Of a DNA stretch of 64,000 bases, positions 1 to 64,000 are shown piece by piece. The position numbers and the translations under genes are program-made. Source of the DNA: Halichondria panicea (taxonomy: Eukaryota; Porifera; Demospongiae; Suberitida; Halichondriidae); assembly GCF_963675165.1 (NCBI RefSeq), contig NC_087385.1, forward strand, positions 2,976,501-3,040,500. Direction: 5' to 3'. The notes under the pieces were generated by a model. The model was not told where the DNA came from and ran no database searches. It saw only the letters and a program-made list of their open reading frames with translations. How positions within the stretch are numbered: position 1 is the stretch's first letter; each line of letters begins with the position of its first letter.

Positions 1-59
1 TCTGCGAATACACTTATTTCTACTCTCATTCGCAGAAATTAATAGCAGTCGCTACCAGG

Positions 60-270
60 CCCACTCTTTGAGGAAGTGCGCCCTGGCATCGATATTCTTA
101 CTCTCTAGCTTCCCTAGAACCTCCCTGAGGTTGTCTACGAAGATCTTGTAGCAATTATAAAACAGTCACTTTTCTTTCGACGATTCTGATGGAACCGTAC
201 CTCGAAGCAAAATATTAAAAATACCACGTGGAAGAGCAGCTCAATGCGCATGTGCTGGTACCTATTCGCT
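60..270. repeat. Dispersed repeat fragment (family R1)
   Basis: The stretch from about 85 matches parts of 50420-50585 and 51370-51480. Shared landmarks are a CCTAGAACCTC-type block, GTCACTTTTCTTTC, and ACCACGTG followed by GAGCAGCTCAATG. The same landmarks occur in reverse at about 42330-42420. The first part (about 50-95) resembles a decayed end of the CCTCGATCCCAGGCCG repeat family. No coding capacity is supported. The element class is unknown. Confidence 0.5.
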
Positions 271-272
271 AT

Positions 273-455
273 GAAGCCAGAAAGGGCTCTCATCTACCTC
301 TATGATGGTTGGATGGTCGTGATATTTTGAACTGGGTTTCTGACAGACTATGGCAAGTCTTTAAGTCTTTTTTGGCAAGTCTTTAACTTTGTGCTTCCAA
401 CTGCAACCATAGGGCCATCATAGAGGTAGATGTGAGCCTCTTCTGGTTTCAGAAC
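273..455. repeat. Imperfect inverted repeat, about 40-bp arms
   Basis: Positions 273-310 (GAAGCCAGAAAGGGCTC and then ATCTACCTCTATGATGG) are nearly complementary to 413-455 (CCATCATAGAGGTAGAT and then CTTCTGGTTTC). About 105 bases separate the arms. A transcript would fold into a hairpin. It may be a short foldback element. No flanking duplication was found. Confidence 0.55.
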
Positions 456-609
456 AGTGTGCAAGCCTTCTCGACAACGCAATAGAGCCACAGCTTCACA
501 GGAGACAGACTATGGCAACTTCCAAGTCTTTGTATCACCCATGCAATAGAGACCAGGCCATATTTTAAGCTAAGGTAGTACTAGGCTATAAACTAGCTAC
601 TGAGCTCCA

Positions 610-1330
610 TGTATTAGTAATGGCTAGTGGAACAGTCACAGCAATAGTTAGTGAGACCCCTCCAAGCAGTATAAAAAGCAGCTTGGACAGGCAAATTCTT
701 GAGAGGAGCTCTGTCTGTACTGTTGAGTATTCCAGTACAGTCACAGACATGATAGAGAATTATGGAAATGTAACAAAGTTCTGTCGTAAAATACTGTGCC
801 GATACGATGAACCAGTTACTATCAATGAATACAAAGAGACATTTACCTAGTACATTCAAATCGTTGACATAACTTTTTAAATGGGTACACAACGAGTCTG
901 CTTTTCAAAAACCAGCAAAAATGAATATTACTTACCAACCTAAAGCCAAGTGGGTTTGATTTTACTTGCATACAATGCCCATGCAGCTACTTAATTAAGA
1001 AAGAGGGAATCATTAATATTTTGGGCTGTAGTCACAGCCTCTCCTTGTAGAAGGTACACAAAGCCACTAGATAGAGCCGAAACGATAACACAACACTAAA
1101 AAACCGCCTTTGAAAGCTTTTCAAGCTCTTGGTGAGATACACAACGCTTCTATATGATGCACAGTAGACGTGGATGCTCAGCACAGGACTAGGAGTCCCA
1201 GTAGGGAGCTGTGAATGATAGTAATGACCATTCCCGTTGGAGGCGAAACACGAATCAACTTTTGGCATTACACAGAAGTGATTGTGCGCAAATGCTCCGT
1301 TTCCCATCCCTCTCCCTTCTTATATCTATG
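610..1330 (+). repeat. Dispersed repeat family R2, copy 1
   Basis: This stretch is homologous, with indels, to the complement of 19140-19620. Shared blocks include AATGAATACAAAGAGACATT, GCCACTAGATAGAGCCGAAA, a GAGATACACAACGCTTCTAT block and TGCTCCGTTTCCCATCCCTC. Copy 1 contains extra segments absent from copy 2. An open frame at 620-850 lies inside it, but the matching part of copy 2 does not keep that frame open, so I do not call a gene. No termini were identified. Confidence 0.6.
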
Positions 1331-1342
1331 GTACAGTATTGC

Positions 1343-1645
1343 TAGACCGGCGGCGACAGCCCCTCGCGTGCGTAGCGCGAGGGACTGGCAAACTGCCTAT
1401 CAGTCACTCGTCTCAGCTGCAACGAGCATTGCAGCCTATCAGATTGCTCAACGTCATATTAGCCCTGTAATTGTAACGGCACTTACACTTCAGGGGATTC
1501 AGTACATTCCATAGTAGCTAAATCTCATAGCAAAATTTAACCACATTATCTATAATGATATTCATGTTTGGTAGTGTTGCATGATCTATACACTTCCGCT
1601 GAGACGAGTGACTGATAGACAGTTGGCCAGTCGCTCGCGCCAGTC
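1343..1645. mobile_element. MITE with 11-bp target duplication, possibly Mutator-like
   Basis: The direct repeat TACAGTATTGC at 1332-1342 and 1646-1656 brackets about 300 bp. The ends are inverted repeats: the left arm (GACTGGCAAACTGCC and then ATCAGTCACTCGTCTCAGC, about 1383-1424) pairs with 1591-1632. The left arm carries an extra GC-rich insertion. Terminal inverted repeats with a 9-11-bp duplication and no gene are typical of non-autonomous Mutator-like elements. The class assignment is an inference. Confidence 0.6.
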
Positions 1646-2043
1646 TACAGTATTGCACTGCACTGCACTCTCTGCAAACGGTTACTTCAGTCTGTTGTAA
1701 GAACTTTTTGTTGGACTAAACGTATACATAAGCTCAGTGTTAAAGCCTTGTACTTGTCAAGTAAATGAATGAAATGTTCGACATAAATTATACTACAATG
1801 TATATTGTACTGCTATAGATCCTGTAGAAACTTTTCAACAGAAATTCGAAGACATTTGTGTTCATTCCCAATGCTAAGAAGAGCAGAAAACAAAACTAAA
1901 CTAACTCTCTGATAATTATGTTTTTGGTATAATTATTTTTTACTTTGTATATGATTGGCACTTTGTATACGATTGGCTGAGATTTTTGTGGCTGGTTCAT
2001 TGACGACGGAAACAATTATTTTATTCATAATGATAATAGTGTG

Positions 2044-2742
2044 CAGTGTGGATTATAAGAAATCTGACAGGAACTGACTTATGTCAGACCATAACCAAAA
2101 TGCTCTGTCATTGTAGTATCTTGTTCTGCCATGACTGTCGCAAGGCCCGACTAATGAGGAAAGTCTAGGGTCTGAGACATGGATCTACCATGCATTATTA
2201 TTTATAGCTCATTGACGTTCATTCTGATAAAATATGATATGACAGTCTAATTATTAATAATTAATATGCACAAGTGAAAATTTAGTCATTGAACCATCCT
2301 ATAAGTATTCAGCCAGTGAAATGGTTGACTCATTTTCATCAGGACTGGTTGTAGAGCTAGATGTGCTTGTTTTGCTCAGATTCGCAACACAGTCATGGTA
2401 TAGTGTTTAGTGATCTTTCTCAAGTTCAATGGACTTGCCTCTTCCTACATAAACTTGTCTCTTAGGCTGTTTGACAGCTAAATGCTGAGAAGAGTGACAG
2501 TTAGAGGGCATAGCTAGCTACTTTACAATCTATTCTTAATTTCGCACGTGGCTATTTAGCTTGCTGAATCAGCATCCAATAGCAACTAATTAGCTTGCTG
2601 AATCAGCATGCATAGGGCGCATCTTGCGCAACTAGATCTCGAGTACTGGCAGGTCATTGTGGCAGCCCAGAGCTAAACTGACCGGTTATTTAGGTTCTTG
2701 GGTTGGTAAATAGCCGAATGCCGACCGTTATAATCCACACTG
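2044..2742 (-). mobile_element. Internally deleted hAT element (relative of 15920-18757)
   Basis: Both ends carry the 15-bp terminal inverted repeat CAGTGTGGATTATAA, identical to that of the hAT element at 15920-18757. The flanks are the 5-bp direct repeat GTGTG (2039-2043 and 2743-2747). The interior resembles the two ends of the long element. It includes its 5' non-coding segment (GCTTGCTGAATCAGCAT and then GATCTCGAG near 2550-2640) and remnants of both ends of its transposase gene. About 2.1 kb of the gene is missing. It is therefore non-autonomous. Confidence 0.85.
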
Positions 2743-3356
2743 GTGTGTCGTACAGGATTTTGAAGTAGAGGGGGAAATAAGTAGAACATTTTGCTAAAAA
2801 AAGGTCAAAAGGTTATTTCAATACCCTGTTAGTATGTAAAATTGCCAGCTATGGACCCCAACTAGTACCTGAATGCACATTTCAGGGGGAGAAATTGGAG
2901 CGTGCAAAAATTGCTGGCTTGCAAGTCTAGTCTAATTTTAACTGCAGTGTAATATTTTCTCTGAACCATGCTTGATAGCCAATACCAGCAACAACCTATC
3001 AACCTATAAATTTTAAACAAACAAGTTTACCTGAATTCCTTAAATCTGTCCGGATTTTCTTCAAACATTTTTCTCATCTGCCAATCTTTGGCAGCTTTGT
3101 AGTGGTTTTCGAGTGCTTTCCACTCGGGAATATCCACAAGAGATGACATGATAAGAGTGCAGCAAAGCTCAGAGGAACACGTACTGTATTAAACTTGCAG
3201 AGCACAAAATTAATAGCCCTTGTTTCTACTCTTGCCCGGAAAGGATCTATGTATAAACCACACCCACGGACAAGAAACCATGTATATACTCCCGGAGGAG
3301 GTTGGTCACGAAGCCAAAAAGTTATCTGTAATGTACGGTGGCCCTGAGTGCTACTC

Positions 3357-3478
3357 CAGTTGGTAGTTGGCAGTTGGTAGTTGGCAGTTGGCAGTTGGTA
3401 GTTGGCAGTTGGCAGTTGCAGTTGGTAGTTGGCAGTTGGTAGTTGGTAGTTCGCAGTTGGGAGTTGGCAGTTGGTAGT
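3357..3478. repeat. Tandem array, GTTGGTA/GTTGGCA units (left arm)
   Basis: About 17 copies of a 7-bp unit GTTGGYA occur, alternating TA and CA variants, with occasional shortened units. The open frames across it (Leu-Pro-Thr-Thr-Asn-type repeats) are artefacts of the repeat. It is the inverse complement of the arrays at 4951-5047 and 5900-6136. Confidence 0.9.
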
Positions 3479-4950
3479 TCGTGACCTAAGATGTCAGACC
3501 GGAAGTAGTGCGTGGGCGTATTTTCGTACAGTAATTCAATGGTAAAAAACGGGACCAGAAAGTGAGTGAACAAGAAGGGCTTTCCGCAAGCCCTGGAAGA
3601 GTCTAGCAAAACAACAGCTGTTCCCAAGGGTAAAAAATAGCGTAGAATTTGATTTTTATAACAGTTTTTTATGATTTTAGCATTTGATGCTTGTTTTGTG
3701 TGTGATTTTTTCTTAAAGGTGATCATCATTTTGGCAACCAAACATGAAAATGAACAAAAACACAAGTGAGCATGTCTTTCATCTCTAACTCTCTCCAGAT
3801 TATGCAAAAAGTTGCTACAATAAGCTTTTATTTCTTGCGGAATCACATATTGCATGGATAGATGGGTGGAGCTGAGAATAGAAATGCAGTAAAATCAAGC
3901 CAAGTGTACCAATAGCTGTATTTATTTCTTAGAAGTTCCTAGAAGTTCCTGAAAGTAATTATTGAAGCAATCTGAAAGCCTCTGTTGAAAAGAAAGAAGA
4001 AAGATTGGAGAGAATTCCAGGGACAACAATGTAATCTACCAAAACTATTAAATTGCAAGAACTGATTCAATTTGCACACAAAAAAGACAAGAGTAATCTA
4101 CTGTATTAATTAGAAGCTGTCAACAGAGTTGTATCATAGATTTATAGTTCTATGGCCTTAAATCTACATCACACTAAAAACGAATTATTTAGACCAAATG
4201 AAATTGACAGAAAAGTTGCTTATAAACATCAAGAAACAGATACAAGCGTAAGGTGGACATTGATGAGAGTTCTGAAACATGATACAATATACTGAAAAGA
4301 TAGCATGGTTACTTTAAATCCAAAAGAACTCTCTGAAGCAGGAGACATCATACTATTATAGGGACATCATAAAGATATACATTACAGAAACATTATAAAC
4401 TTAATATAATAGATATCAAATGGTTACAATGTTAACTCCCGAGTCCTGAGTGTCCATTTCATACTTTTTTAAAAGAGAATAGACCAAGCGGTTCAAGCAG
4501 ATATGCTAACTTTAAGATCGTTTCCGGTATTAACAACAAATTTCATAAGTCCCGCCCAAGTACATTAAAATGCGGTAAATTTTTGTACGAATTTTTCCCT
4601 GACTAGTGTTCTTCAAAACGCTGTATCTCTGCATTCGCTTGACCAAATCCAGTGCAGTAAAGTTTTTCTGGTTTGCCTAGAGTGTTCAAAAGAGATAGTA
4701 ATACATAGGAGTTACAAATAGCAAAAATAAAAATCGGTCTGACATCGCTTAAACTTTGCAGTTAGCAAAATAGATCGAATCCATGCAAAACCTGTTTCTA
4801 TAATTCCCCCCTCCCGGGAATATAGGTACATGAGGATTACCTAGATGTGTATATATAAGATTAATATTGCCGTCTTAGATTTAGGCCAGCTAGATGTCGG
4901 TGCCAGTATCATAATTTAAAAGCAGGCTAATTATTGTTGCAAAGTTTACA

Positions 4951-5047
4951 GGCCAACTACCAACTGCCAACTGCCAACTGCCAACTACCAACTGCCAACT
5001 GCCAACTACCAACTCCCAACTGCCAACTAAACTGCCAACTACCAACT
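4951..5047. repeat. Tandem array, CCAACTR units (first part of right arm)
   Basis: About 13 copies of the complement of the left-arm unit (CCAACTGCCAACTACC pattern) occur here. The array ends exactly at the start of the nested element at 5048 and resumes after it at 5900. One continuous array was therefore probably split by the insertion. Confidence 0.88.
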
Positions 5048-5899
5048 CAGTCTGCCCTAAGACCCCAAATGTTGTAAGATAGGAAGTGCTACAAGTTGCC
5101 TCATGAATGTAGAACAGTTTTTCTTTGTTTCTGATAAAAATTAAGGTTTTTAGAGCTATCTAAGTTGAAATATGTAATAAGAAGACAGTTTAACATACGA
5201 TAAACACTTTAAATTATGAATTTGGGTCAAACTAGCATGAAGTTGTGTAAAACGATTGCGGAAAGTTCGAATTTTTGAGCAAGCTGTTCACCATCGACGT
5301 AGCAAGCTAAAAATTGATTGAACAATTAAGAAGGATCTGAATAACAACATATTCAAGGTAAATGCCATACAAATGAATAGTGTTTGCAAGCAGTTACACA
5401 AACTTTGACATAAATACACAACTTGGCAATAGCATAGAACACATCATGAATGACTTCAAGCCTTCTAGCTTGCTGCTAAGCATGCACATGCATCAGATGC
5501 ACTAGTTGATACTTTAGGCAGTCACTGGTTCCTTTCACATCTGGAGATATGCAGCCATGAGTTCCACCAACCACAGAGATTATTCAGAATGAGCTATCTT
5601 TGAATTTTTGCGCAAGCTCCAGTCCAAACTTGCTGAGTCAATACATTCCATATTGAACTAATTTGTCTCCTAGTAACAAGTTCTAGTTCAGTAAATGGTC
5701 TGTGTTATGAGCTTTGGAAATTCAGAAAAAATCACCCTTCACTACAATCTGGCAGAGTTGTAGGGTGTCATCATCATGAATCTCATTAAAACAATGTTTT
5801 TGTGATGTCATCTTTATGAATACCATTAAAATACTTGTGGTATGTATTTCCTGTCTTGTCTTGCAAATACTGAAAAGTTGGGGGTCTTAGGGCAGACTG
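5048..5899. mobile_element. 852-bp non-autonomous DNA element nested in the array
   Basis: The terminal inverted repeat CAGTCTGCCCTAAGACCCC is at 5048-5066 and, inverted, at 5881-5899. The array trinucleotide ACT flanks both sides (5045-5047 and 5900-5902) and may be a 3-bp target duplication. The interior is AT-rich and holds no gene. A 3-bp duplication would suit Harbinger or CACTA-type elements, but the repeat itself could fake it, so the superfamily is left open. Confidence 0.7.
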
Positions 5900-6136
5900 A
5901 CTGCCAACTACCAACTCCCAACTGCCAACTACCAACTGCCAACTACGTGTTTGAACTATCAAGTAACAACTGTGAACTACCAACTACGCATTTGAACTAC
6001 TACACATTTGAACTATCAAGTAGCAACTGCGAACTACCAACTACGCATTTGAAGTATCAAGTAGCAACTGCGCACACACACACACACACGAACTGCTATC
6101 AAGTATGAACTACCAATCAAGTATGAACTACCAACT
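5900..6136. repeat. Degenerate CCAACT array with a CA microsatellite
   Basis: The array continues as CCAACTACC units. It then diverges into a higher-order pattern of about 40 bp, with TTTGAACTATCAAGTA followed by GCAACTGCGAACTACC. It contains a (CA)n run at about 6070-6089. It runs directly into the right terminal repeat of the composite element. Confidence 0.8.
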
Positions 6137-6426
6137 ACAGTAGCGCTCAGGGCCACCGTAATACTTAGATGATGAGCTATACATTCACTCTACAGCACGG
6201 TAGCTCCTACTTTATAAAGGTCAGAGGTCAGTTTGACATGACAGAACTACGACCTTTTGTGAGAGGTCACCCCTTTTAGGCACTGCACGATTTCTCTGGA
6301 GGGCTAGCAGCAGTAGGGTACCAAGAATCAGGGCGCGATGTGCAGTCAAACTTGCAAATTTACTGCACAAAACATAAGCTCACGTGATGTGACCTTTTGA
6401 CCCTGTCCACCCATGTACCAATAGGC

Positions 6427-6521
6427 CAGAGGAGGCGCGAAGCACTTAACCTTTGCCCGTTAACTATGGTTGTACAGCGAAGGCGTCATCTGGCGCGAGG
6501 ATATTATGTCATATTTTGACG
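6427..6521. repeat. Solo end of the CAGAGGAGGC long-TIR element
   Basis: CAGAGGAGGCGCGAAGCACT and the following TTAACCTTTGC repeat the outer end of the element at 32191-33956. The similarity fades after about 35 bases. This looks like a truncated end abutting the DIRS-like element. Confidence 0.55.
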
Positions 6522-6904
6522 TGCCCCACGTCTCTGTTGCGCTAGAGGTTAGAGGTCACGTGACTGCGGTAAGCTTTTTGGGGGGAGTACTGAGAGAGGG
6601 GCCCTCATTCAGCCGCCCAAACCGATAAATCAACATCGTCGGATGGAAAAGGCTCTAACCGATGTGGTGGGGTCTTTTCCAACACTCTGGCGTGTGTGGC
6701 AGATACTGCGCAGGCCAAGCCGTAACGCCGCGGTTCCCCTACGTTTAACTGTACAGATTGTGATATTTTGGCAGTACCGGGTCTAAGCGAATGCCCCACG
6801 TCTCTGTTGCGCTAGGTCACGTGACTGCGGTTAGGTTTTGGGGGGGGAGTACTGATTAGCCCCTCATTCAGCCCCAAGTAGTACCACCCAGTGTTACCAA
6901 TTCA

Positions 6905-7330
6905 GCCTTATGATAATCATGACAATACGAATATATTACGATGCCAACTGCTCGGCCGGGGTCCTGATGTATTGCAGGAAGGCTGCACTCTGCCACAGAA
7001 GAATCAGCCCCAATATGGAAGCTGTGGCCGGCGTAGTCATCCTGTGGGTCACGGAGGGTGCTCTGTATCTGGGTGGTGAACGGTTGCAGGGTCGCCAGAC
7101 ATCATGACGAAGAATCTCTCCTCCCCTGTTTAGCTTCGCCCGATATGATGTGTGCCCTTTCCAAACTGGTTGCATTTCGCGACTTGGACCATGGTTGGGT
7201 TTTCACGCCTCTATGTCCCGGCATGTCGCTGGGTTGTAAGCGGAGAAGAGGTGTTCACCGAGCCGCCGTCGAAGTGATCACCAGTTTCGAGGAAACCATG
7301 AGCTTCTTGTCGTGCAGCTGTTATGTGGAG
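6905..7330 (-). pseudogene. Tyrosine recombinase remnant of the PAT-like element
   Basis: Minus-strand frames contain AGHSFHIGADSSVAECSLPA (about 7046-6987) and, in another frame, WQSAAFLQYIRTPAEQL (about 6996-6944). These fit the C-terminal catalytic part of tyrosine recombinases: the HxxR box followed by the nucleophile Tyr in a W-x-S-x-x-F-x-x-Y-I-R context. Here HxxR reads HSFH, so the Arg is replaced, and a frameshift separates the two boxes. DIRS-superfamily elements use this enzyme instead of a DDE integrase. Its position after the RT and before the B-A-B repeats is as expected. Confidence 0.72.
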
Positions 7331-7572
7331 CATCCTAGCGCCTGCCTGGACCCTCTTCAGGATCGGTAAAGATGACTGCTCTCTTGGGTCCGGGAGGCCA
7401 ATCGATATCTGAGGGTAGCTGCCGAATAGGATTTGCACGTTTGCGGCGCCAGGCCCTCATCAGCCAGGAACGAGACAAAAGAGCAGAGGAGTTGCTCAGA
7501 CACAGGGAATGGGTTAAACACACTAAAACGGACACAGAAGTTGTGGGTTGCTGTTTTCCTGGTTGAAGGGGC

Positions 7573-8955
7573 GGCGGATCAGGTGGAGTATACGGCACCT
7601 CGCTAATTAGATTCATAAATGAGTGGGCGTTTCACAGGAAGTCACGTGGGCTAACTGGGTGTGGCACTGGTTGTCATGAACACATTTTCATAGAAACAAA
7701 AATAATAAAGTGATTTGGATTGTTGGACAAGTTTACTGAATCATGGAATGAAAGAACACAACACTAAATGAATGAACACAACACTATTGAATGCATATGA
7801 ATGCCGCTGAATAAATGATTGTACCCGCTGTGGACTAGACTGGATATTGAGCAGCAATATCTAATATGATGTTATCAAATGACACTCTGTGGGTTCTCCC
7901 ACTTCTCTCTCGCCACATAAATTCATCCAAGTAGCTGGGTAGTTGATTACTGTCAACCCCCTTCATCCTCTTGAACTTCGTCTTACACCTATTCCAATAC
8001 GACTCGACATGTTGGGTGTGAGTTCCAGTTACAGGATCTACAAATGTGACGGAATGGTTTACAGTGCTGTGGCTGTTTACATTTGGTAAGCTACCAACGC
8101 CATTGTAGGCTGCCCATTGATCTGAGTGAACTATTGTCCCAGGAGCTACATGTGATTGGATAATGGGCAGAAGTGTTGCTGCTGTTCGGTTAGGAACTAT
8201 CTCCATGTACCCTAGGGCAGGAGAAACAGAAACGTCTACTAGTCCAAAAACCCATATCTCACTTGATGTGGCCCTTCTGCTGTATAGCATACAAAGTTAT
8301 AGCAACGTACACTAGTAAATTTTCACCTTAGGTTTATGTCGAAATAGAGATTGGACAGTGACCCCTGGCCCACCTAACACAACCACGGTCTGAAGCAAAT
8401 TGGCTGAGGAGACTTTTCTCAACCACTGGTAAGTATCAACAGCAGTATGCTCCACCAGCTCAACTGCTGATGTAACAGGGAACTCCCAAGCCCACAATTG
8501 AATCAACAGTAGCCATTTCTGTAAAGTTAACTTTGACTTCGAAAAGAAGCTCCCAGCACGGATCGATTTTCGTGTCTTACACTGCCTACACCACCAGCTA
8601 CTTCCATCACTAACATCTCGTCTTGGTCTCTCAACCATTGGTATATTGCACCTAACCATCATCTATATACTATTATCATTGTTTTGTGATGAATCAATTT
8701 ATTATTATTATTATGTTTTTAATTATTGTACCTTGAACAATCACAGCTAGATGCCAGCAGATGTTTCCCCCGAAGATAAGTAATAATTCTATCCACCCCA
8801 CCATACACAATTGGTCCTAACTCCAAGAAGGACATCCTTATAATTTGTTCACCAGAAATAGCCTTCAATTTCGCGCCAAACTACCGCCATGGCTATTTGC
8901 CTCGCCCACTCATTTATAATCTAATTAGCAAGGTGCCGTATACTCCACCTGATCC
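7573..8955 (-). mobile_element. Merlin (IS1016-like) DNA transposon inserted in the PAT-like element
   Basis: About 50-bp terminal inverted repeats begin GGATCAGGTGGAGTATACGG at 7576 and end, inverted, at 8955. The direct repeat GAAGGGGC lies at 7565-7572 and 8956-8963, an 8-bp target duplication as known for Merlin. Three extra bases (GGC) separate the left duplication from the matched repeat, so either the right end lost them or the left gained them. The interior encodes a broken IS1595/ISXO2-type transposase. Confidence 0.87.
7835..8662 (-). pseudogene. Merlin transposase (DDE_Tnp_IS1595 family), inactivated
   Basis: Two blocks lie in the same frame. The N-terminal one (8662-8312, 116 codons) has a zinc-ribbon-like WWCRQCKTRKSIRAGSFF segment and helical DNA-binding-type sequence. 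The C-terminal one (8290-7835, 151 codons) has IVHSDQWAAYNG, with the second catalytic Asp, and THTQHVESYWN followed by RCKTKFKRMKG, with the catalytic Glu. Two in-frame stops separate the blocks. The family's VxIDESLF motif, holding the first catalytic Asp, reads VQSLF here: the Ile-Asp-Glu residues are missing. An intron cannot rescue it, because the candidate GT/AG pair across 8326-8280 does not keep phase. This enzyme would cut and paste the element if intact. Confidence 0.88.
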
Positions 8956-8962
8956 GAAGGGG

Positions 8963-8999
8963 CTAGGCCCTGTTGAAATAGTGCTGAACTGAGTACTGG
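8963..8999. other. PAT-like element resumes after the Merlin insertion
   Basis: Sequence right of the second GAAGGGGC duplication continues the GC-rich retroelement body that was interrupted at 7572. This confirms the order of events: PAT-like element first, Merlin second. Confidence 0.6.
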
Positions 9000-9830
9000 A
9001 GATCTCCAGTCCGTGTGCTGGTCTAGCCAGGGGACGTGGGAGGGGAACGCGTCCGGCAAAGGAAGGAGCGTCCGGGTCGGACAGGCGGACCGATTAACGA
9101 CTCGAGCTCGCCCATTCTCGCAGGAGGAGGAGGCGTCGGAGCTTGTCAGCTGGGACTCAATTTCGATCCGTCCTCTGTTTTATGAGGAGCGAGAGGTACG
9201 CCCAGGAGGTGGCATTTGCCGGCTCGGGGGGGCCTAGGATGATAAAATCATCCAGGTAGTGGTCCACGTACGGAATAACCAGCTTAGTGGAGCTGTGATC
9301 GAATCCACGTATGTGCACTGGATTGCTTGCACTGGATTGCTTGGAGGGGTCGGTTGTCCAGGTGCACAGGTATGATGCGATACGCTGCCATGAGAGTACC
9401 CCTGCCCATGGTTGAAATACGTCGGGCTACGTCGTCTACCGTTTTGTAGGAGAGAGAGCATAAGGAGGGGTCAACACCGTCGTTGACGCTGGCCCCTTGG
9501 GAGTGGGAGAGGTTGGTCGTGTTTTGCCCCTTTGGGGCGAACCCCATACGGTTGATGTGAGTATGTGGTGGTGTTTGTTCGGAGAGCATTCTACCCAGCG
9601 AGAGTTCCTGTTCTATATAGCAGTCTATCACACCAGGGACAGCGGCAGGTTGGTGCTGTCCCTGCTGTTCCCAATTCCGCACGGTCCGAGAGCACCCGTG
9701 GTGACTGTGCGGGAGCCACGTCAAGGTCCGCTGTATATTGGTACAGCTGGCGCCAGTCGGGGGTGAGTGTGCATGAGATGCAGAGCATATTTTATGGTTG
9801 CCTCCCGGCAGTTACACCCTGAGGTGGAAT
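9000..9830 (-). pseudogene. Reverse transcriptase remnant of the PAT-like element
   Basis: Minus-strand reading gives INRMGFAPKGQNTTN, then LSHSQGASVNDGVDP, then TVDDVARRISTMGRGTLM and AYRIIPVHLDNRPLQAIQ (about 9595-9325). In another frame YVDHYLDDFIILGPP follows at about 9275-9231. The last contains the YLDD form of the catalytic YxDD box. The Asp that should precede the SAYRIIPVH block is missing: residues between TLM and AYR are deleted, so one catalytic carboxylate is gone. The RNase H region expected downstream (9000-8956 and 7572-7300) is too decayed to delimit. RT is the enzyme that copies the element's RNA. Confidence 0.75.
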
Positions 9831-9899
9831 TTATATATCTATGCATGCACTTTTCAGATGAGTAGAATATTAGATGGGGATAAGTGAAAGGACAGCTAT

Positions 9900-10590
9900 A
9901 TAATGGGGCCCATAGTCTGTTCCACGAAGGGGGAGGTTAGTAGCGGGGACCCTGAGCCCGATTTCCTGGGGATCTGCTACGGCCGTGGCAGTGAAGGCGT
10001 CCCTGGCATTCCCTGCAGGCATACGTGTACCTGCATCTTGCCCGACACAGTCCCTTGTTGTACCTGATGCTGTGAGGGGCGGCATGGGGAGCGGGAGGAG
10101 GAGGAATGGTGTTGACGAGTTGTGGGAGGTCGCGGTGGTCATCCAAGCAGCGGGGTATGTCCCATGCGCGGCCAGTAAACGCCTCTTGGTAGAGCCGAGG
10201 GTTTGGGACTGACCACTCAAGGTTTGATGCTGCTAGGGCTTCCCGGCGGAAGGCCCTGTCATAGGACATCCATTTGCCCTCCCGGTAGTTCCTCTCGCAC
10301 CTCACGATGAGGGCCTGGTAAGCGACGCCATAGTGGAGAAGCGTTCCACCCAGACGGAAATGTCAGTGATAGGAAGCCGGGTGGGTGTCGGGCGCCCTGT
10401 TGGCGGGGGATCGTCCGAGGTGATCTCGCGAAAAACTTCAGTTCAAACTTCAGTTGTGGGCAACAGTGGTTGACATTGTGGCACCAGGGCTGGTTGTGCT
10501 CCAGTCCGTGCCACGCGCGAGGGCCAGGGGACCGAGTGGAACGGGGGGTAAGGTTAGGTACCGTGCGACTGTATGCAGATACAGACAATT
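9900..10590 (-). pseudogene. gag-like protein remnant of the PAT-like element
   Basis: Frames on the minus strand shift repeatedly. Recognisable blocks are TDISVWVERFSTMA (about 10365-10325), YDRAFRREALAASNLEWSVP and then LYQEAFTGRAWDIPRC (about 10263-10145), and a Cys-rich stretch with CRARCRYTYACREC (about 10050-10005). That order, a helical domain followed by Cys/His-rich nucleic-acid-binding motifs, is what I recall for gag-like proteins of DIRS-type elements in cnidarians and sponges. It lies at the 5' side of the reverse transcriptase, as expected. There is no intact frame, so it cannot make a full protein. Confidence 0.6.
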
Positions 10591-11018
10591 AAATCCTTGG
10601 GCCTCAGTTATGGGGTGCGGCTTACCTTGATGTAGGCTCTGCGGATGCGGCGCTTACCTGGTTGTAGGCGTGGCCTCTTTCAGTTTTCTCTGCGGGTGCG
10701 GGGCTTACCTTGCTCTCAGTTTTTCTTTGCGCTTACCTAAGTGGCTGCAGGGGGGGGGAACCCGAAAGGGAATTTCCACAGCAGGGCGGGTCGGAGATTC
10801 GGATTCTTGTGAAGTTCCGCTCCACGTAGTCCATTTGCTCTTGGGACACCTCGTCGGCCCTGGTCGTCGTCTAGCAGAGCAACGCTGTAGTCGGGACTGT
10901 CTTTTCCAACACTCTGGCGTGTGTGGCAGCATGCGCGGTAACTTTATTATCATAGCCCGAGGTAACGCCGCGGTTAGGGTACTTCCCCGTTAACTACGTT
11001 TAACTACATTAAACTGCT

Positions 11019-11690
11019 AATTGCATGCCACCTGAGGTGGGAGAGACCTGAGAAGGGCGGCTCACTTGCACTGAGGAGATTCAAGAGCTAATGCTCAGAG
11101 ATATGGTGGGCTGGTACCGTCAATTAAAATTGGAAGAAAGTTCTCCAATTATTAGTTTGATGTATGTGCAAATATATACAATGTACCAGTTGAGCATCCT
11201 CCTCCTCCCTCACAGTTACTGCAATAATTATAACTGACCACAACTATTTATAAATTGGACATTGATAATGGCTAACAGCTATTCTTGCGTGTATAATTAT
11301 ATGATGGCTGCACTTGATCGAATTTCAATACCATGAGTGCGAGTCGTGCGAGTGTTACAATTCAGTCATTGGAAATCGATCAACGCAAAATTAGGTTAGG
11401 CGACAACAGTACTTAATGTATACTTCAACATTAATTTGATGGCTTTCTTTGTAATGTTTGCAAAAAAAAAACCTGGGTATATACCAGTCACTAACATATT
11501 GAATTTTACAAGTCATTCCTTATGAGGGCATTGTACACAGCATTCCGTGCTTCCTACGTATCCAAAGCAACATTTGGAGTCACAGGATTGTCAGGTTCAA
11601 CATGTACTTCTATAATATAGGTACAGGGACACCTTCGTCAATAAGTACGCTTTTGGATATAGTTTTTCCTTAATACGATATGGTGTGTGA
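11019..11690 (-). repeat. HIRAN-bearing repeat, copy A (truncated)
   Basis: This matches the complement of about 32860-33880. Shared parts are the GGGCGGCT end, the CTCCCTCACAG and GACCACAACTATTTATAAAT blocks, and the coding-like tract TACGTAGGAAGCACGGAATG on the minus strand. The minus strand at about 11690-11500 contains fragments of the same HIRAN-like protein. Its outer end fuses with repeat A of the PAT-like element, so one terminus is lost. The hairpins seen at 33373-33497 in copy B are absent here. Confidence 0.65.
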
Positions 11691-11770
11691 TAGGCTAGGC
11701 TCCGGTGAACTTAGACAACCTCGTATTACAAATAATCTAGTCTCGAATTCCTCATTGTAAGCAAACAAAA

Positions 11771-11834
11771 TCTAGTCTCGCGGGCCATACTCCACAATCT
11801 GATTGTGGAGTATGACTACAACTGCCTGCGAGAC
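11771..11834. repeat. Short near-perfect hairpin
   Basis: The core CATACTCCACAATC / GATTGTGGAGTATG (14-bp arms, 1-base loop) lies at about 11787-11815. It sits inside an outer pair AGTCTCGCGGGC / GCCTGCGAGACT. It is probably a miniature foldback element. No gene is involved. Confidence 0.6.
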
Positions 11835-11940
11835 TACAAAACGATTCAACTTCAAGCCTGTACGATATAAATTGAAGGGCCATGTAAATATTTAAATATG
11901 ATTCTTTATAGGTACGCCATTGTCGATAGGAAAGTATTAA

Positions 11941-12803
11941 CCCTTTAACCCCGCAATAGTGACTTTTTTTGCGAAATTCTAATTCTGCGATACTTAGGAA
12001 GTAGCTCGAACTACGCAATCCCTGTATAGAGGAAGAGCTGTAGAATCACATGCAATTTAGTCTAGAATTTTCCAAGCCACGTTGCTATGTTAAAATTTCA
12101 TTAGCATCTTACCGCACGAAGTTTATAGTTATGGCTAGGTTGTTTACTTGTGCCGATGTGCTTGAACAGCTTGAGGACAGCATCTCCTCTGGTGATGACA
12201 GTGCCTATGAAGGAGAGGGGATAGTAGGATACCTCCCAAAGGTTACCAGATTTATGCCAGACGCTGATGAACTGTCTGGGACTGAGGACATGCATGACAT
12301 GGACCTAGACGCTAGAGCTGTGGACCAGGACGGTGAAAGACCAGGAGAGGGCGCACTGTGTGACTCTGGCAAGTAGTATAGTATAGCTAGAATATCAGTA
12401 GTAAGTATAGTATAGCTAAAATAGAATTAGCAGTAATGAACAGTCTTTATGTGATCATAGATCGTTCACTGATATAGTAATACATGTACTTCAAATTGAT
12501 ATATCTTAGCACTGTTACATTCATATGATGTGAAAATCAAGCTTGGCTGATCCAATGATAGGCTGATCCATAAAAAAATTTTTTTGATTTTATCTCACCG
12601 CTGGCCGAGCATTTAAAATGACAAAAACGGGTGAGCGTAATAACCGTGGTTGTTATGGCAACACATGTTGCACCATTTTATTCCTTGTTGTATGGGCATT
12701 CTATTGGTATATGGTTGCTAGGCATTTTATTGCTCTGGAAACCCGATAGAGAATTTACAGACATTTCACTTCACTGTTAATTAAGAATCCGACGGTTAAA
12801 GAG
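11941..12803 (+). mobile_element. piggyBac-type non-autonomous element, copy 1
   Basis: The element is bounded by the target duplication TTAA at 11937-11940 and 12804-12807. Its ends are CCCTTTAACCCCGC on the left and, inverted, CTCTTTAACCGTCGG on the right. TTAA targets with CCYTTTAACC-type termini are diagnostic of piggyBac. At 863 bp it is too short for a full transposase. It keeps only an N-terminal coding piece (12131-12376). A second copy, inverted and truncated, lies at 45285-46069. Confidence 0.88.
12131..12376 (+). pseudogene. N-terminal remnant of a piggyBac transposase
   Basis: The frame starts at the ATG of MARLFTCADVLEQLEDS, chosen because the same start is recognisable in the second copy (complement of 45650-45895). 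It continues for about 82 codons through an acidic, Ser-rich tract (SSGDDSAYEGEGIVGYLPK and then DADELSGTEDMHDMDLD). Low-complexity acidic N-termini precede the catalytic domain in piggyBac transposases. The DDE catalytic domain is absent: the frame stops at 12376 and the right terminus follows. It may be a leftover, or a short protein that could still be expressed. An upstream in-frame ATG at 12050 is less likely. Confidence 0.65.
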
Positions 12804-12982
12804 TTAAAACTCTGCATTCTCTCTTCAATGTCGTTCTTTGAACTTTTGTGATTCTGTGATTCAGCTACCGTTTTATCTCCCCATTTTGTTGGCAAAATAG
12901 AGGGTACACGTTGTTGCCATCAAACATTTTCTTGTCGCGAATCGTACACTTGAATTACCTAAGTTGCATTTTTTGATTGTCC

Positions 12983-13066
12983 TAGCCTCGATCCCAGGCC
13001 GAGTTTTATAATGGTTTCACGCCTAACCGTTATAAAAGCGAAAACTCGGCCTGGGATCGAGGTTAG
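12983..13066. repeat. Palindromic mini-element, TAGCCTCGATCCCAGGCCG family
   Basis: This is an 84-bp near-palindrome. TAGCCTCGATCCCAGGCCG at the left pairs with CGGCCTGGGATCGAGGTTA at the right, and the inner parts pair through ATAACGGTTAGG-like sequence. Relatives lie at 35433-35535, and related ends at 20407, 32178 and 34590. Confidence 0.75.
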
Positions 13067-13625
13067 CGTATACCGTACTTATTCGATTTAAAAAGAAATA
13101 TGCCGATTTTCTGACCTCTAAAAATAGTGACTGCAGAATTATTTTTTTATGGTCAAATCACAGCCGGCCGCAAGAAACAACGTACCGAATATTTGTGGTT
13201 CAGCACCTGGTAGCTGCAGGTAAAGGTAGGCAAGGTCGCTTTCGTGGTCGGACCTCCAACCACGAAAACCATGAATATTTTGCCCCACGAAATTACACGC
13301 TATACGGTAATTTAAGCGGCCTATAATCGAGTCTATGTACAGCACATTGTAGAGCAGTCAAGACAGGTAATGAGCATGCTGACTATAAATATAATCCTTT
13401 GTAGTTTTAGCCACGCCCTATAACACGGAATGCTTCACGCAAAAATTTCATAAAAACTTCGTTTCCAATCCCTTTTCTTTTGTATCTCTGATTTAAAGCG
13501 ACACTTAAAAATAATTACGATGCCAGAGGTCGCTACGTTTGGAGGTTGAAAAATTCAATTGAAGTCCAGCTGTCGCGCATTTGGAGGGTCGCATCTAAAT
13601 AGAGGGAATGCGCATGCGTGCAAGA

Positions 13626-13890
13626 ATGGCTGTATTGCTGGAGTGTACTATCCGTGGCTACCACCACTACAAAACTATTTGGACAGCAGTAACAGGCCAG
13701 GTGCTACAAGAAGAAGGGAATCATCATGATCCACATGCAGTTTGTATTAAAAATAATGATCCAAAAAAGTATTCTAGGAATAGAAGAGGGCATGTGGAAG
13801 CAATAGTGACAGGACCAAGAAAATTTGCTTATGATCTGGAACATGCACGGACGGCCTTGTAAATACTTATATGTCGGTGAGAAACAACTT
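13626..13890 (+). pseudogene. HIRAN-like domain fragment
   Basis: The ATG at 13626 begins MAVLLECTIRGYHHYKTIW, then TGQVLQEEGNHHDPHAVCIK and VTGPRKFAYDLEH. The pattern 'aromatic-Gly-Tyr ... Glu-x-x-Asn-x-x-Asp-x-x-Ala-Val' is that of HIRAN domains, which bind 3' DNA ends in HLTF/Rad5-type proteins. Stand-alone versions are, as I recall, numerous in sponges and cnidarians. The frame stops at 13862. A +1 frame then continues ACKYLYVGEKQ, so the end is frameshifted, and the middle is shorter than a usual HIRAN. It sits inside the pogo-like element in the opposite orientation to the transposase. Confidence 0.6.
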
Positions 13891-14358
13891 AGCTAGTGGC
13901 AAGATGTATTGGTTTATTATAGTTGATGTTGATCGTTTCAATACTAGTCGATGATAATTTTGATAGGAACCGCTATAAATATGGGGTACGCTAGGGACCA
14001 TTCTCCAGCACAGATAGACTCAGACTCAGACTCAGACATTCGCTAGAATACCGTTGTGGCAGATTTCTTCGTTGGACTCGTCAAAAGAATACTGACAATC
14101 ATCGGAGCTGGAGTCGCTAGAAACATTATCAAATATATCATCTGCTGATGGAGGTTGATTCGACCTCGCCAAAAACTTCAACCCTTCCATCATAGAATCA
14201 AGTCGTCTTCATCCCCGTGACAAGGAGCCCTCTTTGCCTTGATTTTGCTCCAGGCGTCCAATCAATGATGTCCTGGCGACTTGGTGGAGAGATCTTCTCG
14301 TTAGGATCTGCATTTTAACATGTAGTTTTGCGTAAGAGAGACTTGTTTAAGCAGACGT

Positions 14359-15517
14359 CTAGAGACTGGAGCACAGATGTCCAGCCTCCTGGTTGGAGTC
14401 TGTACTGGCAGATATGTGGGCCTGAAACTTGTCAAGGCAAAGAATTGATTCTATACAGCCAGTCTTCTTGACGTACAGCATCCATATCTCATCGATGTAT
14501 CTCACCATCAAGGAATCGTCCATCCATGCTTTATCTTGAGTCGCAACAGCAAAACCTGTCGGAACAACAAGTTTCTTTATTGTCCGGTTTGTCTTCCCCT
14601 TTAAAATTATCATTGGCGGCAGTGCAGGTGAGTACTACCGTCAAGTGACGCTCTATATATATATAATATATATACTAGTCAATTAAGTATGTACTTGATT
14701 CTCAGTTGTCCTTATTTTGATAGTTTTTGCCCCTTCATGTGAATGGTTTTCCCAGGGACCATGTCAAAATATACAGGCGCTTCGTCCATAATTATTACCA
14801 AGGCACCTATATATATAAATAATTAAGTTAAGCTGAAGCTTTTATAGAAACACCTATTTGTTCCTCTAGGTTTTTGGGCAGCTTTTGTGCCAGGGTGATT
14901 TTTTGACGGAGCACAAGGAATTGTTATAAACACAGTATCAGGACCACTCCTGACGAATCATACCTACATAAATTTTGGAACAATAGGAGTGATTAAAACA
15001 AGTTGCAAATCACGCATTTCCAGCACCAGTGAATCCTGAGGATAAGATATCGTTCTCCCCTTCCCTTTCTTGCAGATGGCTCTTCTTAAATTCATCACTT
15101 TTTCATACTGCGTCGGTGCACTCCAAACTTTCGCTCGGCAGGTCGCAAACCATGCAGCCTTGCTATCTTTGTTGAGTATCTCCTATGAATGAGCGGTTCA
15201 CCTACAAAATTTGATAGTCAACAGTTATTATAGCCTCGGTCGATCGGCTACACAGTTAATTGTATGCACCAGCAGAAAGCTTTACCCTGACACAGTCATT
15301 GACACTGACCTGTTGCTCCATCAAAAGTGGATGGTTGCTGGTTTGCACGGCTTGCAACTGCAGCTGGTTGTTGCTCAATACGAGGGTGCTTTCTTGGTAT
15401 TGGCTTTCCTAATGGCCTCTTAGCTGGAAGGTCAGGTCTGATACAGGGTCTGGCGGCAGCCTCCTCTGCAGTTTCAACAGCGAAAAAATCTGTGATCTTT
15501 ACCTCCATTTGTAGCAT
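14359..15517 (-). pseudogene. pogo/Tigger-like transposase (CENP-B HTH + DDE), frameshifted
   Basis: On the minus strand, 15517-15296 gives an N-terminal basic/proline-rich stretch. At 15190-15000, frames shift through LRRAICKKGKGRTISYP, resembling a CENP-B-type DNA-binding segment. MDEAPVYFDMVPGKTIHMKG follows at about 14795-14735 and contains the first catalytic Asp. The open block 14613-14359 has MIILKGKTNRTIKK, then AWMDDSLMVRYIDEIW, and ILCLDKFQAHIS with the second catalytic Asp. The block that should hold the third Asp is missing after the stop. Stops and frameshifts make it inactive. It would catalyse cut-and-paste transposition into TA sites. Confidence 0.75.
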
Positions 15518-15616
15518 TGATTATTTCCAAGCGCAGCTGGCGCATGCTATAGAGGCGAAAATATTACATTTTGACGCAATATTTGGAGGGTCGCTTTAAA
15601 TCGAATAAGTACGGTA

Positions 15617-15919
15617 ATAAATTAGTAATAAATAGGTTTGTCTATAAGTTCACCAGAGGAGGTTGGACGCGCGTCATCCACCGTCAGGTTTTATCACGTG
15701 CGCTCATAAGATAAAATGGCCGATAAGGGCACCTCGATGCTCCACTGTTTTGTAGGCTGTACAGAGACACTGCAAATAGCCAGAAGTGGTCTAGGAGCAT
15801 TCCCACCGCCCTCTCACCTTCCCTAAACTGCTGAAAAGATTCCAAGATGGATCTAGACTAGTATTTAGATTTTTTGACACTTTTCCAATTTTTGTTTAAC
15901 AGGATTATGATCGCATTAC
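15617..15919. other. Intergenic stretch with half of an inverted repeat
   Basis: TTCACCAGAGGAGGTTGGAC at about 15651-15671 recurs inverted at about 18868-18890, beyond the other side of the hAT element. The hAT element may therefore have landed in an older, larger element. No gene is visible. Confidence 0.4.
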
Positions 15920-18757
15920 CAGTGTGGATTATAAGAAATGTGAAGTGAACTGACTTATGTCAGACCATTTACCAAATGATCAGTCAAATAGATTCCTGTT
16001 CTGCCATGAATGTCGCGGCCCCCCCCCCCCAGAATGTTTTTGTATTTTAGATGCCTCGAGACATTTGATGGATTAATAGTCGTATAATTTTCTTGTCATG
16101 AATGATAATTATATTACACGTTCACATAGTTATTATGTAGGATCGAGATAATTAATAATTATACACATAATTAATGTATCAGTATAAGGTCAAAGGTGAA
16201 AATTTATTAGTTATCGAACCAGGAATCCCATTCATCCAGTGACAAGGTAGAGTCGGACTCAGCTTCGTCAGGAATTGTTATTGATGTACTTGTTGAGCCC
16301 TCACCGCTACGAGGAGCATACCGGTTGCGAGTACTCTGATTAGGTCTTCGTGTAGAGTCATTCCACCAAGTTTCCACAGCTTTGTTAGGTGAAAAATCTT
16401 CAAGTGGAGGTCCCTCTAGTCGAATTTCTAGAATGTCAGTTAGCATTTGATGACTAAGTTGTGTTCTACGATCTGTTTTTACCAGTTTCAAAGCCGAGAA
16501 CATTCTCTCTATGCACCCATTAGAAAAAGGGAGGCTAAAACATAGCTCACACAACAAAATGACATTTTCCCATCTGACAGCATCTGGGCAAACATGGAGC
16601 TTGTACCATACACTCTTGTAACCGTCTGTTTCTATTGACAAATATTGTCGAGAATACTCTAATACTTCAGTTATTTCGTCTTGAAGTTCCAGAATTCGAA
16701 CACCTACAGCCTCCAGGGGTTCTCTGAATGTGGTTGCTATTACATCAACAGCATTCTGAACTTCTGTGAGTGCTTTGTCCTCCGCCTCTGCCACTGGGGC
16801 GCGCCAAGTTTGGGTATCAAGAAATGTCAGTATTGCTCGAAGTAAGTTGACATCTGACCACTCAAGTCTCTCTCGCATGCTAGAATCAAGTCTTTGAACA
16901 TCTGCCAAGGCTTGGTCTCTGCATGATGTCAGCATGATGTCAACATAGCTTGGTTGTAGTTCTTTAGAGTAGCTCCTTGATACTCATTCCCAGCTGTTAG
17001 TCTATTGCAAATAAGCTTCACAGTCGGCCATTGTAGGGGATCAGTGTCGGTTAAGCTCTGTAGCGACTTCATAGATTTTAGAATGCTCTGTAAACTAGAA
17101 ACAATGTCCAGTTTCTCTTCTTGCAGCACCTTACTGAGCATAGACGGCACTTTTAAAGCATCCACATACATAGAGCATCCAATAAGTATCTTGCCTTGCT
17201 GCCACTTCAACAGATATCCTTTTAAACGAGCTCTGTCGGAACTTGAAACTGAGCGATCTTCTGCTAGAGATTCAAGGTGAGCCATGTACGCACCATAGCG
17301 ATCAACAATCCTCTGCAATGCCTGGCGTTTGTGCGAAATCCATCGACTACCCTCAGAGCGAATTGGGGTATCACCACTCTTTGGGAATTCAAACACTCCT
17401 CTCAGGTCACTGACTACTTCTGCCAGCTCTCTCAGTTTCTTTGGAGACTTGGAGTATAGGTAGTATAGACGGAGTAGCATGTCACTAATACCCTGAAATA
17501 GACCGCTGGTGAACGAGTCTTTACAAGCCAGCTCCAGCCTGTGAGCATAACACCACCCCCAAAAAATCCACGGGAGTGCTCGTTGCATTTTTCCTCGCAT
17601 ACCGTTGCGTTGACCAATATTTACTGATGCTCCATCAGTGCAACTACCAATTAGTATTGGCCTGCTCGCCAACACGTCAGCCTTCTCGAGCACACTATCA
17701 ATTCCAAACGGTTCTAGAGCTTGCTTAACACACACAATTAGCCCATCTGCATTGACTTTTGTAGGGACCTGGATACTGAAGAATCTAACAATGACCCTAC
17801 TTCAGCTTTATTTTTACAAAAGCCCATTATACCAATTAGTTCATCTTCTACATTGCCAGCATCAGTAGTGCCATCCATAAGAAAACTAAAGAGGTGGAGA
17901 TTCGACTGGATAGTGTTTACAAATTCATTGCGCTGGGTCATTGCTATGTACTTAGTAAACGATCGAGCTGAGTCCTTGGTCATATACGATTCCCCCAATT
18001 CTACACCATGACGTCTCTCCAACTGATGAATGGGTGAATATTTACGGAAAGCTAGGTTTTCCTTAGCAAGCATATAACATATGTCAAATTTTCTGCCCAT
18101 TTTCTCTTTCGTTGCTTGGTCCATTGGCCCAGACAGTAAGCTTCGAGCAATTGGAGCATACTCGATGAGTGGTGCCTTTGTTGCTTTTGCATGCTGGATA
18201 CGCATAACAGACATGGACCGCTTGTGTTGATCACTCTTGGCATGATCAAGGACATTGCTTAGCTTTTGGTTTGTTGATCCTTTAATCCAGACAGCAGAGA
18301 AGTTTTTTGTCCCACATATCTTGTCTTCGAATGTTCTACAAGTTTCACACCACAAAGTATCTACAAACTTGTCTTGCTCTGTACAACGCAGCCACGATAG
18401 AGTGCTGTGCTCTTTCTCTTGTTGGAGCTGCCACTTCTTAAAAGTTCCAACAGACACTTGTCTTTTAGGCTGCTTAGAATTCTGAGAGTGTCCACTGCTA
18501 GAGCTAGAGCGCTTTGATGCCATAATTAGCTAGCTAGCTATTCACAAAAACAATAACTATTTTTTTCACGTGGCTAATTATGATGAATCAGCATGCAATG
18601 AGAACTAATTAGCTTGCTGAATCAGCACGCAAATGCGCATGCGCAACTAGATCTCGAGTTCTGGCAGGTCATTGTGGCAGCCCAGAGCTAAGCTGACCAG
18701 TTTTTCAGGTGTTTGGGTCGGTTATTAGCCGAATGCCGACCGTTATAATCCACACTG
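15920..18757 (-). mobile_element. Near full-length hAT transposon with 5-bp target duplication
   Basis: The terminal inverted repeats CAGTGTGGATTATAA are at 15920-15934 and, inverted, 18743-18757. The flanking direct repeat is ATTAC (15915-15919 and 18758-18762), only 5 bp, where classical hAT elements make 8 bp. One long transposase gene on the minus strand fills most of the 2838 bp. A short deleted relative with the same ends and its own 5-bp duplication is at 2044-2742. Confidence 0.9.
16207..18523 (-). pseudogene. hAT transposase (TTF zinc finger, DUF4371, dimerisation domain), two frameshifts
   Basis: Three consecutive open frames make one protein of about 770 residues. 18523-17738 starts MASKRSSSSS, has a TTF-type zinc finger (WCETCRTFEDKI ... 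HAKSDQHKRS) and the DUF4371 block FLMDGTTDAGNVEDELIGI. 17735-16929 continues the RNase H-like core (CTDGASVNIGQRNGM, WGWCYAHRLELACKD). 16935-16207 ends in the hAT dimerisation signature LPFSNGCIERMFSALKLVK. The first break is a one-base-type frameshift at about 17765, where PTKVNADGL continues in another frame. The second is an 11-bp tandem duplication at about 16922-16943, so that MLTSC is read at the end of one frame and again at the start of the next. The gene resembles ZNF862-like host proteins, which derive from this hAT group. Confidence 0.9.
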
Positions 18758-18762
18758 ATTAC

Positions 18763-19139
18763 TCTGTTTCTCTTTAGCGTTCTCTAGCTCTTACTTGAGC
18801 TTTTACATTCTCACCTTTGACAGGTTTATAATTATCACATGACGTCATGATGATGCGTGTCCAACCTCCTCTGAAGTTCACCGTGTTTGATGCACTTCCT
18901 TCACGTGACCCCACCCCTAGACCGAGCTGCATGCATGGCCGGGCAGTGGACAAAGGGACCTAGGGCAGAGCCTCCAAGTATATGGTTTTTTCCGTATTTA
19001 TACGGATTTCTGTCTTCTAATACGGCAAAAATACAGATATACATGTAGATCCCTTTTGTCAGCTTTCAGAATAAGTTAACTGGTGAATGATCTAGTAGCA
19101 TCCTCTATGCCGTAGTGAGTCTGATACTGCACTGAAAGA
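18763..19139. other. Non-coding stretch right of the hAT element
   Basis: This holds the inverted partner (about 18868-18890) of the repeat at 15651-15671, and AT-rich sequence. No gene or RNA was recognised. Confidence 0.35.
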
Positions 19140-19620
19140 CAGCTATAAATTTATCTTATAAAGCCATAGATATAAGAAGGGAGAGGGATGGGAAACGGAG
19201 CACATGCGCAGAATCACTTCTGTGTAATGCCAAAACTTGATTCGCGTTTCGGCTCCGCCAACCCAGCGGGAAATGTTATTACTATCATTCACAGCTGCTG
19301 AGCATCCACACCTACTGTGCATCATATAGAAGCGTTGTGTATCTCACCAAGAGCTTGAAAACTTTCAAAGGCAGTTTTTTGAGTGTTGTATTATCGTTTC
19401 GGCTCTATCTAGTGGCTTTGTGTACCGGAGAGGCTGTGACTACAGCCCAAGTAGCTGTGCAAGTAAAATCAAAGCCTTTAGGTGGGTAAGTAATGGTCTT
19501 AGTAAGCTGGTTTTTAAAAGCAGACTTTTTGTGTACCCATTTAGAAAGTAAATGTCTCTTTGTATTCATTGATAGTTGGTTCATTGTATCGGCACAGTAA
19601 TTTACCAAGTCTCGCTTGCC
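19140..19620 (-). repeat. Dispersed repeat family R2, copy 2
   Basis: The complement of this stretch aligns with 780-1330, with several small deletions relative to that copy. It contains the shared blocks listed for copy 1. No intact frame is shared between copies, so coding function is not supported. Confidence 0.6.
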
Positions 19621-20194
19621 ACGCCCCTTTATTGAAGGGGCGGGGCAATTACAAAGCCAGCATGTTTTGTACTGAAAATTATCATTAAATACGGAAAAAT
19701 AAGTTTAAAAGAAAAGTCTCTACTTGGAGGCTCTGCTAGGGGACTAGGTAGGATAGCCTTGATAGTCTCCTATCATCTCATGTCAAGCAAAGCCAGAGTA
19801 TAATGTTCTCTGAGAAAAGCCATGGTCTAACCAAAATTAATCGTAGGAGTTTGACCCATACTAATTTTGAGTGCAGCAAAAGGGGGTGAGGGAAGTTAGT
19901 TTTTTGTGTGCACAATTCGACAGTCGCCCACTGAGGAGAATATTCAGTGCTCTATCTTGCTAGCAGGTGAGACAGTTTTGATAACAAAGCACAAAGACAT
20001 CCCATGAACAACAACAAAAGACAACTAGAGCAAAATTAATGCTCTCAATAAATAACTAATTAACATTCTTAACAAAAACCATGGAAACTATAACTAAACT
20101 AATTAAGTACTTAATTCAGGGTGTTCCTGTGGTTTGAGAATTCCTGCCATCGTTCTCAATTTGAAATTTTGCAAAACGTCCTTTTGTAAACATA

Positions 20195-20395
20195 TCAGCT
20201 GTCGGACAATATGTAAGTTTGATATTTCAGAATAAAGTGATATTTAATATCAACATGTTTAGTACGCCCGTGAAATTGTGGGTTTTTAGTCATTGCAATA
20301 GCGTCTCGTGGTTGGGGTTGTTTGAGTCCCAATTCAGTGATAATTTTTCTGAGCCACTGGAGAGAGCTGTTGAAAGAGCAACACAGCTTTGTTTT
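20195..20395 (-). pseudogene. copia RNase H C-terminal remnant
   Basis: Reading from the insertion edge toward 20195 gives SLQWLRKIITELGLKQPQP, then AIAMTKNPQFHGRTKHVDIK and YHFI. This is the very conserved end of copia RNase H ('DNQGAI ... RTKHIDI'), but the DNQG part is missing between PQP and AIAM. The upstream half lies beyond the inserted element, after 20827. Confidence 0.82.
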
Positions 20396-20406
20396 TTGCT
20401 CTTCCA

Positions 20407-20816
20407 TTAGCCTCGATCCCAGGCCGCACTTCCCACTAGGGAAGTGTGCCTGCATGCGCTAATATCGCTTTGATCTATGACATCACAACGAAAGGAAGTG
20501 GATTGAAGGAAGTAGTTCGATTGAGCCAGCATTCTCTGATAGCTACCCTTAGCCTTAACAAAAGACTCACAGCCTGCAACAGTGTGGATGACAATCATCT
20601 GAAAAGAGTGAGAGCCTATATGGACAGGCCACGCGTGAAAGTCTACTGCAGTACAACAAACCTACACAGCTCTGTCTCTATCTAGCTAGCTATATAGCTT
20701 GACTTTTAGGATATTTTCTCTGATGTATCCAGTATTATAGGAATATTTACGGGGGGAAAAATCCAATAATTTGGCGCAGCAGTCGATAGCAGGCCTTCTT
20801 TCAAAGGCCGGTGAAG
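20407..20816. mobile_element. 410-bp insertion in the copia element, 11-bp target duplication
   Basis: The target TTGCTCTTCCA (20396-20406) recurs as TTGCTCCTCCA (20817-20827). The element begins TTAGCCTCGATCCCAGGCCG and ends CAAAGGCCGGTGAAG. The two ends are not inverted repeats of each other. A longer relative in reverse orientation lies at 34002-34590. No gene is present. The absence of terminal inverted repeats plus a long duplication is compatible with a SINE. No clear pol III boxes were seen. Confidence 0.72.
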
Positions 20817-20883
20817 TTGCTCCTCCACTTACTTGAAACTTCCTGTCGTTGACATCTAGGCCACTGACTGGTACAATTGTTGA

Positions 20884-21205
20884 TCAACACATTCGTCTTC
20901 GCTTGATGCTGCTAACTTTTGAGCTGACTTCTACTGGAGTGCCAACTGGGTTACAGTATCCAGACAGAGTTTTTTGTCTCAGTTTGTATGACCAAAAAAT
21001 CTTTGATTTCAAATTTCTTGGCAATTGCATCCTTTTCTTTGATTCTTTCATTGGATCGACCTGCCAAAAAAACATCTCCGCCTGCATCCATATATATGCA
21101 GGGGTCACTCGTCGATTGGATAAAACCGGTATTCCAGCACCTGGGTGATAGCCGGCAGACATGTTGTTTTTCTTGCAAATCCTTTTGGTTCTTCAAGGTT
21201 TCCAT
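20884..21205 (-). pseudogene. copia reverse transcriptase remnant
   Basis: Minus-strand frames give SPRCWNTGFIQSTSDPCIYM, then DVFLAGRSNERIKEKDAIAKKFEIKDF with small gaps. In copia RT the segment between DVF and LAGRS holds the YVDD catalytic box. Here those residues are deleted, so the enzyme is dead. The rest of the RT is not recognisable. Confidence 0.78.
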
Positions 21206-21381
21206 TCAGAAAAGCAGTGTGTCTTTAGACCATACTGCACAGATAATGCGACAAGCATACGAAGCGATTCAAGTCGAACAACCCGGTACTGCTGAGTGAA
21301 TCCTTTCCACTGATCCATCAGCCTTTGTTTTTATTTTGTACACCTTTTCTTCCAGCTGGACATCTCACACGATCCCAGACA

Positions 21382-22108
21382 TTATTGCCATCGCTTGCTC
21401 CCAGTTTGAACTGTGGGTTCTTTGGGTAATTCAGCATTGCATAATAGTGCCGTAGACACTGGCTCAGGTACATCCTCCTCACAAGGTTGATTTTCAATGT
21501 CACAATCGCTTGAAAAATCCACTATCAGGTGGTAATCTTCATCATCATTAGTGGGATCATCTTTCGTTACATTCCCACTGTGAATCACTTTTCCTCGAGT
21601 CGTATCGGTGACCTTTTGTCTCTTGGCATTTCCTTGCTTTAGAGTCCAATTTGCTTCACTTTTGGAATATGATCGCATCCAAACACTCTCAGTAGTTCCA
21701 CCTTAGGCTTTTTATCGCTTCGTAGGGGGTCATTCCTTTGACTGCTTTCGCAAATAGGCAGCTGTAGAGACAGCTTCCGCCCAGAATTTGTGAGGACATC
21801 GATCGAGCTGATTCAACAAGCGATCGATTAAGTCTCTCGGCAACACCCTTCTCCTCTCAAATATTCTGGTTGGACGTATATTCTCCCCCATTGCCTTTTT
21901 ACCAACAGCAGTATCCGACATCAGAGTGAACCACTTCGAGAGGTTCTTTAGTGTGGCTACTGCTGGTCTCAAAACGACTTCGATGAAGTATTCCGCCGAC
22001 ACACGTCTCGCAAAAACCGATACTCTTTTTGACGTTGTAGTCGAATTTTATTTTTCTACCAGCCCTCGTTTCTGGAAACTCTTTTCTTGCTTTCACTCTC
22101 AGCAACAT
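21382..22108 (-). pseudogene. copia pre-integrase and integrase remnant
   Basis: 22108-21899 holds FDYNVKKSIGFCETCVGG and HTKEPLEVVHSDVGYC: the gag-pre-integrase segment followed by the start of the integrase core, with the HSD catalytic Asp. 22002-21730 holds LIDRLLNQLDRCPHKFWAEA and VSTAAYLRK, the end of the integrase core. 21678-21382 is the acidic, Pro/Glu-rich linker between integrase and RT (QPCEEDVPEPV). Frames shift between blocks. Confidence 0.8.
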
Positions 22109-22249
22109 TCAGTTGAGGCAAAATTCTAAATGGTAAAGACTTCCGGCAAAAGCGATGACTTTGTTGTCTTCATTCAGGATTTTTGTGAACTTCGTTGTTT
22201 TCCCAATTCAGATGCTTCGATACACTGAGGAGACGACATTTACACTGGT

Positions 22250-22744
22250 TACCGAACCCTCATGCCCATCTCCCAAGCTGATGTTTTTGTAGACGGTTTA
22301 GTTCTCCAAAAAAACCTCACCAACAAAGACTCCTCCTTGGTTGCGGCATTGCTTGCTGACTCTCGTTCCTTTGTGTTTTCAAATGAGCAGCATACTTGTT
22401 CAGTTTCCTTGTCTCGTTTTCGTTCGCAGTCGCTCGTCCATACTTGTTACCGGTAAGCTTGCAAGCAAATGTACAACCACATCATCGATTACTGCTAGCT
22501 CTTCGAACATTGACTTCTTGGACAGACTCTCCTTCGCAGCTCTAGTTTGTTTGCCCACGTCCTTCCAGACCTCTACTGGATCCTCGGGATCAGTGCCAAC
22601 TAAGTAGAGCAATGACAGATGCCCAATAATGGCTAACGCACGGTCTCTTCGAAGCATGAATTTTCCGTAGGCTTCAACCGCTTCTGTCTCATTTACAATG
22701 CCCCACAGCCCACAGACCATGTAGGATAATTCCGAGCGGTACAA
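22250..22744 (-). pseudogene. copia gag remnant
   Basis: 22744-22400 gives YGKFMLRRDRALAIIGHLSL, then TDPEDPVEVWKDVGKQTRAA, then IDDVVVHLLASLP. 'DPxxxVxxWxxL' and 'DDxVxxLLxSLP' are typical of the copia gag (UBN2/retrotran_gag) domain. The expected CCHC knuckle lies in the shifted sequence below 22400. It immediately follows the primer binding site, as expected for the first gene. Confidence 0.72.
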
Positions 22745-22984
22745 TCGAAACCTCGGCCATATCTAGCAATTTTGTCGAGTAGCTCCAAAATAGTTCAACA
22801 ATCCAACGGTCGCACAAATACTTCAACTAGTTGTCTGGGCCCATAACCTGATGAGTGCAATATTATCTATCTTGCTAGCAGGTGAGAGATCACTGACAGC
22901 AACTTTAATGCAACAAGACAGAAACAGTAAGAACTAAGAACACAAAGACATAACGAGCTGTCTATTAACCTATAAGATAGATGG

Positions 22985-24430
22985 ATAGATAAATTTTCAT
23001 TTGGATAGGAATGCTTTGGATAGGAATGCTGCATCCACCATAATGGTAGGTTTTCATGCAGGTCCTATATAAAAGAAAAGAAAAAAAATAAATAAATAAA
23101 ACATACGTATAGATAATAAATTCATATATGACAGGTGTTCTCCTAGATTGTAATGTGTAGGGTTTTCAGGGAGGTTTTGAACAACTTTAAGGTGGGGCAG
23201 GATAGCGGGAGACGGTTGTAGTGCAGAGCACCTGAGTATTCAAAGCTCCTTCTGTAGTGTTCAGAGTTTGGCTGGCCTAGGTGGATATTACCTGATCCAC
23301 GGGTCCCAATGTTGTACAGTATCGAGTTGAGTTTAAACTTGTTCTTCAGATAAGGAGGGGCAAGGTTCAGCAGACATCTGTGAACCTCTGCTGCCTTTCT
23401 TGGAGTGTAGTCCAGCCAAGTTGGTCCCTGAGGGGTGAGCTGCTGGTGCGTGGAGGTTTTCCATAATTCTGTATACGTTCAATTCTCTTACTGATGGTAG
23501 AGTTGCATGAATGCCATACCACTGAGCAATAGTCTAGGTGGGGGCGAACAAGGCTGTTAAATAATAGTTTGCGGGTGTTGCTTGGTAGGAAGGAGCTAGA
23601 GCGTTTGATTGTTGAGAGTGCGGCCAGTGATTTGCGACGTACTTGCTCCGTATGAGCTTTCCAGTTGAGGTCTTTGTCAATCGTCACTCCGAGATACTTG
23701 ACTGAGTCCGTTTGGGGGATATCAGTACCATCAAGTGAAACATTTATCGATATACCTCTGTGAAGTATCAATTTCCTGGATAGTGTCAACATTTGTGTTT
23801 TCTCAATGGCTTTAATCCATCTGGCAGTCGATTCGAGATCCTTGTTGAGTGCTGATTGGACAGTTCTGGGGTCACTATCAGAGTGGTAAAGTGTGGTATC
23901 ATCAGATTGATCGAGCACTTGTCGATGGCACTAGGCATGTCATTGACATAAATCAGGAATAGCAATGGTCCGAGGATAGAACCCTGGGAAACCCCTCTGG
24001 TAATTGTAGTCCAGGTTGAATCAACACAGACTCGTTGCATGCGGCCGGTCAGGTAGTCTTTAAACTAGTTGAGTTCGGTGTCAATAAGTCCGTAAGCTGA
24101 GAGCTTACTGAGGAGGATGGCGTGATTGATTGAATCAAATGCCTTACTGAGGTCAATAAGGATTGCACCAACATATTCGCCCCTATCCAGAGCAATCCTC
24201 CAGTCATCAACAGTCTTTAGGAGCGAGTCCTGCGTGGAGTGGGATGGTCAGAATCCAGATTGGCATGGGTGTAGGAGAGAGTGTGCAGTTAGATAGGAGT
24301 AGATCTGCTGGTGGATAAACGATTCAAAGACTTTGGCAAGAACGGGTAGGACTGATATTGGGCGGAAGTTGGATGGTGATTTTGAATCGTCATAAGTGTA
24401 CAGTATTATTCGAATCGTGGGGACAGATGG
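22985..24430 (-). mobile_element. Non-LTR retrotransposon (CR1/L2-like), 5'-truncated
   Basis: A single RT-bearing frame set on the minus strand ends at about 23350. About 350 bp of 3' UTR follow, with a terminal microsatellite-like tail (ATCTATCC-type, about 22975-22993 on the plus strand as AGATAGATGGATAGATA). The element begins abruptly within the RT at about 24430, which is the usual 5' truncation from incomplete reverse transcription. Confidence 0.75.
23367..24420 (-). pseudogene. CR1/L2-like reverse transcriptase fragment
   Basis: On the minus strand, the shifted frames at 24400-24050 encode PISVLPVLAKVFESFIH, then LIDLSKAFDSINHAILLSKL, the finger and palm blocks with the first catalytic Asp. 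24040-23786 has GVSQGSILGPLLFLIYVND. 23918-23367 has SDDTTLYHSDSD, then DSVKYLGVTIDKDLNW and LVRPHLDYCSVVWH, the thumb region. The catalytic YADD box is damaged at the frame break near 23905: the reading jumps from INL to SDD. No endonuclease domain remains. Confidence 0.82.
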
Positions 24431-24480
24431 AACGGAATAGCATCACTGTTATGCATGTCAGTACATAGAATAGTAGGGTA

Positions 24481-25183
24481 CCGTCGATTTAAAGCGACAC
24501 TTTTAAATAATTACCAAGTCGTTTCTTTTGGAGGGTCTGGGTCGTATCTAATTGGAGGTTATTCATTGATCATTTTTAATGTTGATTTTTCTAAAAAGTA
24601 AAGAGAATTTAGCTCTAAAAAGTCGACTAAGCCATGCAGCCACTATTACTAGACAAATAAATGCTATGCAAGAAGAAATAGCCTTTACTATGAAGTCGTA
24701 GGAGGGACAGGCCCGTGGTGTGTCTAAAAGTATACTAAAGCAGTTTGAAGGACTATACTGCAAACGTTTATGAACAGTACAGCTTATTTATAGCATGAAG
24801 CCATTCTATGCAACACTTAGATACATAATGACCAAGTCAAGCAATGTCCTTTGCTGTTTTGACTTCACAGGAGGGACAGAGAAAAGTTGACATAGAGTAA
24901 TTCAAGCTAAACTCAAAAAAATTGGAAACAGAGTAAAGACAACGGACTTAGAGCTTGTCAGTGGTATAAGTTTACTTCTCTCAAGTATCTACCAGGCCCT
25001 GAGTGATATCTAGTGGATAGGAGAGCTAGATACAAAACCGTAGCGCAGTCCTCCATGTAATTATTTGCGAGCGCAATAATTACACGGAGTGCTTCACCGG
25101 ATGTCAGTCCTTTTACATAGGGCGTGGGCGGTCGTTTCCAATCCCCTTTCTTTTGTATCTCTGTTTAAATCGAATAAGTACGG
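24481..25183. mobile_element. pogo-type MITE immediately upstream of SNRNP27
   Basis: CCGTCGATTTAAAGCGACAC at the left and TTTAAATCGAATAAGTACGG at the right repeat the ends of the pogo-like element at 13073-15614. The left copy lacks about 8 bases of the TIR. TA flanks both sides (24479-24480 and 25184-25185). The 703-bp interior has no gene. Sub-terminal TTTCCAATCCC and TTTTGTATCTCTG also occur at 13460-13490. Confidence 0.7.
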
Positions 25184-25230
25184 TAAGTGGTCACCACATT
25201 CACAGGCCAAAGAATTTATAGAAAGAAAGA

Positions 25231-28200
25231 ATGAGTACTAGTGAAAAGACAAAAAGAAGCCGATCACCTATAGGTACGTACGTACCCCGTATTATGTGAA
25301 GGAGTAGTGTTGGCTCCAAAGTGTGGTAGACCGTTTTGCAAGCAGACTGTAGAGCTAGAGTTGGGTAAACGAACATGTTCTATTTTGGAACGCTTGTTCT
25401 CGGAGGACAGCGGCTCAAAGCACTAAGGTGATAGTACTTAGATATCGACTAGGTAATGCTCTATTGAAGTACGAACCCACGGCCAACAGAAAGCTTCCTC
25501 GGCAGAGTGACAAGGGCAAACACTCAACTATTGGAACAGTCTTCGAACTCCCTCTCTCGTATCAACAGAAGGTTCTACAGCTAGCTACAATGCATGACCG
25601 TAATATGCAACAATGTACAGCTCTGGTTTCGAGGTCTGACTGCAAGCTGTTAGACAATAGTGATTATTAATTATTCGTTCTCGAGTTATGCCTAGTTTGC
25701 TAATACTCGGAATGCCATTGCAGCCTTTTCAGAAGAATGTGTAGCAAAACTTGTTCACCGTGTGTTGCTACGTACTCTACTTAGTAGTTAGCTCTGCACT
25801 AAAACGCTAGCTATTGGTAAGCTGCAAAGAGTGAGAAGAGAGCTGCAAGGCTGCTGATGCAGCCATTAATTTTAGACTTGAATTGTTTGCATCCAATCGT
25901 TTTTAACAACAATTGTGGTCGATCATTACCAATCTTTGAGTTTTCCCTGTGATTTAGCCGCAATTCCAGGCCGCACTGAAGATTGAGGCCTTGTGAAGGA
26001 GGTTAACTATGATTCTGCCTGCATGCAATGAATGCACAAAGCTGGAACCTGAGGCATCAGCACCCGCGGTGCTTTCAGTTTTGAAAGTGGCAGATTTTGA
26101 TGTTAAAGCTTTGTTATCGTATAGAAGCGAGCTAAGACTCTGTTCTCAAATGTTTCAGCATGCCTCCACGTCTTTATTGCTTCTAAGTTGCTGTGCTAGA
26201 CAGCTACGTCATACAAGTCATACATACACTGCATTATATCACTCCTCTGGTTTCTTTATAATCGTGTCACCAGCTGAGGGTTGGCACTTTAGTGCTCTAG
26301 TTCATAACTTTAATATCACACCAAACGGCTAGCTATATACATGTATATAGCTCTGTGTATGACTGTAATAATTATTATGAATTTGTATTCTTTGTCTGTA
26401 TATTTTATTCAGGATATTTTTCTGGTAAAATTTCAGAAAGTCATCCAATAATTTTGTGTATGCGCAATGAGTCAGTAGCAGGCCTCCCTTCGGAGGCTAC
26501 GTTTATGTATGCAAAAGTATTTATAGCTTCATGTGCAGCTTTCCACCTTGGCATCCAGCACCCGTGGTTCATTTTATAAACAACGCAACCTACAGTACAT
26601 CTCGAGAATTACATACGATAAGCATCATAAAAAAAGACTCGATCATGCCAGGTTCTAGGGTACCAATTTAATATTATTATAATTATGGGCTGTGTGCTCT
26701 AGTTTTAGGTTATAAGCATGCAATATTATTATGACAACCTTATCTCTAACAGGAATTCATACTTGAGGTAACAGTATCCAGATCAAAATTTTTGTCACAA
26801 AATGATGTGTTGTTGTCGTAGCTTTAGTTGCAGGGGCATGTTGAAAATGTATGTGCTAGTACCCATTACATGCATGACATCTACTATCTGGACCTCAATA
26901 CAACATTCTTTGATTTGCTGTCCACAGGAAGTCACAGGCACAGAGATTATCGTCACCGAGACCAAGATAGTGACAGAAACAGAGATGTAGTTAAGGACAA
27001 CAAAAGCAGGAACAAATATCGAGACAGGGAAAGAAGTTGTGACAGAGAGTGGAGCCGGTCGCGTGAGCGGGAACTTGATAGAGGTAGTGGGAGAGACAGA
27101 GGAGCTAAAAAACATATTTCTGGTGAGTTATACATGTACATGTTTTCTAATACGCCCCCCTAGCCCATATACGGCAGGTTCAATTAATAATTATATCTAC
27201 TCTATCTGTTGCTGATTGAGAAAAAATCTAGCTCGCTAGCTAGAGATCTACTTTTAGAGTTAATTTTCCAGGAAGACACTGATCAGCTCATGCTTTGTCG
27301 TGTTTTGCAGTACGTGCACTTGTGATAATTCACTTTTGTAATAATTGACCCGAGGCCGTGCCGCGGCCAGCGGGTTTTAGTAGTCTGTTGATTATATTTG
27401 TTTGTCTGTTTGATATCTGAGTCTACTGACCAGGATGCCATAATTATAGCACTGCGTTTACAGCATGGATAGCCTCGATCCACAACAAGTTATTAGTTAC
27501 CCTGTACGTGCGCAGTGCACAGCAGGAGTAGTGTGATTGGTGAGTGATTGGCGTGTGCGTGTGCGATCTACATGTAGTAGTTGGCCGACCCAGTCACTTT
27601 CACCACTGTTCAGGGCTTAACTAACCAGTTAATCATGTTTCTGGGTTGTTGAATAGCGACCACCATTAATTCTCACTGATTTTAGAGGGGGGTAATTCAC
27701 CCCCCCCCCCCAGGATCTGGCAGATTCATTTATACTGCTATAATTCTGATGACTTCGCCCCTCCTATATTTTTAATACCCAATTATTTGCCCCCAAAGTC
27801 CTGGATGCAGCCCTGCTTAGCCTTGCTCTGTTTTCCCTTCTTCCGCACTACAATCCTCTTGATTTAATTGAGGAAGGAGAATAAGTTATATACTTGTCAT
27901 GGAAGTACCCAACAATATACAATATAGTTTATGCAAAGCTAGTCTTTAATTATAGATGATGCAATGATAAAAACGGTTACGTAGTTATACGTCATAGGTG
28001 TGCCTCGACAACTTGGACCTCGACTGGCTCAAAAAGTGTATCCTTCGCTGGTCTGTTCCACCACCCACACCGTACCCTCCCGAAAATATGCCTATCCCCT
28101 GTTTTACTTGCACAAGGGTATTTGACCCGATAGTACGCCCACCCAGAAGAAAAATCTACCTTTTGATCGTGAAGATACCTTTATTCCCAGAATGTGATGG

Positions 28201-31200
28201 AAGAGTTTGAGCATGCGCAGGACTTAGCTAAAATTAATGCTAATATTCACAATTAGTGCATGAAGAAAGCTGTTTTAGGTAGTAGCACATGTACATGTAT
28301 GCTATCTATTACCTAGCTACTACTAGATGCATTGTAAATCGCATTGACGATCCGCCTTTCGGTCAACGTTTTCTTCTTTAGTACTAGGTTATAAACGATA
28401 GCATTTTATGGAGAATTCGGATGATTGGGGTTCGGATAATCGAGAACGTGCAAGGAGGCAATAGTGTACTTAGACACAGGGTTCTGCCCAGGAATTTTTA
28501 GAGGTGGTTAACAATGATGGGGGCAAAGCCGCCCATGCAGGGAGGTGTACAGGAAGGAGGACACAAATTTAAACATGCATGTGTTGTAAGACATGAAGTC
28601 AGTATTAACTGTAGCAAGTTGCTCACTCTCCTAGCTCTTAGCAGGTGCATGGTCCAACTCTCTGTTTGAAGGCAGAGTATAGCTAACTAGCTAGCTGCAG
28701 TACTCCTCGAACTCAACTGCAGCTTTTTAATATGCAGCTAGCAGAGCCAAGGTCAACAGGGCCACTTTTAATGAAATCATTAATCATCTTTTCCTGGTTT
28801 CTTGACCTTTTCTTAGAGCCAAGGTCAACAGGGCCACTTTTAATGAAAACATTAATCATCTTGTCCGGGCCTTTGCTTGGATATAGCAGGAACCGTTTCT
28901 GTTGCTCTTGATCATTTATTTGCCTGCTTGGAATGCTTGCTACCTACATCAAGTGCAGCAGCAAACCAGTACATCAACATTTATACTCGAGCTACAGAAG
29001 GCTAAAATTTCCCATAATTATCTTGAAGAATGCAGTCGAAGGTTGCAATTAAATTTGAGATCTCTTCTCTGAAGCTGGTTCGTTCGTCTGGGGCGCAATA
29101 GCTCAACTGATTTCTCTGTGATTATGAAAAGGATGAAGCTAGTGGTGCATAAACCCAGGGGCGCGAGGGTAAACTCAGTTTTACACAAACATAAGCGCAC
29201 GAAGGTTTCTTCAGAATATTTCATAGCATCATCTGTTCGCACAAACTTTTGTATTTAATTTATGAGTTACTAAAGCGCTAGCTGTTTCTTAGCTACAAGA
29301 GTCAGAAAAGAGCTGCAAAGCTGAATGTATGTACTGCCAGAAAGCAGCCCTTAATTGTGAACTCAGACCTCATTGCAAATCCAAATTACATTGACAAAAA
29401 TATGCAAAATACTTTTGTATTCAATCAGTAACATTGTAGATCTACACAGTCATGCTTCTACTGTGTAGCGTGAGGGGCTTAATTTTCGTGGATTTCGTGG
29501 GTTAGCAATCCTACACGAAAATTAAGTCCACGAAAATTGTAGAATTATCTGCTATAACGTTGCAAAGATTAAAGGCGTGGCTTCCAGTAAGCAGTCATTC
29601 CACGAACATTGTGCAACGAAATGTTTTTAGAGGTGATTCCACGAAATATAAGTGCCTTGAAAATTTCACGCCATACGGTATCTAGACTGGAAACCACTCC
29701 TTCTCTCTGGGAGAAGTCAAGCTGTCGTGTTGAGAGTTTTCCCTTTGGAATGCAATTAGAACGAGTGTTGCAAGCGTGCGCTTGCTAATGCCTCTCGCCA
29801 TATTTTTGCTTTCGCTCAAAAGTATTAGAGTGTTATAGAAGATCGAGGTAATGTTGAGAGTTTCCCTTTGGAATGCAATTAGAATGAGTGTTGCAAGCGT
29901 GTATGGGGTGCCTGCCGTTTGTGTCAAAATATTGATGATAAAAACACAAGGTTTTGGTGGTATTTACTAAACATTTGAGGGTATTTGGTAAACAACTGAG
30001 GGTATTTAGCAAAGGACTGAGGGTATTTAGCAAAGGACTAAGGGTATTTACTAAACAACTGAGGGTAGTTAGCAAAGGACTGAGGGTATTTACTAAACAA
30101 CTGAGGGTATTTAGCAAAGGACTGAGGGTATTTAGTAAACAACTGAGGGTATTTAGTAAATGTCTGAATGTGGAGATTAGTCAGTTATTTACTAAATACT
30201 CTCTGTTATTTGCTAAATACCCTCAGTTTTTTTACTAAACATGATACCCCCCCCAGTCCTTTGCTAAATACCCTCAGTTGTTTACTAAATACCCTCAGTT
30301 GTTTAGTAAATACCCTCAGTCCTTTGCTAAATACCCTCAGTTGTTTACTAAATACCCTCAGTTGTTTTAAATACCCTCAGTCCTTTGCTAAATACCCTCA
30401 GTTGTTTACTAAATACCCTTAGTCCTTTGCTAAATACCCTCAGTTGTTTACTAAATACCCTCAGTCCTTTGCTAAATACCCTCAGATATTAACTAAATAC
30501 CCTCAGTTGTTTAGTAAATACCCTCAGTCCTTTGCTAAATACCCTCAAGTTGTTTAGTAAATACCCTCAGTCCTTTGCTAAATACCGTATAGCGCGAAAT
30601 TTTCGAGGCACTTATATTTCGTGGATTGGCCTCTAAAAGCCATTTCGTTGCACAATGTTCGCGGAATGACTGCTTACCGGAAGCCACGCCTTTAAATATT
30701 TGCACGATAGCAGGTAATTCTAATTAAAGAACAATTTTCGTAGACTTAATTTTCGTGTAGAATTCTAATCCACGAAATCCGCGAAAATTAAGCCCCTCGA
30801 AAATTTCGCGCTATACAGTACCCTCAGTTGTTTACCAAATACCCTCAAATGTTTAGTAAATACCACCAAAACCTTGTGTTTTTGTCATCAATATTTTGAC
30901 ACAAACGGCACCCCATAAGCGTGCGCTTGCTAATGCCTCTCGCCATGTTTTTGCTTTCGCTCAAAAGTATTAGAGTGTTATAGAAGATCGAGGTAAATAA
31001 TTTGCAATGTGCTTTGATTGAAATGGGTGTCCACAGTTAATCAGCTTCAATTTGAGGCACTTCATTACACATGCGCACTATTTCATGGAAAAAAACCCCA
31101 CTGCTGGCTCTACTTTGAGCTTACTCCAGTCCCATAGAAGTCACCTAGTGCATATGCTACTGCGATCTTACTAACTGTGGAGTGCATGTTCGGTACCATA

Positions 31201-32035
31201 ATATTCTATGGTTCTTCTTTGCTCACTCTGCCTAGTTTTTAACAATCAATGAACCACAACGTAACCGTACACCGTACTGACTTGTACACTCTAGACTCTG
31301 ATTTGTTAGTGTCAGAATCATTAAATAAAAGTTTCCTTACTTTTACTAACAGCACGCAGTCGTTCAAGATCCCCCAGACGATGTAGATCAAGCTCAAGGT
31401 ACAGCGTAGATGTATGTCGTCAGAGCATAATTGTTATGTATACATGTATGATTTAAAAATAATTATTATGTATACGTATACTACTCAATTGGGCCCTTTT
31501 CCCAGAGCCTGTCACATGATTTGATACTGTATACGATACACACTGTACATAGATATTTGGATGACAGTGATCAGAACAAGTCTGGGAATTATGGTGACTA
31601 TCACACCCGCAGAAGATCCCGGTAAAGCTGTCCTTAAGTGCTCAATTAATTACCACCGTTACTGTACGTATTTTTCAGGAGTCCTCAGGAAGACAGACGT
31701 AGTGACAAAGAGGTAACATTATCAGACATTGAGCCAGAGGACGCTGATGAAGAGACACTAGCTATGCAACGATTAATGGGATTCAATACGTTTGATTCAA
31801 CAAAGGTGTAGTGGTGTGTTAGCTGTTAATCATTAATTCATGCACTGCACAGGGTAAACATGTGCATGGCAACAGTGGAACTACTGTGGCTAAGGTGCAA
31901 AAGCCCAAACATTACAGGTAACCAATTTTAAACCATAATGGACGACGCTTTTAATATTATGATTATTCCAATATTTACAGGCAATACATGAATCGACGCG
32001 GTGGCTTCAACAGACCTTTGGACCCAATACACTAA
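25231..32035 (+). CDS. SNRNP27: U4/U6.U5 tri-snRNP 27 kDa protein, seven exons
   Basis: Exons: 25231-25273, 26928-27122, 31353-31398, 31553-31621, 31679-31805, 31853-31917, 31981-32035. All introns are GT...AG, every phase matches, and the sum is 600 nt (199 codons plus stop). Human SNRNP27 is about 155 residues, so the RS region is longer here. The start MSTSEKTKRSRSPI leads into an Arg/Ser/Asp-rich domain (RDRERSCDREWSRSRERE; later ARSRSRSPRRCRSSS), typical of spliceosomal RS proteins. The conserved C-terminal domain has LMGFNTFDSTK (exon 5) and QYMNRRGGFNRPLD (exon 7), near-identical to the family signature. The protein is a component of the U4/U6.U5 tri-snRNP in the nucleus. Intron 2 (4.2 kb) holds a nested foldback element. 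The start codon lies 46 bp after a MITE. No polyadenylation signal is obvious. Confidence 0.93.
25274..26927. repeat. SNRNP27 intron 1, with dispersed repeats
   Basis: Part of this intron (about 25797-25860, CTAAAACGCTAGCTATT) resembles 29270-29340. The stretch 26170-26290 (GTTGCTGTGCTAGACAG, CTCCTCTGGTTTCTTTATAA) resembles the complement of 34840-34925. A decayed CCAGGCCGCACT end is at about 25965. No additional exon is supported. Confidence 0.5.
27580..27680. repeat. Possible decayed hAT terminus
   Basis: The run CTAACCAGTTAATCATGT, then TGGGTTGTTGAATAGCGACC, then TCTCACTG resembles the right sub-terminal region of the hAT elements at 18690-18757 and 2680-2742. It is degenerate, and no partner end was found. 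It lies in SNRNP27 intron 2. Confidence 0.35.
28743..28863. repeat. Local tandem duplication, 72-bp period
   Basis: AGAGCCAAGGTCAACAGGGC plus about 30 more bases occurs at 28743-28792 and again at 28815-28863, with one or two mismatches. It lies in SNRNP27 intron 2 and contains no coding sequence. Confidence 0.85.
29461..29678. mobile_element. TA-flanked MITE, copy 1
   Basis: The ends are CTGTGTAGCGTGAGGGGCTT and, inverted, GAAAATTTCACGCCATACGG. TA flanks are at 29459-29460 and 29679-29680. Strong internal complementarity is present, with TTAATTTTCGTGGA repeated inverted. It is about 218 bp. It is homologous, in reverse orientation, to the MITE at 30585-30818. TA targets suggest the Tc1/mariner superfamily. 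Confidence 0.75.
29731..29901. repeat. Tandem duplication whose second unit is interrupted
   Basis: Unit 1 (29731-29853) runs from GTTGAGAGTTTTCCCTTTGG through TTGCAAGCGTGCGCTTGCTA to AGAAGATCGAGGTAA. Unit 2 starts at 29852 in the same way and is cut at TTGCAAGCGTG (29901) by the foldback element. It resumes at 30917 with AAGCGTGCGCTTGCTA and ends at about 31000. Unit 1 is thus an intact copy of the pre-insertion target. Confidence 0.88.
29957..30600. repeat. 21-bp tandem arrays in inverted arms
   Basis: The unit is about 21 bp and alternates two variants on the right arm: TAAATACCCTCAGTCCTTTGC and TAAATACCCTCAGTTGTTTAC, the second also with TTTAG. The left arm carries the same two variants in complement. 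The turn-round region is at about 30160-30250. Confidence 0.92.
30585..30818. mobile_element. TA-flanked MITE, copy 2, inside the foldback array
   Basis: The 234-bp element has ends CCGTATAGCGCGAAATTTTC and CTGTATAGCGCGAAATTTTC (inverted). The array reads AAATA before it and TACCCTC after it. The neighbouring array unit AAATACCCTCAG shows that insertion duplicated TA (30583-30584, 30819-30820). It is the relative of 29461-29678. Confidence 0.88.
31001..31352. other. Rest of SNRNP27 intron 2
   Basis: Nothing is recognised apart from the polypyrimidine-rich acceptor (CCTTACTTTTACTAACAG) before exon 3 at 31353. Confidence 0.5.
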
Positions 32036-32639
32036 ATTATTACTTTATAGTACATGCAGTCTTGATTATCTGATCCCCAATCATCCAAAATCTTGATTAT
32101 CCAAATGAAAGATTCGGTAGATTTTATACCAAACACCTACTCATACATTAGTGTTGATCTGTTTGTGTTGCTGATTAGCCTCGATCCCAGCAGAGGAGGC
32201 ACGAAGCACTTAACCTTTGCTCATTAGGTCTCTAATTGCCGTTGTGTTAATTGCATGCCAGTCTCATGAATTAGCCGCCCTTCCTAAGTGAGAGACCTAG
32301 GAAGGGCGGCTGATTTGTGGGACTAACCAACAAGCTGAAAGACATCATGCAAGCAGCCTGGAGCAAAGAGCTTGCCATCAATAGAATCATGTCAGGGAAC
32401 ACTCCAAAACAACAAGCCATCATCTATGATTAAAAGAAGTTATATCCAGGACCATGCATGTACCACAGCAGAAGAGCCTGAGGCCTCCTTTTACAATGTT
32501 ATAAAAGTGGACCGTACATGCATGCTACATGCAACAAAGGCCAGCTATTGAGAAGCCTGGCCAAAATCTCATCCGCCCTGTGTTCGACTGTGGGAGGGAG
32601 CAGCTCAATACTTTCTTCCTCATTAAGTATTCACACCTG

Positions 32640-33180
32640 AGTTTGCCAATGTGGTCAATGTCGATGGATTGAGAATTAAAGACGGCAAGGTGTTTGTTAT
32701 TTGGAAGTGGCAGGTGCTACATCCACAAGACAAGACGGTAATAATAGTGAGGGGAAGTGTTTTTGTTTTTTGTTTTCGGCCAACGGAACCCCGGACTATT
32801 CAGACGCAGAGTCTGAAACAGTCACACACCATACCTTTCAAGGTGATCGGATGTATTAAGGAAAAACTATATCCAGAAAGTACTCTGAAAAGCAAGTGTA
32901 CTTATTGACGAAGGTGTCCCTGTATATACCTATAATATTATATAGAAGTACATGTTGAACCTGACAATCCTGTGACTCCAAATGCAATTGCGTTGTAGAC
33001 GGTTCCTTTGGATACGTAGTGAAGGAAGCACGGGATGCTGTGTACGATGCCCTCATAAGGAATGACATTACTGTTGTAACATTCAAGTGGGTCAAATATG
33101 TCAGTGACTGGTATATACCGTATGGGCCCAGGTTTTTTTTTGCTAACATAACAACGAAAGGTGTATGGCCATCAAATTAA
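32640..33180 (+). pseudogene. HIRAN-like coding segment, broken by indels
   Basis: On the + strand, 32651-32908 includes FKVIGCIKEKLYPESTLK. Successive frames then give ASVLIDEGVPVY, EVHVEPDNPVTPNAIAL, VVDGSFGYVVKEARDAVYDA and TFKWVKYVSDWYIP (to about 33120). The EPxNPxxPNAIAV ... GYV run is the HIRAN signature, also seen in another form at 13626. Small indels and stops break it at least three times. Matching debris is in the related repeat copy at 11500-11690. Whether it is captured host sequence or a gene of the element itself is undecided. Confidence 0.6.
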
Positions 33181-33372
33181 TGTTGAAGTACACATTAAGT
33201 ACTGTTGTTTCCAATGACTGCATTAATTTAACACTCGCACGACTATAAACAATCATGTTCTAATAGCATTGTTCACCGCTCATGTCATTTTTTGTTGTAC
33301 ATTTCTATTGAAATTCGACCAAGTGCAGCAATAACATGCATCATATAATTATACATTATTATTATACATGTA

Positions 33373-33497
33373 TTAATAGCTGTTAGCCATAATATGGCTA
33401 ACAGCTATTAATACGTGTATAATTATATGATGCATGACATTGATAATCATGCATGAGCATTATATATTATATAATGCTCATGCATGATTATCAATGT
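33373..33497. repeat. Two adjacent perfect palindromes inside the long-TIR element
   Basis: The first is centred at about 33395: ATTAATAGCTGTTAGCCATA against its complement. The second is centred at about 33463: GACATTGATAATCATGCATG and further, with arms of about 33 bp. Copy A of the repeat (about 11260-11300) has the single, unfolded version, so the palindromes arose in this copy. Confidence 0.78.
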
Positions 33498-34001
33498 CCA
33501 ATTTATAAATAGTTGTGGTCAGTTATATTGCAGTAATTTGTGAGGGAGGAGGATGATAAACTGGCACATTGTAGTATATATTCGCACGTACATCAAATGA
33601 AGGCATTTGATAAAACAGTAATAATTAATGGCAACGAGAAATCCATTCGTTTGGGAGAACTTTCTTCCAATTTTACTTGACGGTGTGAAGTGTAAAATGT
33701 GCCCACCATATCTCTGAAGAAGCATTCCACATCTCATGCAGTTGGAAGCTCTTGAATGCTTGATATCTCCTCAGTGCAAGTGAGAGAGATCTTTATAGCA
33801 GTTCACTCCTGTGTACCCATGGTTAGGCTCTTGAATCAGCCGCCCTTCTCAACCTTAAGGTAGGAAGGGCGGCTAATTTATGAGACTGGCATGCAATTAA
33901 CACAACGGCAATTAGAGACCTGATTAGCAAAGGTTAAGTGCTTCGCGCCTCCTCTGCGATTCCAGCCCCTCTTACTAGAGGGCCTGGTAGCCACTAGCCT
34001 C

Positions 34002-34590
34002 CTTCACCGGCCTTTGAAAGAATGCCGGCTATCGACTGCTTGCGCATGCGCCAAATTATTGGATTTTTTCCCGTAAATATTTCTATAATACTATAATAGT
34101 CTATTAGATTTTTTTCCGTAAATATTCCTATAATAATGGATACATCAGAGAATATACTAAAAGTCATACACAGAGCTATATAGCTAGCTAGCTAGAAACA
34201 GAGCTGTGCAGGTTTGTTGTACTGCTATTTTCTTCTGATAGAATCAGTAGCAGTAGTATAGTAGACTTTCACCAAAGTTAGTGTTAAATGGGCGTGGCCT
34301 GTCCATATAGGCTCTTATCAGCCGTCACTCCTTTCAGACGATCGTCATCCACACTGTTGCAGGCTGTGAGTAACATAACAGGCTAAGAGTAGCTATCAGA
34401 GAATGCTATCCGAAACCTTCAATCGAACTTTCCCTTCAATCCACTTCCTTTCGTTGTGATGTCATAGTTTTACTGAGCATAAACGATGTTATCCAAAGCC
34501 CCCAGATACCGGGGGGATATTAGCGCATGCGCAAGCAGTCGATACCAGGCCCACTTCCCGCTAGGGAAGTGCGGCCTGGGATCGAGGGTA
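34002..34590. repeat. Relative of the 410-bp insertion, reverse orientation
   Basis: CTTCACCGGCCTTTGAAAGA at 34002 and GGCCTGGGATCGAGGGTA ending 34590 are the complements of the two ends of 20407-20816. In between, CCCGTAAATATT, GGCCTGTCCATATAGGCTC and TCCACTTCCTTTCGTTGTGA match in order. This copy is about 180 bp longer, with internal duplications such as the GATTTTTTYCCGTAAATATT motif twice. No gene is present. Confidence 0.72.
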
Positions 34591-35432
34591 GCCACCGATA
34601 TACTCTAGTCACCCACATGGTTGATTAAACTATTTGTGTCAAGAGAGAGAAATCGCCATCACAACTCTAGGCTCATACAAGGAGATGGCATCAAACAAGC
34701 GTCTGGAAGCAAGTAGACTTGCCAGAGCCGGTGTCATAAAATTTTAGGCCCCCCAGGGGGTCCAAACTGTTAAAATTCTAGGCCCCCCTCTTCTGCTATC
34801 ATTTTCTGCACGATAGAACAAAGTCAAAGATCGGCTGGTGACATGATTATAAAGAAACCAGAAGAGTGATATAATGCAGTGCATGTAGTGGTGTATGACT
34901 GAACTGTCTAGCACAGCAACTCAGGAGCAATTAAACTAAACCAGACTAGAGGCATGCAGAGTTTTAGTATGCAGTGGACTAGGATCACAGCAAAGATGCC
35001 TGGAGTCTCAGAGAAGTACATGTATGATATGACTCCTGGGATCCTGGAGTCCTAACAGAGCAACAAACAAGTCACAATTCTATTTGTAGTGACTCTTTTC
35101 CACTGTTTTTGGTACGGGATCACTTAAGCTGTAAATACGGAGGGTGCCTCGAATAAAGGCCGCGTGTATAGTGTTAGCTAGCTAGCCAACGTGCAAGTTC
35201 AAGCTTCTTAGTTTATGCTCGCTTTTATTCGACAACAAAGCTCTAACATCGAAATCTACTATTGTTAAAACTAATAACTTATTGTGTGAAGGCTATAAAC
35301 GCAGTGCTGTGGCAGCCAGGTGAGCAGATCCTGAAATTACAAACAAACAGACAAACCAAATGACCCATGGCCGCCCACGCGCGCCTCGGGTAAATATGGT
35401 AAGGTTAGTTGACAAAGCATCAAAGAGACTGC
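34591..35432. other. Non-coding stretch
   Basis: Part (about 34840-34925) matches the complement of the intron-1 repeat at 26170-26290. Otherwise nothing is recognised. Confidence 0.4.
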
Positions 35433-35535
35433 TAGCCTCGACCCCAGGCCGATCCGTCTCCAATTGAACGCTAGGTCGCCTACGTATTTTTCAACTTCGT
35501 TCTATTAAAAAAAAATCGGCCTGGGACCGAGGCTA
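35433..35535. repeat. Palindromic mini-element, TAGCCTCGATCCCAGGCCG family
   Basis: TAGCCTCGACCCCAGGCCGA pairs with TCGGCCTGGGACCGAGGCTA 60 bases later. Same family as 12983-13066. No target duplication was seen. Confidence 0.75.
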
Positions 35536-36129
35536 AGAGACTGCATGCACTCTGCATCAAAGTAGCAAAAATTTTTGCATTATTATTCTATCATGGAATT
35601 CAGTGAAGGAACTTTCAAGTTAAATGCAGCTCTGCAATGTGTTGGACAAGACAATCGATGTTGTTGCATAGCTATTGCAACTTCGTGCTTACTTTCTCAG
35701 CCAAATTTGAGGACAAAAACGCACAATTTCAGTGCAAAGACAACAGTTCATAATTATCTTCCTCCATGTTTTCCTATACATAGAAGATGTAAATTGTTGT
35801 GGGGATGCTCCAATAGCACCACTGGCTCAGCTCTCAAGTAATGTGGAATCACAGATAGAATCAAGAGAGAAACTGTTGTATCATGGTGGAATCACAATAG
35901 CAGTTTCCTTTCGGGACAAGGGTAATTCTTTACCGCTGTGGTGCATTAAGGTTTCAATTATTGCTGAATTGGCGAATTTGAAGCTCCGCTCACACGGTCG
36001 CCATGGTTTCCGCCCACTTGTGGTTTATGACTCTTCTTCTTTGTAGCCTCCAATTAATGAAGAGTAGCATACGAAAAAGAATATTGAAATTGGGTAATTA
36101 TAATACAGCAAGAGGGTGGAGCTTTTAAA

Positions 36130-37106
36130 CCAATGTGCGTGTGAGAAGGAGATCAGCGCGGGTTTGCCTTAGATCTTTGATGAAGAGCAAGCTTGCGCGT
36201 GGGCAGCCAGACAAGGCCTTGTAGGAGGGTGCAGGAGAGCGCGCTGAGAGAGCAGGGCAACTTACTAAAAAGTGTGAAGGTGATTCTTCTTCAGTGTTCC
36301 ATAGTTTACACGATGCATCCCCGGGAGAGATATTTCCTCTGTTGCGGTATCTAAACCTGGACGCATCCAGCTCCAGCCCCCTGATTCTGAAATCATGACC
36401 ATAGCAGGGGGCATGTGTCTGTCATCTTGATGTATGGTGTGACTAGTACAGATTTCTTTGCAGCTGCCTTAAAAGATCCTTTATTTTTCCCGTTTGCGAT
36501 CATAGACGAGAGTGAAGGGTAGCAACGAGATGAGACGTGTGTGGACCATGTTTTTAATAGAGAGTCGGCGAGAACCATAATCTTCTTCGGGAGATCTTCT
36601 GAAGACATGCATGTTAATGAAACAAAGCTGTCTGCAGTCCACCAATGCCGAGATCTCCAACGAGCTGGAGAGGGCGAGTGACGGACATCTGGTAGGCAGG
36701 CCTTGAATTGTGCGAAGCAGTTTCCTGTGAGTTCTCTCCAACATGTTGAGATCGCTCTTTGTTAGGGACCAGAGTTCTGATCCATAGAGAAGGCAGAGTG
36801 AGGAGTAAAGCAGGTGGAACCTTACGCCCACAGAACTCCCACCCGCTGAGCAGATTCTGAGGGAGCCAGAAGTAGACACTAAGCGAAGGACACCAAGGTG
36901 TTTGTAACTATCTACCTCCTGGATAATTTCCAAGCAAACAGAGAAGGAACGGGAGTGGCTACGTGATCTTGTTGATTCACCAAATACCATGACTGCCGAC
37001 TTGGAGGAGTTAATTTCATATCGCCATGTACTCGTATAATGAGAGACGATATCAAGAAGCTTCTGTAACCCTTCAGGTGAGTCCGCAATGAGAGATTACG
37101 AGGCAC
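36130..37106 (-). pseudogene. Non-LTR retrotransposon RT C-terminal fragment
   Basis: On the minus strand, 37106-36912 and then 36990-36481 give MVFGESTRSRSHSRS, EVDSYKHLGVLRLVSTSG, YSSLCLLYGSELWSLTKSDL and LERTHRKLLRTIQGLPTR. 'YKHLGV ... LYGSELW ... LERTHRKxLRxIQGLP' is the region after the RT palm in LINE proteins. Further C-terminal debris runs down to 36130 in other frames. The catalytic part is missing, and at least two frameshifts are visible. The family is distinct from the CR1/L2-like copy at 22985-24430. Confidence 0.7.
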
Positions 37107-37478
37107 ACCGAAAACTGGAAAAAGTTACTGAGAACTCCGTTTCGAAGTGCACAGAATGTAGCAGACACCACGTACATGGCGTTCCCAGAACAACCTGTCT
37201 TCAGAGTAGAACACTCTCTGTGAAACACCCCAACCTAAAAGGGATGAAGTTTGCATGGTACTAGGAGAACAGTGGCAAGAACGACATGGTCATTCATACA
37301 GCTCGAGAATGGCACCGGAAGCAAATTTAACACAAAAAATATCGAAAGTCAAAAAAAAAAACGTGACAGGGCCCAAAAAAGAAAAATCGTGCAGCATGTT
37401 AGCAATGAGTGAAAACAGCTGAAGCCGAATCCATACAAGCTTTGCGATGTCTTTCGAACTAACTGCACTCACCTGCTG

Positions 37479-38580
37479 ATGAGAATCACATTGCTCCAAT
37501 CGCATCCCACAGGAGAAACCATCAACTGGTCACAATCAGCAAAACAGCTACAAATTCCTGGAAAAAATACAGGTCAAGTATTGAAGGAATATGCGATAAA
37601 ACAAGGTTTTAATGTGCTAGACAGCAAAAGAGGTCACTTCCTCCCCCTAGGACTCCGAGAAAAAAAAAAGAGACTTCCAGGGGGTGAGATATCAACCCCA
37701 TGCTTACCAACACCTGAAATTATAAATGTCGAGAAAATGGAACTGATTGCTAGCGGCAAATGAGAGCCTCATATTGTACAGTAACAGCCGTAAAAAATGA
37801 AGAGGTGGAGATTTTAGGCAGAAAGCTATCATTAATTGAAATACGGAAAAAAATATTAGAAAGGCATCACAAGTACATGCGTGACCAGCAAATTCAGCAA
37901 CGTGAGCTTCTATCCCTTGCACACTGCCTTGTCTCACCCAGTGCAACTCTTTGTGACCTTCAACACCAACTTGCTGCTCTGAGGACACGAACATTAGCAT
38001 TCTGGCACGACCACTCTCTACTGTGCTCCAACAAGGTGTATGACAGAGAAGTATTCCTTACAGAGTGGCAAAAAAATGGTGGTTCAACAACAACAAACAT
38101 ACAGGAAGAAATAGAACAACCTGTGATACACATGATAGCCCCCCGTACATCAGCACTATCAGTTGGCTTTGATATCAGACCGACTGGAATGCCTACAAAA
38201 GCTATCGCATCCGACGCTCCTATTGCTGACCAAGCAAGATTCTTTTGTTCTTTTGTGGAGACAAACCAGCCCAGCAGTTCGAGCGCGGGACCCAGGTAGG
38301 TGGCACTTACAAATGTGGAAGTTGTGGGTGCCTTATGCAAGACCTTATCATTGGAATGTCTACAATCACTCATTCTAAGAGGTAAATACGGTGGACAAGC
38401 AGGAAAACTTAAACCTTTGGATAAGCTGTTAGTGGCTGAGTTATGAGACGAACTTAAAGCTAGAGGTTTTGTTATAGCAGCAATGAAGAAGCCAGAACAA
38501 TTAACAGAACTGCTGAAAGGAGTCCCTTCACTCCTTGTTCTTAATCCAACTAAATCTCTTAAAGGAGAAGGTGTATGGTG
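37479..38580 (+). pseudogene. Unclassified repeated protein family ('WHDH/CGxCGC'), copy 1
   Basis: Consecutive + strand frames read TINWSQSAKQLQIPGKNTGQ, then RLPGGEISTPCLPTPEI (37479-37763), then ILGRKLSLIEIRKKILERHH and LRTRTLAFWHDHSLL (37760-38299). They continue GGTYKCGSCGC and KYGGQAGKLKPLDKLLVAEL, then LTELLKGVPSLLVLNPTKSL (to about 38570). The CxxCxC motif suggests a zinc ribbon. The following helix-rich 'KLKPLDKL ... LRDELKARGF' resembles a SAP-type segment. The second copy at 59949-64000 is on the minus strand. I remember such proteins as abundant in sponge and cnidarian genomes, with no assigned function. It is probably encoded by a transposable element. Frameshifts and a deletion just after CGSCGC make this copy broken. 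Confidence 0.6.
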
Positions 38581-38599
38581 TTGGCAACATTTTTAGACT

Positions 38600-39900
38600 C
38601 TGACAACGATCCGTCAACACAACCTCAAGGTCCACCACTACCCACTTTTAGAAACACCACCATTAAAAGTACGTGGGATCGAAGTCAATCAGCTTGGAAT
38701 GCTACATTCGACTTTTTAAGGACATTGGTAGAAGATTATTTCCAGCTGCAACTGAAGACAGCCAAGCAACAACTGCAGTGATCTACCAGGAATAACACCT
38801 ACTATACCAGAATCCCCCACTACCATACATCGGTGATCTACCACCTAATCCCCAACTTCAAACACCCAGTACATCGGTAAAAGATTCGCTGCAAGCGAAC
38901 CAACCACAACTACCAATGATCTACCAGGAACAACACCTACTAGACCAGACCAGAATCCCCCACTTCAAACACCACCATATTAACCCTCCCAACTGGGAAA
39001 AACACCTACCAGCTTAGAAGCACCTACAGCAGAAGATGATCTCTCAAACACAGTCAATGAAGATCAAGCAGTGGTACCTAATGAGATCACTATTACAGAG
39101 CCAGTCTATACAGAGCCAGTCTATACAGATCAACTTATCAGTCTATACAGATCAAAGATATAGGAAGGGAAAGATTGGCAACGGTAGAAAATTTGAAGCT
39201 TTCGAGACTAGTCATTGATGACAGATGCAAGTTGACATCCCAAGAATCTGCCTCAAGTTAAGGGATTCTCAAAGTCAACAAGAAAGAGAGAAGCTCAGAA
39301 ACAACACTTTAATACTTAGACAATACTTCTTGTGTTCATGTCCATTCTCACATTTGATATAAGCTTGTATGCACAAAAACTAGATAACATAGATAGACTG
39401 ATAGTACTGTAGCCTTCTGTACGACATTTTATTAATACCAAATTTTAATAAATTATAGCATGAGGTAACAAAGTCTTTCATTTCGTTTTTTAATAATTAT
39501 GTAGCCCAAAATAGTCAATCAACTCTTCCTTCTTCAGCTTCATAAATTTCTTCCAGCATACTGATAGTACGATGAAGTATGACTGTGTATGTGGGGGGGG
39601 GGGGGCATATGAATGAGTTAGTAAAACACTGTGGCACTGGACCTGGAGCTTTCTATCCCAGTTCTGTATAAGCCGATAATCAGGCCTTACACCTCCAGTC
39701 ATATTTTCTGCAACTGACTAAAATTTAGCACAAAACCTGTACCAGTTGATGGAGATAAACACTCTCATAAAGTCAGTATAATTTTAAAAGCATGTGTGTT
39801 TCTTAAAAAGGGAGCATAAAACGTCTGATGAAATAAGCCATACTCAACACTACAACACATTCTAAATGGTATGAATAGGCGATTTTTGCCTTTCAGTAGA
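38600..39900. other. Non-coding stretch with degenerate repeats
   Basis: Loose internal repeats occur around 38785-38990 (CTACCAGGAA ... ACACCTACTA ... ACCAGAATCCCCCAC) and CAGTCTATACAGA at 39100-39150. There is a G run at about 39590-39605. No gene is recognised. Confidence 0.4.
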
Positions 39901-40269
39901 TCAACCTACATACATACAACCAGGAAAACTTGAAGAATAGTAATATGGATGAGTACTGTTTCTTAAAAAGGGCTTGTAAAATTGCAACTAAATACAAGCT
40001 GAAAGTAGACATAAAAGAGTTAGAAACAAGTCACTATTGCACAAAAGGAACTCTACCAAATAGAAACGATAACTCTGTTTACGCAAAAAACTGGACTACA
40101 TACGAAAGCTCTTGGGATTATGGAACAAATTTAACCTATGAATGTATTAAAGGACACTAGACTCTATACTTTTGTTCATCACGGAAGAAGAGGACCCGAA
40201 GAGGACCCAACCAATTTTACCACGGTAGCATTACATACATGGTTTTTGTATAGGGAATATAGCAGTTCA

Positions 40270-40651
40270 GCTTCTAGCCAGCTATGCTGAAGACCTCTAT
40301 GCTGAAGACCTCTCGTCTCTTGAAGCTGAACTTGATCTGTGGAAGTCATCTAACCCTGACTTACCATCAAAAACCCCTAGATTCAACATGTGGCCCAATA
40401 TTAGGCCCAATATTAACACCATTCTGCGTCACAAGTTGCGAGTGTGAGTCAGTGTGAGTCAGTGTGCTACGTAGACTTATCTCCACTCTACAATGGGACA
40501 AGAAAGACTCAGTGGACTAGCATTACTACACACACAGTATGGAATGAAGCTGAACCTGGATGAAATAATCAACATGTTTGCAAGAAAACATTCCCGTAGA
40601 ATGAAACTCATGGACATACTTAGTGAATTTGATGAAGCTGATGAAGATTAA
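40270..40651 (+). pseudogene. hAT transposase C-terminal fragment (family 2)
   Basis: The + strand gives AEDLSSLEAELDLWKSSNPD (about 40288-40345), then a frame break, then MGQERLSGLALLHTQYGMKL and HSRRMKLMDILSEFDEADED followed by a stop (40494-40650). The 'ELxxW ... MGQERLxGLALLHxxY' run is the end of the hAT dimerisation domain of the type seen in the '52 kDa repressor' group. The SCExxFSxLR core between the two blocks has decayed. It is a different hAT lineage from 15920-18757. The frame at 39930-40160 (LKRACKIATKYKLKVDIKEL) may be an N-terminal piece, but this is weak. Confidence 0.62.
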
Positions 40652-40659
40652 CCATCATT

Positions 40660-42240
40660 ATTACTTACCTTTTTCTTTTTCTGTTTGCTGTATCATATAT
40701 CATAGCCATACGTACTGTATTACATTTAGTAGGTGTGGCTCAATGTAGAGGGTGTGTGGCACCGGGGGGAAGTGGGCGTGGTCTCAAAAATTTTGCGGCG
40801 CTAGGAGTTGTTCTACCCCTGTCTCAAAAGTCTGGCTACGCCTGTGTCGATATGATGGATTTTGTGGAGCCCATTCAATGGTGGAAGCATCATGTTTTCC
40901 GTGCAGAAGAAAGTGATGAGATTAGAGCGTGACAGCTGATGACTGCTTTGGGTGGTTCAATCATGCTGGTTGATAATATTCATTTTGCTTGCTGTCTAAC
41001 CATTTATGCTGTCTAACTTTTGTTCCATGAATTCATCATCTCTGAGTACACAGCAGTATTCACTACTAACCAAGGCTTGGTTTTTCTTTCCGTGGAAATT
41101 TCCGTACAGACTGCCTTTTGTCATAATTTTCTTGATGTTTCTCTTTTAGTTTATCTGCATCTTTTACTGCTTTTTTGAGCAATTGCCATTGTATTTTGGA
41201 CACTATTTGTAGTGACTGTACTGTTCTAGTTAGTTAATTAGTTTTGTGGTTTATTGTATTTCCTGTTTGTACTGTCTTTGTATGTTCTCTGTGTTAGTAT
41301 ATATTAGTTCAGTTCTGTGCTGTATGATTCTTTATGACTTATTGTTACATTGATAACATTGATATACCATTCTAGCATCCTGCCTAAATAATTATTTGTT
41401 CTATTTATATGAAAATTCAAATATTACTCAATCTACTGCGGGAATAAATGCTACTATAGACTATTGTAGTGCATGCGCAAGATCTTCGCTACGTTCACTG
41501 CAAGGTGAGTAATATTATTGTTTACCTGCTCATGTAGATATCCTGTGGCAGATCTCTCTAGTCACTGTTACAGGCCGTACAAGTAATTGGATTGCTGTGT
41601 AGATCTAGGTGTGGTCTCCAGTTTGCTAGCTACAGCTACAGTATACAGAGTAGCACCAATTGACATGATGATACATGTGCATCAGCCAACATCATTGATG
41701 AAATCGAAGTAATACAAAAAAATACAAAAACATTGTAGCGCATGTTTGTGTATGGATCTGACTCACAACTCACTGTCCTAGGCCAGTTTATCAATGTCGG
41801 TTCAAAACATGTCCAGTCTATGCTATTTCTTTTGCTCCTCAGTAGCACGTGCCACAATGCGTTACCATATTTTCACACGAGAGCTGGCCGGCTAGCTAGC
41901 TGTACTGTGCCATGGCAAGAAAAGAAAAGCTTCCTATTTCTACACCAGTGGACCTATGGCGGTTTACAGCAGCGCTAGTTGATATAAAAGTACTTGTATG
42001 AACCTATATAAAATCTTCTTATACATTTACACATACATTTATACATACATGAGGAAAAGAAAAGACATCATAGCTTCTTAGGAGTTTAGGAGCGAGTGAT
42101 ATATACAAGTGAGTGATATATACAGGTTAGTCAATGAGATATAAAAGCATGTTGACGATTGTAGACGATTGTATGAACAGCTATACTTATCATAGATTAT
42201 GCTGTAAATTTTGTACATTTATTTGTACGCCCTTTATTAT
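40660..42240. other. Non-coding stretch
   Basis: AT-rich, without recognised genes. A 29-codon frame starts at about 41913 (MARKEKLPISTPVDLWRF) after a Kozak-like CCATGG. It is too short and isolated to call. Confidence 0.35.
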
Positions 42241-42299
42241 GTGTTAGCATCATGGAAAAAAATTGACAAATTAACCGTTTCTCCCGTCATATGATAATT

Positions 42300-42735
42300 T
42301 AAAAAAATTATTGTGGGCGCTGCTATGCCCACGCTGTAGGTACCAGCACATGCGCATTGGGCTGCTCTTTCACGAGTACTGTCGAAAGAAAAGTGACCGT
42401 TGGCTACAAGATCTTCGTAGTACAACAAGAGAGGAAACTACTTTTCAGAAGTCAAGCTATAAATATAGCAATAAATATAGAGCCGGCTCCTGAGCATGAA
42501 CCAAAGTCCTGGACCTTGTAGGAGTAGTCTGGATAGCTTCAGTATGGTATGCTTAGTCTAAGTTAATACACAAGTGGACATCATGAGCCCTGTATGTAGG
42601 TGAAGAAAACAAAAGAGCGTCTGCCGATCCTGATTGAACCATGTCACCGTGAAATGTGTAAAAAAAATCGTTGGGGGGTGGTCAGTTGCTAGGTAACCAT
42701 GACATCTACCCCCAGCTATCTGTAGGAAATATATA
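42300..42735 (-). repeat. Repeat family R1, inverted copy
   Basis: GTAGGTACCAGCACATGCGC at about 42338, AAGAAAAGTGACC at 42385, CATCATGAGCCC at 42580 and GGTGGTCAGTTGCTAGGTAA at 42676-42700 are the complements, in reverse order, of landmarks in 50817-51480 and 49975-50600. No coding frame is shared by all copies. Confidence 0.65.
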
Positions 42736-43018
42736 TTTGTAAAGAAAAATGTGTATTTATTCTGTATTGGGTATCAGTAATTGTTGCCTACACATCATTG
42801 TTGCCTACACATCATTATTATATCCCTAGTAAAAATAGAGATATCTAAAGGGGGAAGCTATAAGTGTGTTTATAGCTGCCCGGTGTTTATAGCTGCCCGC
42901 GCACAGCGCGGCGAAACCACGCCCCTTTTATTTAATATAAAACTTACATCAAATTAATATAACAGTCTTACAGTGCAGTCTTACAGTGCAGTGCATTAGG
43001 GAGCTTCATTCTGAGTTG

Positions 43019-43343
43019 AACAAACAATTTTGTCAGTTCCTTCAACTTGTCTGTAGCAATTCAAGCAATTCACAATGGGCACGATTGATTTTCATCAAAG
43101 CAAGACCATTAAGTCGTTCTCCGACATTGTAGAACGGTGGGGTGTCTTTATGAGTTTCAACTGACTAAAGCTTCTCTCACTCTCGCAAGACGTAATTGGA
43201 AGAGTCAATGCCAATTGAAGAAGCATTGGGAATGTTATACAGCAACACACTTTGAGCGTGTCTACCAACTTTTTAGGAAGTTCAGCTTCAAAACAATACC
43301 CACATCCTATATTCAGTGGAGTATAACACTGTGTCTGGTGCAT
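43019..43343 (-). pseudogene. hAT transposase C-terminal fragment (family 3)
   Basis: On the minus strand, 43343-43095 gives ALTLPITSCESERSFSQLKL, then IKTPHRSTMSENDLMVLL and, after a one-base shift, ERLNGLALMKINRAHCELL (to about 43030). This is the hAT dimerisation signature (PxTSCExERxFSxLKxIKTxxRSTMxExRLNGLALM). No upstream catalytic core remains. No termini were found. Confidence 0.78.
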
Positions 43344-43349
43344 TCCACA

Positions 43350-44960
43350 GCAAGTAGTTGCAAACTAGTTGTCCTACAAAAGGAGTGATGTGTACACGGA
43401 AAGGAATGGAATGTACAAGGAAGGCAACAAATCAGTTAGCTCACTCGTACGCACATTGGGCCTTTGCCCGCGGCCCTCGGCACTCGTGCATGTGTCACAA
43501 CTATATTGCGTAACTAACAATAGATATAAAAAGTGTCTGATGTCTGTGGCTACTGCTTTACTGTCACACTATATATAGGTACGTGCCCTCTTTCGTGCCA
43601 CTGGTAGTAGTAGCTAGCTGTTTTATATCATGCAGGATCTGTTGTTTACAAGGATTGCAGCAGTCATAAGCAGTACGTAATTACAGGGAACGTGCCATCG
43701 GTAACATGTCAGAGAATTAAACGGTATACCTCATTGGCAGAGAATCGTATTTCTTCAGGATACTCTTTGATTCTTTGATGCCAGGATAAAGCACGAAGCC
43801 AGACAATGGAAGTAGCTGCTGTCTCCTGTACACTAATTGTATTGTAAAAGACTTGCCACAAGAAACGACAACACACGACAACACAAAAACGAGGATTCTG
43901 TATTGGACCCATTGATTCGTGGACAAATAAAGACATGCGACCGAAATATGAGCTCTTCCCACTTTTCAGAGTGCTGTATTTCTTCTTCAAAAGGCGATGT
44001 AGACTCCAGCCAAGTCGTATATTGTAGGTTCTACAGTGACGGCTACACTCACTATATGTAAGCTACTTTTTACTGTCTGATTGAACCTAGCTAGCTAGGC
44101 CAGCATATGTTCTAGGCTCAACTTACCAACTTGAGTGGGTGACTCGGTGACTCGGCAGTAGGGGCACAGACTGTGTCAGCATCAGCACAGAGTGTCAGAA
44201 ACTTGACTTCAGGAGACTGTGGCAGTAGGGTTGAGCTAACCACATAGAGCATTTTGTACTTTTTACTAGCATTCGCCCATTGTAGTAGGTGTAGAGAAGC
44301 CATCTCTTTCTCTTCTTCGCAAAACACCAGGAGTTGCATCTTCTTTTATACGCCCTTGAGAGTACGAATTTTCAAGTCGTCCCAGTTCTGAAATTGAAAT
44401 TGTATATGTACATTAATTACATGTAGCGTATGTAAAATGGATGCACATACTATGCATAGGGGGGCATCTTCTAGAATTAATTGTACACTCACACATACCT
44501 GATTATCTGGTGAGACCATATAGTGCATTTTTGGAGTGATAGACTCATTGGGGTAACATTGGGAAAACAGTTGATTGTGTTGGGCTCCCAGAATTCCAGC
44601 TGGTAACTACTCAAGCTGTACAAAACTCAAAACTTCGCATAGCAGGAAACACGGCAAATTCATCCACATCTGAGCAGCTAGCACGAGTAAAGCTCACATG
44701 ACTCAGCCACATTTGAACCAGCCTGCCTTAACGAGTGAAGGTTTGTCTTTTGCCTCAAGTGGAATATGAATACAAATAATTATGATTGTATGCAGTCATT
44801 CAGTTCATTCAATGTGATAAACTTTTCGACAACAAATTTTCGAATCATTACAGAGAATTCGTAGGGCCTCAAAAAAGAACGTGCTGAGGCAAACCTTCAA
44901 CATCATTTAACGGGCTTGAAAGTTTATGCCATACGTTGTGTAGTGGCAGTGAGCCTTTCG
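43350..44960. other. No supported gene
   Basis: Minus-strand frames at 43709-43990 and 44118-44339 are open, but I see no motif, no splice-phase support and no second copy. They may be exons or chance. Confidence 0.3.
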
Positions 44961-44963
44961 TTC

Positions 44964-45206
44964 TCAATTCTTGCTGTGAACTAAGCTATACAATGACAGC
45001 ACCACATTTAGTAGCTGCACAAACACCTTAGTTGATATAGTAGTAAGGCACATGCGACACTTACGCAGAGAAAACCCAACACCAACCTTAAATCCTCCGA
45101 TACTGTGGGCAGCCAGGGTATCTGCCAGAGCAAACACTTTTGGTTCTCCGAATATAACGTACACTAAACTCACAACATATAGCTTCGTACAACTTAGCTT
45201 CATCAA
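44964..45206 (-). pseudogene. Fragment with LAxHSIGGFK...CRxC motif, probable transposon protein
   Basis: The minus-strand frame includes VFALADTLAAHSIGGFKVGV and FSLRKCRMC. A run 'D-x-L-(A/G)-x-H-x-(I/L)-G-G-(F/Y)-K ... C-R-x-C' is something I recall from large transposon-related proteins in invertebrate genomes, where the Asp would be catalytic or structural. I cannot name the family. It lies next to the piggyBac copy at 45285, without any link to it. Confidence 0.35.
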
Positions 45207-45284
45207 TGAATGGTCTCAATCAAATCCATATTTTTTCACCATTGGAGCGGTTGCACAAGCAATCAATCAACTGATGCATTTTAA

Positions 45285-46069
45285 CCCTTTAACCGTCGGA
45301 TTCTTAATTAACAGTGAAGTGAAATGTCTGTAAATTCTCTATCGGGTTTCCAGAGAAATAAAATGGCTAGCAACCATATACCAATAGAATGCCCATACAA
45401 CAAGGGTGCAACATGTGTTGCCATAACAACCACAGTTATTACGCTCACCCGTTTTTATCATTTTAAATACTCGGCGATAAAATCCAAAAAATTTTTTTTA
45501 TGGATCAGCCTAGGCCAATTTAAAGTACAATACGTACATGTATTACTACATCGGTGAACGATCTATGAAATTTACAAGCTCACATAAAGACTGTTCATTA
45601 CTGCTAATTCTATTTTAGCTATACTATACTTACACTACTGATATTCTATACTATACTACTTGCCAGAGTCACACAGTGAGCCCTCTCCTAGTCTTTCACC
45701 GTCCTGGTGTATAGCGCTAGCGTCTAGGTCCATGTCATGCATGTCCTCAGTCCCAGACAGTTCATCAGCGTAGCCTTTGGGAGGTATCCTACTATCCCCT
45801 CTCCTTCATAGGCACTGTCATCACCAGAGGAGACATCTGTCCTCAAGCTGTTCAAGCACATCGGCACAAGTAAACAATCTAGCCATAGCTATAAACTTTG
45901 TGCGGTAAGATTGTAATGAAATTTTAACATAGCAACGTGGCTTGGAAAATTCTAGACTAAATTGCACGTGATTCTACAGCTCTTTCTCTATACAGGGATG
46001 TGCGTAGTTCGAGCTACTTCCTAAGTATCGCAGAATTAGAATTTCGCAAAAAAAGTCACTATTGCGGGC
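45285..46069 (-). mobile_element. piggyBac-type element, copy 2, truncated
   Basis: TTAA (45281-45284) is followed by CCCTTTAACCGTCGGATTC. This is the complement of the right end of copy 1 (11941-12803), so this copy is inverted. Homology continues through the N-terminal coding remnant (complement of 45650-45895; LFTCADVLEQLE recognisable) to CACTATTGCGGG at 46069. There the last dozen bases of the terminus and its TTAA are missing. The coding remnant has indels relative to copy 1. Confidence 0.85.
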
Positions 46070-46227
46070 CACGATCAGGATGACCTTAATTTAGGCCGAA
46101 TAAAGTACATAGTAAAATACACCTGCAATATGTGACAGGCTCTGGGAAAAAGGCCATATTGGAGCAGACTACAATTGTTGAGATTTAAATACCAGATGAT
46201 AGAGCAAAGAATTGCCTATGCATTGAT

Positions 46228-46458
46228 ATGCTTAGTTTGCACATACCTCTTTTCATGCCTGAGTTATGCGCTCAAAGTTCTGAAATAGTGGTATTGAGAA
46301 ACGCCCACTTAAAGATTGCTGAATTGTATAAGATGAAGTACGGAGAGGATGCACGCTACAAAGGAGGTTTCTATTCTCTGTCCACAATCATTGGTATCTG
46401 TAGCCTTCTGGTTGATGAGTTTGATGAGTTTGCCTTGAACACATCCCAAAAGTTGTGA
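46228..46458 (+). CDS. Unrecognised small open frame
   Basis: Seventy-six codons: MLSLHIPLFMPELC, then LRNAHLKIAELYKMKYGEDA, then GGFYSLSTIIGICSLLVDEF. The composition looks protein-like, with an amphipathic helix-like middle and a short hydrophobic stretch. I do not recognise a family and see no splice sites or neighbours that support it. It may be a transposon fragment or chance. Confidence 0.22.
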   Translation: MLSLHIPLFMPELCAQSSEIVVLRNAHLKIAELYKMKYGEDARYKGGFYSLSTIIGICSLLVDEFDEFALNTSQKL

Positions 46459-46494
46459 CTTCTTTGAGACGTTCGACAATTACACACCATCTCC

Positions 46495-46857
46495 TTGAGT
46501 CTGTTCACAACTCCAAAGCGGGTTCACAATCAAGACAGTACAACTTGTCTTCTAAGCTGCCCATTCCCATCAGATTACCACTTTGATTTCGAATCCAAAA
46601 ATCAAACTGCCCTCACGGAAACAGATTACACGAGAGCTTTCGCACATAGAGAACACGATACAGTCATGTATCATAAAGCATGTATCGTGTATCGTGTTCT
46701 CTATGTGCAAAAGCTCTCGTGTAATCTGTTTTCCGTGAGGGCAGTTCGATTTTTGGATTCAAAATCGAAGTGGTAATCTGATGGGAATGGGCAGCTTAGA
46801 AGACAAGTTGTACTGTCTTGATTGTGAACCCGCTTTGGAGTTGTGAACAAAGACTCA
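46495..46857. repeat. Near-perfect 363-bp palindrome, arms of about 175 bp
   Basis: From TTGAGTCTGTTCACAACTCC (46495) the sequence is mirrored, as complement, to GACTCAA at 46857, with about 97% identity. The small central loop is near ATGTATCATAAAGCATG (about 46666-46682). Open frames over it are read in both arms and are not genes. No target duplication is evident. Confidence 0.9.
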
Positions 46858-46859
46858 AT

Positions 46860-49800
46860 TTGAATTTCATTGTTAAATGAGTTTCCCCGGAGCGCAGTGC
46901 GCCCATAGGTTTAGTCTCACTTTGTCAGTACTCATGAGATAACAACCTGTTTCCTGTTTCTAGACTAGACTACTGCTCAATAAAATAATAATAGTAACTC
47001 AAGCCTCAATTTGGAGGCTAGGCTCAAAGATAGACCTTTAGTCTCAGACTTCACTATGTATTAACATCGTCTAAAACTCTCCAGACTTGTAATTATAAAG
47101 TCCTGTGGCTTTGTTGCCTGCCAGGCTCCGCCCATCTACTGAAAGCCCACGCTCATTTTCACTGTGCCACCGTCACGCGACTTAGCGAGGCAGGCTCTCC
47201 TTTTTCTTAGACGGTTCGTTCTTTCTTTCTTTGTTTCTCCAGTTCTTACCGTATTTTATCTTATTGACCGTGTGACAAAGAACAGAAAAAGGAGAGGGCT
47301 GTGATGAGATGAGATGAGGACGTTGAGTGCCAGTCGCAAAATAGTGACAGCACATAGTGACAGCACATTTGGAGATCCAGAAAAAACGCTGAACAGTGTT
47401 AAGACTCAATCTGAAATTCGATTTCAAAAGACTGTATTCTTCGGAACGCTAGCTCAGCGAAAAGTAAAAAAGTGTATTTTGAAGATGACCATGCAGAATC
47501 AATGAACAAACAAGATAATTATAAGATCAGTCCCAATACTGGGGCCAAAAAAAAATGAGGAATAGGCACAGGCACATACGAAATATCTGACGATGGTATA
47601 GCAGGCCACACTTCTAATGGTTTACCATACCACACATGTGAGCTGCTTTCTATTGTTCCATTGTTCCTGTGCATTTCGCATTGTTTTTTCAGCTAAAGCA
47701 ATAGTATCTTCTGCAGTTTGAAATTTTACAAGGGAAGTGGAGAAACGACTAGATTTACATATTCAGTGTTCTCCTGTAGCAGTGAAAACGTCTTCCTTAA
47801 GATGTGGTTGACAAGACCTTCAAGTGTGTCAGTACCTGCTCAAGGTACAAGATTTTTCCGAAAGGTTAAGGAGTGGAAATTCCATCATTGATTGATGACA
47901 GTATGTATGCAGGAGATAGCAGGAGATAGCAGATAGCTGTTTTTATTCGAGCTGGTCAGAAAAGGGGGTCACGTGCCCTGCACTGGATCCGCCACTGGAA
48001 AACCGTACAATGTAGTCGTCCAGTGGTCAGCTGTGAACCCAGAAAATGCTGATGACACTTTATGGTGATTCGGCCTAACAAGCGAAGTAAGTGTTCCTTT
48101 TCTGTTTGACCTGCTGAAACTCTTCCACTTGCTGCCTGTGATTCGTTACATAGTCAGCTTTTTCACCAACATTTTCTGCTGTAAGTATAAGTACTCTGGG
48201 TAGTTAAGGGTGCTGGAACATCTACGCCCACACACACGTTGCTAGGGAAAGCTAACTATGAAACTACCTGCAGGGGAGACATGGATCCTTCACAGGATTA
48301 TGAAGCAACACTCTACTAGTGTGCACTCCAAAAATGGAGAGGAAAGGATGATGAGAACAGATTTTACACTTGATTTTCATAAAAGAAGTTCCGTCTAGGA
48401 AACCAGTAGAGTGCTATGGACTTGATCGTTTGTTTGCAGGTGCACTACACACAGCTCTTCAACATGTAAAATCCCTTTGTTATCTATTTATGAGAATGTT
48501 TTGTCATGACACACCCTCTAGAGAAAAATCTAGACCGTATATGGACAAAGTTAGCTCGTAACTTTGTTCACCTTACCTAATTATAGCAGCATGCTAAATA
48601 TAGACCAAGTCCTGTACGTAGATAGTCAGATCGAACATTTTTTATATCTGGCTCTTGCGTACGCGTACGCTAGAGTATAAATTAACTGTAGACCACGCCC
48701 CAATTGCGTACGTAGAGTGCAGAATTAGCGTTGAAGATCAAGAGCCATTTGTTAGTAGCCTGAAAAGAAGAGATAGGCAACGCTGGGGCAGCGCTGACAA
48801 TTGGCTGGCTCATAGACTTCTGCCAGGGTTGGCTGCTGTTTTGATGGACTTTGAAGGTAAACAACTATGAACTAGCTTTGCTAGCTTGATACACAGGGCC
48901 TTGCTTTTCACTCCTTCCCCTTCAGAGCTTCCATGAAAGCCTGTGTAATACCACTCTTGGACCTCAGTGTCACCAGAGTGCTGTGCAAGTCTCTTTGTCT
49001 GGGCTGCAGTAATGCTTGGCTTCCCCGGGCATCAGATTGGTGGAACCTCTGCTTTTGTGAGGTCCACACAGCTCCATCTGCTTATTAGCAGACCGAATAG
49101 GGAGGTTGGGGAGGCAGCTGATCGCGCTTCTGTGAGTTTAATATAACACAGATTGCCGACGAGTTCCTAGCGTGTTTGTAAGTATAGGTCCTCCATCCCA
49201 AGTTTTTTGCCAGCAAGGTGACTGTCCCCTTCATCTGGACAATACATGTGCATGTACAGTGAATAATTATATAGTGGCACCAGGTCAGGTAGAATCCATC
49301 CATAGGAGCCAACCCATTTTTGTCATCACCCCTGTTCATAATATTTTTTCGTACCTGACCACAGGCTAACTTGGTGGCAAGGATGTGATGCTATTGTGTG
49401 CTGGAACATGGTGGAAGAGCCACATGCAGGTGGCCATTGAGGAGAAAGGACAACACTGCCAACACTATCCACAACGTCCAAAGCACTGAAGTCTCCATGC
49501 ACGTCTCCATGCACTCGATACAAATGAAGACAGTGTGTATTAACATCAAGAGACAATCCAACCTGCTGTGTGACTAATGCTCTAGTGCTGATTGTACTGA
49601 GCCTCTATTGGCACACTTACGTTTCTCCCATCTACTACTGAAGGCACTCCTTTGCTACAAATCTGGCTTATTTTGTTATTGATTTATTAGTTTGTTTAGT
49701 TTGTGTAGCTACCTGATTTTCTTTTGCAGCTTGTAGTTAATTTAATTGAAGACATTCTCACAAAACCACTATGTTGTTACTTGTGGTTACTACTACACTA

Positions 49801-49974
49801 GCGCACGCATTGAAATTAAATACTGCGAGTGCAAGTCTCAGATTGCACACGTGATCTAAACGTTGCATTTTTGTGGTTGCTATGTGCGGGCACCCTTAAG
49901 GCCTGGGTCAGGCACTGATAAGATTAATTTTATTCATTGCCAACATATAGTGTTAACCTTAAAAAAAGAATAAA
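46860..49974. other. No supported gene
   Basis: Several 60-80-codon frames exist on both strands without motifs. TTGGAG and GTTGAG-type scattered repeats occur. Minus-strand sequence at 49020-49560 looks protein-like in pieces but shifts frame constantly. A direct repeat ATAGTGACAGCACAT occurs twice at 47340-47370. Confidence 0.3.
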
Positions 49975-50640
49975 TACTTTAAAAATTCATTGAAATGACT
50001 TGTAAATATTTCCTACAGGTAGCGCAGACCTCAGAGGTATCTTGACACCATCATCACCCCTAGCAACTGACCACCCCCCTAATTAGCGATTACATAATTA
50101 TTGTATGAAGGCACAAAGTGACTAAAGACACGTGTTCTCACGGAGACATGGTTCAAGCAGGATCAGCAGAAACTTGTCTGTGAGGTCACATCGGCAGACG
50201 CCATTTTCCCGGGAAATGTTTTCTTCACCTACACACAGGGCTCATGATGTCCAGGGCTCATGATGTCCACTGCTGTACTATCAAGGCTACAGATGCTACT
50301 CTCTAGCTTAGTCCATCCCAAGAGCTTCTTCTACAGGCTCTTTATTTTCTAGCTTGAGGTAGTTTAATATCTAGCTATGACTGTCCTCTCACTCAACAAG
50401 GCCATAAGCATCGTTCTCCTCACTGTCTAGCTGCCCACTGAGGTTGTACTAAGAAGAGCCATTATCAATTAGTCACATGCAGTCACTTTTATTTGAGCAG
50501 TACTGTTGTTGTGCGAAGCGTACCTTGAGGCAAGATATTAAATATACCACGTGAAAGAGCAGCTCAATGCTGGTACCTACAGCGTGTGCATAGCTCCAAC
50601 ACTCCAACACAGTGTGGACAACAATTTTTACAGTGGTGCG
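49975..50640. repeat. Repeat family R1, tandem copy 1
   Basis: The repeat starts with AAAAATTCAT, then TTCCTACAGGTAGCGCAGAC, then GTCACATCGGCAGACGCCAT, then GCTCATGATGTCC, and ends with GAGCAGCTCAATG near 50570. A second copy in the same orientation begins about 840 bp downstream at 50817. It has decayed independently. Confidence 0.75.
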
Positions 50641-50816
50641 GCCGGAAAAAGACGGCTTCAGCGGGGAAAGGGTTAATGTAGTGTTAATGAGATTCATAAT
50701 GTTTATTAATGTTATTCATTGCCGTCATGTGTATTTGCTAAGCTAGCTGCTAGAACTATTATTTGGCGGCGGACTTTGGACTTAATTTAACCCTTTCCCC
50801 GTTTTAACAGTTTTCT
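50641..50816. repeat. Spacer with facing TTAA-CCCTTTCCCCG ends
   Basis: AGCGGGGAAAGGGTTAATG at 50659-50677 and TTTAACCCTTTCCCCGTTTT at 50788-50807 are complementary and point away from each other. They look like the right end of one piggyBac-like element and the left end of another, or the outer junctions of the two R1 copies. R1 may therefore be a piggyBac-type MITE, but the other ends were not found. Confidence 0.45.
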
Positions 50817-51482
50817 TTAAAAATTCATATATCATAAATACTTCCTACAGGTAGCGCAGACCCCAGAGGTATCTTGACACCATCATCGTTACCTAGCAAC
50901 TGACCACCCCCCCTAATTAGCGATTGTTTACAAACATTTACAATTATGTACACAAACAATATCGTATGAAGGCACAAAGTGACTGAAGACACTAAATAAG
51001 TGTTCTTAATGTTCTCACGGTGACATGGTTCAAGCAGAATCAGCAGAAACTTGTCTGTGAGGTCACATCGGCAGACGCCATTTTCCCGGGAAATGTTTTC
51101 TTCATCCTCACTCACCTACACATACACACAGGTTTACAAGAGGTTTACAAGTTCAATGGTGGCTCATGATGTCCACTGCTGTACTAACTAGCCTAAATAC
51201 AGTTATACTGAAGCTACAGATGCTACTCTAGACTTACCAGATCCAGGAACTTAGTCCATCCCAAGATCTTCTTCATCAGGTTCCATATTTTCTAGCTTGA
51301 GATTCTATATATGATCCCAGTCACTGTCCTCTCAATCAACAAGGCCATAAGCATCGTTCTCCTCACTGTCTAGCTGCCCTAGAACCTCACTGAGGTTGTA
51401 CTAAGAAGCCATTACAATTAGTCACATGCGGTCACTTTTCTTTCAGCAGTACTGTGCGAAGCGTAAGCGTACCTTGAGAGAG
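50817..51482. repeat. Repeat family R1, tandem copy 2
   Basis: Same order of landmarks as copy 1, with insertions such as ACTAAATAAGTGTTCTTAATG. It ends at TACCTTGAGAG (about 51480), where the Helitron coding sequence starts. Confidence 0.75.
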
Positions 51483-51489
51483 TAGTGCC

Positions 51490-54431
51490 TGTGCTAGACA
51501 GGCTAGACAGTTCCGCAAACGTGGCGCTTTTTGTGACGTACGCCGTAATGTAACCGGTGAGCGCCATGCTGGTCTCGCTATGTACTGGACGTCAATTCCA
51601 AAGGTGCAGCAGCAAGGGATTGTAATCGTTGATTCTGCCTTTTCTGGGAAGATCGTACACTCTCTGCCTAGTATTCCATGGCCGTCGCTATTCTGGGAAA
51701 GTTGAATCTACACCTTTTAATGTACTTTCCCTGTCTAGGCTGCACCGATGCATCTGATATTTCATGACCAAGGCGTACAGTTCCGGGTCAGTTTCTTTGT
51801 CTGGGATGTTACCGTGATTCTCTCCTGTATCCAGGCGAGAACCACGTGATCGGGATCGACCCCGGGGCTCCCTTTATCCAAAGCATGACGTGGTAATGCG
51901 GTGCACCTCTGCACACCACCTCACCAAACGCAATTTGGAACATCGCGTGCTTGGACACGGTCTTCATTGCACATTTTACTTTTGAGCCGGGATCGTAGTC
52001 ACCGAGTAGCTTAAGGATGTCTGGCGAGCTATATTCTGCACAGCTTAGCGTCATGAAATCCCTAACTAGAGTCACCGGCAGTTTTATGCCTGTACTGACG
52101 CACACTACGCATGATTGTGGAGAGGTTTCCCTCTAGCTCGCCGTCTTTTTTTCTAGCTGTTTCAGCAGGTCTTTGACACTGGAATGTCTGTTTGTGGTGT
52201 TTTTAAGCACGTTGAAAATGCCCGCCTTGATCTCTCTCAAGAGTTCAAGAGTTTTTGGTGCGTGAGGTAGAACAGGTACTCGCTACTTTTTCTGTACCTA
52301 GAGTCTTTGTTGTTTAGACGCGACTTTACGTACTCGCTGAAACTCAGGTGCTTGTCGCGAGGGTAGAACTCGCCGAATCTACCTGTTGGGAAAAGGTTTG
52401 GGACGTCTAAATGCTCCTGGCTACTTTTAACGGATATTCGTCTACCTTGACTGGTCTATGTCGGCAACGTTGGGTTTGAACGTGCGTACCGTGTAAGCTT
52501 GTATGCCGGCCACGTATTGTCGGTCACCTTTTCGAGCATGGTGCTGGTTGCACTGTGGTTACACTGTTTGCAACCTGTATGACTACGTCCTCCATGGACT
52601 GTTCTACTTTTCCCGGTTGCACGTCTACGTACAACCAGTTGATTTCTTTGAGTTCTCCTTCGATTTTGTTTATGTCGACGAACTTCCGCCAAAGAACATT
52701 TTTCTTTGTGGGAACCCCGTCGACTTTAACGTACAGCTGCAGTCCGCATTCGTTCAGAGCTAGCGTTTCAGCCGTGTTTGCCATGGGCATGAACATGTTA
52801 CCGCGGCACGCTTGAGACAATTGTACGAATCGAATACGGATGCAACCTGATGACAGTTTGAATCAATTGCAAGCTAAAGGAGTCGAGCAGGGGTGCTGTT
52901 TCTAGACCGTTCACTACGGCCCTAGGTGGAATTATGTCCAACTTTATCTTTGGTTTACAGTGGTTACACATGTATTCTTCCTCCCACACATCTTCTGACG
53001 GTTAACCAGGCAAAACTTTCGGGAAGGCTGTGCACTGAGCACGTCGGAAAAATTGGTTGCAACACATGCACGGCATAGTCGCGGACTTTTACCTACATTT
53101 ACCGACATCCTGTGGTTCTACGCAATTTTGCGATCAAACAGCTTGTCGAAAGTTAGTTCGCAAGCTTCTAGGAGCAGCTGATAGTCGTGGTTTTTAATGC
53201 CAGCGTCTAGCTTTGTTATTGCTTGGCCATGTAACTTGGACAGGGCGGGATAGTGCGGGATAGTGCACGAGAGCGTTTCTGAGAATCCTCAACTGATTGT
53301 CACAAACGCTCCCGAACAAGTGACAAACAAACAATGGCCCATCCTCAAATTGCCCGCCGTGATCTGGAATTTTGGGGTCGAGCGGGACTTCCCATTCCTG
53401 TATGTGCTCGCAAAACATGTCCTGCAAATCGGCAATTCTTTCAAACTCTACGTTTGAAACTTGCCTACACCTGGCCCAACACCTGGCCGTACAGGCCCAC
53501 CTTGGTTTGGGTAATTTTTTTTTCTGAGGGGTTTTTTCAGACACGATAGGTTTGTGGTCTGCTAGTGTGGTCTGCTAGCATGCTGCTAGCATGCACTCAC
53601 CGGTGGGCACTGGCTCCTGGGTATGCCACTAGTGTAAGTACATCACTAGTGTAAGGCAAGTGGTCGTGGGTGTACCCAGCTTCGTAAAAGTAAGCCAAAG
53701 TCCTTAATGCACCTTAATGCACGTGAAATGTTGGTCCCCTAAGGAGGCCATTTGGCACTAAATGACTGGCAGCAAGGCAGTGAACTTTTGGGCTGCTTTG
53801 TTTTTGCAGTTTGGAATTTTTGCTAAACCTTCGAGAATGCATTTCCTTGCTTTTCGTGAAAACGTCCTGTAAACTTGTCCTAAGGGAGTGCATTACTTGG
53901 TCATTTGGTTCAGCTAGCGGCTTGCCTTCGCACGTCGTTTGTACAACGCTCTAGAGGTTTGCGAAGACTTTTTGTGGAGAACAAACAATTGCTTCATATA
54001 GCAGTAGAGGTCCGTGAGAAAGCTCTACTGCGTTGAGTGTTTTTGCGGTAGTGGGTCGAAATCGACTGCCGCGCCGATATTTTGACACAGCCCTCCTTGT
54101 GGAGGCTGTCGGGCTGTCGGGCTTTGAATTTCGGGGTTGACCGTAGCCCTTGTGGAGGCTTTGGCCTTGTCCGCCTTTGAATTCCTCCGCTTTGAAATTC
54201 TCCACCTGACCCTTGTGAGGGCTTTGGCCTCTTCGGGGTGTAAACCCCTATGCTTCTTTGTGGAGGCTTCTCAACATTTAGGGAACGATAGTGTAAAGCT
54301 TTTTTAATAACAATGTCCCGATGAGATTTGTAATCAGTACCAGAGGGTTTCTGAGTGTCTGAAAGGTTTTGGTATCGTGTTTTTACGGTTTGTGAGTTTG
54401 CTGCTTTTGAAAGGCATGCTAACAAACACAC
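51490..54431 (-). mobile_element. Helitron fragment, Rep end without helicase
   Basis: All recognisable pieces on the minus strand belong to the N-terminal half of a Helitron RepHel protein, in the right order (see the next entry). The sequence stops within the region after the Rep HUH domain, exactly where the R1 repeat begins. No Helitron 3' hairpin/CTRR end or 5' TC end was identified. Confidence 0.7.
51490..54431 (-). pseudogene. Helitron RepHel protein, N-terminal half, multiply frameshifted
   Basis: In order on the minus strand: 54431-53994 is a basic N-terminal region (TDYKSHRDIVIKKALHYRSL). 53544-53194 holds further N-terminal sequence. 52989-52800 holds CNHCKPKIKLDIIPPRAVVN, and 52820-52524 holds MANTAETLALNECGLQLYVK and EGELKEINWLYVDV, the DUF6570-type region. 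52105-51809 has CRGAPHYHVMLWIKGAPGS, the HUH-type Rep motif (His-x-His flanked by hydrophobics). 51800-51500 has DKETDPELYALVMKYQMHRC, NDYNP and SMALTGYITAYVTKSA, the region just after Rep, including the two-Tyr neighbourhood. The helicase is absent. Stops and shifts rule out function. Confidence 0.75.
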
Positions 54432-55485
54432 TAATTAAGAATACAACACTTATCAGTTGATTGTAGAGGTAGCTCTTCGTCAACAGAACAAGTGCAGTAA
54501 GCAGTCCAAGTGTAACATAAAGTCATTCAAATATATATATAGATGTAAGTAACTCACCTAAGAAATTAGTGTCTTCCTTATAGCATCAACCACGTGCGCA
54601 GGAGCGACCTGTATATTATTGCTGTGGCTGCATGCGTATAATGAAAATGGCGGAATTTTCTTTGTTGGTCTGAGGAACTGCTTTTAATTTTTGGAAAAGC
54701 TATGCACAATGTCCTGCTGTACTTGGAGCAAATGCTGGGCAAGAAACTTACTCACTTACTCACTTACTTAGTCAGTCAGACAAAGTGCGGTGAAATGTGG
54801 AAATAGTAAAATGACAATAATAATACATTAAAACGAGATATAAAACGAGATATAAACAGAGTAAAGGCTCTCTGTTCAGCCAGATTCTTTCTCCCTGCAG
54901 AGATAGAACAGTTTGTCAAAATAAGCTAAACACAGGCAAACCCACTGCCAATCCTATGTAATAAATGTCTTGATTGAAGTTTCTAATCAGCCTGAGTTGA
55001 AAAGAGAGTTTAGAGATACTCTAGCACGAGTCTGACTGAACAAATGCCGGCCAAGATCCAGCCACACACAAGATGATGTGGCAGCAAGGAGATGTGGCAG
55101 CAAGGAGTGATCTTCCATGGAAACTTGGCCCCAAGGACTTGCAATGCATGAGAGAGCATTGTTAAGAAGTGCTTGAACTTGCTGCTTTTCCCGGCTATGT
55201 TCAGATTCGAGGGACATCTTGAGCTGATCAACTTGAGCAATTGAATCCTTTAAACGAGCATGCTGACTATAAAAGGGCGTGCCGTGGGCAGCTCCGACCG
55301 GAAGCAACCAAAAAATGACAAAATGGCAACAATGAATATTCTTGAGTCTTGCAAAAAGACGCCCTTGACAGTTATAATGCACATTCTTTACATTTTTACA
55401 TTCTTCTTTTGATACGCCTTCTTCCGCTCTCTCACGAGATAGTAGACACAACAAAAATGGCTGTCAAAAGTTTATTTCAAGAAGC
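54432..55485. other. Probable intergenic stretch
   Basis: A minus-strand frame at 54987-55454 is open for 155 codons, but it shows no recognisable motif and overlaps the likely start region of the + strand gene that ends at 56639. Short direct repeats (AAAACGAGATATA, CACTTACT) occur at 54760-54860. Confidence 0.3.
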
Positions 55486-55644
55486 ATGAAGAAGTCTGTT
55501 CTCAACCTCCTACTGGGGGTTCCACAGGAGCTAAAGTTCGAGACTGAAGATACCAAGCAAGTCTTTGTAGGTTTAATTGACAGTGCTAAGCGTTGTCTTG
55601 CTGCCAGACATCCATTGGCCCAGCATGAGGATCTGACAAACTGA
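55486..55644 (+). CDS. Candidate upstream exon or short ORF
   Basis: Fifty-two codons: MKKSVLNLLLGVPQELKFET, then DTKQVFVGLIDSAKRCLAAR, then HPLAQHEDL. The composition is protein-like. It lies 295 bp upstream of the three-exon gene end described next, on the same strand. However, it ends in a stop, and I could not find a donor that joins it in phase 1 to the exon at 55939. An alternative upstream ATG at about 55457 is in another frame. It may be the N-terminus of the same gene with a missed splice site. Confidence 0.35.
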   Translation: MKKSVLNLLLGVPQELKFETEDTKQVFVGLIDSAKRCLAARHPLAQHEDLTN

Positions 55645-55938
55645 TGCTGATGTGGACATAAATAACTCAAGTAAGTAGTCCATAGGTCTATAGTAAAGTT
55701 AGTAAGTTAGTAGTCTAGTATAAAGTAATGTGACTTCATCAACCTGCGAACGCTTTTTCGCTTTTTAACATTTGCATTTCATTTTACGGATAAAGTAGTA
55801 CGAACAGGAGAGTTGAAAGTCTGTAGGGAAGGACCTTTGTATCAATATCTATTTGCAGTTTGTTCGTTTATATATACAGTCATTATGCCTCAGTTGGGCA
55901 TGCGCAAGATATACGGTGGTGTGTCTGTGTGTGTGTAG

Positions 55939-56639
55939 ATCGACTGTTACAGCTGCTCGATGATAATGAAGAGTTTCTGTATAATTATTGTAGGCTGCTA
56001 ATCATAATTATTAATTTTCTGGAATTGCAATTAGTTGGGTTTGCAAAATAATGCTTATGATTATGTTTGCTTACTTTGAAAGCTAGTACAACTTGTGTGT
56101 AGCAAAATAGGGGAACAACGAGAGAATAAAGTAAAATAAAAAGAATTAAGCATTATCTGCCATGGCCGATGAATCCATCTAAAATGTAAATTATATGTAC
56201 AGTGTATTCATTAATAATGGTACTGCATGTAGCTTCATTGCCTACACTGAGACACCGAGGCATCATCACCCTTTCAGTAACATTCATTTTTTTCTCAGGT
56301 CGCGTTGAAGACGCTTTAAAGGACTGCGACTGCCTTTGCTTGTTGACAGTCTCCCTGGGTACACCATCAATCTATGTAGAAAATGTAAGTATTAAGTATT
56401 ACTTCTCAGTGTATCTAGCAATTATCCTATTATATCCCTAGCTCTTTGCTGGGGAGAGGAGAGCCTCACTGTCTGGTGGCATGCACTCCACTTGCCCTAT
56501 TAAAATGGTAGTAAAGAATTTGTTTGATATAGATGTACTGATATTCATATAAATTCTTTTTCAGAATCGAACTTTCGATGAATTTCCACAATGGCATATT
56601 TTCAATGCCGTCTATTATGCAAGAAAGCAAGCTTCCTAA
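55939..56639 (+). CDS. Unidentified spliced gene, last three exons
   Basis: The exons are 55939-55989, 56299-56384 and 56565-56639, with acceptors GTGTGTGTAG, TTTTTTTCTCAG and TTCTTTTTCAG, and donors GTAGGC and GTAAGT. Phases agree throughout (phase 1, 1, 0), and the last exon ends in a TAA. The readable protein is RLLQLLDDNEEFLYNY, then RVEDALKDCDCLCLLTVSLG and TPSIYVEN, ending NRTFDEFPQWHIFNAVYYAR KQAS. It is acidic and helical, with no known motif I can name. The 5' part is uncertain; the frame at 55486-55644 is a candidate. It reads like a conserved host gene rather than a transposon, since it is unbroken and has canonical introns. Confidence 0.55.
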
Positions 56640-57010
56640 CTCTTCCACAACGTTCCCTGGACTGTAGCTGACCTGGAGCTGAAAAGATTCCTTTATTGTG
56701 CATAGCCTTTTGCTGTATCTATTCATAAAGTATTTTGTCAGCCATTATGATAATCATTTATTTTTTTGTTTTTTTGTTTCTGCTTCTGGTAAAAAAGAAA
56801 AACTACCAAGAATGTATTTCCTTTCCCTTTGTGTATATTTTTGAGTGTTCACAGTGTGTAGCGAATGGGTTCTGAGCGCTTTTGCGCAAGAGAAAAAAAG
56901 AGCTCGTTACTAAGGCTTGAATGGAAATTTTGGGGTCAAAGGTCGCGCCCACGGCAGCTCTTTTTATACTCAAAACTCGCTCCGAGTTCCGGAAGTTGCT
57001 AATCCGGTAA

Positions 57011-57148
57011 TTAAAGCCAACATGCTCGTTTAAGCACTTCTCCATCTTGCTGACTAATAATGCTGAAGTGATCAACGCCGATGTTTTGGAGACAGTGAAG
57101 GGTTGGAGGGTCGCAATCAGATTCTGAATCAGACACATGAACAACCAT
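57011..57148 (-). CDS. Possible first exon, unidentified
   Basis: On the minus strand, ATG at 57148 follows an A-rich context. It opens MVVHVSDSESDCDPPTLHCL, then QNIGVDHFSIISQQDGEVLK, and stops at 57011 after 45 codons. The acidic N-terminus and codon use look coding. A donor-like GTGCTT lies after DGE. No second exon could be attached with confidence. It points away from the + strand gene ending at 56639. Confidence 0.3.
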   Translation of the reverse strand: MVVHVSDSESDCDPPTLHCLQNIGVDHFSIISQQDGEVLKRACWL

Positions 57149-57159
57149 TTTTGTTAAAT

Positions 57160-59940
57160 GCTGAGTAGTCTGTCTGGCTGATCACACGAATTTTGCGGGC
57201 GGGTAGACTTTAGACTTCCTAAACATAGGGAAAATAGCATATGGCACACGAACAGTCCAAGTTATGTATAGTTAGCCTTACACATAATTATAATTAGGAC
57301 TACATACTATGTAGTTATGCATCATCAATGTGTTACACCACTATAATTATACCACCACTATAATTATACTCTCTCTCTCCCTTGGCTAACATGGACCATA
57401 TACATTTCCCCCCAGGTTTTTGGAGCCGTTGCATACATTAAAATAGGGGCCAAAATTTCAGGTCAAACTCCCACGTATGGGGGGGGGGGGGCAATGTCCT
57501 GAGATTTTCGTTATTACCGGCTCTACCTAGGTACACTTGCTGTACTTTCGGTTAAGCTTGATTGAGGCTTCATACGAAGATAGTACAGGTGTGGTAGCAG
57601 ACTTTCTGCTTGACTTTTTTTTTTGGGTGTTACTGTGCTGGGGCCTGGTTGCACAGGAATGCCATCAACTGTCCAGGTTACTCTTCTGATGTAGGAGCAC
57701 CAACGTGGTAGTCATCATTTGCGATGGTTTGAGTTTCACAGAGACAGAGTCCTTTGTCAATGAAAACTGGTCTGTATACTTGATCTTCTAAAATTATTGT
57801 CATATAGCTAGCTCACCCAAGGCTATTCAAATAACTAAGCTGGATTCTGTCGGATATCGATAGAGACAAAGACTATCTTGCACAACTCTCAAGCACGCAG
57901 TAGATGATGGTGCGCACTTAAAAGATACTCACATATATGGATTTTTTTCATCGGAAGAGTTATGCTGATACAGGGTCCGGAACGTAGCGTGATAGTGAGA
58001 CGCAAAATTTGTTGCCATGAACATTTGTTATCTAAAGTATTCGAGAGGAGTACACCTATTTTATGTACCACGTACATCAGCACATCAGGAATACATAGAT
58101 GTAAAAATAATGGTGCAGCTTTTGTATGGATTGAATTACCTCATTTATTGTCCTCCCTTCCTCCCTTTAAATTGATTAACTTTAAATTGATTGACATTAT
58201 CCATTATCTATTTCTTTTGGTAACATATAATTATTTGTTTTTTTGTTTTGTTTTGTTGTACGGTAGAAAAATGATGAAAGGGTACTTCCATTTCTGAACG
58301 TGATTTGAAAAAGCACTTACTCAGTGAAAGGTCAAACCCTCCTATTTATATTATACATTGGTCACAAACTTCAACCAGAATGAAAAATTGGTGCACTATG
58401 GAGTTGGCCAAGCAGTGAAACTATTATAAGTATATGAACATGTTCTTTTGTACTCTTGAATATGGACTATGGGACAAAATAAGGAATTCTATCCGTTACT
58501 CTGAACAGCTTCGAAAGAGACAATCCCGATGTAAGTCCATACTTCAAACGAGTTCCACAGCAACCACATAATAGAGCATATTTGTATTTGGGTTGAAGTA
58601 AAAGGGCGTGGACGTAGCAAGCATAATATATAGTGACATAATAATTTATACAAACCACGGTGCTGAAATACCAAGGTGCTGAAATAACACATTTCCGTTG
58701 GCAACAGACATACCAGAATTCAACTGAAACAAATGCTACTGCAAGAATACTGGAAGCATCAAAATTCTGAATTAAACTTGAATAGGCATTTCCAACATTT
58801 CCAATAACAATAAATAGTGTAAATTTTGGTATTGAAATCTGCCTAGAGTACGAGCAATGAGCTAGCTGCATGTTAAAATATGATGTTACCAAATTGAGTA
58901 TAATGTTTACATTCATTATGTCTGTATCTATTGTACACTTACCATTTATAAGCACATTGTGCTTAGCTAGGTTCAAAACTGTTTCCACCTCTCACCACAA
59001 ACTATACCCCTCATTGGCAATGTACTTCTTGTCTGGACACGAGGGGAGACACAACTATCACAACACTCAATTCAGCTTCAGGAGCACCAATCCTACCACA
59101 AAACAGAAACGGCCAGTCGGGAACCAGTCTCTGCCGCTCGCTTAACTCTTTAGCAACAGCTCATCACGACCAATACAAGCTTTGGCGTGCTACTCCATTG
59201 TTTTAATTGTTTTAACGCAAAACAACAATAGACTGAACGGAATCGCTAGTGTTGTTGGTTAATGTGGTACCCACTTTCTGGGTAATAGGTGGCGCATGCG
59301 CAAACAGTCGAGGCAAACAGTCGAGGCTAGGGTATTAAGGACTGTCCAAATTAAAATGACATGGAATTTTGTTATAATGATATTCATGCCGTCGCTTTGG
59401 AATGTTTATCACGTGCGTGGGTGGCAAACGTCTGCAATTACTAGTGAGGGCGGAGCTGCTTGGGTCACATGATAATTTATTAAAGTTGACCGTAGCTATT
59501 TGTTGTACTTTCCTGCTGCGCAAGACAGAGTGCAGCCAAGGGTAAATATGGTAAATATTACCTATGAATTAAAAGCAGCAGTATATTATAATATGAGTAT
59601 ATAATATGTACATCAGGATTCCGAGTCAATTTTTGTGCCGAGGATGGTGTTGTCCCCTTTTTCGTTTTCGTGGAACAATCTGTCCCTATCAAAAGCGATC
59701 TTTTATTTAGAATATAGCAAAGCAGTGCATGCATGACCTCTGTATCTTTTTTCAAGAGTTTAGCGTTTCAGGAAAAACTTCTACTTCATGTTAATCATGT
59801 AGCTACTATTGTATACACCATTATGACTGTGTATACTCTTTCGCTGTGTACTGTTAATTTCCCTTGGCTTGTTTCCGTAGTGATTCACCGTTTCCCGGCG
59901 TTTCCTGAGCCACGTGGATCCAGTGTTCTGAAGCGCCTAG
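57160..59940. other. No supported gene
   Basis: AT-rich stretch with simple repeats: (TC)n at about 57368, a G run at about 57480-57491, and duplicated CACCACTATAATTATA at 57335-57365. A decayed CAGTCGAGGC-type repeat end lies at about 59305-59335. Open frames on the minus strand at 58467-58988 have no motif. Confidence 0.35.
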
Positions 59941-59948
59941 TTACGTTT

Positions 59949-60500
59949 CTAGCCTTGTTCTCGATCCTTCAGCTGAAGCCACTTATCCAATTGGGTAATA
60001 CACTTGATTCGCTTTTCTGGAGATACTGCAACAGCATCAGTGGATTTCTTTTTCCCAAAAAACGGCTTATCAGGGGGTGCATCTAATGAATCATGCTTGT
60101 GGGTATGGATCATATGTGCCCAGCAATTCAGCTGCACAGGTGTGTACCGTTGACCATGCTTCTCCTTTAGGCTATCTACAATGCTGCACTGACGTGTGAG
60201 CAGGACTTGGCCTTGGCCGTTTTGATGAAGGAACACTCGACTCCAATCGCTTCTTTGTTGGCCTGCACTTAAGCCATAGCATGATCCTTTTTTTCTTCTT
60301 GTGAGTCTCATACATATACATGTCTGACAATTCTATATCTGTGGTAGTCTTTTCCTGTTTTCCTTTCATTCCGTGACCTGGGGGTATGTATACCCAAACA
60401 AAGTATCGTATCCTTCAGTGTATTAGGTGCATTAAGGCCTGACTCGCGATAGCTGAGGTCATTTTGCATTCCTTCGTTATTTTTGTTTTTTATAACCTCC
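59949..60500 (-). pseudogene. Unclassified repeated protein fragment
   Basis: The minus-strand frame 60311-59949 reads KKGSCYGLSAGQQRSDWSRV, then RYTPVQLNCWAHMIHTHKHD, then PPDKPFFGKK and KWLQLKDREQ. In my memory, 'LNCWAHMIHxxKHxSLDxPPDKPFF' occurs at the N-terminal side of transposon-associated proteins in sponges and cnidarians. It lies 1 kb downstream of, and on the same strand as, the family copy at 61030-64000, but I cannot show that they form one element. Confidence 0.4.
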
Positions 60501-61029
60501 ACAAACCACGTGCTATCCAGCCGTTGCCATGACGAAGGTATGACGCCATTATACCTCGTGTATTGCTGCCATTTTTAATACATTAAATAGCTAGATACAT
60601 TAAATAGCTAGCTAGCTAGCCAGAGCCAGCTTGTTCAAAGCAAGAGTGTACGATCGTAAGCAAGAAGCAAGATCATAGCTATATAGAGGAGTGCTCTCGA
60701 TCTTCTTGATGCCAGCCTATACAATTGGAGCGAGGCTATGCCTGTGGTAAGTCGTTGAATATTATTGTAGAAGTTCATAGCGCTAGTATAATTGCTAATG
60801 TGTTGTTGCCAATGGTACTTCATATAGCTCATAGCTAGGTTGGAGACGGCATGGTTGATATTACTACCCAACAACAAAACTGCTTAAATATGGACTTGCG
60901 TGGTCTATTATGTATAGCCCTATTTTCAAGCCCAGTTATATCTTTCAGTATAGAGCTTACAAATGCCTGTTCAGTATTGCAAATGGTAACAGCTTGTAAT
61001 TAAATCAAGAAGCGTAGTAGTTTTTGAAT

Positions 61030-64000
61030 GTAACTTCTCTTCTTTTGCAATTCTGAATACTCTTGCTCAGTACGTAATGGTAAACAGCTGTGTTTAATGT
61101 AGTAGCTCTGTTCGTATTCTTTAATTTTACGCTGTAATTGTTCATTGTTTTCTTCAAGCTGAAGTTTGACACTGCAAATTGTTGTCCGATACAGTTGGAC
61201 GTCTGTAGACGTGACGTTTTGTTGACCTTTATCTTTGTCCGGAGTGCATCCAGCTGTTTAACAATAACCTTACTTACACCTTGTCAACAGCTTTTGCTAG
61301 TTTCGAATTAAGCGGTACATTCTCCTCTTGCCTTGATTCTTCCTGAAGACTTTCGATGATATTAGTTACCAAAACCGTTACGGTTTCTTGTGCGTTCTCT
61401 CCTTCTTGATTTAAAGTTGTGTCCATGTCTTCGTTTTCTTCCAATTCAGTCTCCATCTCCTCGGTTACCTTATTTTGATAGTCTCTAATACCAATAAATA
61501 ATCCTTGCTCGTCGTAAGTGTGGAGTAGGGAGTGAAATTGTTGTTTTAATAATTTTTTGCCATAGTGTTACACTTTTGTTTTGGATATTTTGCAGGCTGT
61601 TTTCTCGAAAATGGTTTTCACTGACTTGTGGGGTACGGATGTCGCAGACAGTAGCTTCTTCTCCAGTTCCGGTATTGGTCCACCAGGTCTCACCTTGCTC
61701 GAGATAAGTTGATATGCGTTGTAGATGTCCTTGCCAACTTGTCTGGACAAAATCATGTGGTATTGCTGTGTTTTGTGAAGTGTGCTGTCTAATTCCTTTA
61801 GCTTCCTTGGAAATTTTGCTGTATGCTGTTTGAAGGGTTGTATACATGTCTTTAGTCTTTTGTTTTGCTTGTAGCCTCAGTAAAATGTTAGGCACAATGT
61901 TTTCTGGCTTATGTAGCAGTAGCGATATCCTTGGCCTGTCCAAACAGCCTTTCTTCGTGTTCAGCGTTACACGATTTCAAACTCATCACTGAGCTGGTGC
62001 ATGTACAGTCAGTGCATGTAGGTATATACCGTAGAGTTTTCTTCTGGTAATATGCTTAGGGGACGGGATTAATTCCTTTACAAGCTCGAAATGTAGCCAC
62101 GTAGTATTATATAGTCTCAAAATTTCTTTGTTGGTTCTTTCGGTTTCTCCCAGGTATAGCAAACGTGACATTTCTGCTAGAGTTTGTAGCAAAGTACACA
62201 CTTTCTCGGCTACTAAGTGAATGAGTATTAGTATTAGTCGATAGTCGGCTCCAGTTTTCTTTAAATCTGCTTCTAATAGTTGTTTGTAGTGTGTCTTGAT
62301 GGCAGGGTCCAGAATTGAAGGGAGTTCAGTAATCACGAATCACGTTGTTGATGTGTCCTTTTAAATCATGCAGGGGTTCACAATCAAGTACTTGGTATAA
62401 GTCTAGGTTTAGCTGTCCCAAAGGGTTGTGGATGAGCAGGGATGGTACTCTTGGGATGGTACTCTTTGAACGCCTTCAAGAGCCTGATGAAGTGTTTGTT
62501 GTAGGTCTTTCTTTGTAGTTGCACTGGTGTATACATCTCGGTTACGTAGTTCGTCCTTAATTTCCTCCTTGCATCAAGAGGTCTTACTACAAGGTCTTAC
62601 TACACCAGCCTGCTTTTTCCTAAAATATTAAGGAATGAAAGTTTACTGACTTATACATGTGAGAAATTATGCTCAATACATTCTGTGTATGCGTGTGTGT
62701 GTATTATTGTACCATTGCAGTCTGTTACAATAATGTTGCTATTCTACATAGTTGGCTCTGCACTGTTGCCCGCCTATTCATTGAAATAATTTTCCTATAC
62801 CTAGTAACAGAGTGGTTGCCAGGCATAAACGTTAAGGCATGTTTCCGAAATGTGCCCTTATGGAGCAAACTAATAATGTTCAGTACAGTAAAATATTTAG
62901 AGCTATTTTAGGATTTTGGTTAAGAACAATATCTCCTCTAACTTTAAAAAAAAATTTTTGATCTGAAAATTTTTTTGTATAGCCGTTACAAGGCAGCCAT
63001 TGAATTTTTTCATGCTGTTTTTGTATGCGGATAGAACTTGGAACATTAGTTTCTCAAAACGGTACGTCAATACTGTCCCCCTTTCACCTGAAAATATTTT
63101 GGGGTAGGAAGGTGCAAAGTGAGTGATACTGTAATCAATTTGAAGCTTTAAGCACTGCTTTATTTAATTAAGCAATAAAATACAATTAATTAGTTTGCTC
63201 CATAAGGGTTGTTTTCCTAGGCCCTGTCACAAATGATTATGCGACAGTAAATGTATTTACCCTTTGTTGCTGTTGTTTGTATGTCTTGTAGATCCTTCCA
63301 CTTTCAGGTAAAGCAGTGCCCTAGGTCGTCCATGCGTTGAGCAGAACAACCGCAGGAAATCCTCCCCCTTGCTGACATCCTCTTTCAAATTGTGCTGCAG
63401 GCTTATCTCCATAGCAGGCTTATCTCCATAAAAGAACATCAGTTGGTCTTGTACTTGCACTCCATTGCTACATGTAAGTGGTGAGTGTGTGGTCTGAATA
63501 CAAGTTAATCTGTCCGTTATCAACCCCACTTGGTCTTCTGTACTCGATGAAGACATTGCTAATATATGGACCTCAGGCTCCTCAACAAACGCCTGAATAT
63601 TTTTGACTTGAGAAGTTGTTGGTATTTTTGCGTCTGGTTTAAATACTGCCGTGTCATATAATATTTTTGCTGTCACAAGAATGTATCCGTGGCCTAGTAT
63701 TGTTGCGTGATCATGCCATACGGCAATTGTACGAGTTCGTTCAGATTTTTTTAGTTTTTCTCTTAGATTTTGAAGGCTTGTATCATGTGTATCATGTGGT
63801 AGTCTGATGTTTTTTTGCCGTCAATTCCTCGGTCAATTGAATAGCAGACATTTCTCTATCCGTATGCAAGTGCATATATTTCCGTATTAGCTTTTGTCGA
63901 ATGTCTGTCAGAGGAATTTTTCTACCGTAAACTGTGCTTTCGCTTTTAGTTACAGTACCATTTGATGTGTTGTATTTTGTTATTGTGCATAGGTGGCATT
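61030..64000 (-). pseudogene. Unclassified repeated protein family ('WHDH/CGxCGC'), copy 2, runs off the window
   Basis: The minus strand, entering at the window edge, reads YGRKIPLTDIRQKLIRKYMH, then SERTRTIAVWHDHATILGHG and AKILYDTAVFKPDA (63900-63610). Then come LTCSNGVQVQDQLMFFYGDK (about 63470-63410), CGCSAQRMDDLGHCFT and KWKDLQDIQTTATKGKY (about 63355-63255). ITELPSILDPAIKTHYKQLL and LLYLGETERTNKEILRLYNT lie in 62336-61986, and HKPENIVPNILLRLQAKQKT in 61943-61485. The acidic tail (METELEENEDMDTT) lies in 61456-61274. A coiled-coil end (YSELQKKRSYIQKLLRFL) lies at about 61050. The first three blocks match copy 1 at 37760-38400. Frameshifts are frequent. A repeated ACAAGGTCTTACTAC is at about 62580-62605. 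Confidence 0.6.
62340..63250. other. Gap between blocks of copy 2
   Basis: The segment 62640-63240 breaks the protein homology. It is AT-rich with near-complementary ends: AAGGCATGTTTCCGAAATGTG and CCCTTATGGAGCAAACTAAT at 62834-62873 against AATTAGTTTGCTCCATAAGGG at 63189-63209. It is probably an inserted non-coding element. Confidence 0.45.

Follow-up and report, generated by a model that had tools for sequence, protein, structure and literature searches.

A DNA element with the features of a hAT transposon, lying in a 64,000-nucleotide stretch of the Halichondria panicea genome (the window; contig NC_087385.1), is flanked by 5-bp target site duplications (TSDs) rather than by the usual 8 bp. 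The locus raises the question of whether this length reflects the way in which the element transposes or a chance agreement of flanking bases and, if the former, whether it sets the element apart from hAT groups already described.

Results

Two elements share their ends and the length of their duplications

The features of the long element and of its short relative are as follows (TIR, terminal inverted repeat).

15920..18757, minus strand (transposase on the minus strand): hAT-like DNA transposon, 2838 bp, with perfect 15-bp TIRs, a 5-bp TSD and transposase pieces
15920..15934, plus strand: left TIR CAGTGTGGATTATAA, 15/15 against the right end
18743..18757, minus strand: right TIR CAGTGTGGATTATAA, perfect reverse complement of the left end
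15915..15919, plus strand: left TSD ATTAC, exact flanking repeat
18758..18762, plus strand: right TSD ATTAC, exact flanking repeat
2044..2742, minus strand: internally deleted non-autonomous relative, 699 bp, with the same 15-bp TIRs CAGTGTGGATTATAA (15/15)
2039..2043, plus strand: left TSD GTGTG, exact flanking repeat
2743..2747, plus strand: right TSD GTGTG, exact flanking repeat

An earlier note on this DNA had reported these coordinates, the shared 15-bp terminus and the 5-bp repeats ATTAC and GTGTG, and all of them proved exact, with TIRs matching at 15/15 positions in both elements. Past these 15 bp, the left and right ends show no similarity in either element. In each case the flanks are identical over 5 bp and agree at just 2 of 8 positions when 8 bp are compared, and the 5-bp repeat is the sole exact direct repeat of 5-11 bp even when either boundary is moved by up to 6 bp. 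The TIR and the length of 2838 bp fall within the ranges given for the hAT superfamily in excerpts of PMC3942097 (TIRs of 10-25 bp, 2.5-5 kb in total). The usual 8-bp TSD is absent, both copies (2/2) having 5 bp, which is compatible with a hAT because TSDs of other lengths have been published for some hAT subgroups.

In local alignments, the short copy matches the long element on its left side at 15920-16372 (297 identities over 350 aligned bases) and on its right side at 18368-18757 (307/348). Both alignments share 2366-2426 of the short copy, which fixes the deletion point only approximately. The beginning of the transposase gene has left a trace at 2401-2472 (tblastn with transposase piece 1, E 0.017). 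Judged by these alignments, the short element arose by internal deletion, and its parent was more likely a relative than the 15920-18757 copy itself, because the two copies diverge. By inspection, the duplicated bases and the adjoining flanks differ between the two sites, in keeping with the view of the earlier note that the insertions are independent.

The 5-bp repeats exceed the chance level

Counted over the whole window at the spacings of the two elements, identical 5-bp words are found at 78 of 61152 and 79 of 63291 positions (0.0013 and 0.0012), and the product of the two chances is about 1.6e-6 if they are independent. Any exact repeat of 5-11 bp is found at 99/61138 and 121/63277 positions. 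Flanking identity no better than chance was one of the outcomes that, in the earlier note, would have told against its claim; the chance of such a match is about 0.0013 per copy.

We also scanned the window blind to the elements, taking outward-maximal exact 12-bp inverted pairs at most 8 kb apart, with ten first-order Markov sequences as the control. Flanking repeats of 5-10 bp without mismatch accompanied 4 of 263 inverted pairs in the window and 0 of 325 in the Markov sequences; the comparison was made per pair because other repeats raise the number of inverted pairs in the window (263, against 25-38 per random sequence). From per-position rates of 0.0013-0.0019, about 0.3-0.5 of the 263 pairs would be expected to carry such a repeat by chance. 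The four positive pairs are the long element, the short element, the older element with an 8-bp repeat in which the long one is inserted, and a T-rich pair at 34108/37854, whose 5-bp repeat we regard as doubtful and which we left out of the family count.

The long element sits inside an older element with an 8-bp duplication

The host element is split into the following parts.

15654..15919, plus strand: left part of an older TIR element (ends 23/25 identical; 377 bp without the insert)
18763..18873, plus strand: right part of the older TIR element (one ATTAC copy omitted)
15646..15653, plus strand: left 8-bp TSD AAGTTCAC of the older element
18874..18881, plus strand: right 8-bp TSD AAGTTCAC of the older element

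The pair scans identified its ends, CAGAGGAGGTTGG, at 15654 and 18873, with the exact 8-bp flanking repeat AAGTTCAC. Removing the long element together with one ATTAC restores a 377-bp TIR element with an 8-bp TSD, its ends matching at 23 of 25 bases, and therefore the long element jumped into the older one. A 5-bp and an 8-bp insertion are thus nested at one locus, and since the same scan picks up the 8-bp host, the 5-bp result is not due to a method blind to longer duplications. From its CAG ends and its 8-bp duplication, the older element may be a hAT MITE; we saw no coding part in it, and blastn found no second copy of it, filled or empty, in the window.

Adjoining the 5-bp element, 18966-19735 has a perfect 15-bp TIR (CAGAGCCTCCAAGTA) and a 6-bp flanking repeat, CTAGGG, and is a candidate element with a 6-bp TSD. 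Its inner part recurs on the opposite strand at 786-1331, without the ends.

The transposase is broken and hAT-like

Three overlapping open pieces lie on the minus strand of the long element.

17738..18529, minus strand: transposase piece 1, 263 aa, with a probable zinc finger (sub-threshold zf-C17orf113) and the first putative catalytic Asp (MDGTTD, by eye)
16929..17801, minus strand: transposase piece 2, 290 aa, with the second putative Asp (CTDGASVN) and a CxxH-like CYAH (motifs by eye)
16207..16983, minus strand: transposase piece 3, 258 aa, with the putative catalytic Glu (CIERMFS) and a putative hAT dimerisation region (sub-threshold Dimer_Tnp_hAT)

Two breaks interrupt the transposase frame, and for this reason the copy is probably dead. 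hAT transposases use a catalytic Asp, Asp and Glu together with CxxH, and MDGTTD, CTDGASVN, CYAH and CIERMFS follow one another in the hAT order, as judged by eye. In Pfam, piece 1 matched zf-C17orf113 (PF25431) at E 7.4e-6 as a whole and at E 1.5e-6 as an N-terminal sub-piece, the latter scoring 28.4 bits, short of the cut-off of 29.5. Piece 3 matched Dimer_Tnp_hAT (PF05699) and no other Pfam model, at E 0.029 for the whole and 0.015 for the sub-piece, with 14.6 and 15.5 bits, below the cut-off of 21.4. Based on the motifs read by eye and on these two sub-threshold matches, we describe the transposase as hAT-like.

The remaining matches all lay under their cut-offs and were judged to be chance or uninformative: DUF5580, the sole Pfam match of piece 2 (E 0.00063); an antiporter subunit from NCBIfam for piece 3 (E 0.025); and zf-C2H2_14 for piece 1 (E 0.42 and 0.049). 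Searched by sequence, pieces 2 and 3 matched no solved hAT structure; the sole match of piece 2 among solved structures was YqeY (E 0.0063), and piece 3 had none. Predicted structures of two of the three pieces had mean pLDDT values of 43.2 and 42.8, too low for a fold search.

The earlier note had called the transposase DUF4371/ZNF862-like. DUF4371 gave no match up to E 1 with the whole pieces or up to E 10 with four sub-pieces, in a search whose HMMER filters drop most weak matches; this absence is weak evidence, as the stretch in question may be split by a frame break, and the label stays unproven. The ZNF862-like part of the description can be kept as a suggestion drawn from the sub-threshold zinc finger, zf-C17orf113 being a domain of ZNF862-like proteins.

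Elsewhere in the window, an open piece at 43095-43364 (minus strand) resembles the hAT C-terminal dimerisation region, both by eye and by tblastn of piece 3 (E 0.022), and is possibly the relic of a second, different hAT. On the same strand, 7835-8296 encodes a DDE_Tnp_IS1595 domain (E 1.9e-19), a Merlin-like transposase piece on the presumption that this domain is linked to Merlin. A 103-bp MITE-like element at 35433-35535 has ends TAGCCTCG (11/13 identical) and lies between exact 9-bp copies of AGAGACTGC. Finally, 29917-30597 holds two mutually inverted blocks of repeats, the repeats following one another at about 21 bp, with near-identical 80-nt repeats on either side at 29772 and 30917.

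Search for further copies

No third copy was found within the window, as blastn with each element returned just the other. Ten sites in the window lie within 3 mismatches of the 15-mer CAGTGTGGATTATAA; only four of them are exact, namely both ends of each element. In a scan of CAG/TAG pairs, 6 of 333 were flanked by an exact repeat of 4-10 bp; one of these six, the pair 32259/33888, was rejected as TSD-bearing, being part of a longer inverted repeat with a palindromic GCATGC flank. The sites at 20580 (plus strand) and 34342-34356 (minus strand), whose spacing (>6 kb) is beyond the reach of the pair scan, were examined separately. They were rejected as family ends, since they form part of a 47-bp inverted repeat that lacks flanking direct repeats of 2-11 bp. 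The arms of that inverted repeat (20565-20611 and 34325-34371) are 13.7 kb apart and identical at 44 of 47 positions; it contains CAGTGTGGATGAC and begins 15 bases before the site. The site at 50610 has little likeness to that at 20580 beyond the site itself (20 and 23 of 50 flanking bases).

Among viral contigs, a DNA scan with the right-end 18-mer returned nothing. Of the three transposase pieces, one had no pattern match there and the others had 10 and 6, none of them a confirmed relative. A protein search of plasmids and phages with piece 2 gave no match. Among prokaryote genomes, the right-end 20-mer matched once, in Pedobacter, where about 0.5 matches would be expected from an estimate based on collection size. 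The bases past the 20-mer differ from those of the window, and the sequence of the locus ends 28 bases past it, too short for a second end. Allowing up to 2 mismatches, the Pedobacter genome has 11 sites, only this one of them on its contig, against 9 for a reversed control pattern. We took the match as chance.

Discussion

In this study, we have examined two insertions that share 15-bp ends and a 5-bp duplication. Based on our results, we put at roughly 0.85 the probability that the long element is a decayed hAT cut-and-paste transposon with a 5-bp TSD, most likely of the hAT5 group, and that the short one is a deleted derivative of a related copy, moved in trans. Counting against this reading are the small number of copies (two), the sub-threshold level of both hAT-related profile matches, the score of an unrelated model, DUF5580, on piece 2, the low pLDDT of the two predicted structures and the failure of pieces 2 and 3 to match a solved hAT structure. 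The most likely mechanism is ordinary hAT cut-and-paste transposition. The 5-bp duplication is observed at both insertions; the enzymatic steps that would produce it are taken from what is known of hAT elements. A transposase would bind the 15-bp ends and excise the element, whose two 3' ends would then be joined to target strands at positions 5 bp apart; filling of the resulting 5-base gaps by the repair machinery of the host would create the duplication. The short element would have been moved in trans by a transposase.

The evidence on TSD length comes from two copies, and this leaves some room for an ordinary 8-bp hAT family in which both copies happen to show a chance or decayed 5-bp match, all the more as BuT2, a hAT with DUF4371, makes 8 bp according to excerpts of PMC3942097. 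This reading is scarcely tenable when just 2 of 8 positions agree over 8 bp and the exact 5-bp matches abut the TIRs, each with a chance of about 0.0013. That both hAT-related profile matches are sub-threshold would fit a different superfamily, one which makes 5-bp duplications and merely resembles hAT. Against such an origin, which we consider very unlikely, stand the order of MDGTTD, CTDGASVN, CYAH and CIERMFS, which is that of hAT transposases (by eye), and the fact that piece 3 matches no Pfam domain other than that of hAT dimerisation.

A further possibility is that a separate hAT lineage reached 5-bp duplications by convergence, apart from the hAT5 of Repbase. TSD length does vary within hAT (hAT5, hAT6 and hAT7), and hAT7 groups apart in the tree described in excerpts of PMC12730594. 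We nevertheless hold convergence to be unlikely, as nothing that we found points to a separate origin and simple membership of hAT5 needs fewer assumptions. It is similarly doubtful that the 5-bp stagger arose independently and that the three insertions within about 4 kb (the 8-bp host, the 5-bp insert and the candidate 6-bp-TSD element at 18966-19735) are traces of several hAT lineages that differ in stagger and share a genome.

Returning to the reading as a hAT5 transposon, the 5-bp hAT-like element probably belongs to an already described category. The earlier note had mentioned a hAT5-type group, and such a group exists: excerpts of PMC9004415, referring to Putnam et al. 2007, describe hAT5 in some invertebrates and fish, with unusual 5-bp TSDs, and those of PMC12730594 name the 5-bp and 6-bp families hAT5 and hAT6, with reference to Kapitonov and Jurka 2007 in Repbase Reports. 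A 5-bp hAT is thus not new, such families having been published as hAT5 in both sources. Because descriptions of hAT5 elements with 5 bp go back to 2007 (as cited in PMC12730594), the picture of hAT transposition is unchanged. What the locus adds is a two-copy, statistically clean 5-bp hAT-like example with an 8-bp contrast at the same place, a useful record for annotation.

The name hAT5 alone is insufficient for such an assignment, since in excerpts of PMC6004678 hAT-5 is something else, an Ac-family element with 8-bp TSDs, and hAT5_DR in those of PMC3517528 is likewise something else, an element among the Buster elements. hAT5 is also mentioned in Hydra (PMC12220107) and in the pond snail (PMC6128900), in excerpts of both papers, and the TSDs treated in PMC8721813 are of 8 nt.

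Among known systems, the hAT5 group resembles our elements in combining 5-bp TSDs (here in 2/2 copies) with a hAT-type transposase, a likeness drawn from published description. In the parts of PMC12730594 that deal with these groups, hAT5 and hAT6 fall within a lineage that also includes Blackjack and further hATs of animals, whereas hAT7, defined there, groups with fungal and plant hATs, apart from hAT5 and hAT6; hAT6 and hAT7 also depart from 8 bp, but with TSDs of 6 and 7 bp. The BuT2 / Tip group, as described in excerpts of PMC3942097, has a hAT dimerisation region, as the long element putatively does, and a similar length (BuT2, 2775 bp). BuT2 differs in having a detectable DUF4371 domain and being flanked by 8-bp TSDs, unlike the long element with its 5-bp TSDs and no DUF4371 match, and its pairing of DUF4371 with 8 bp speaks against the suggestion in the earlier note that a DUF4371/ZNF862 type of enzyme is tied to the 5-bp stagger.
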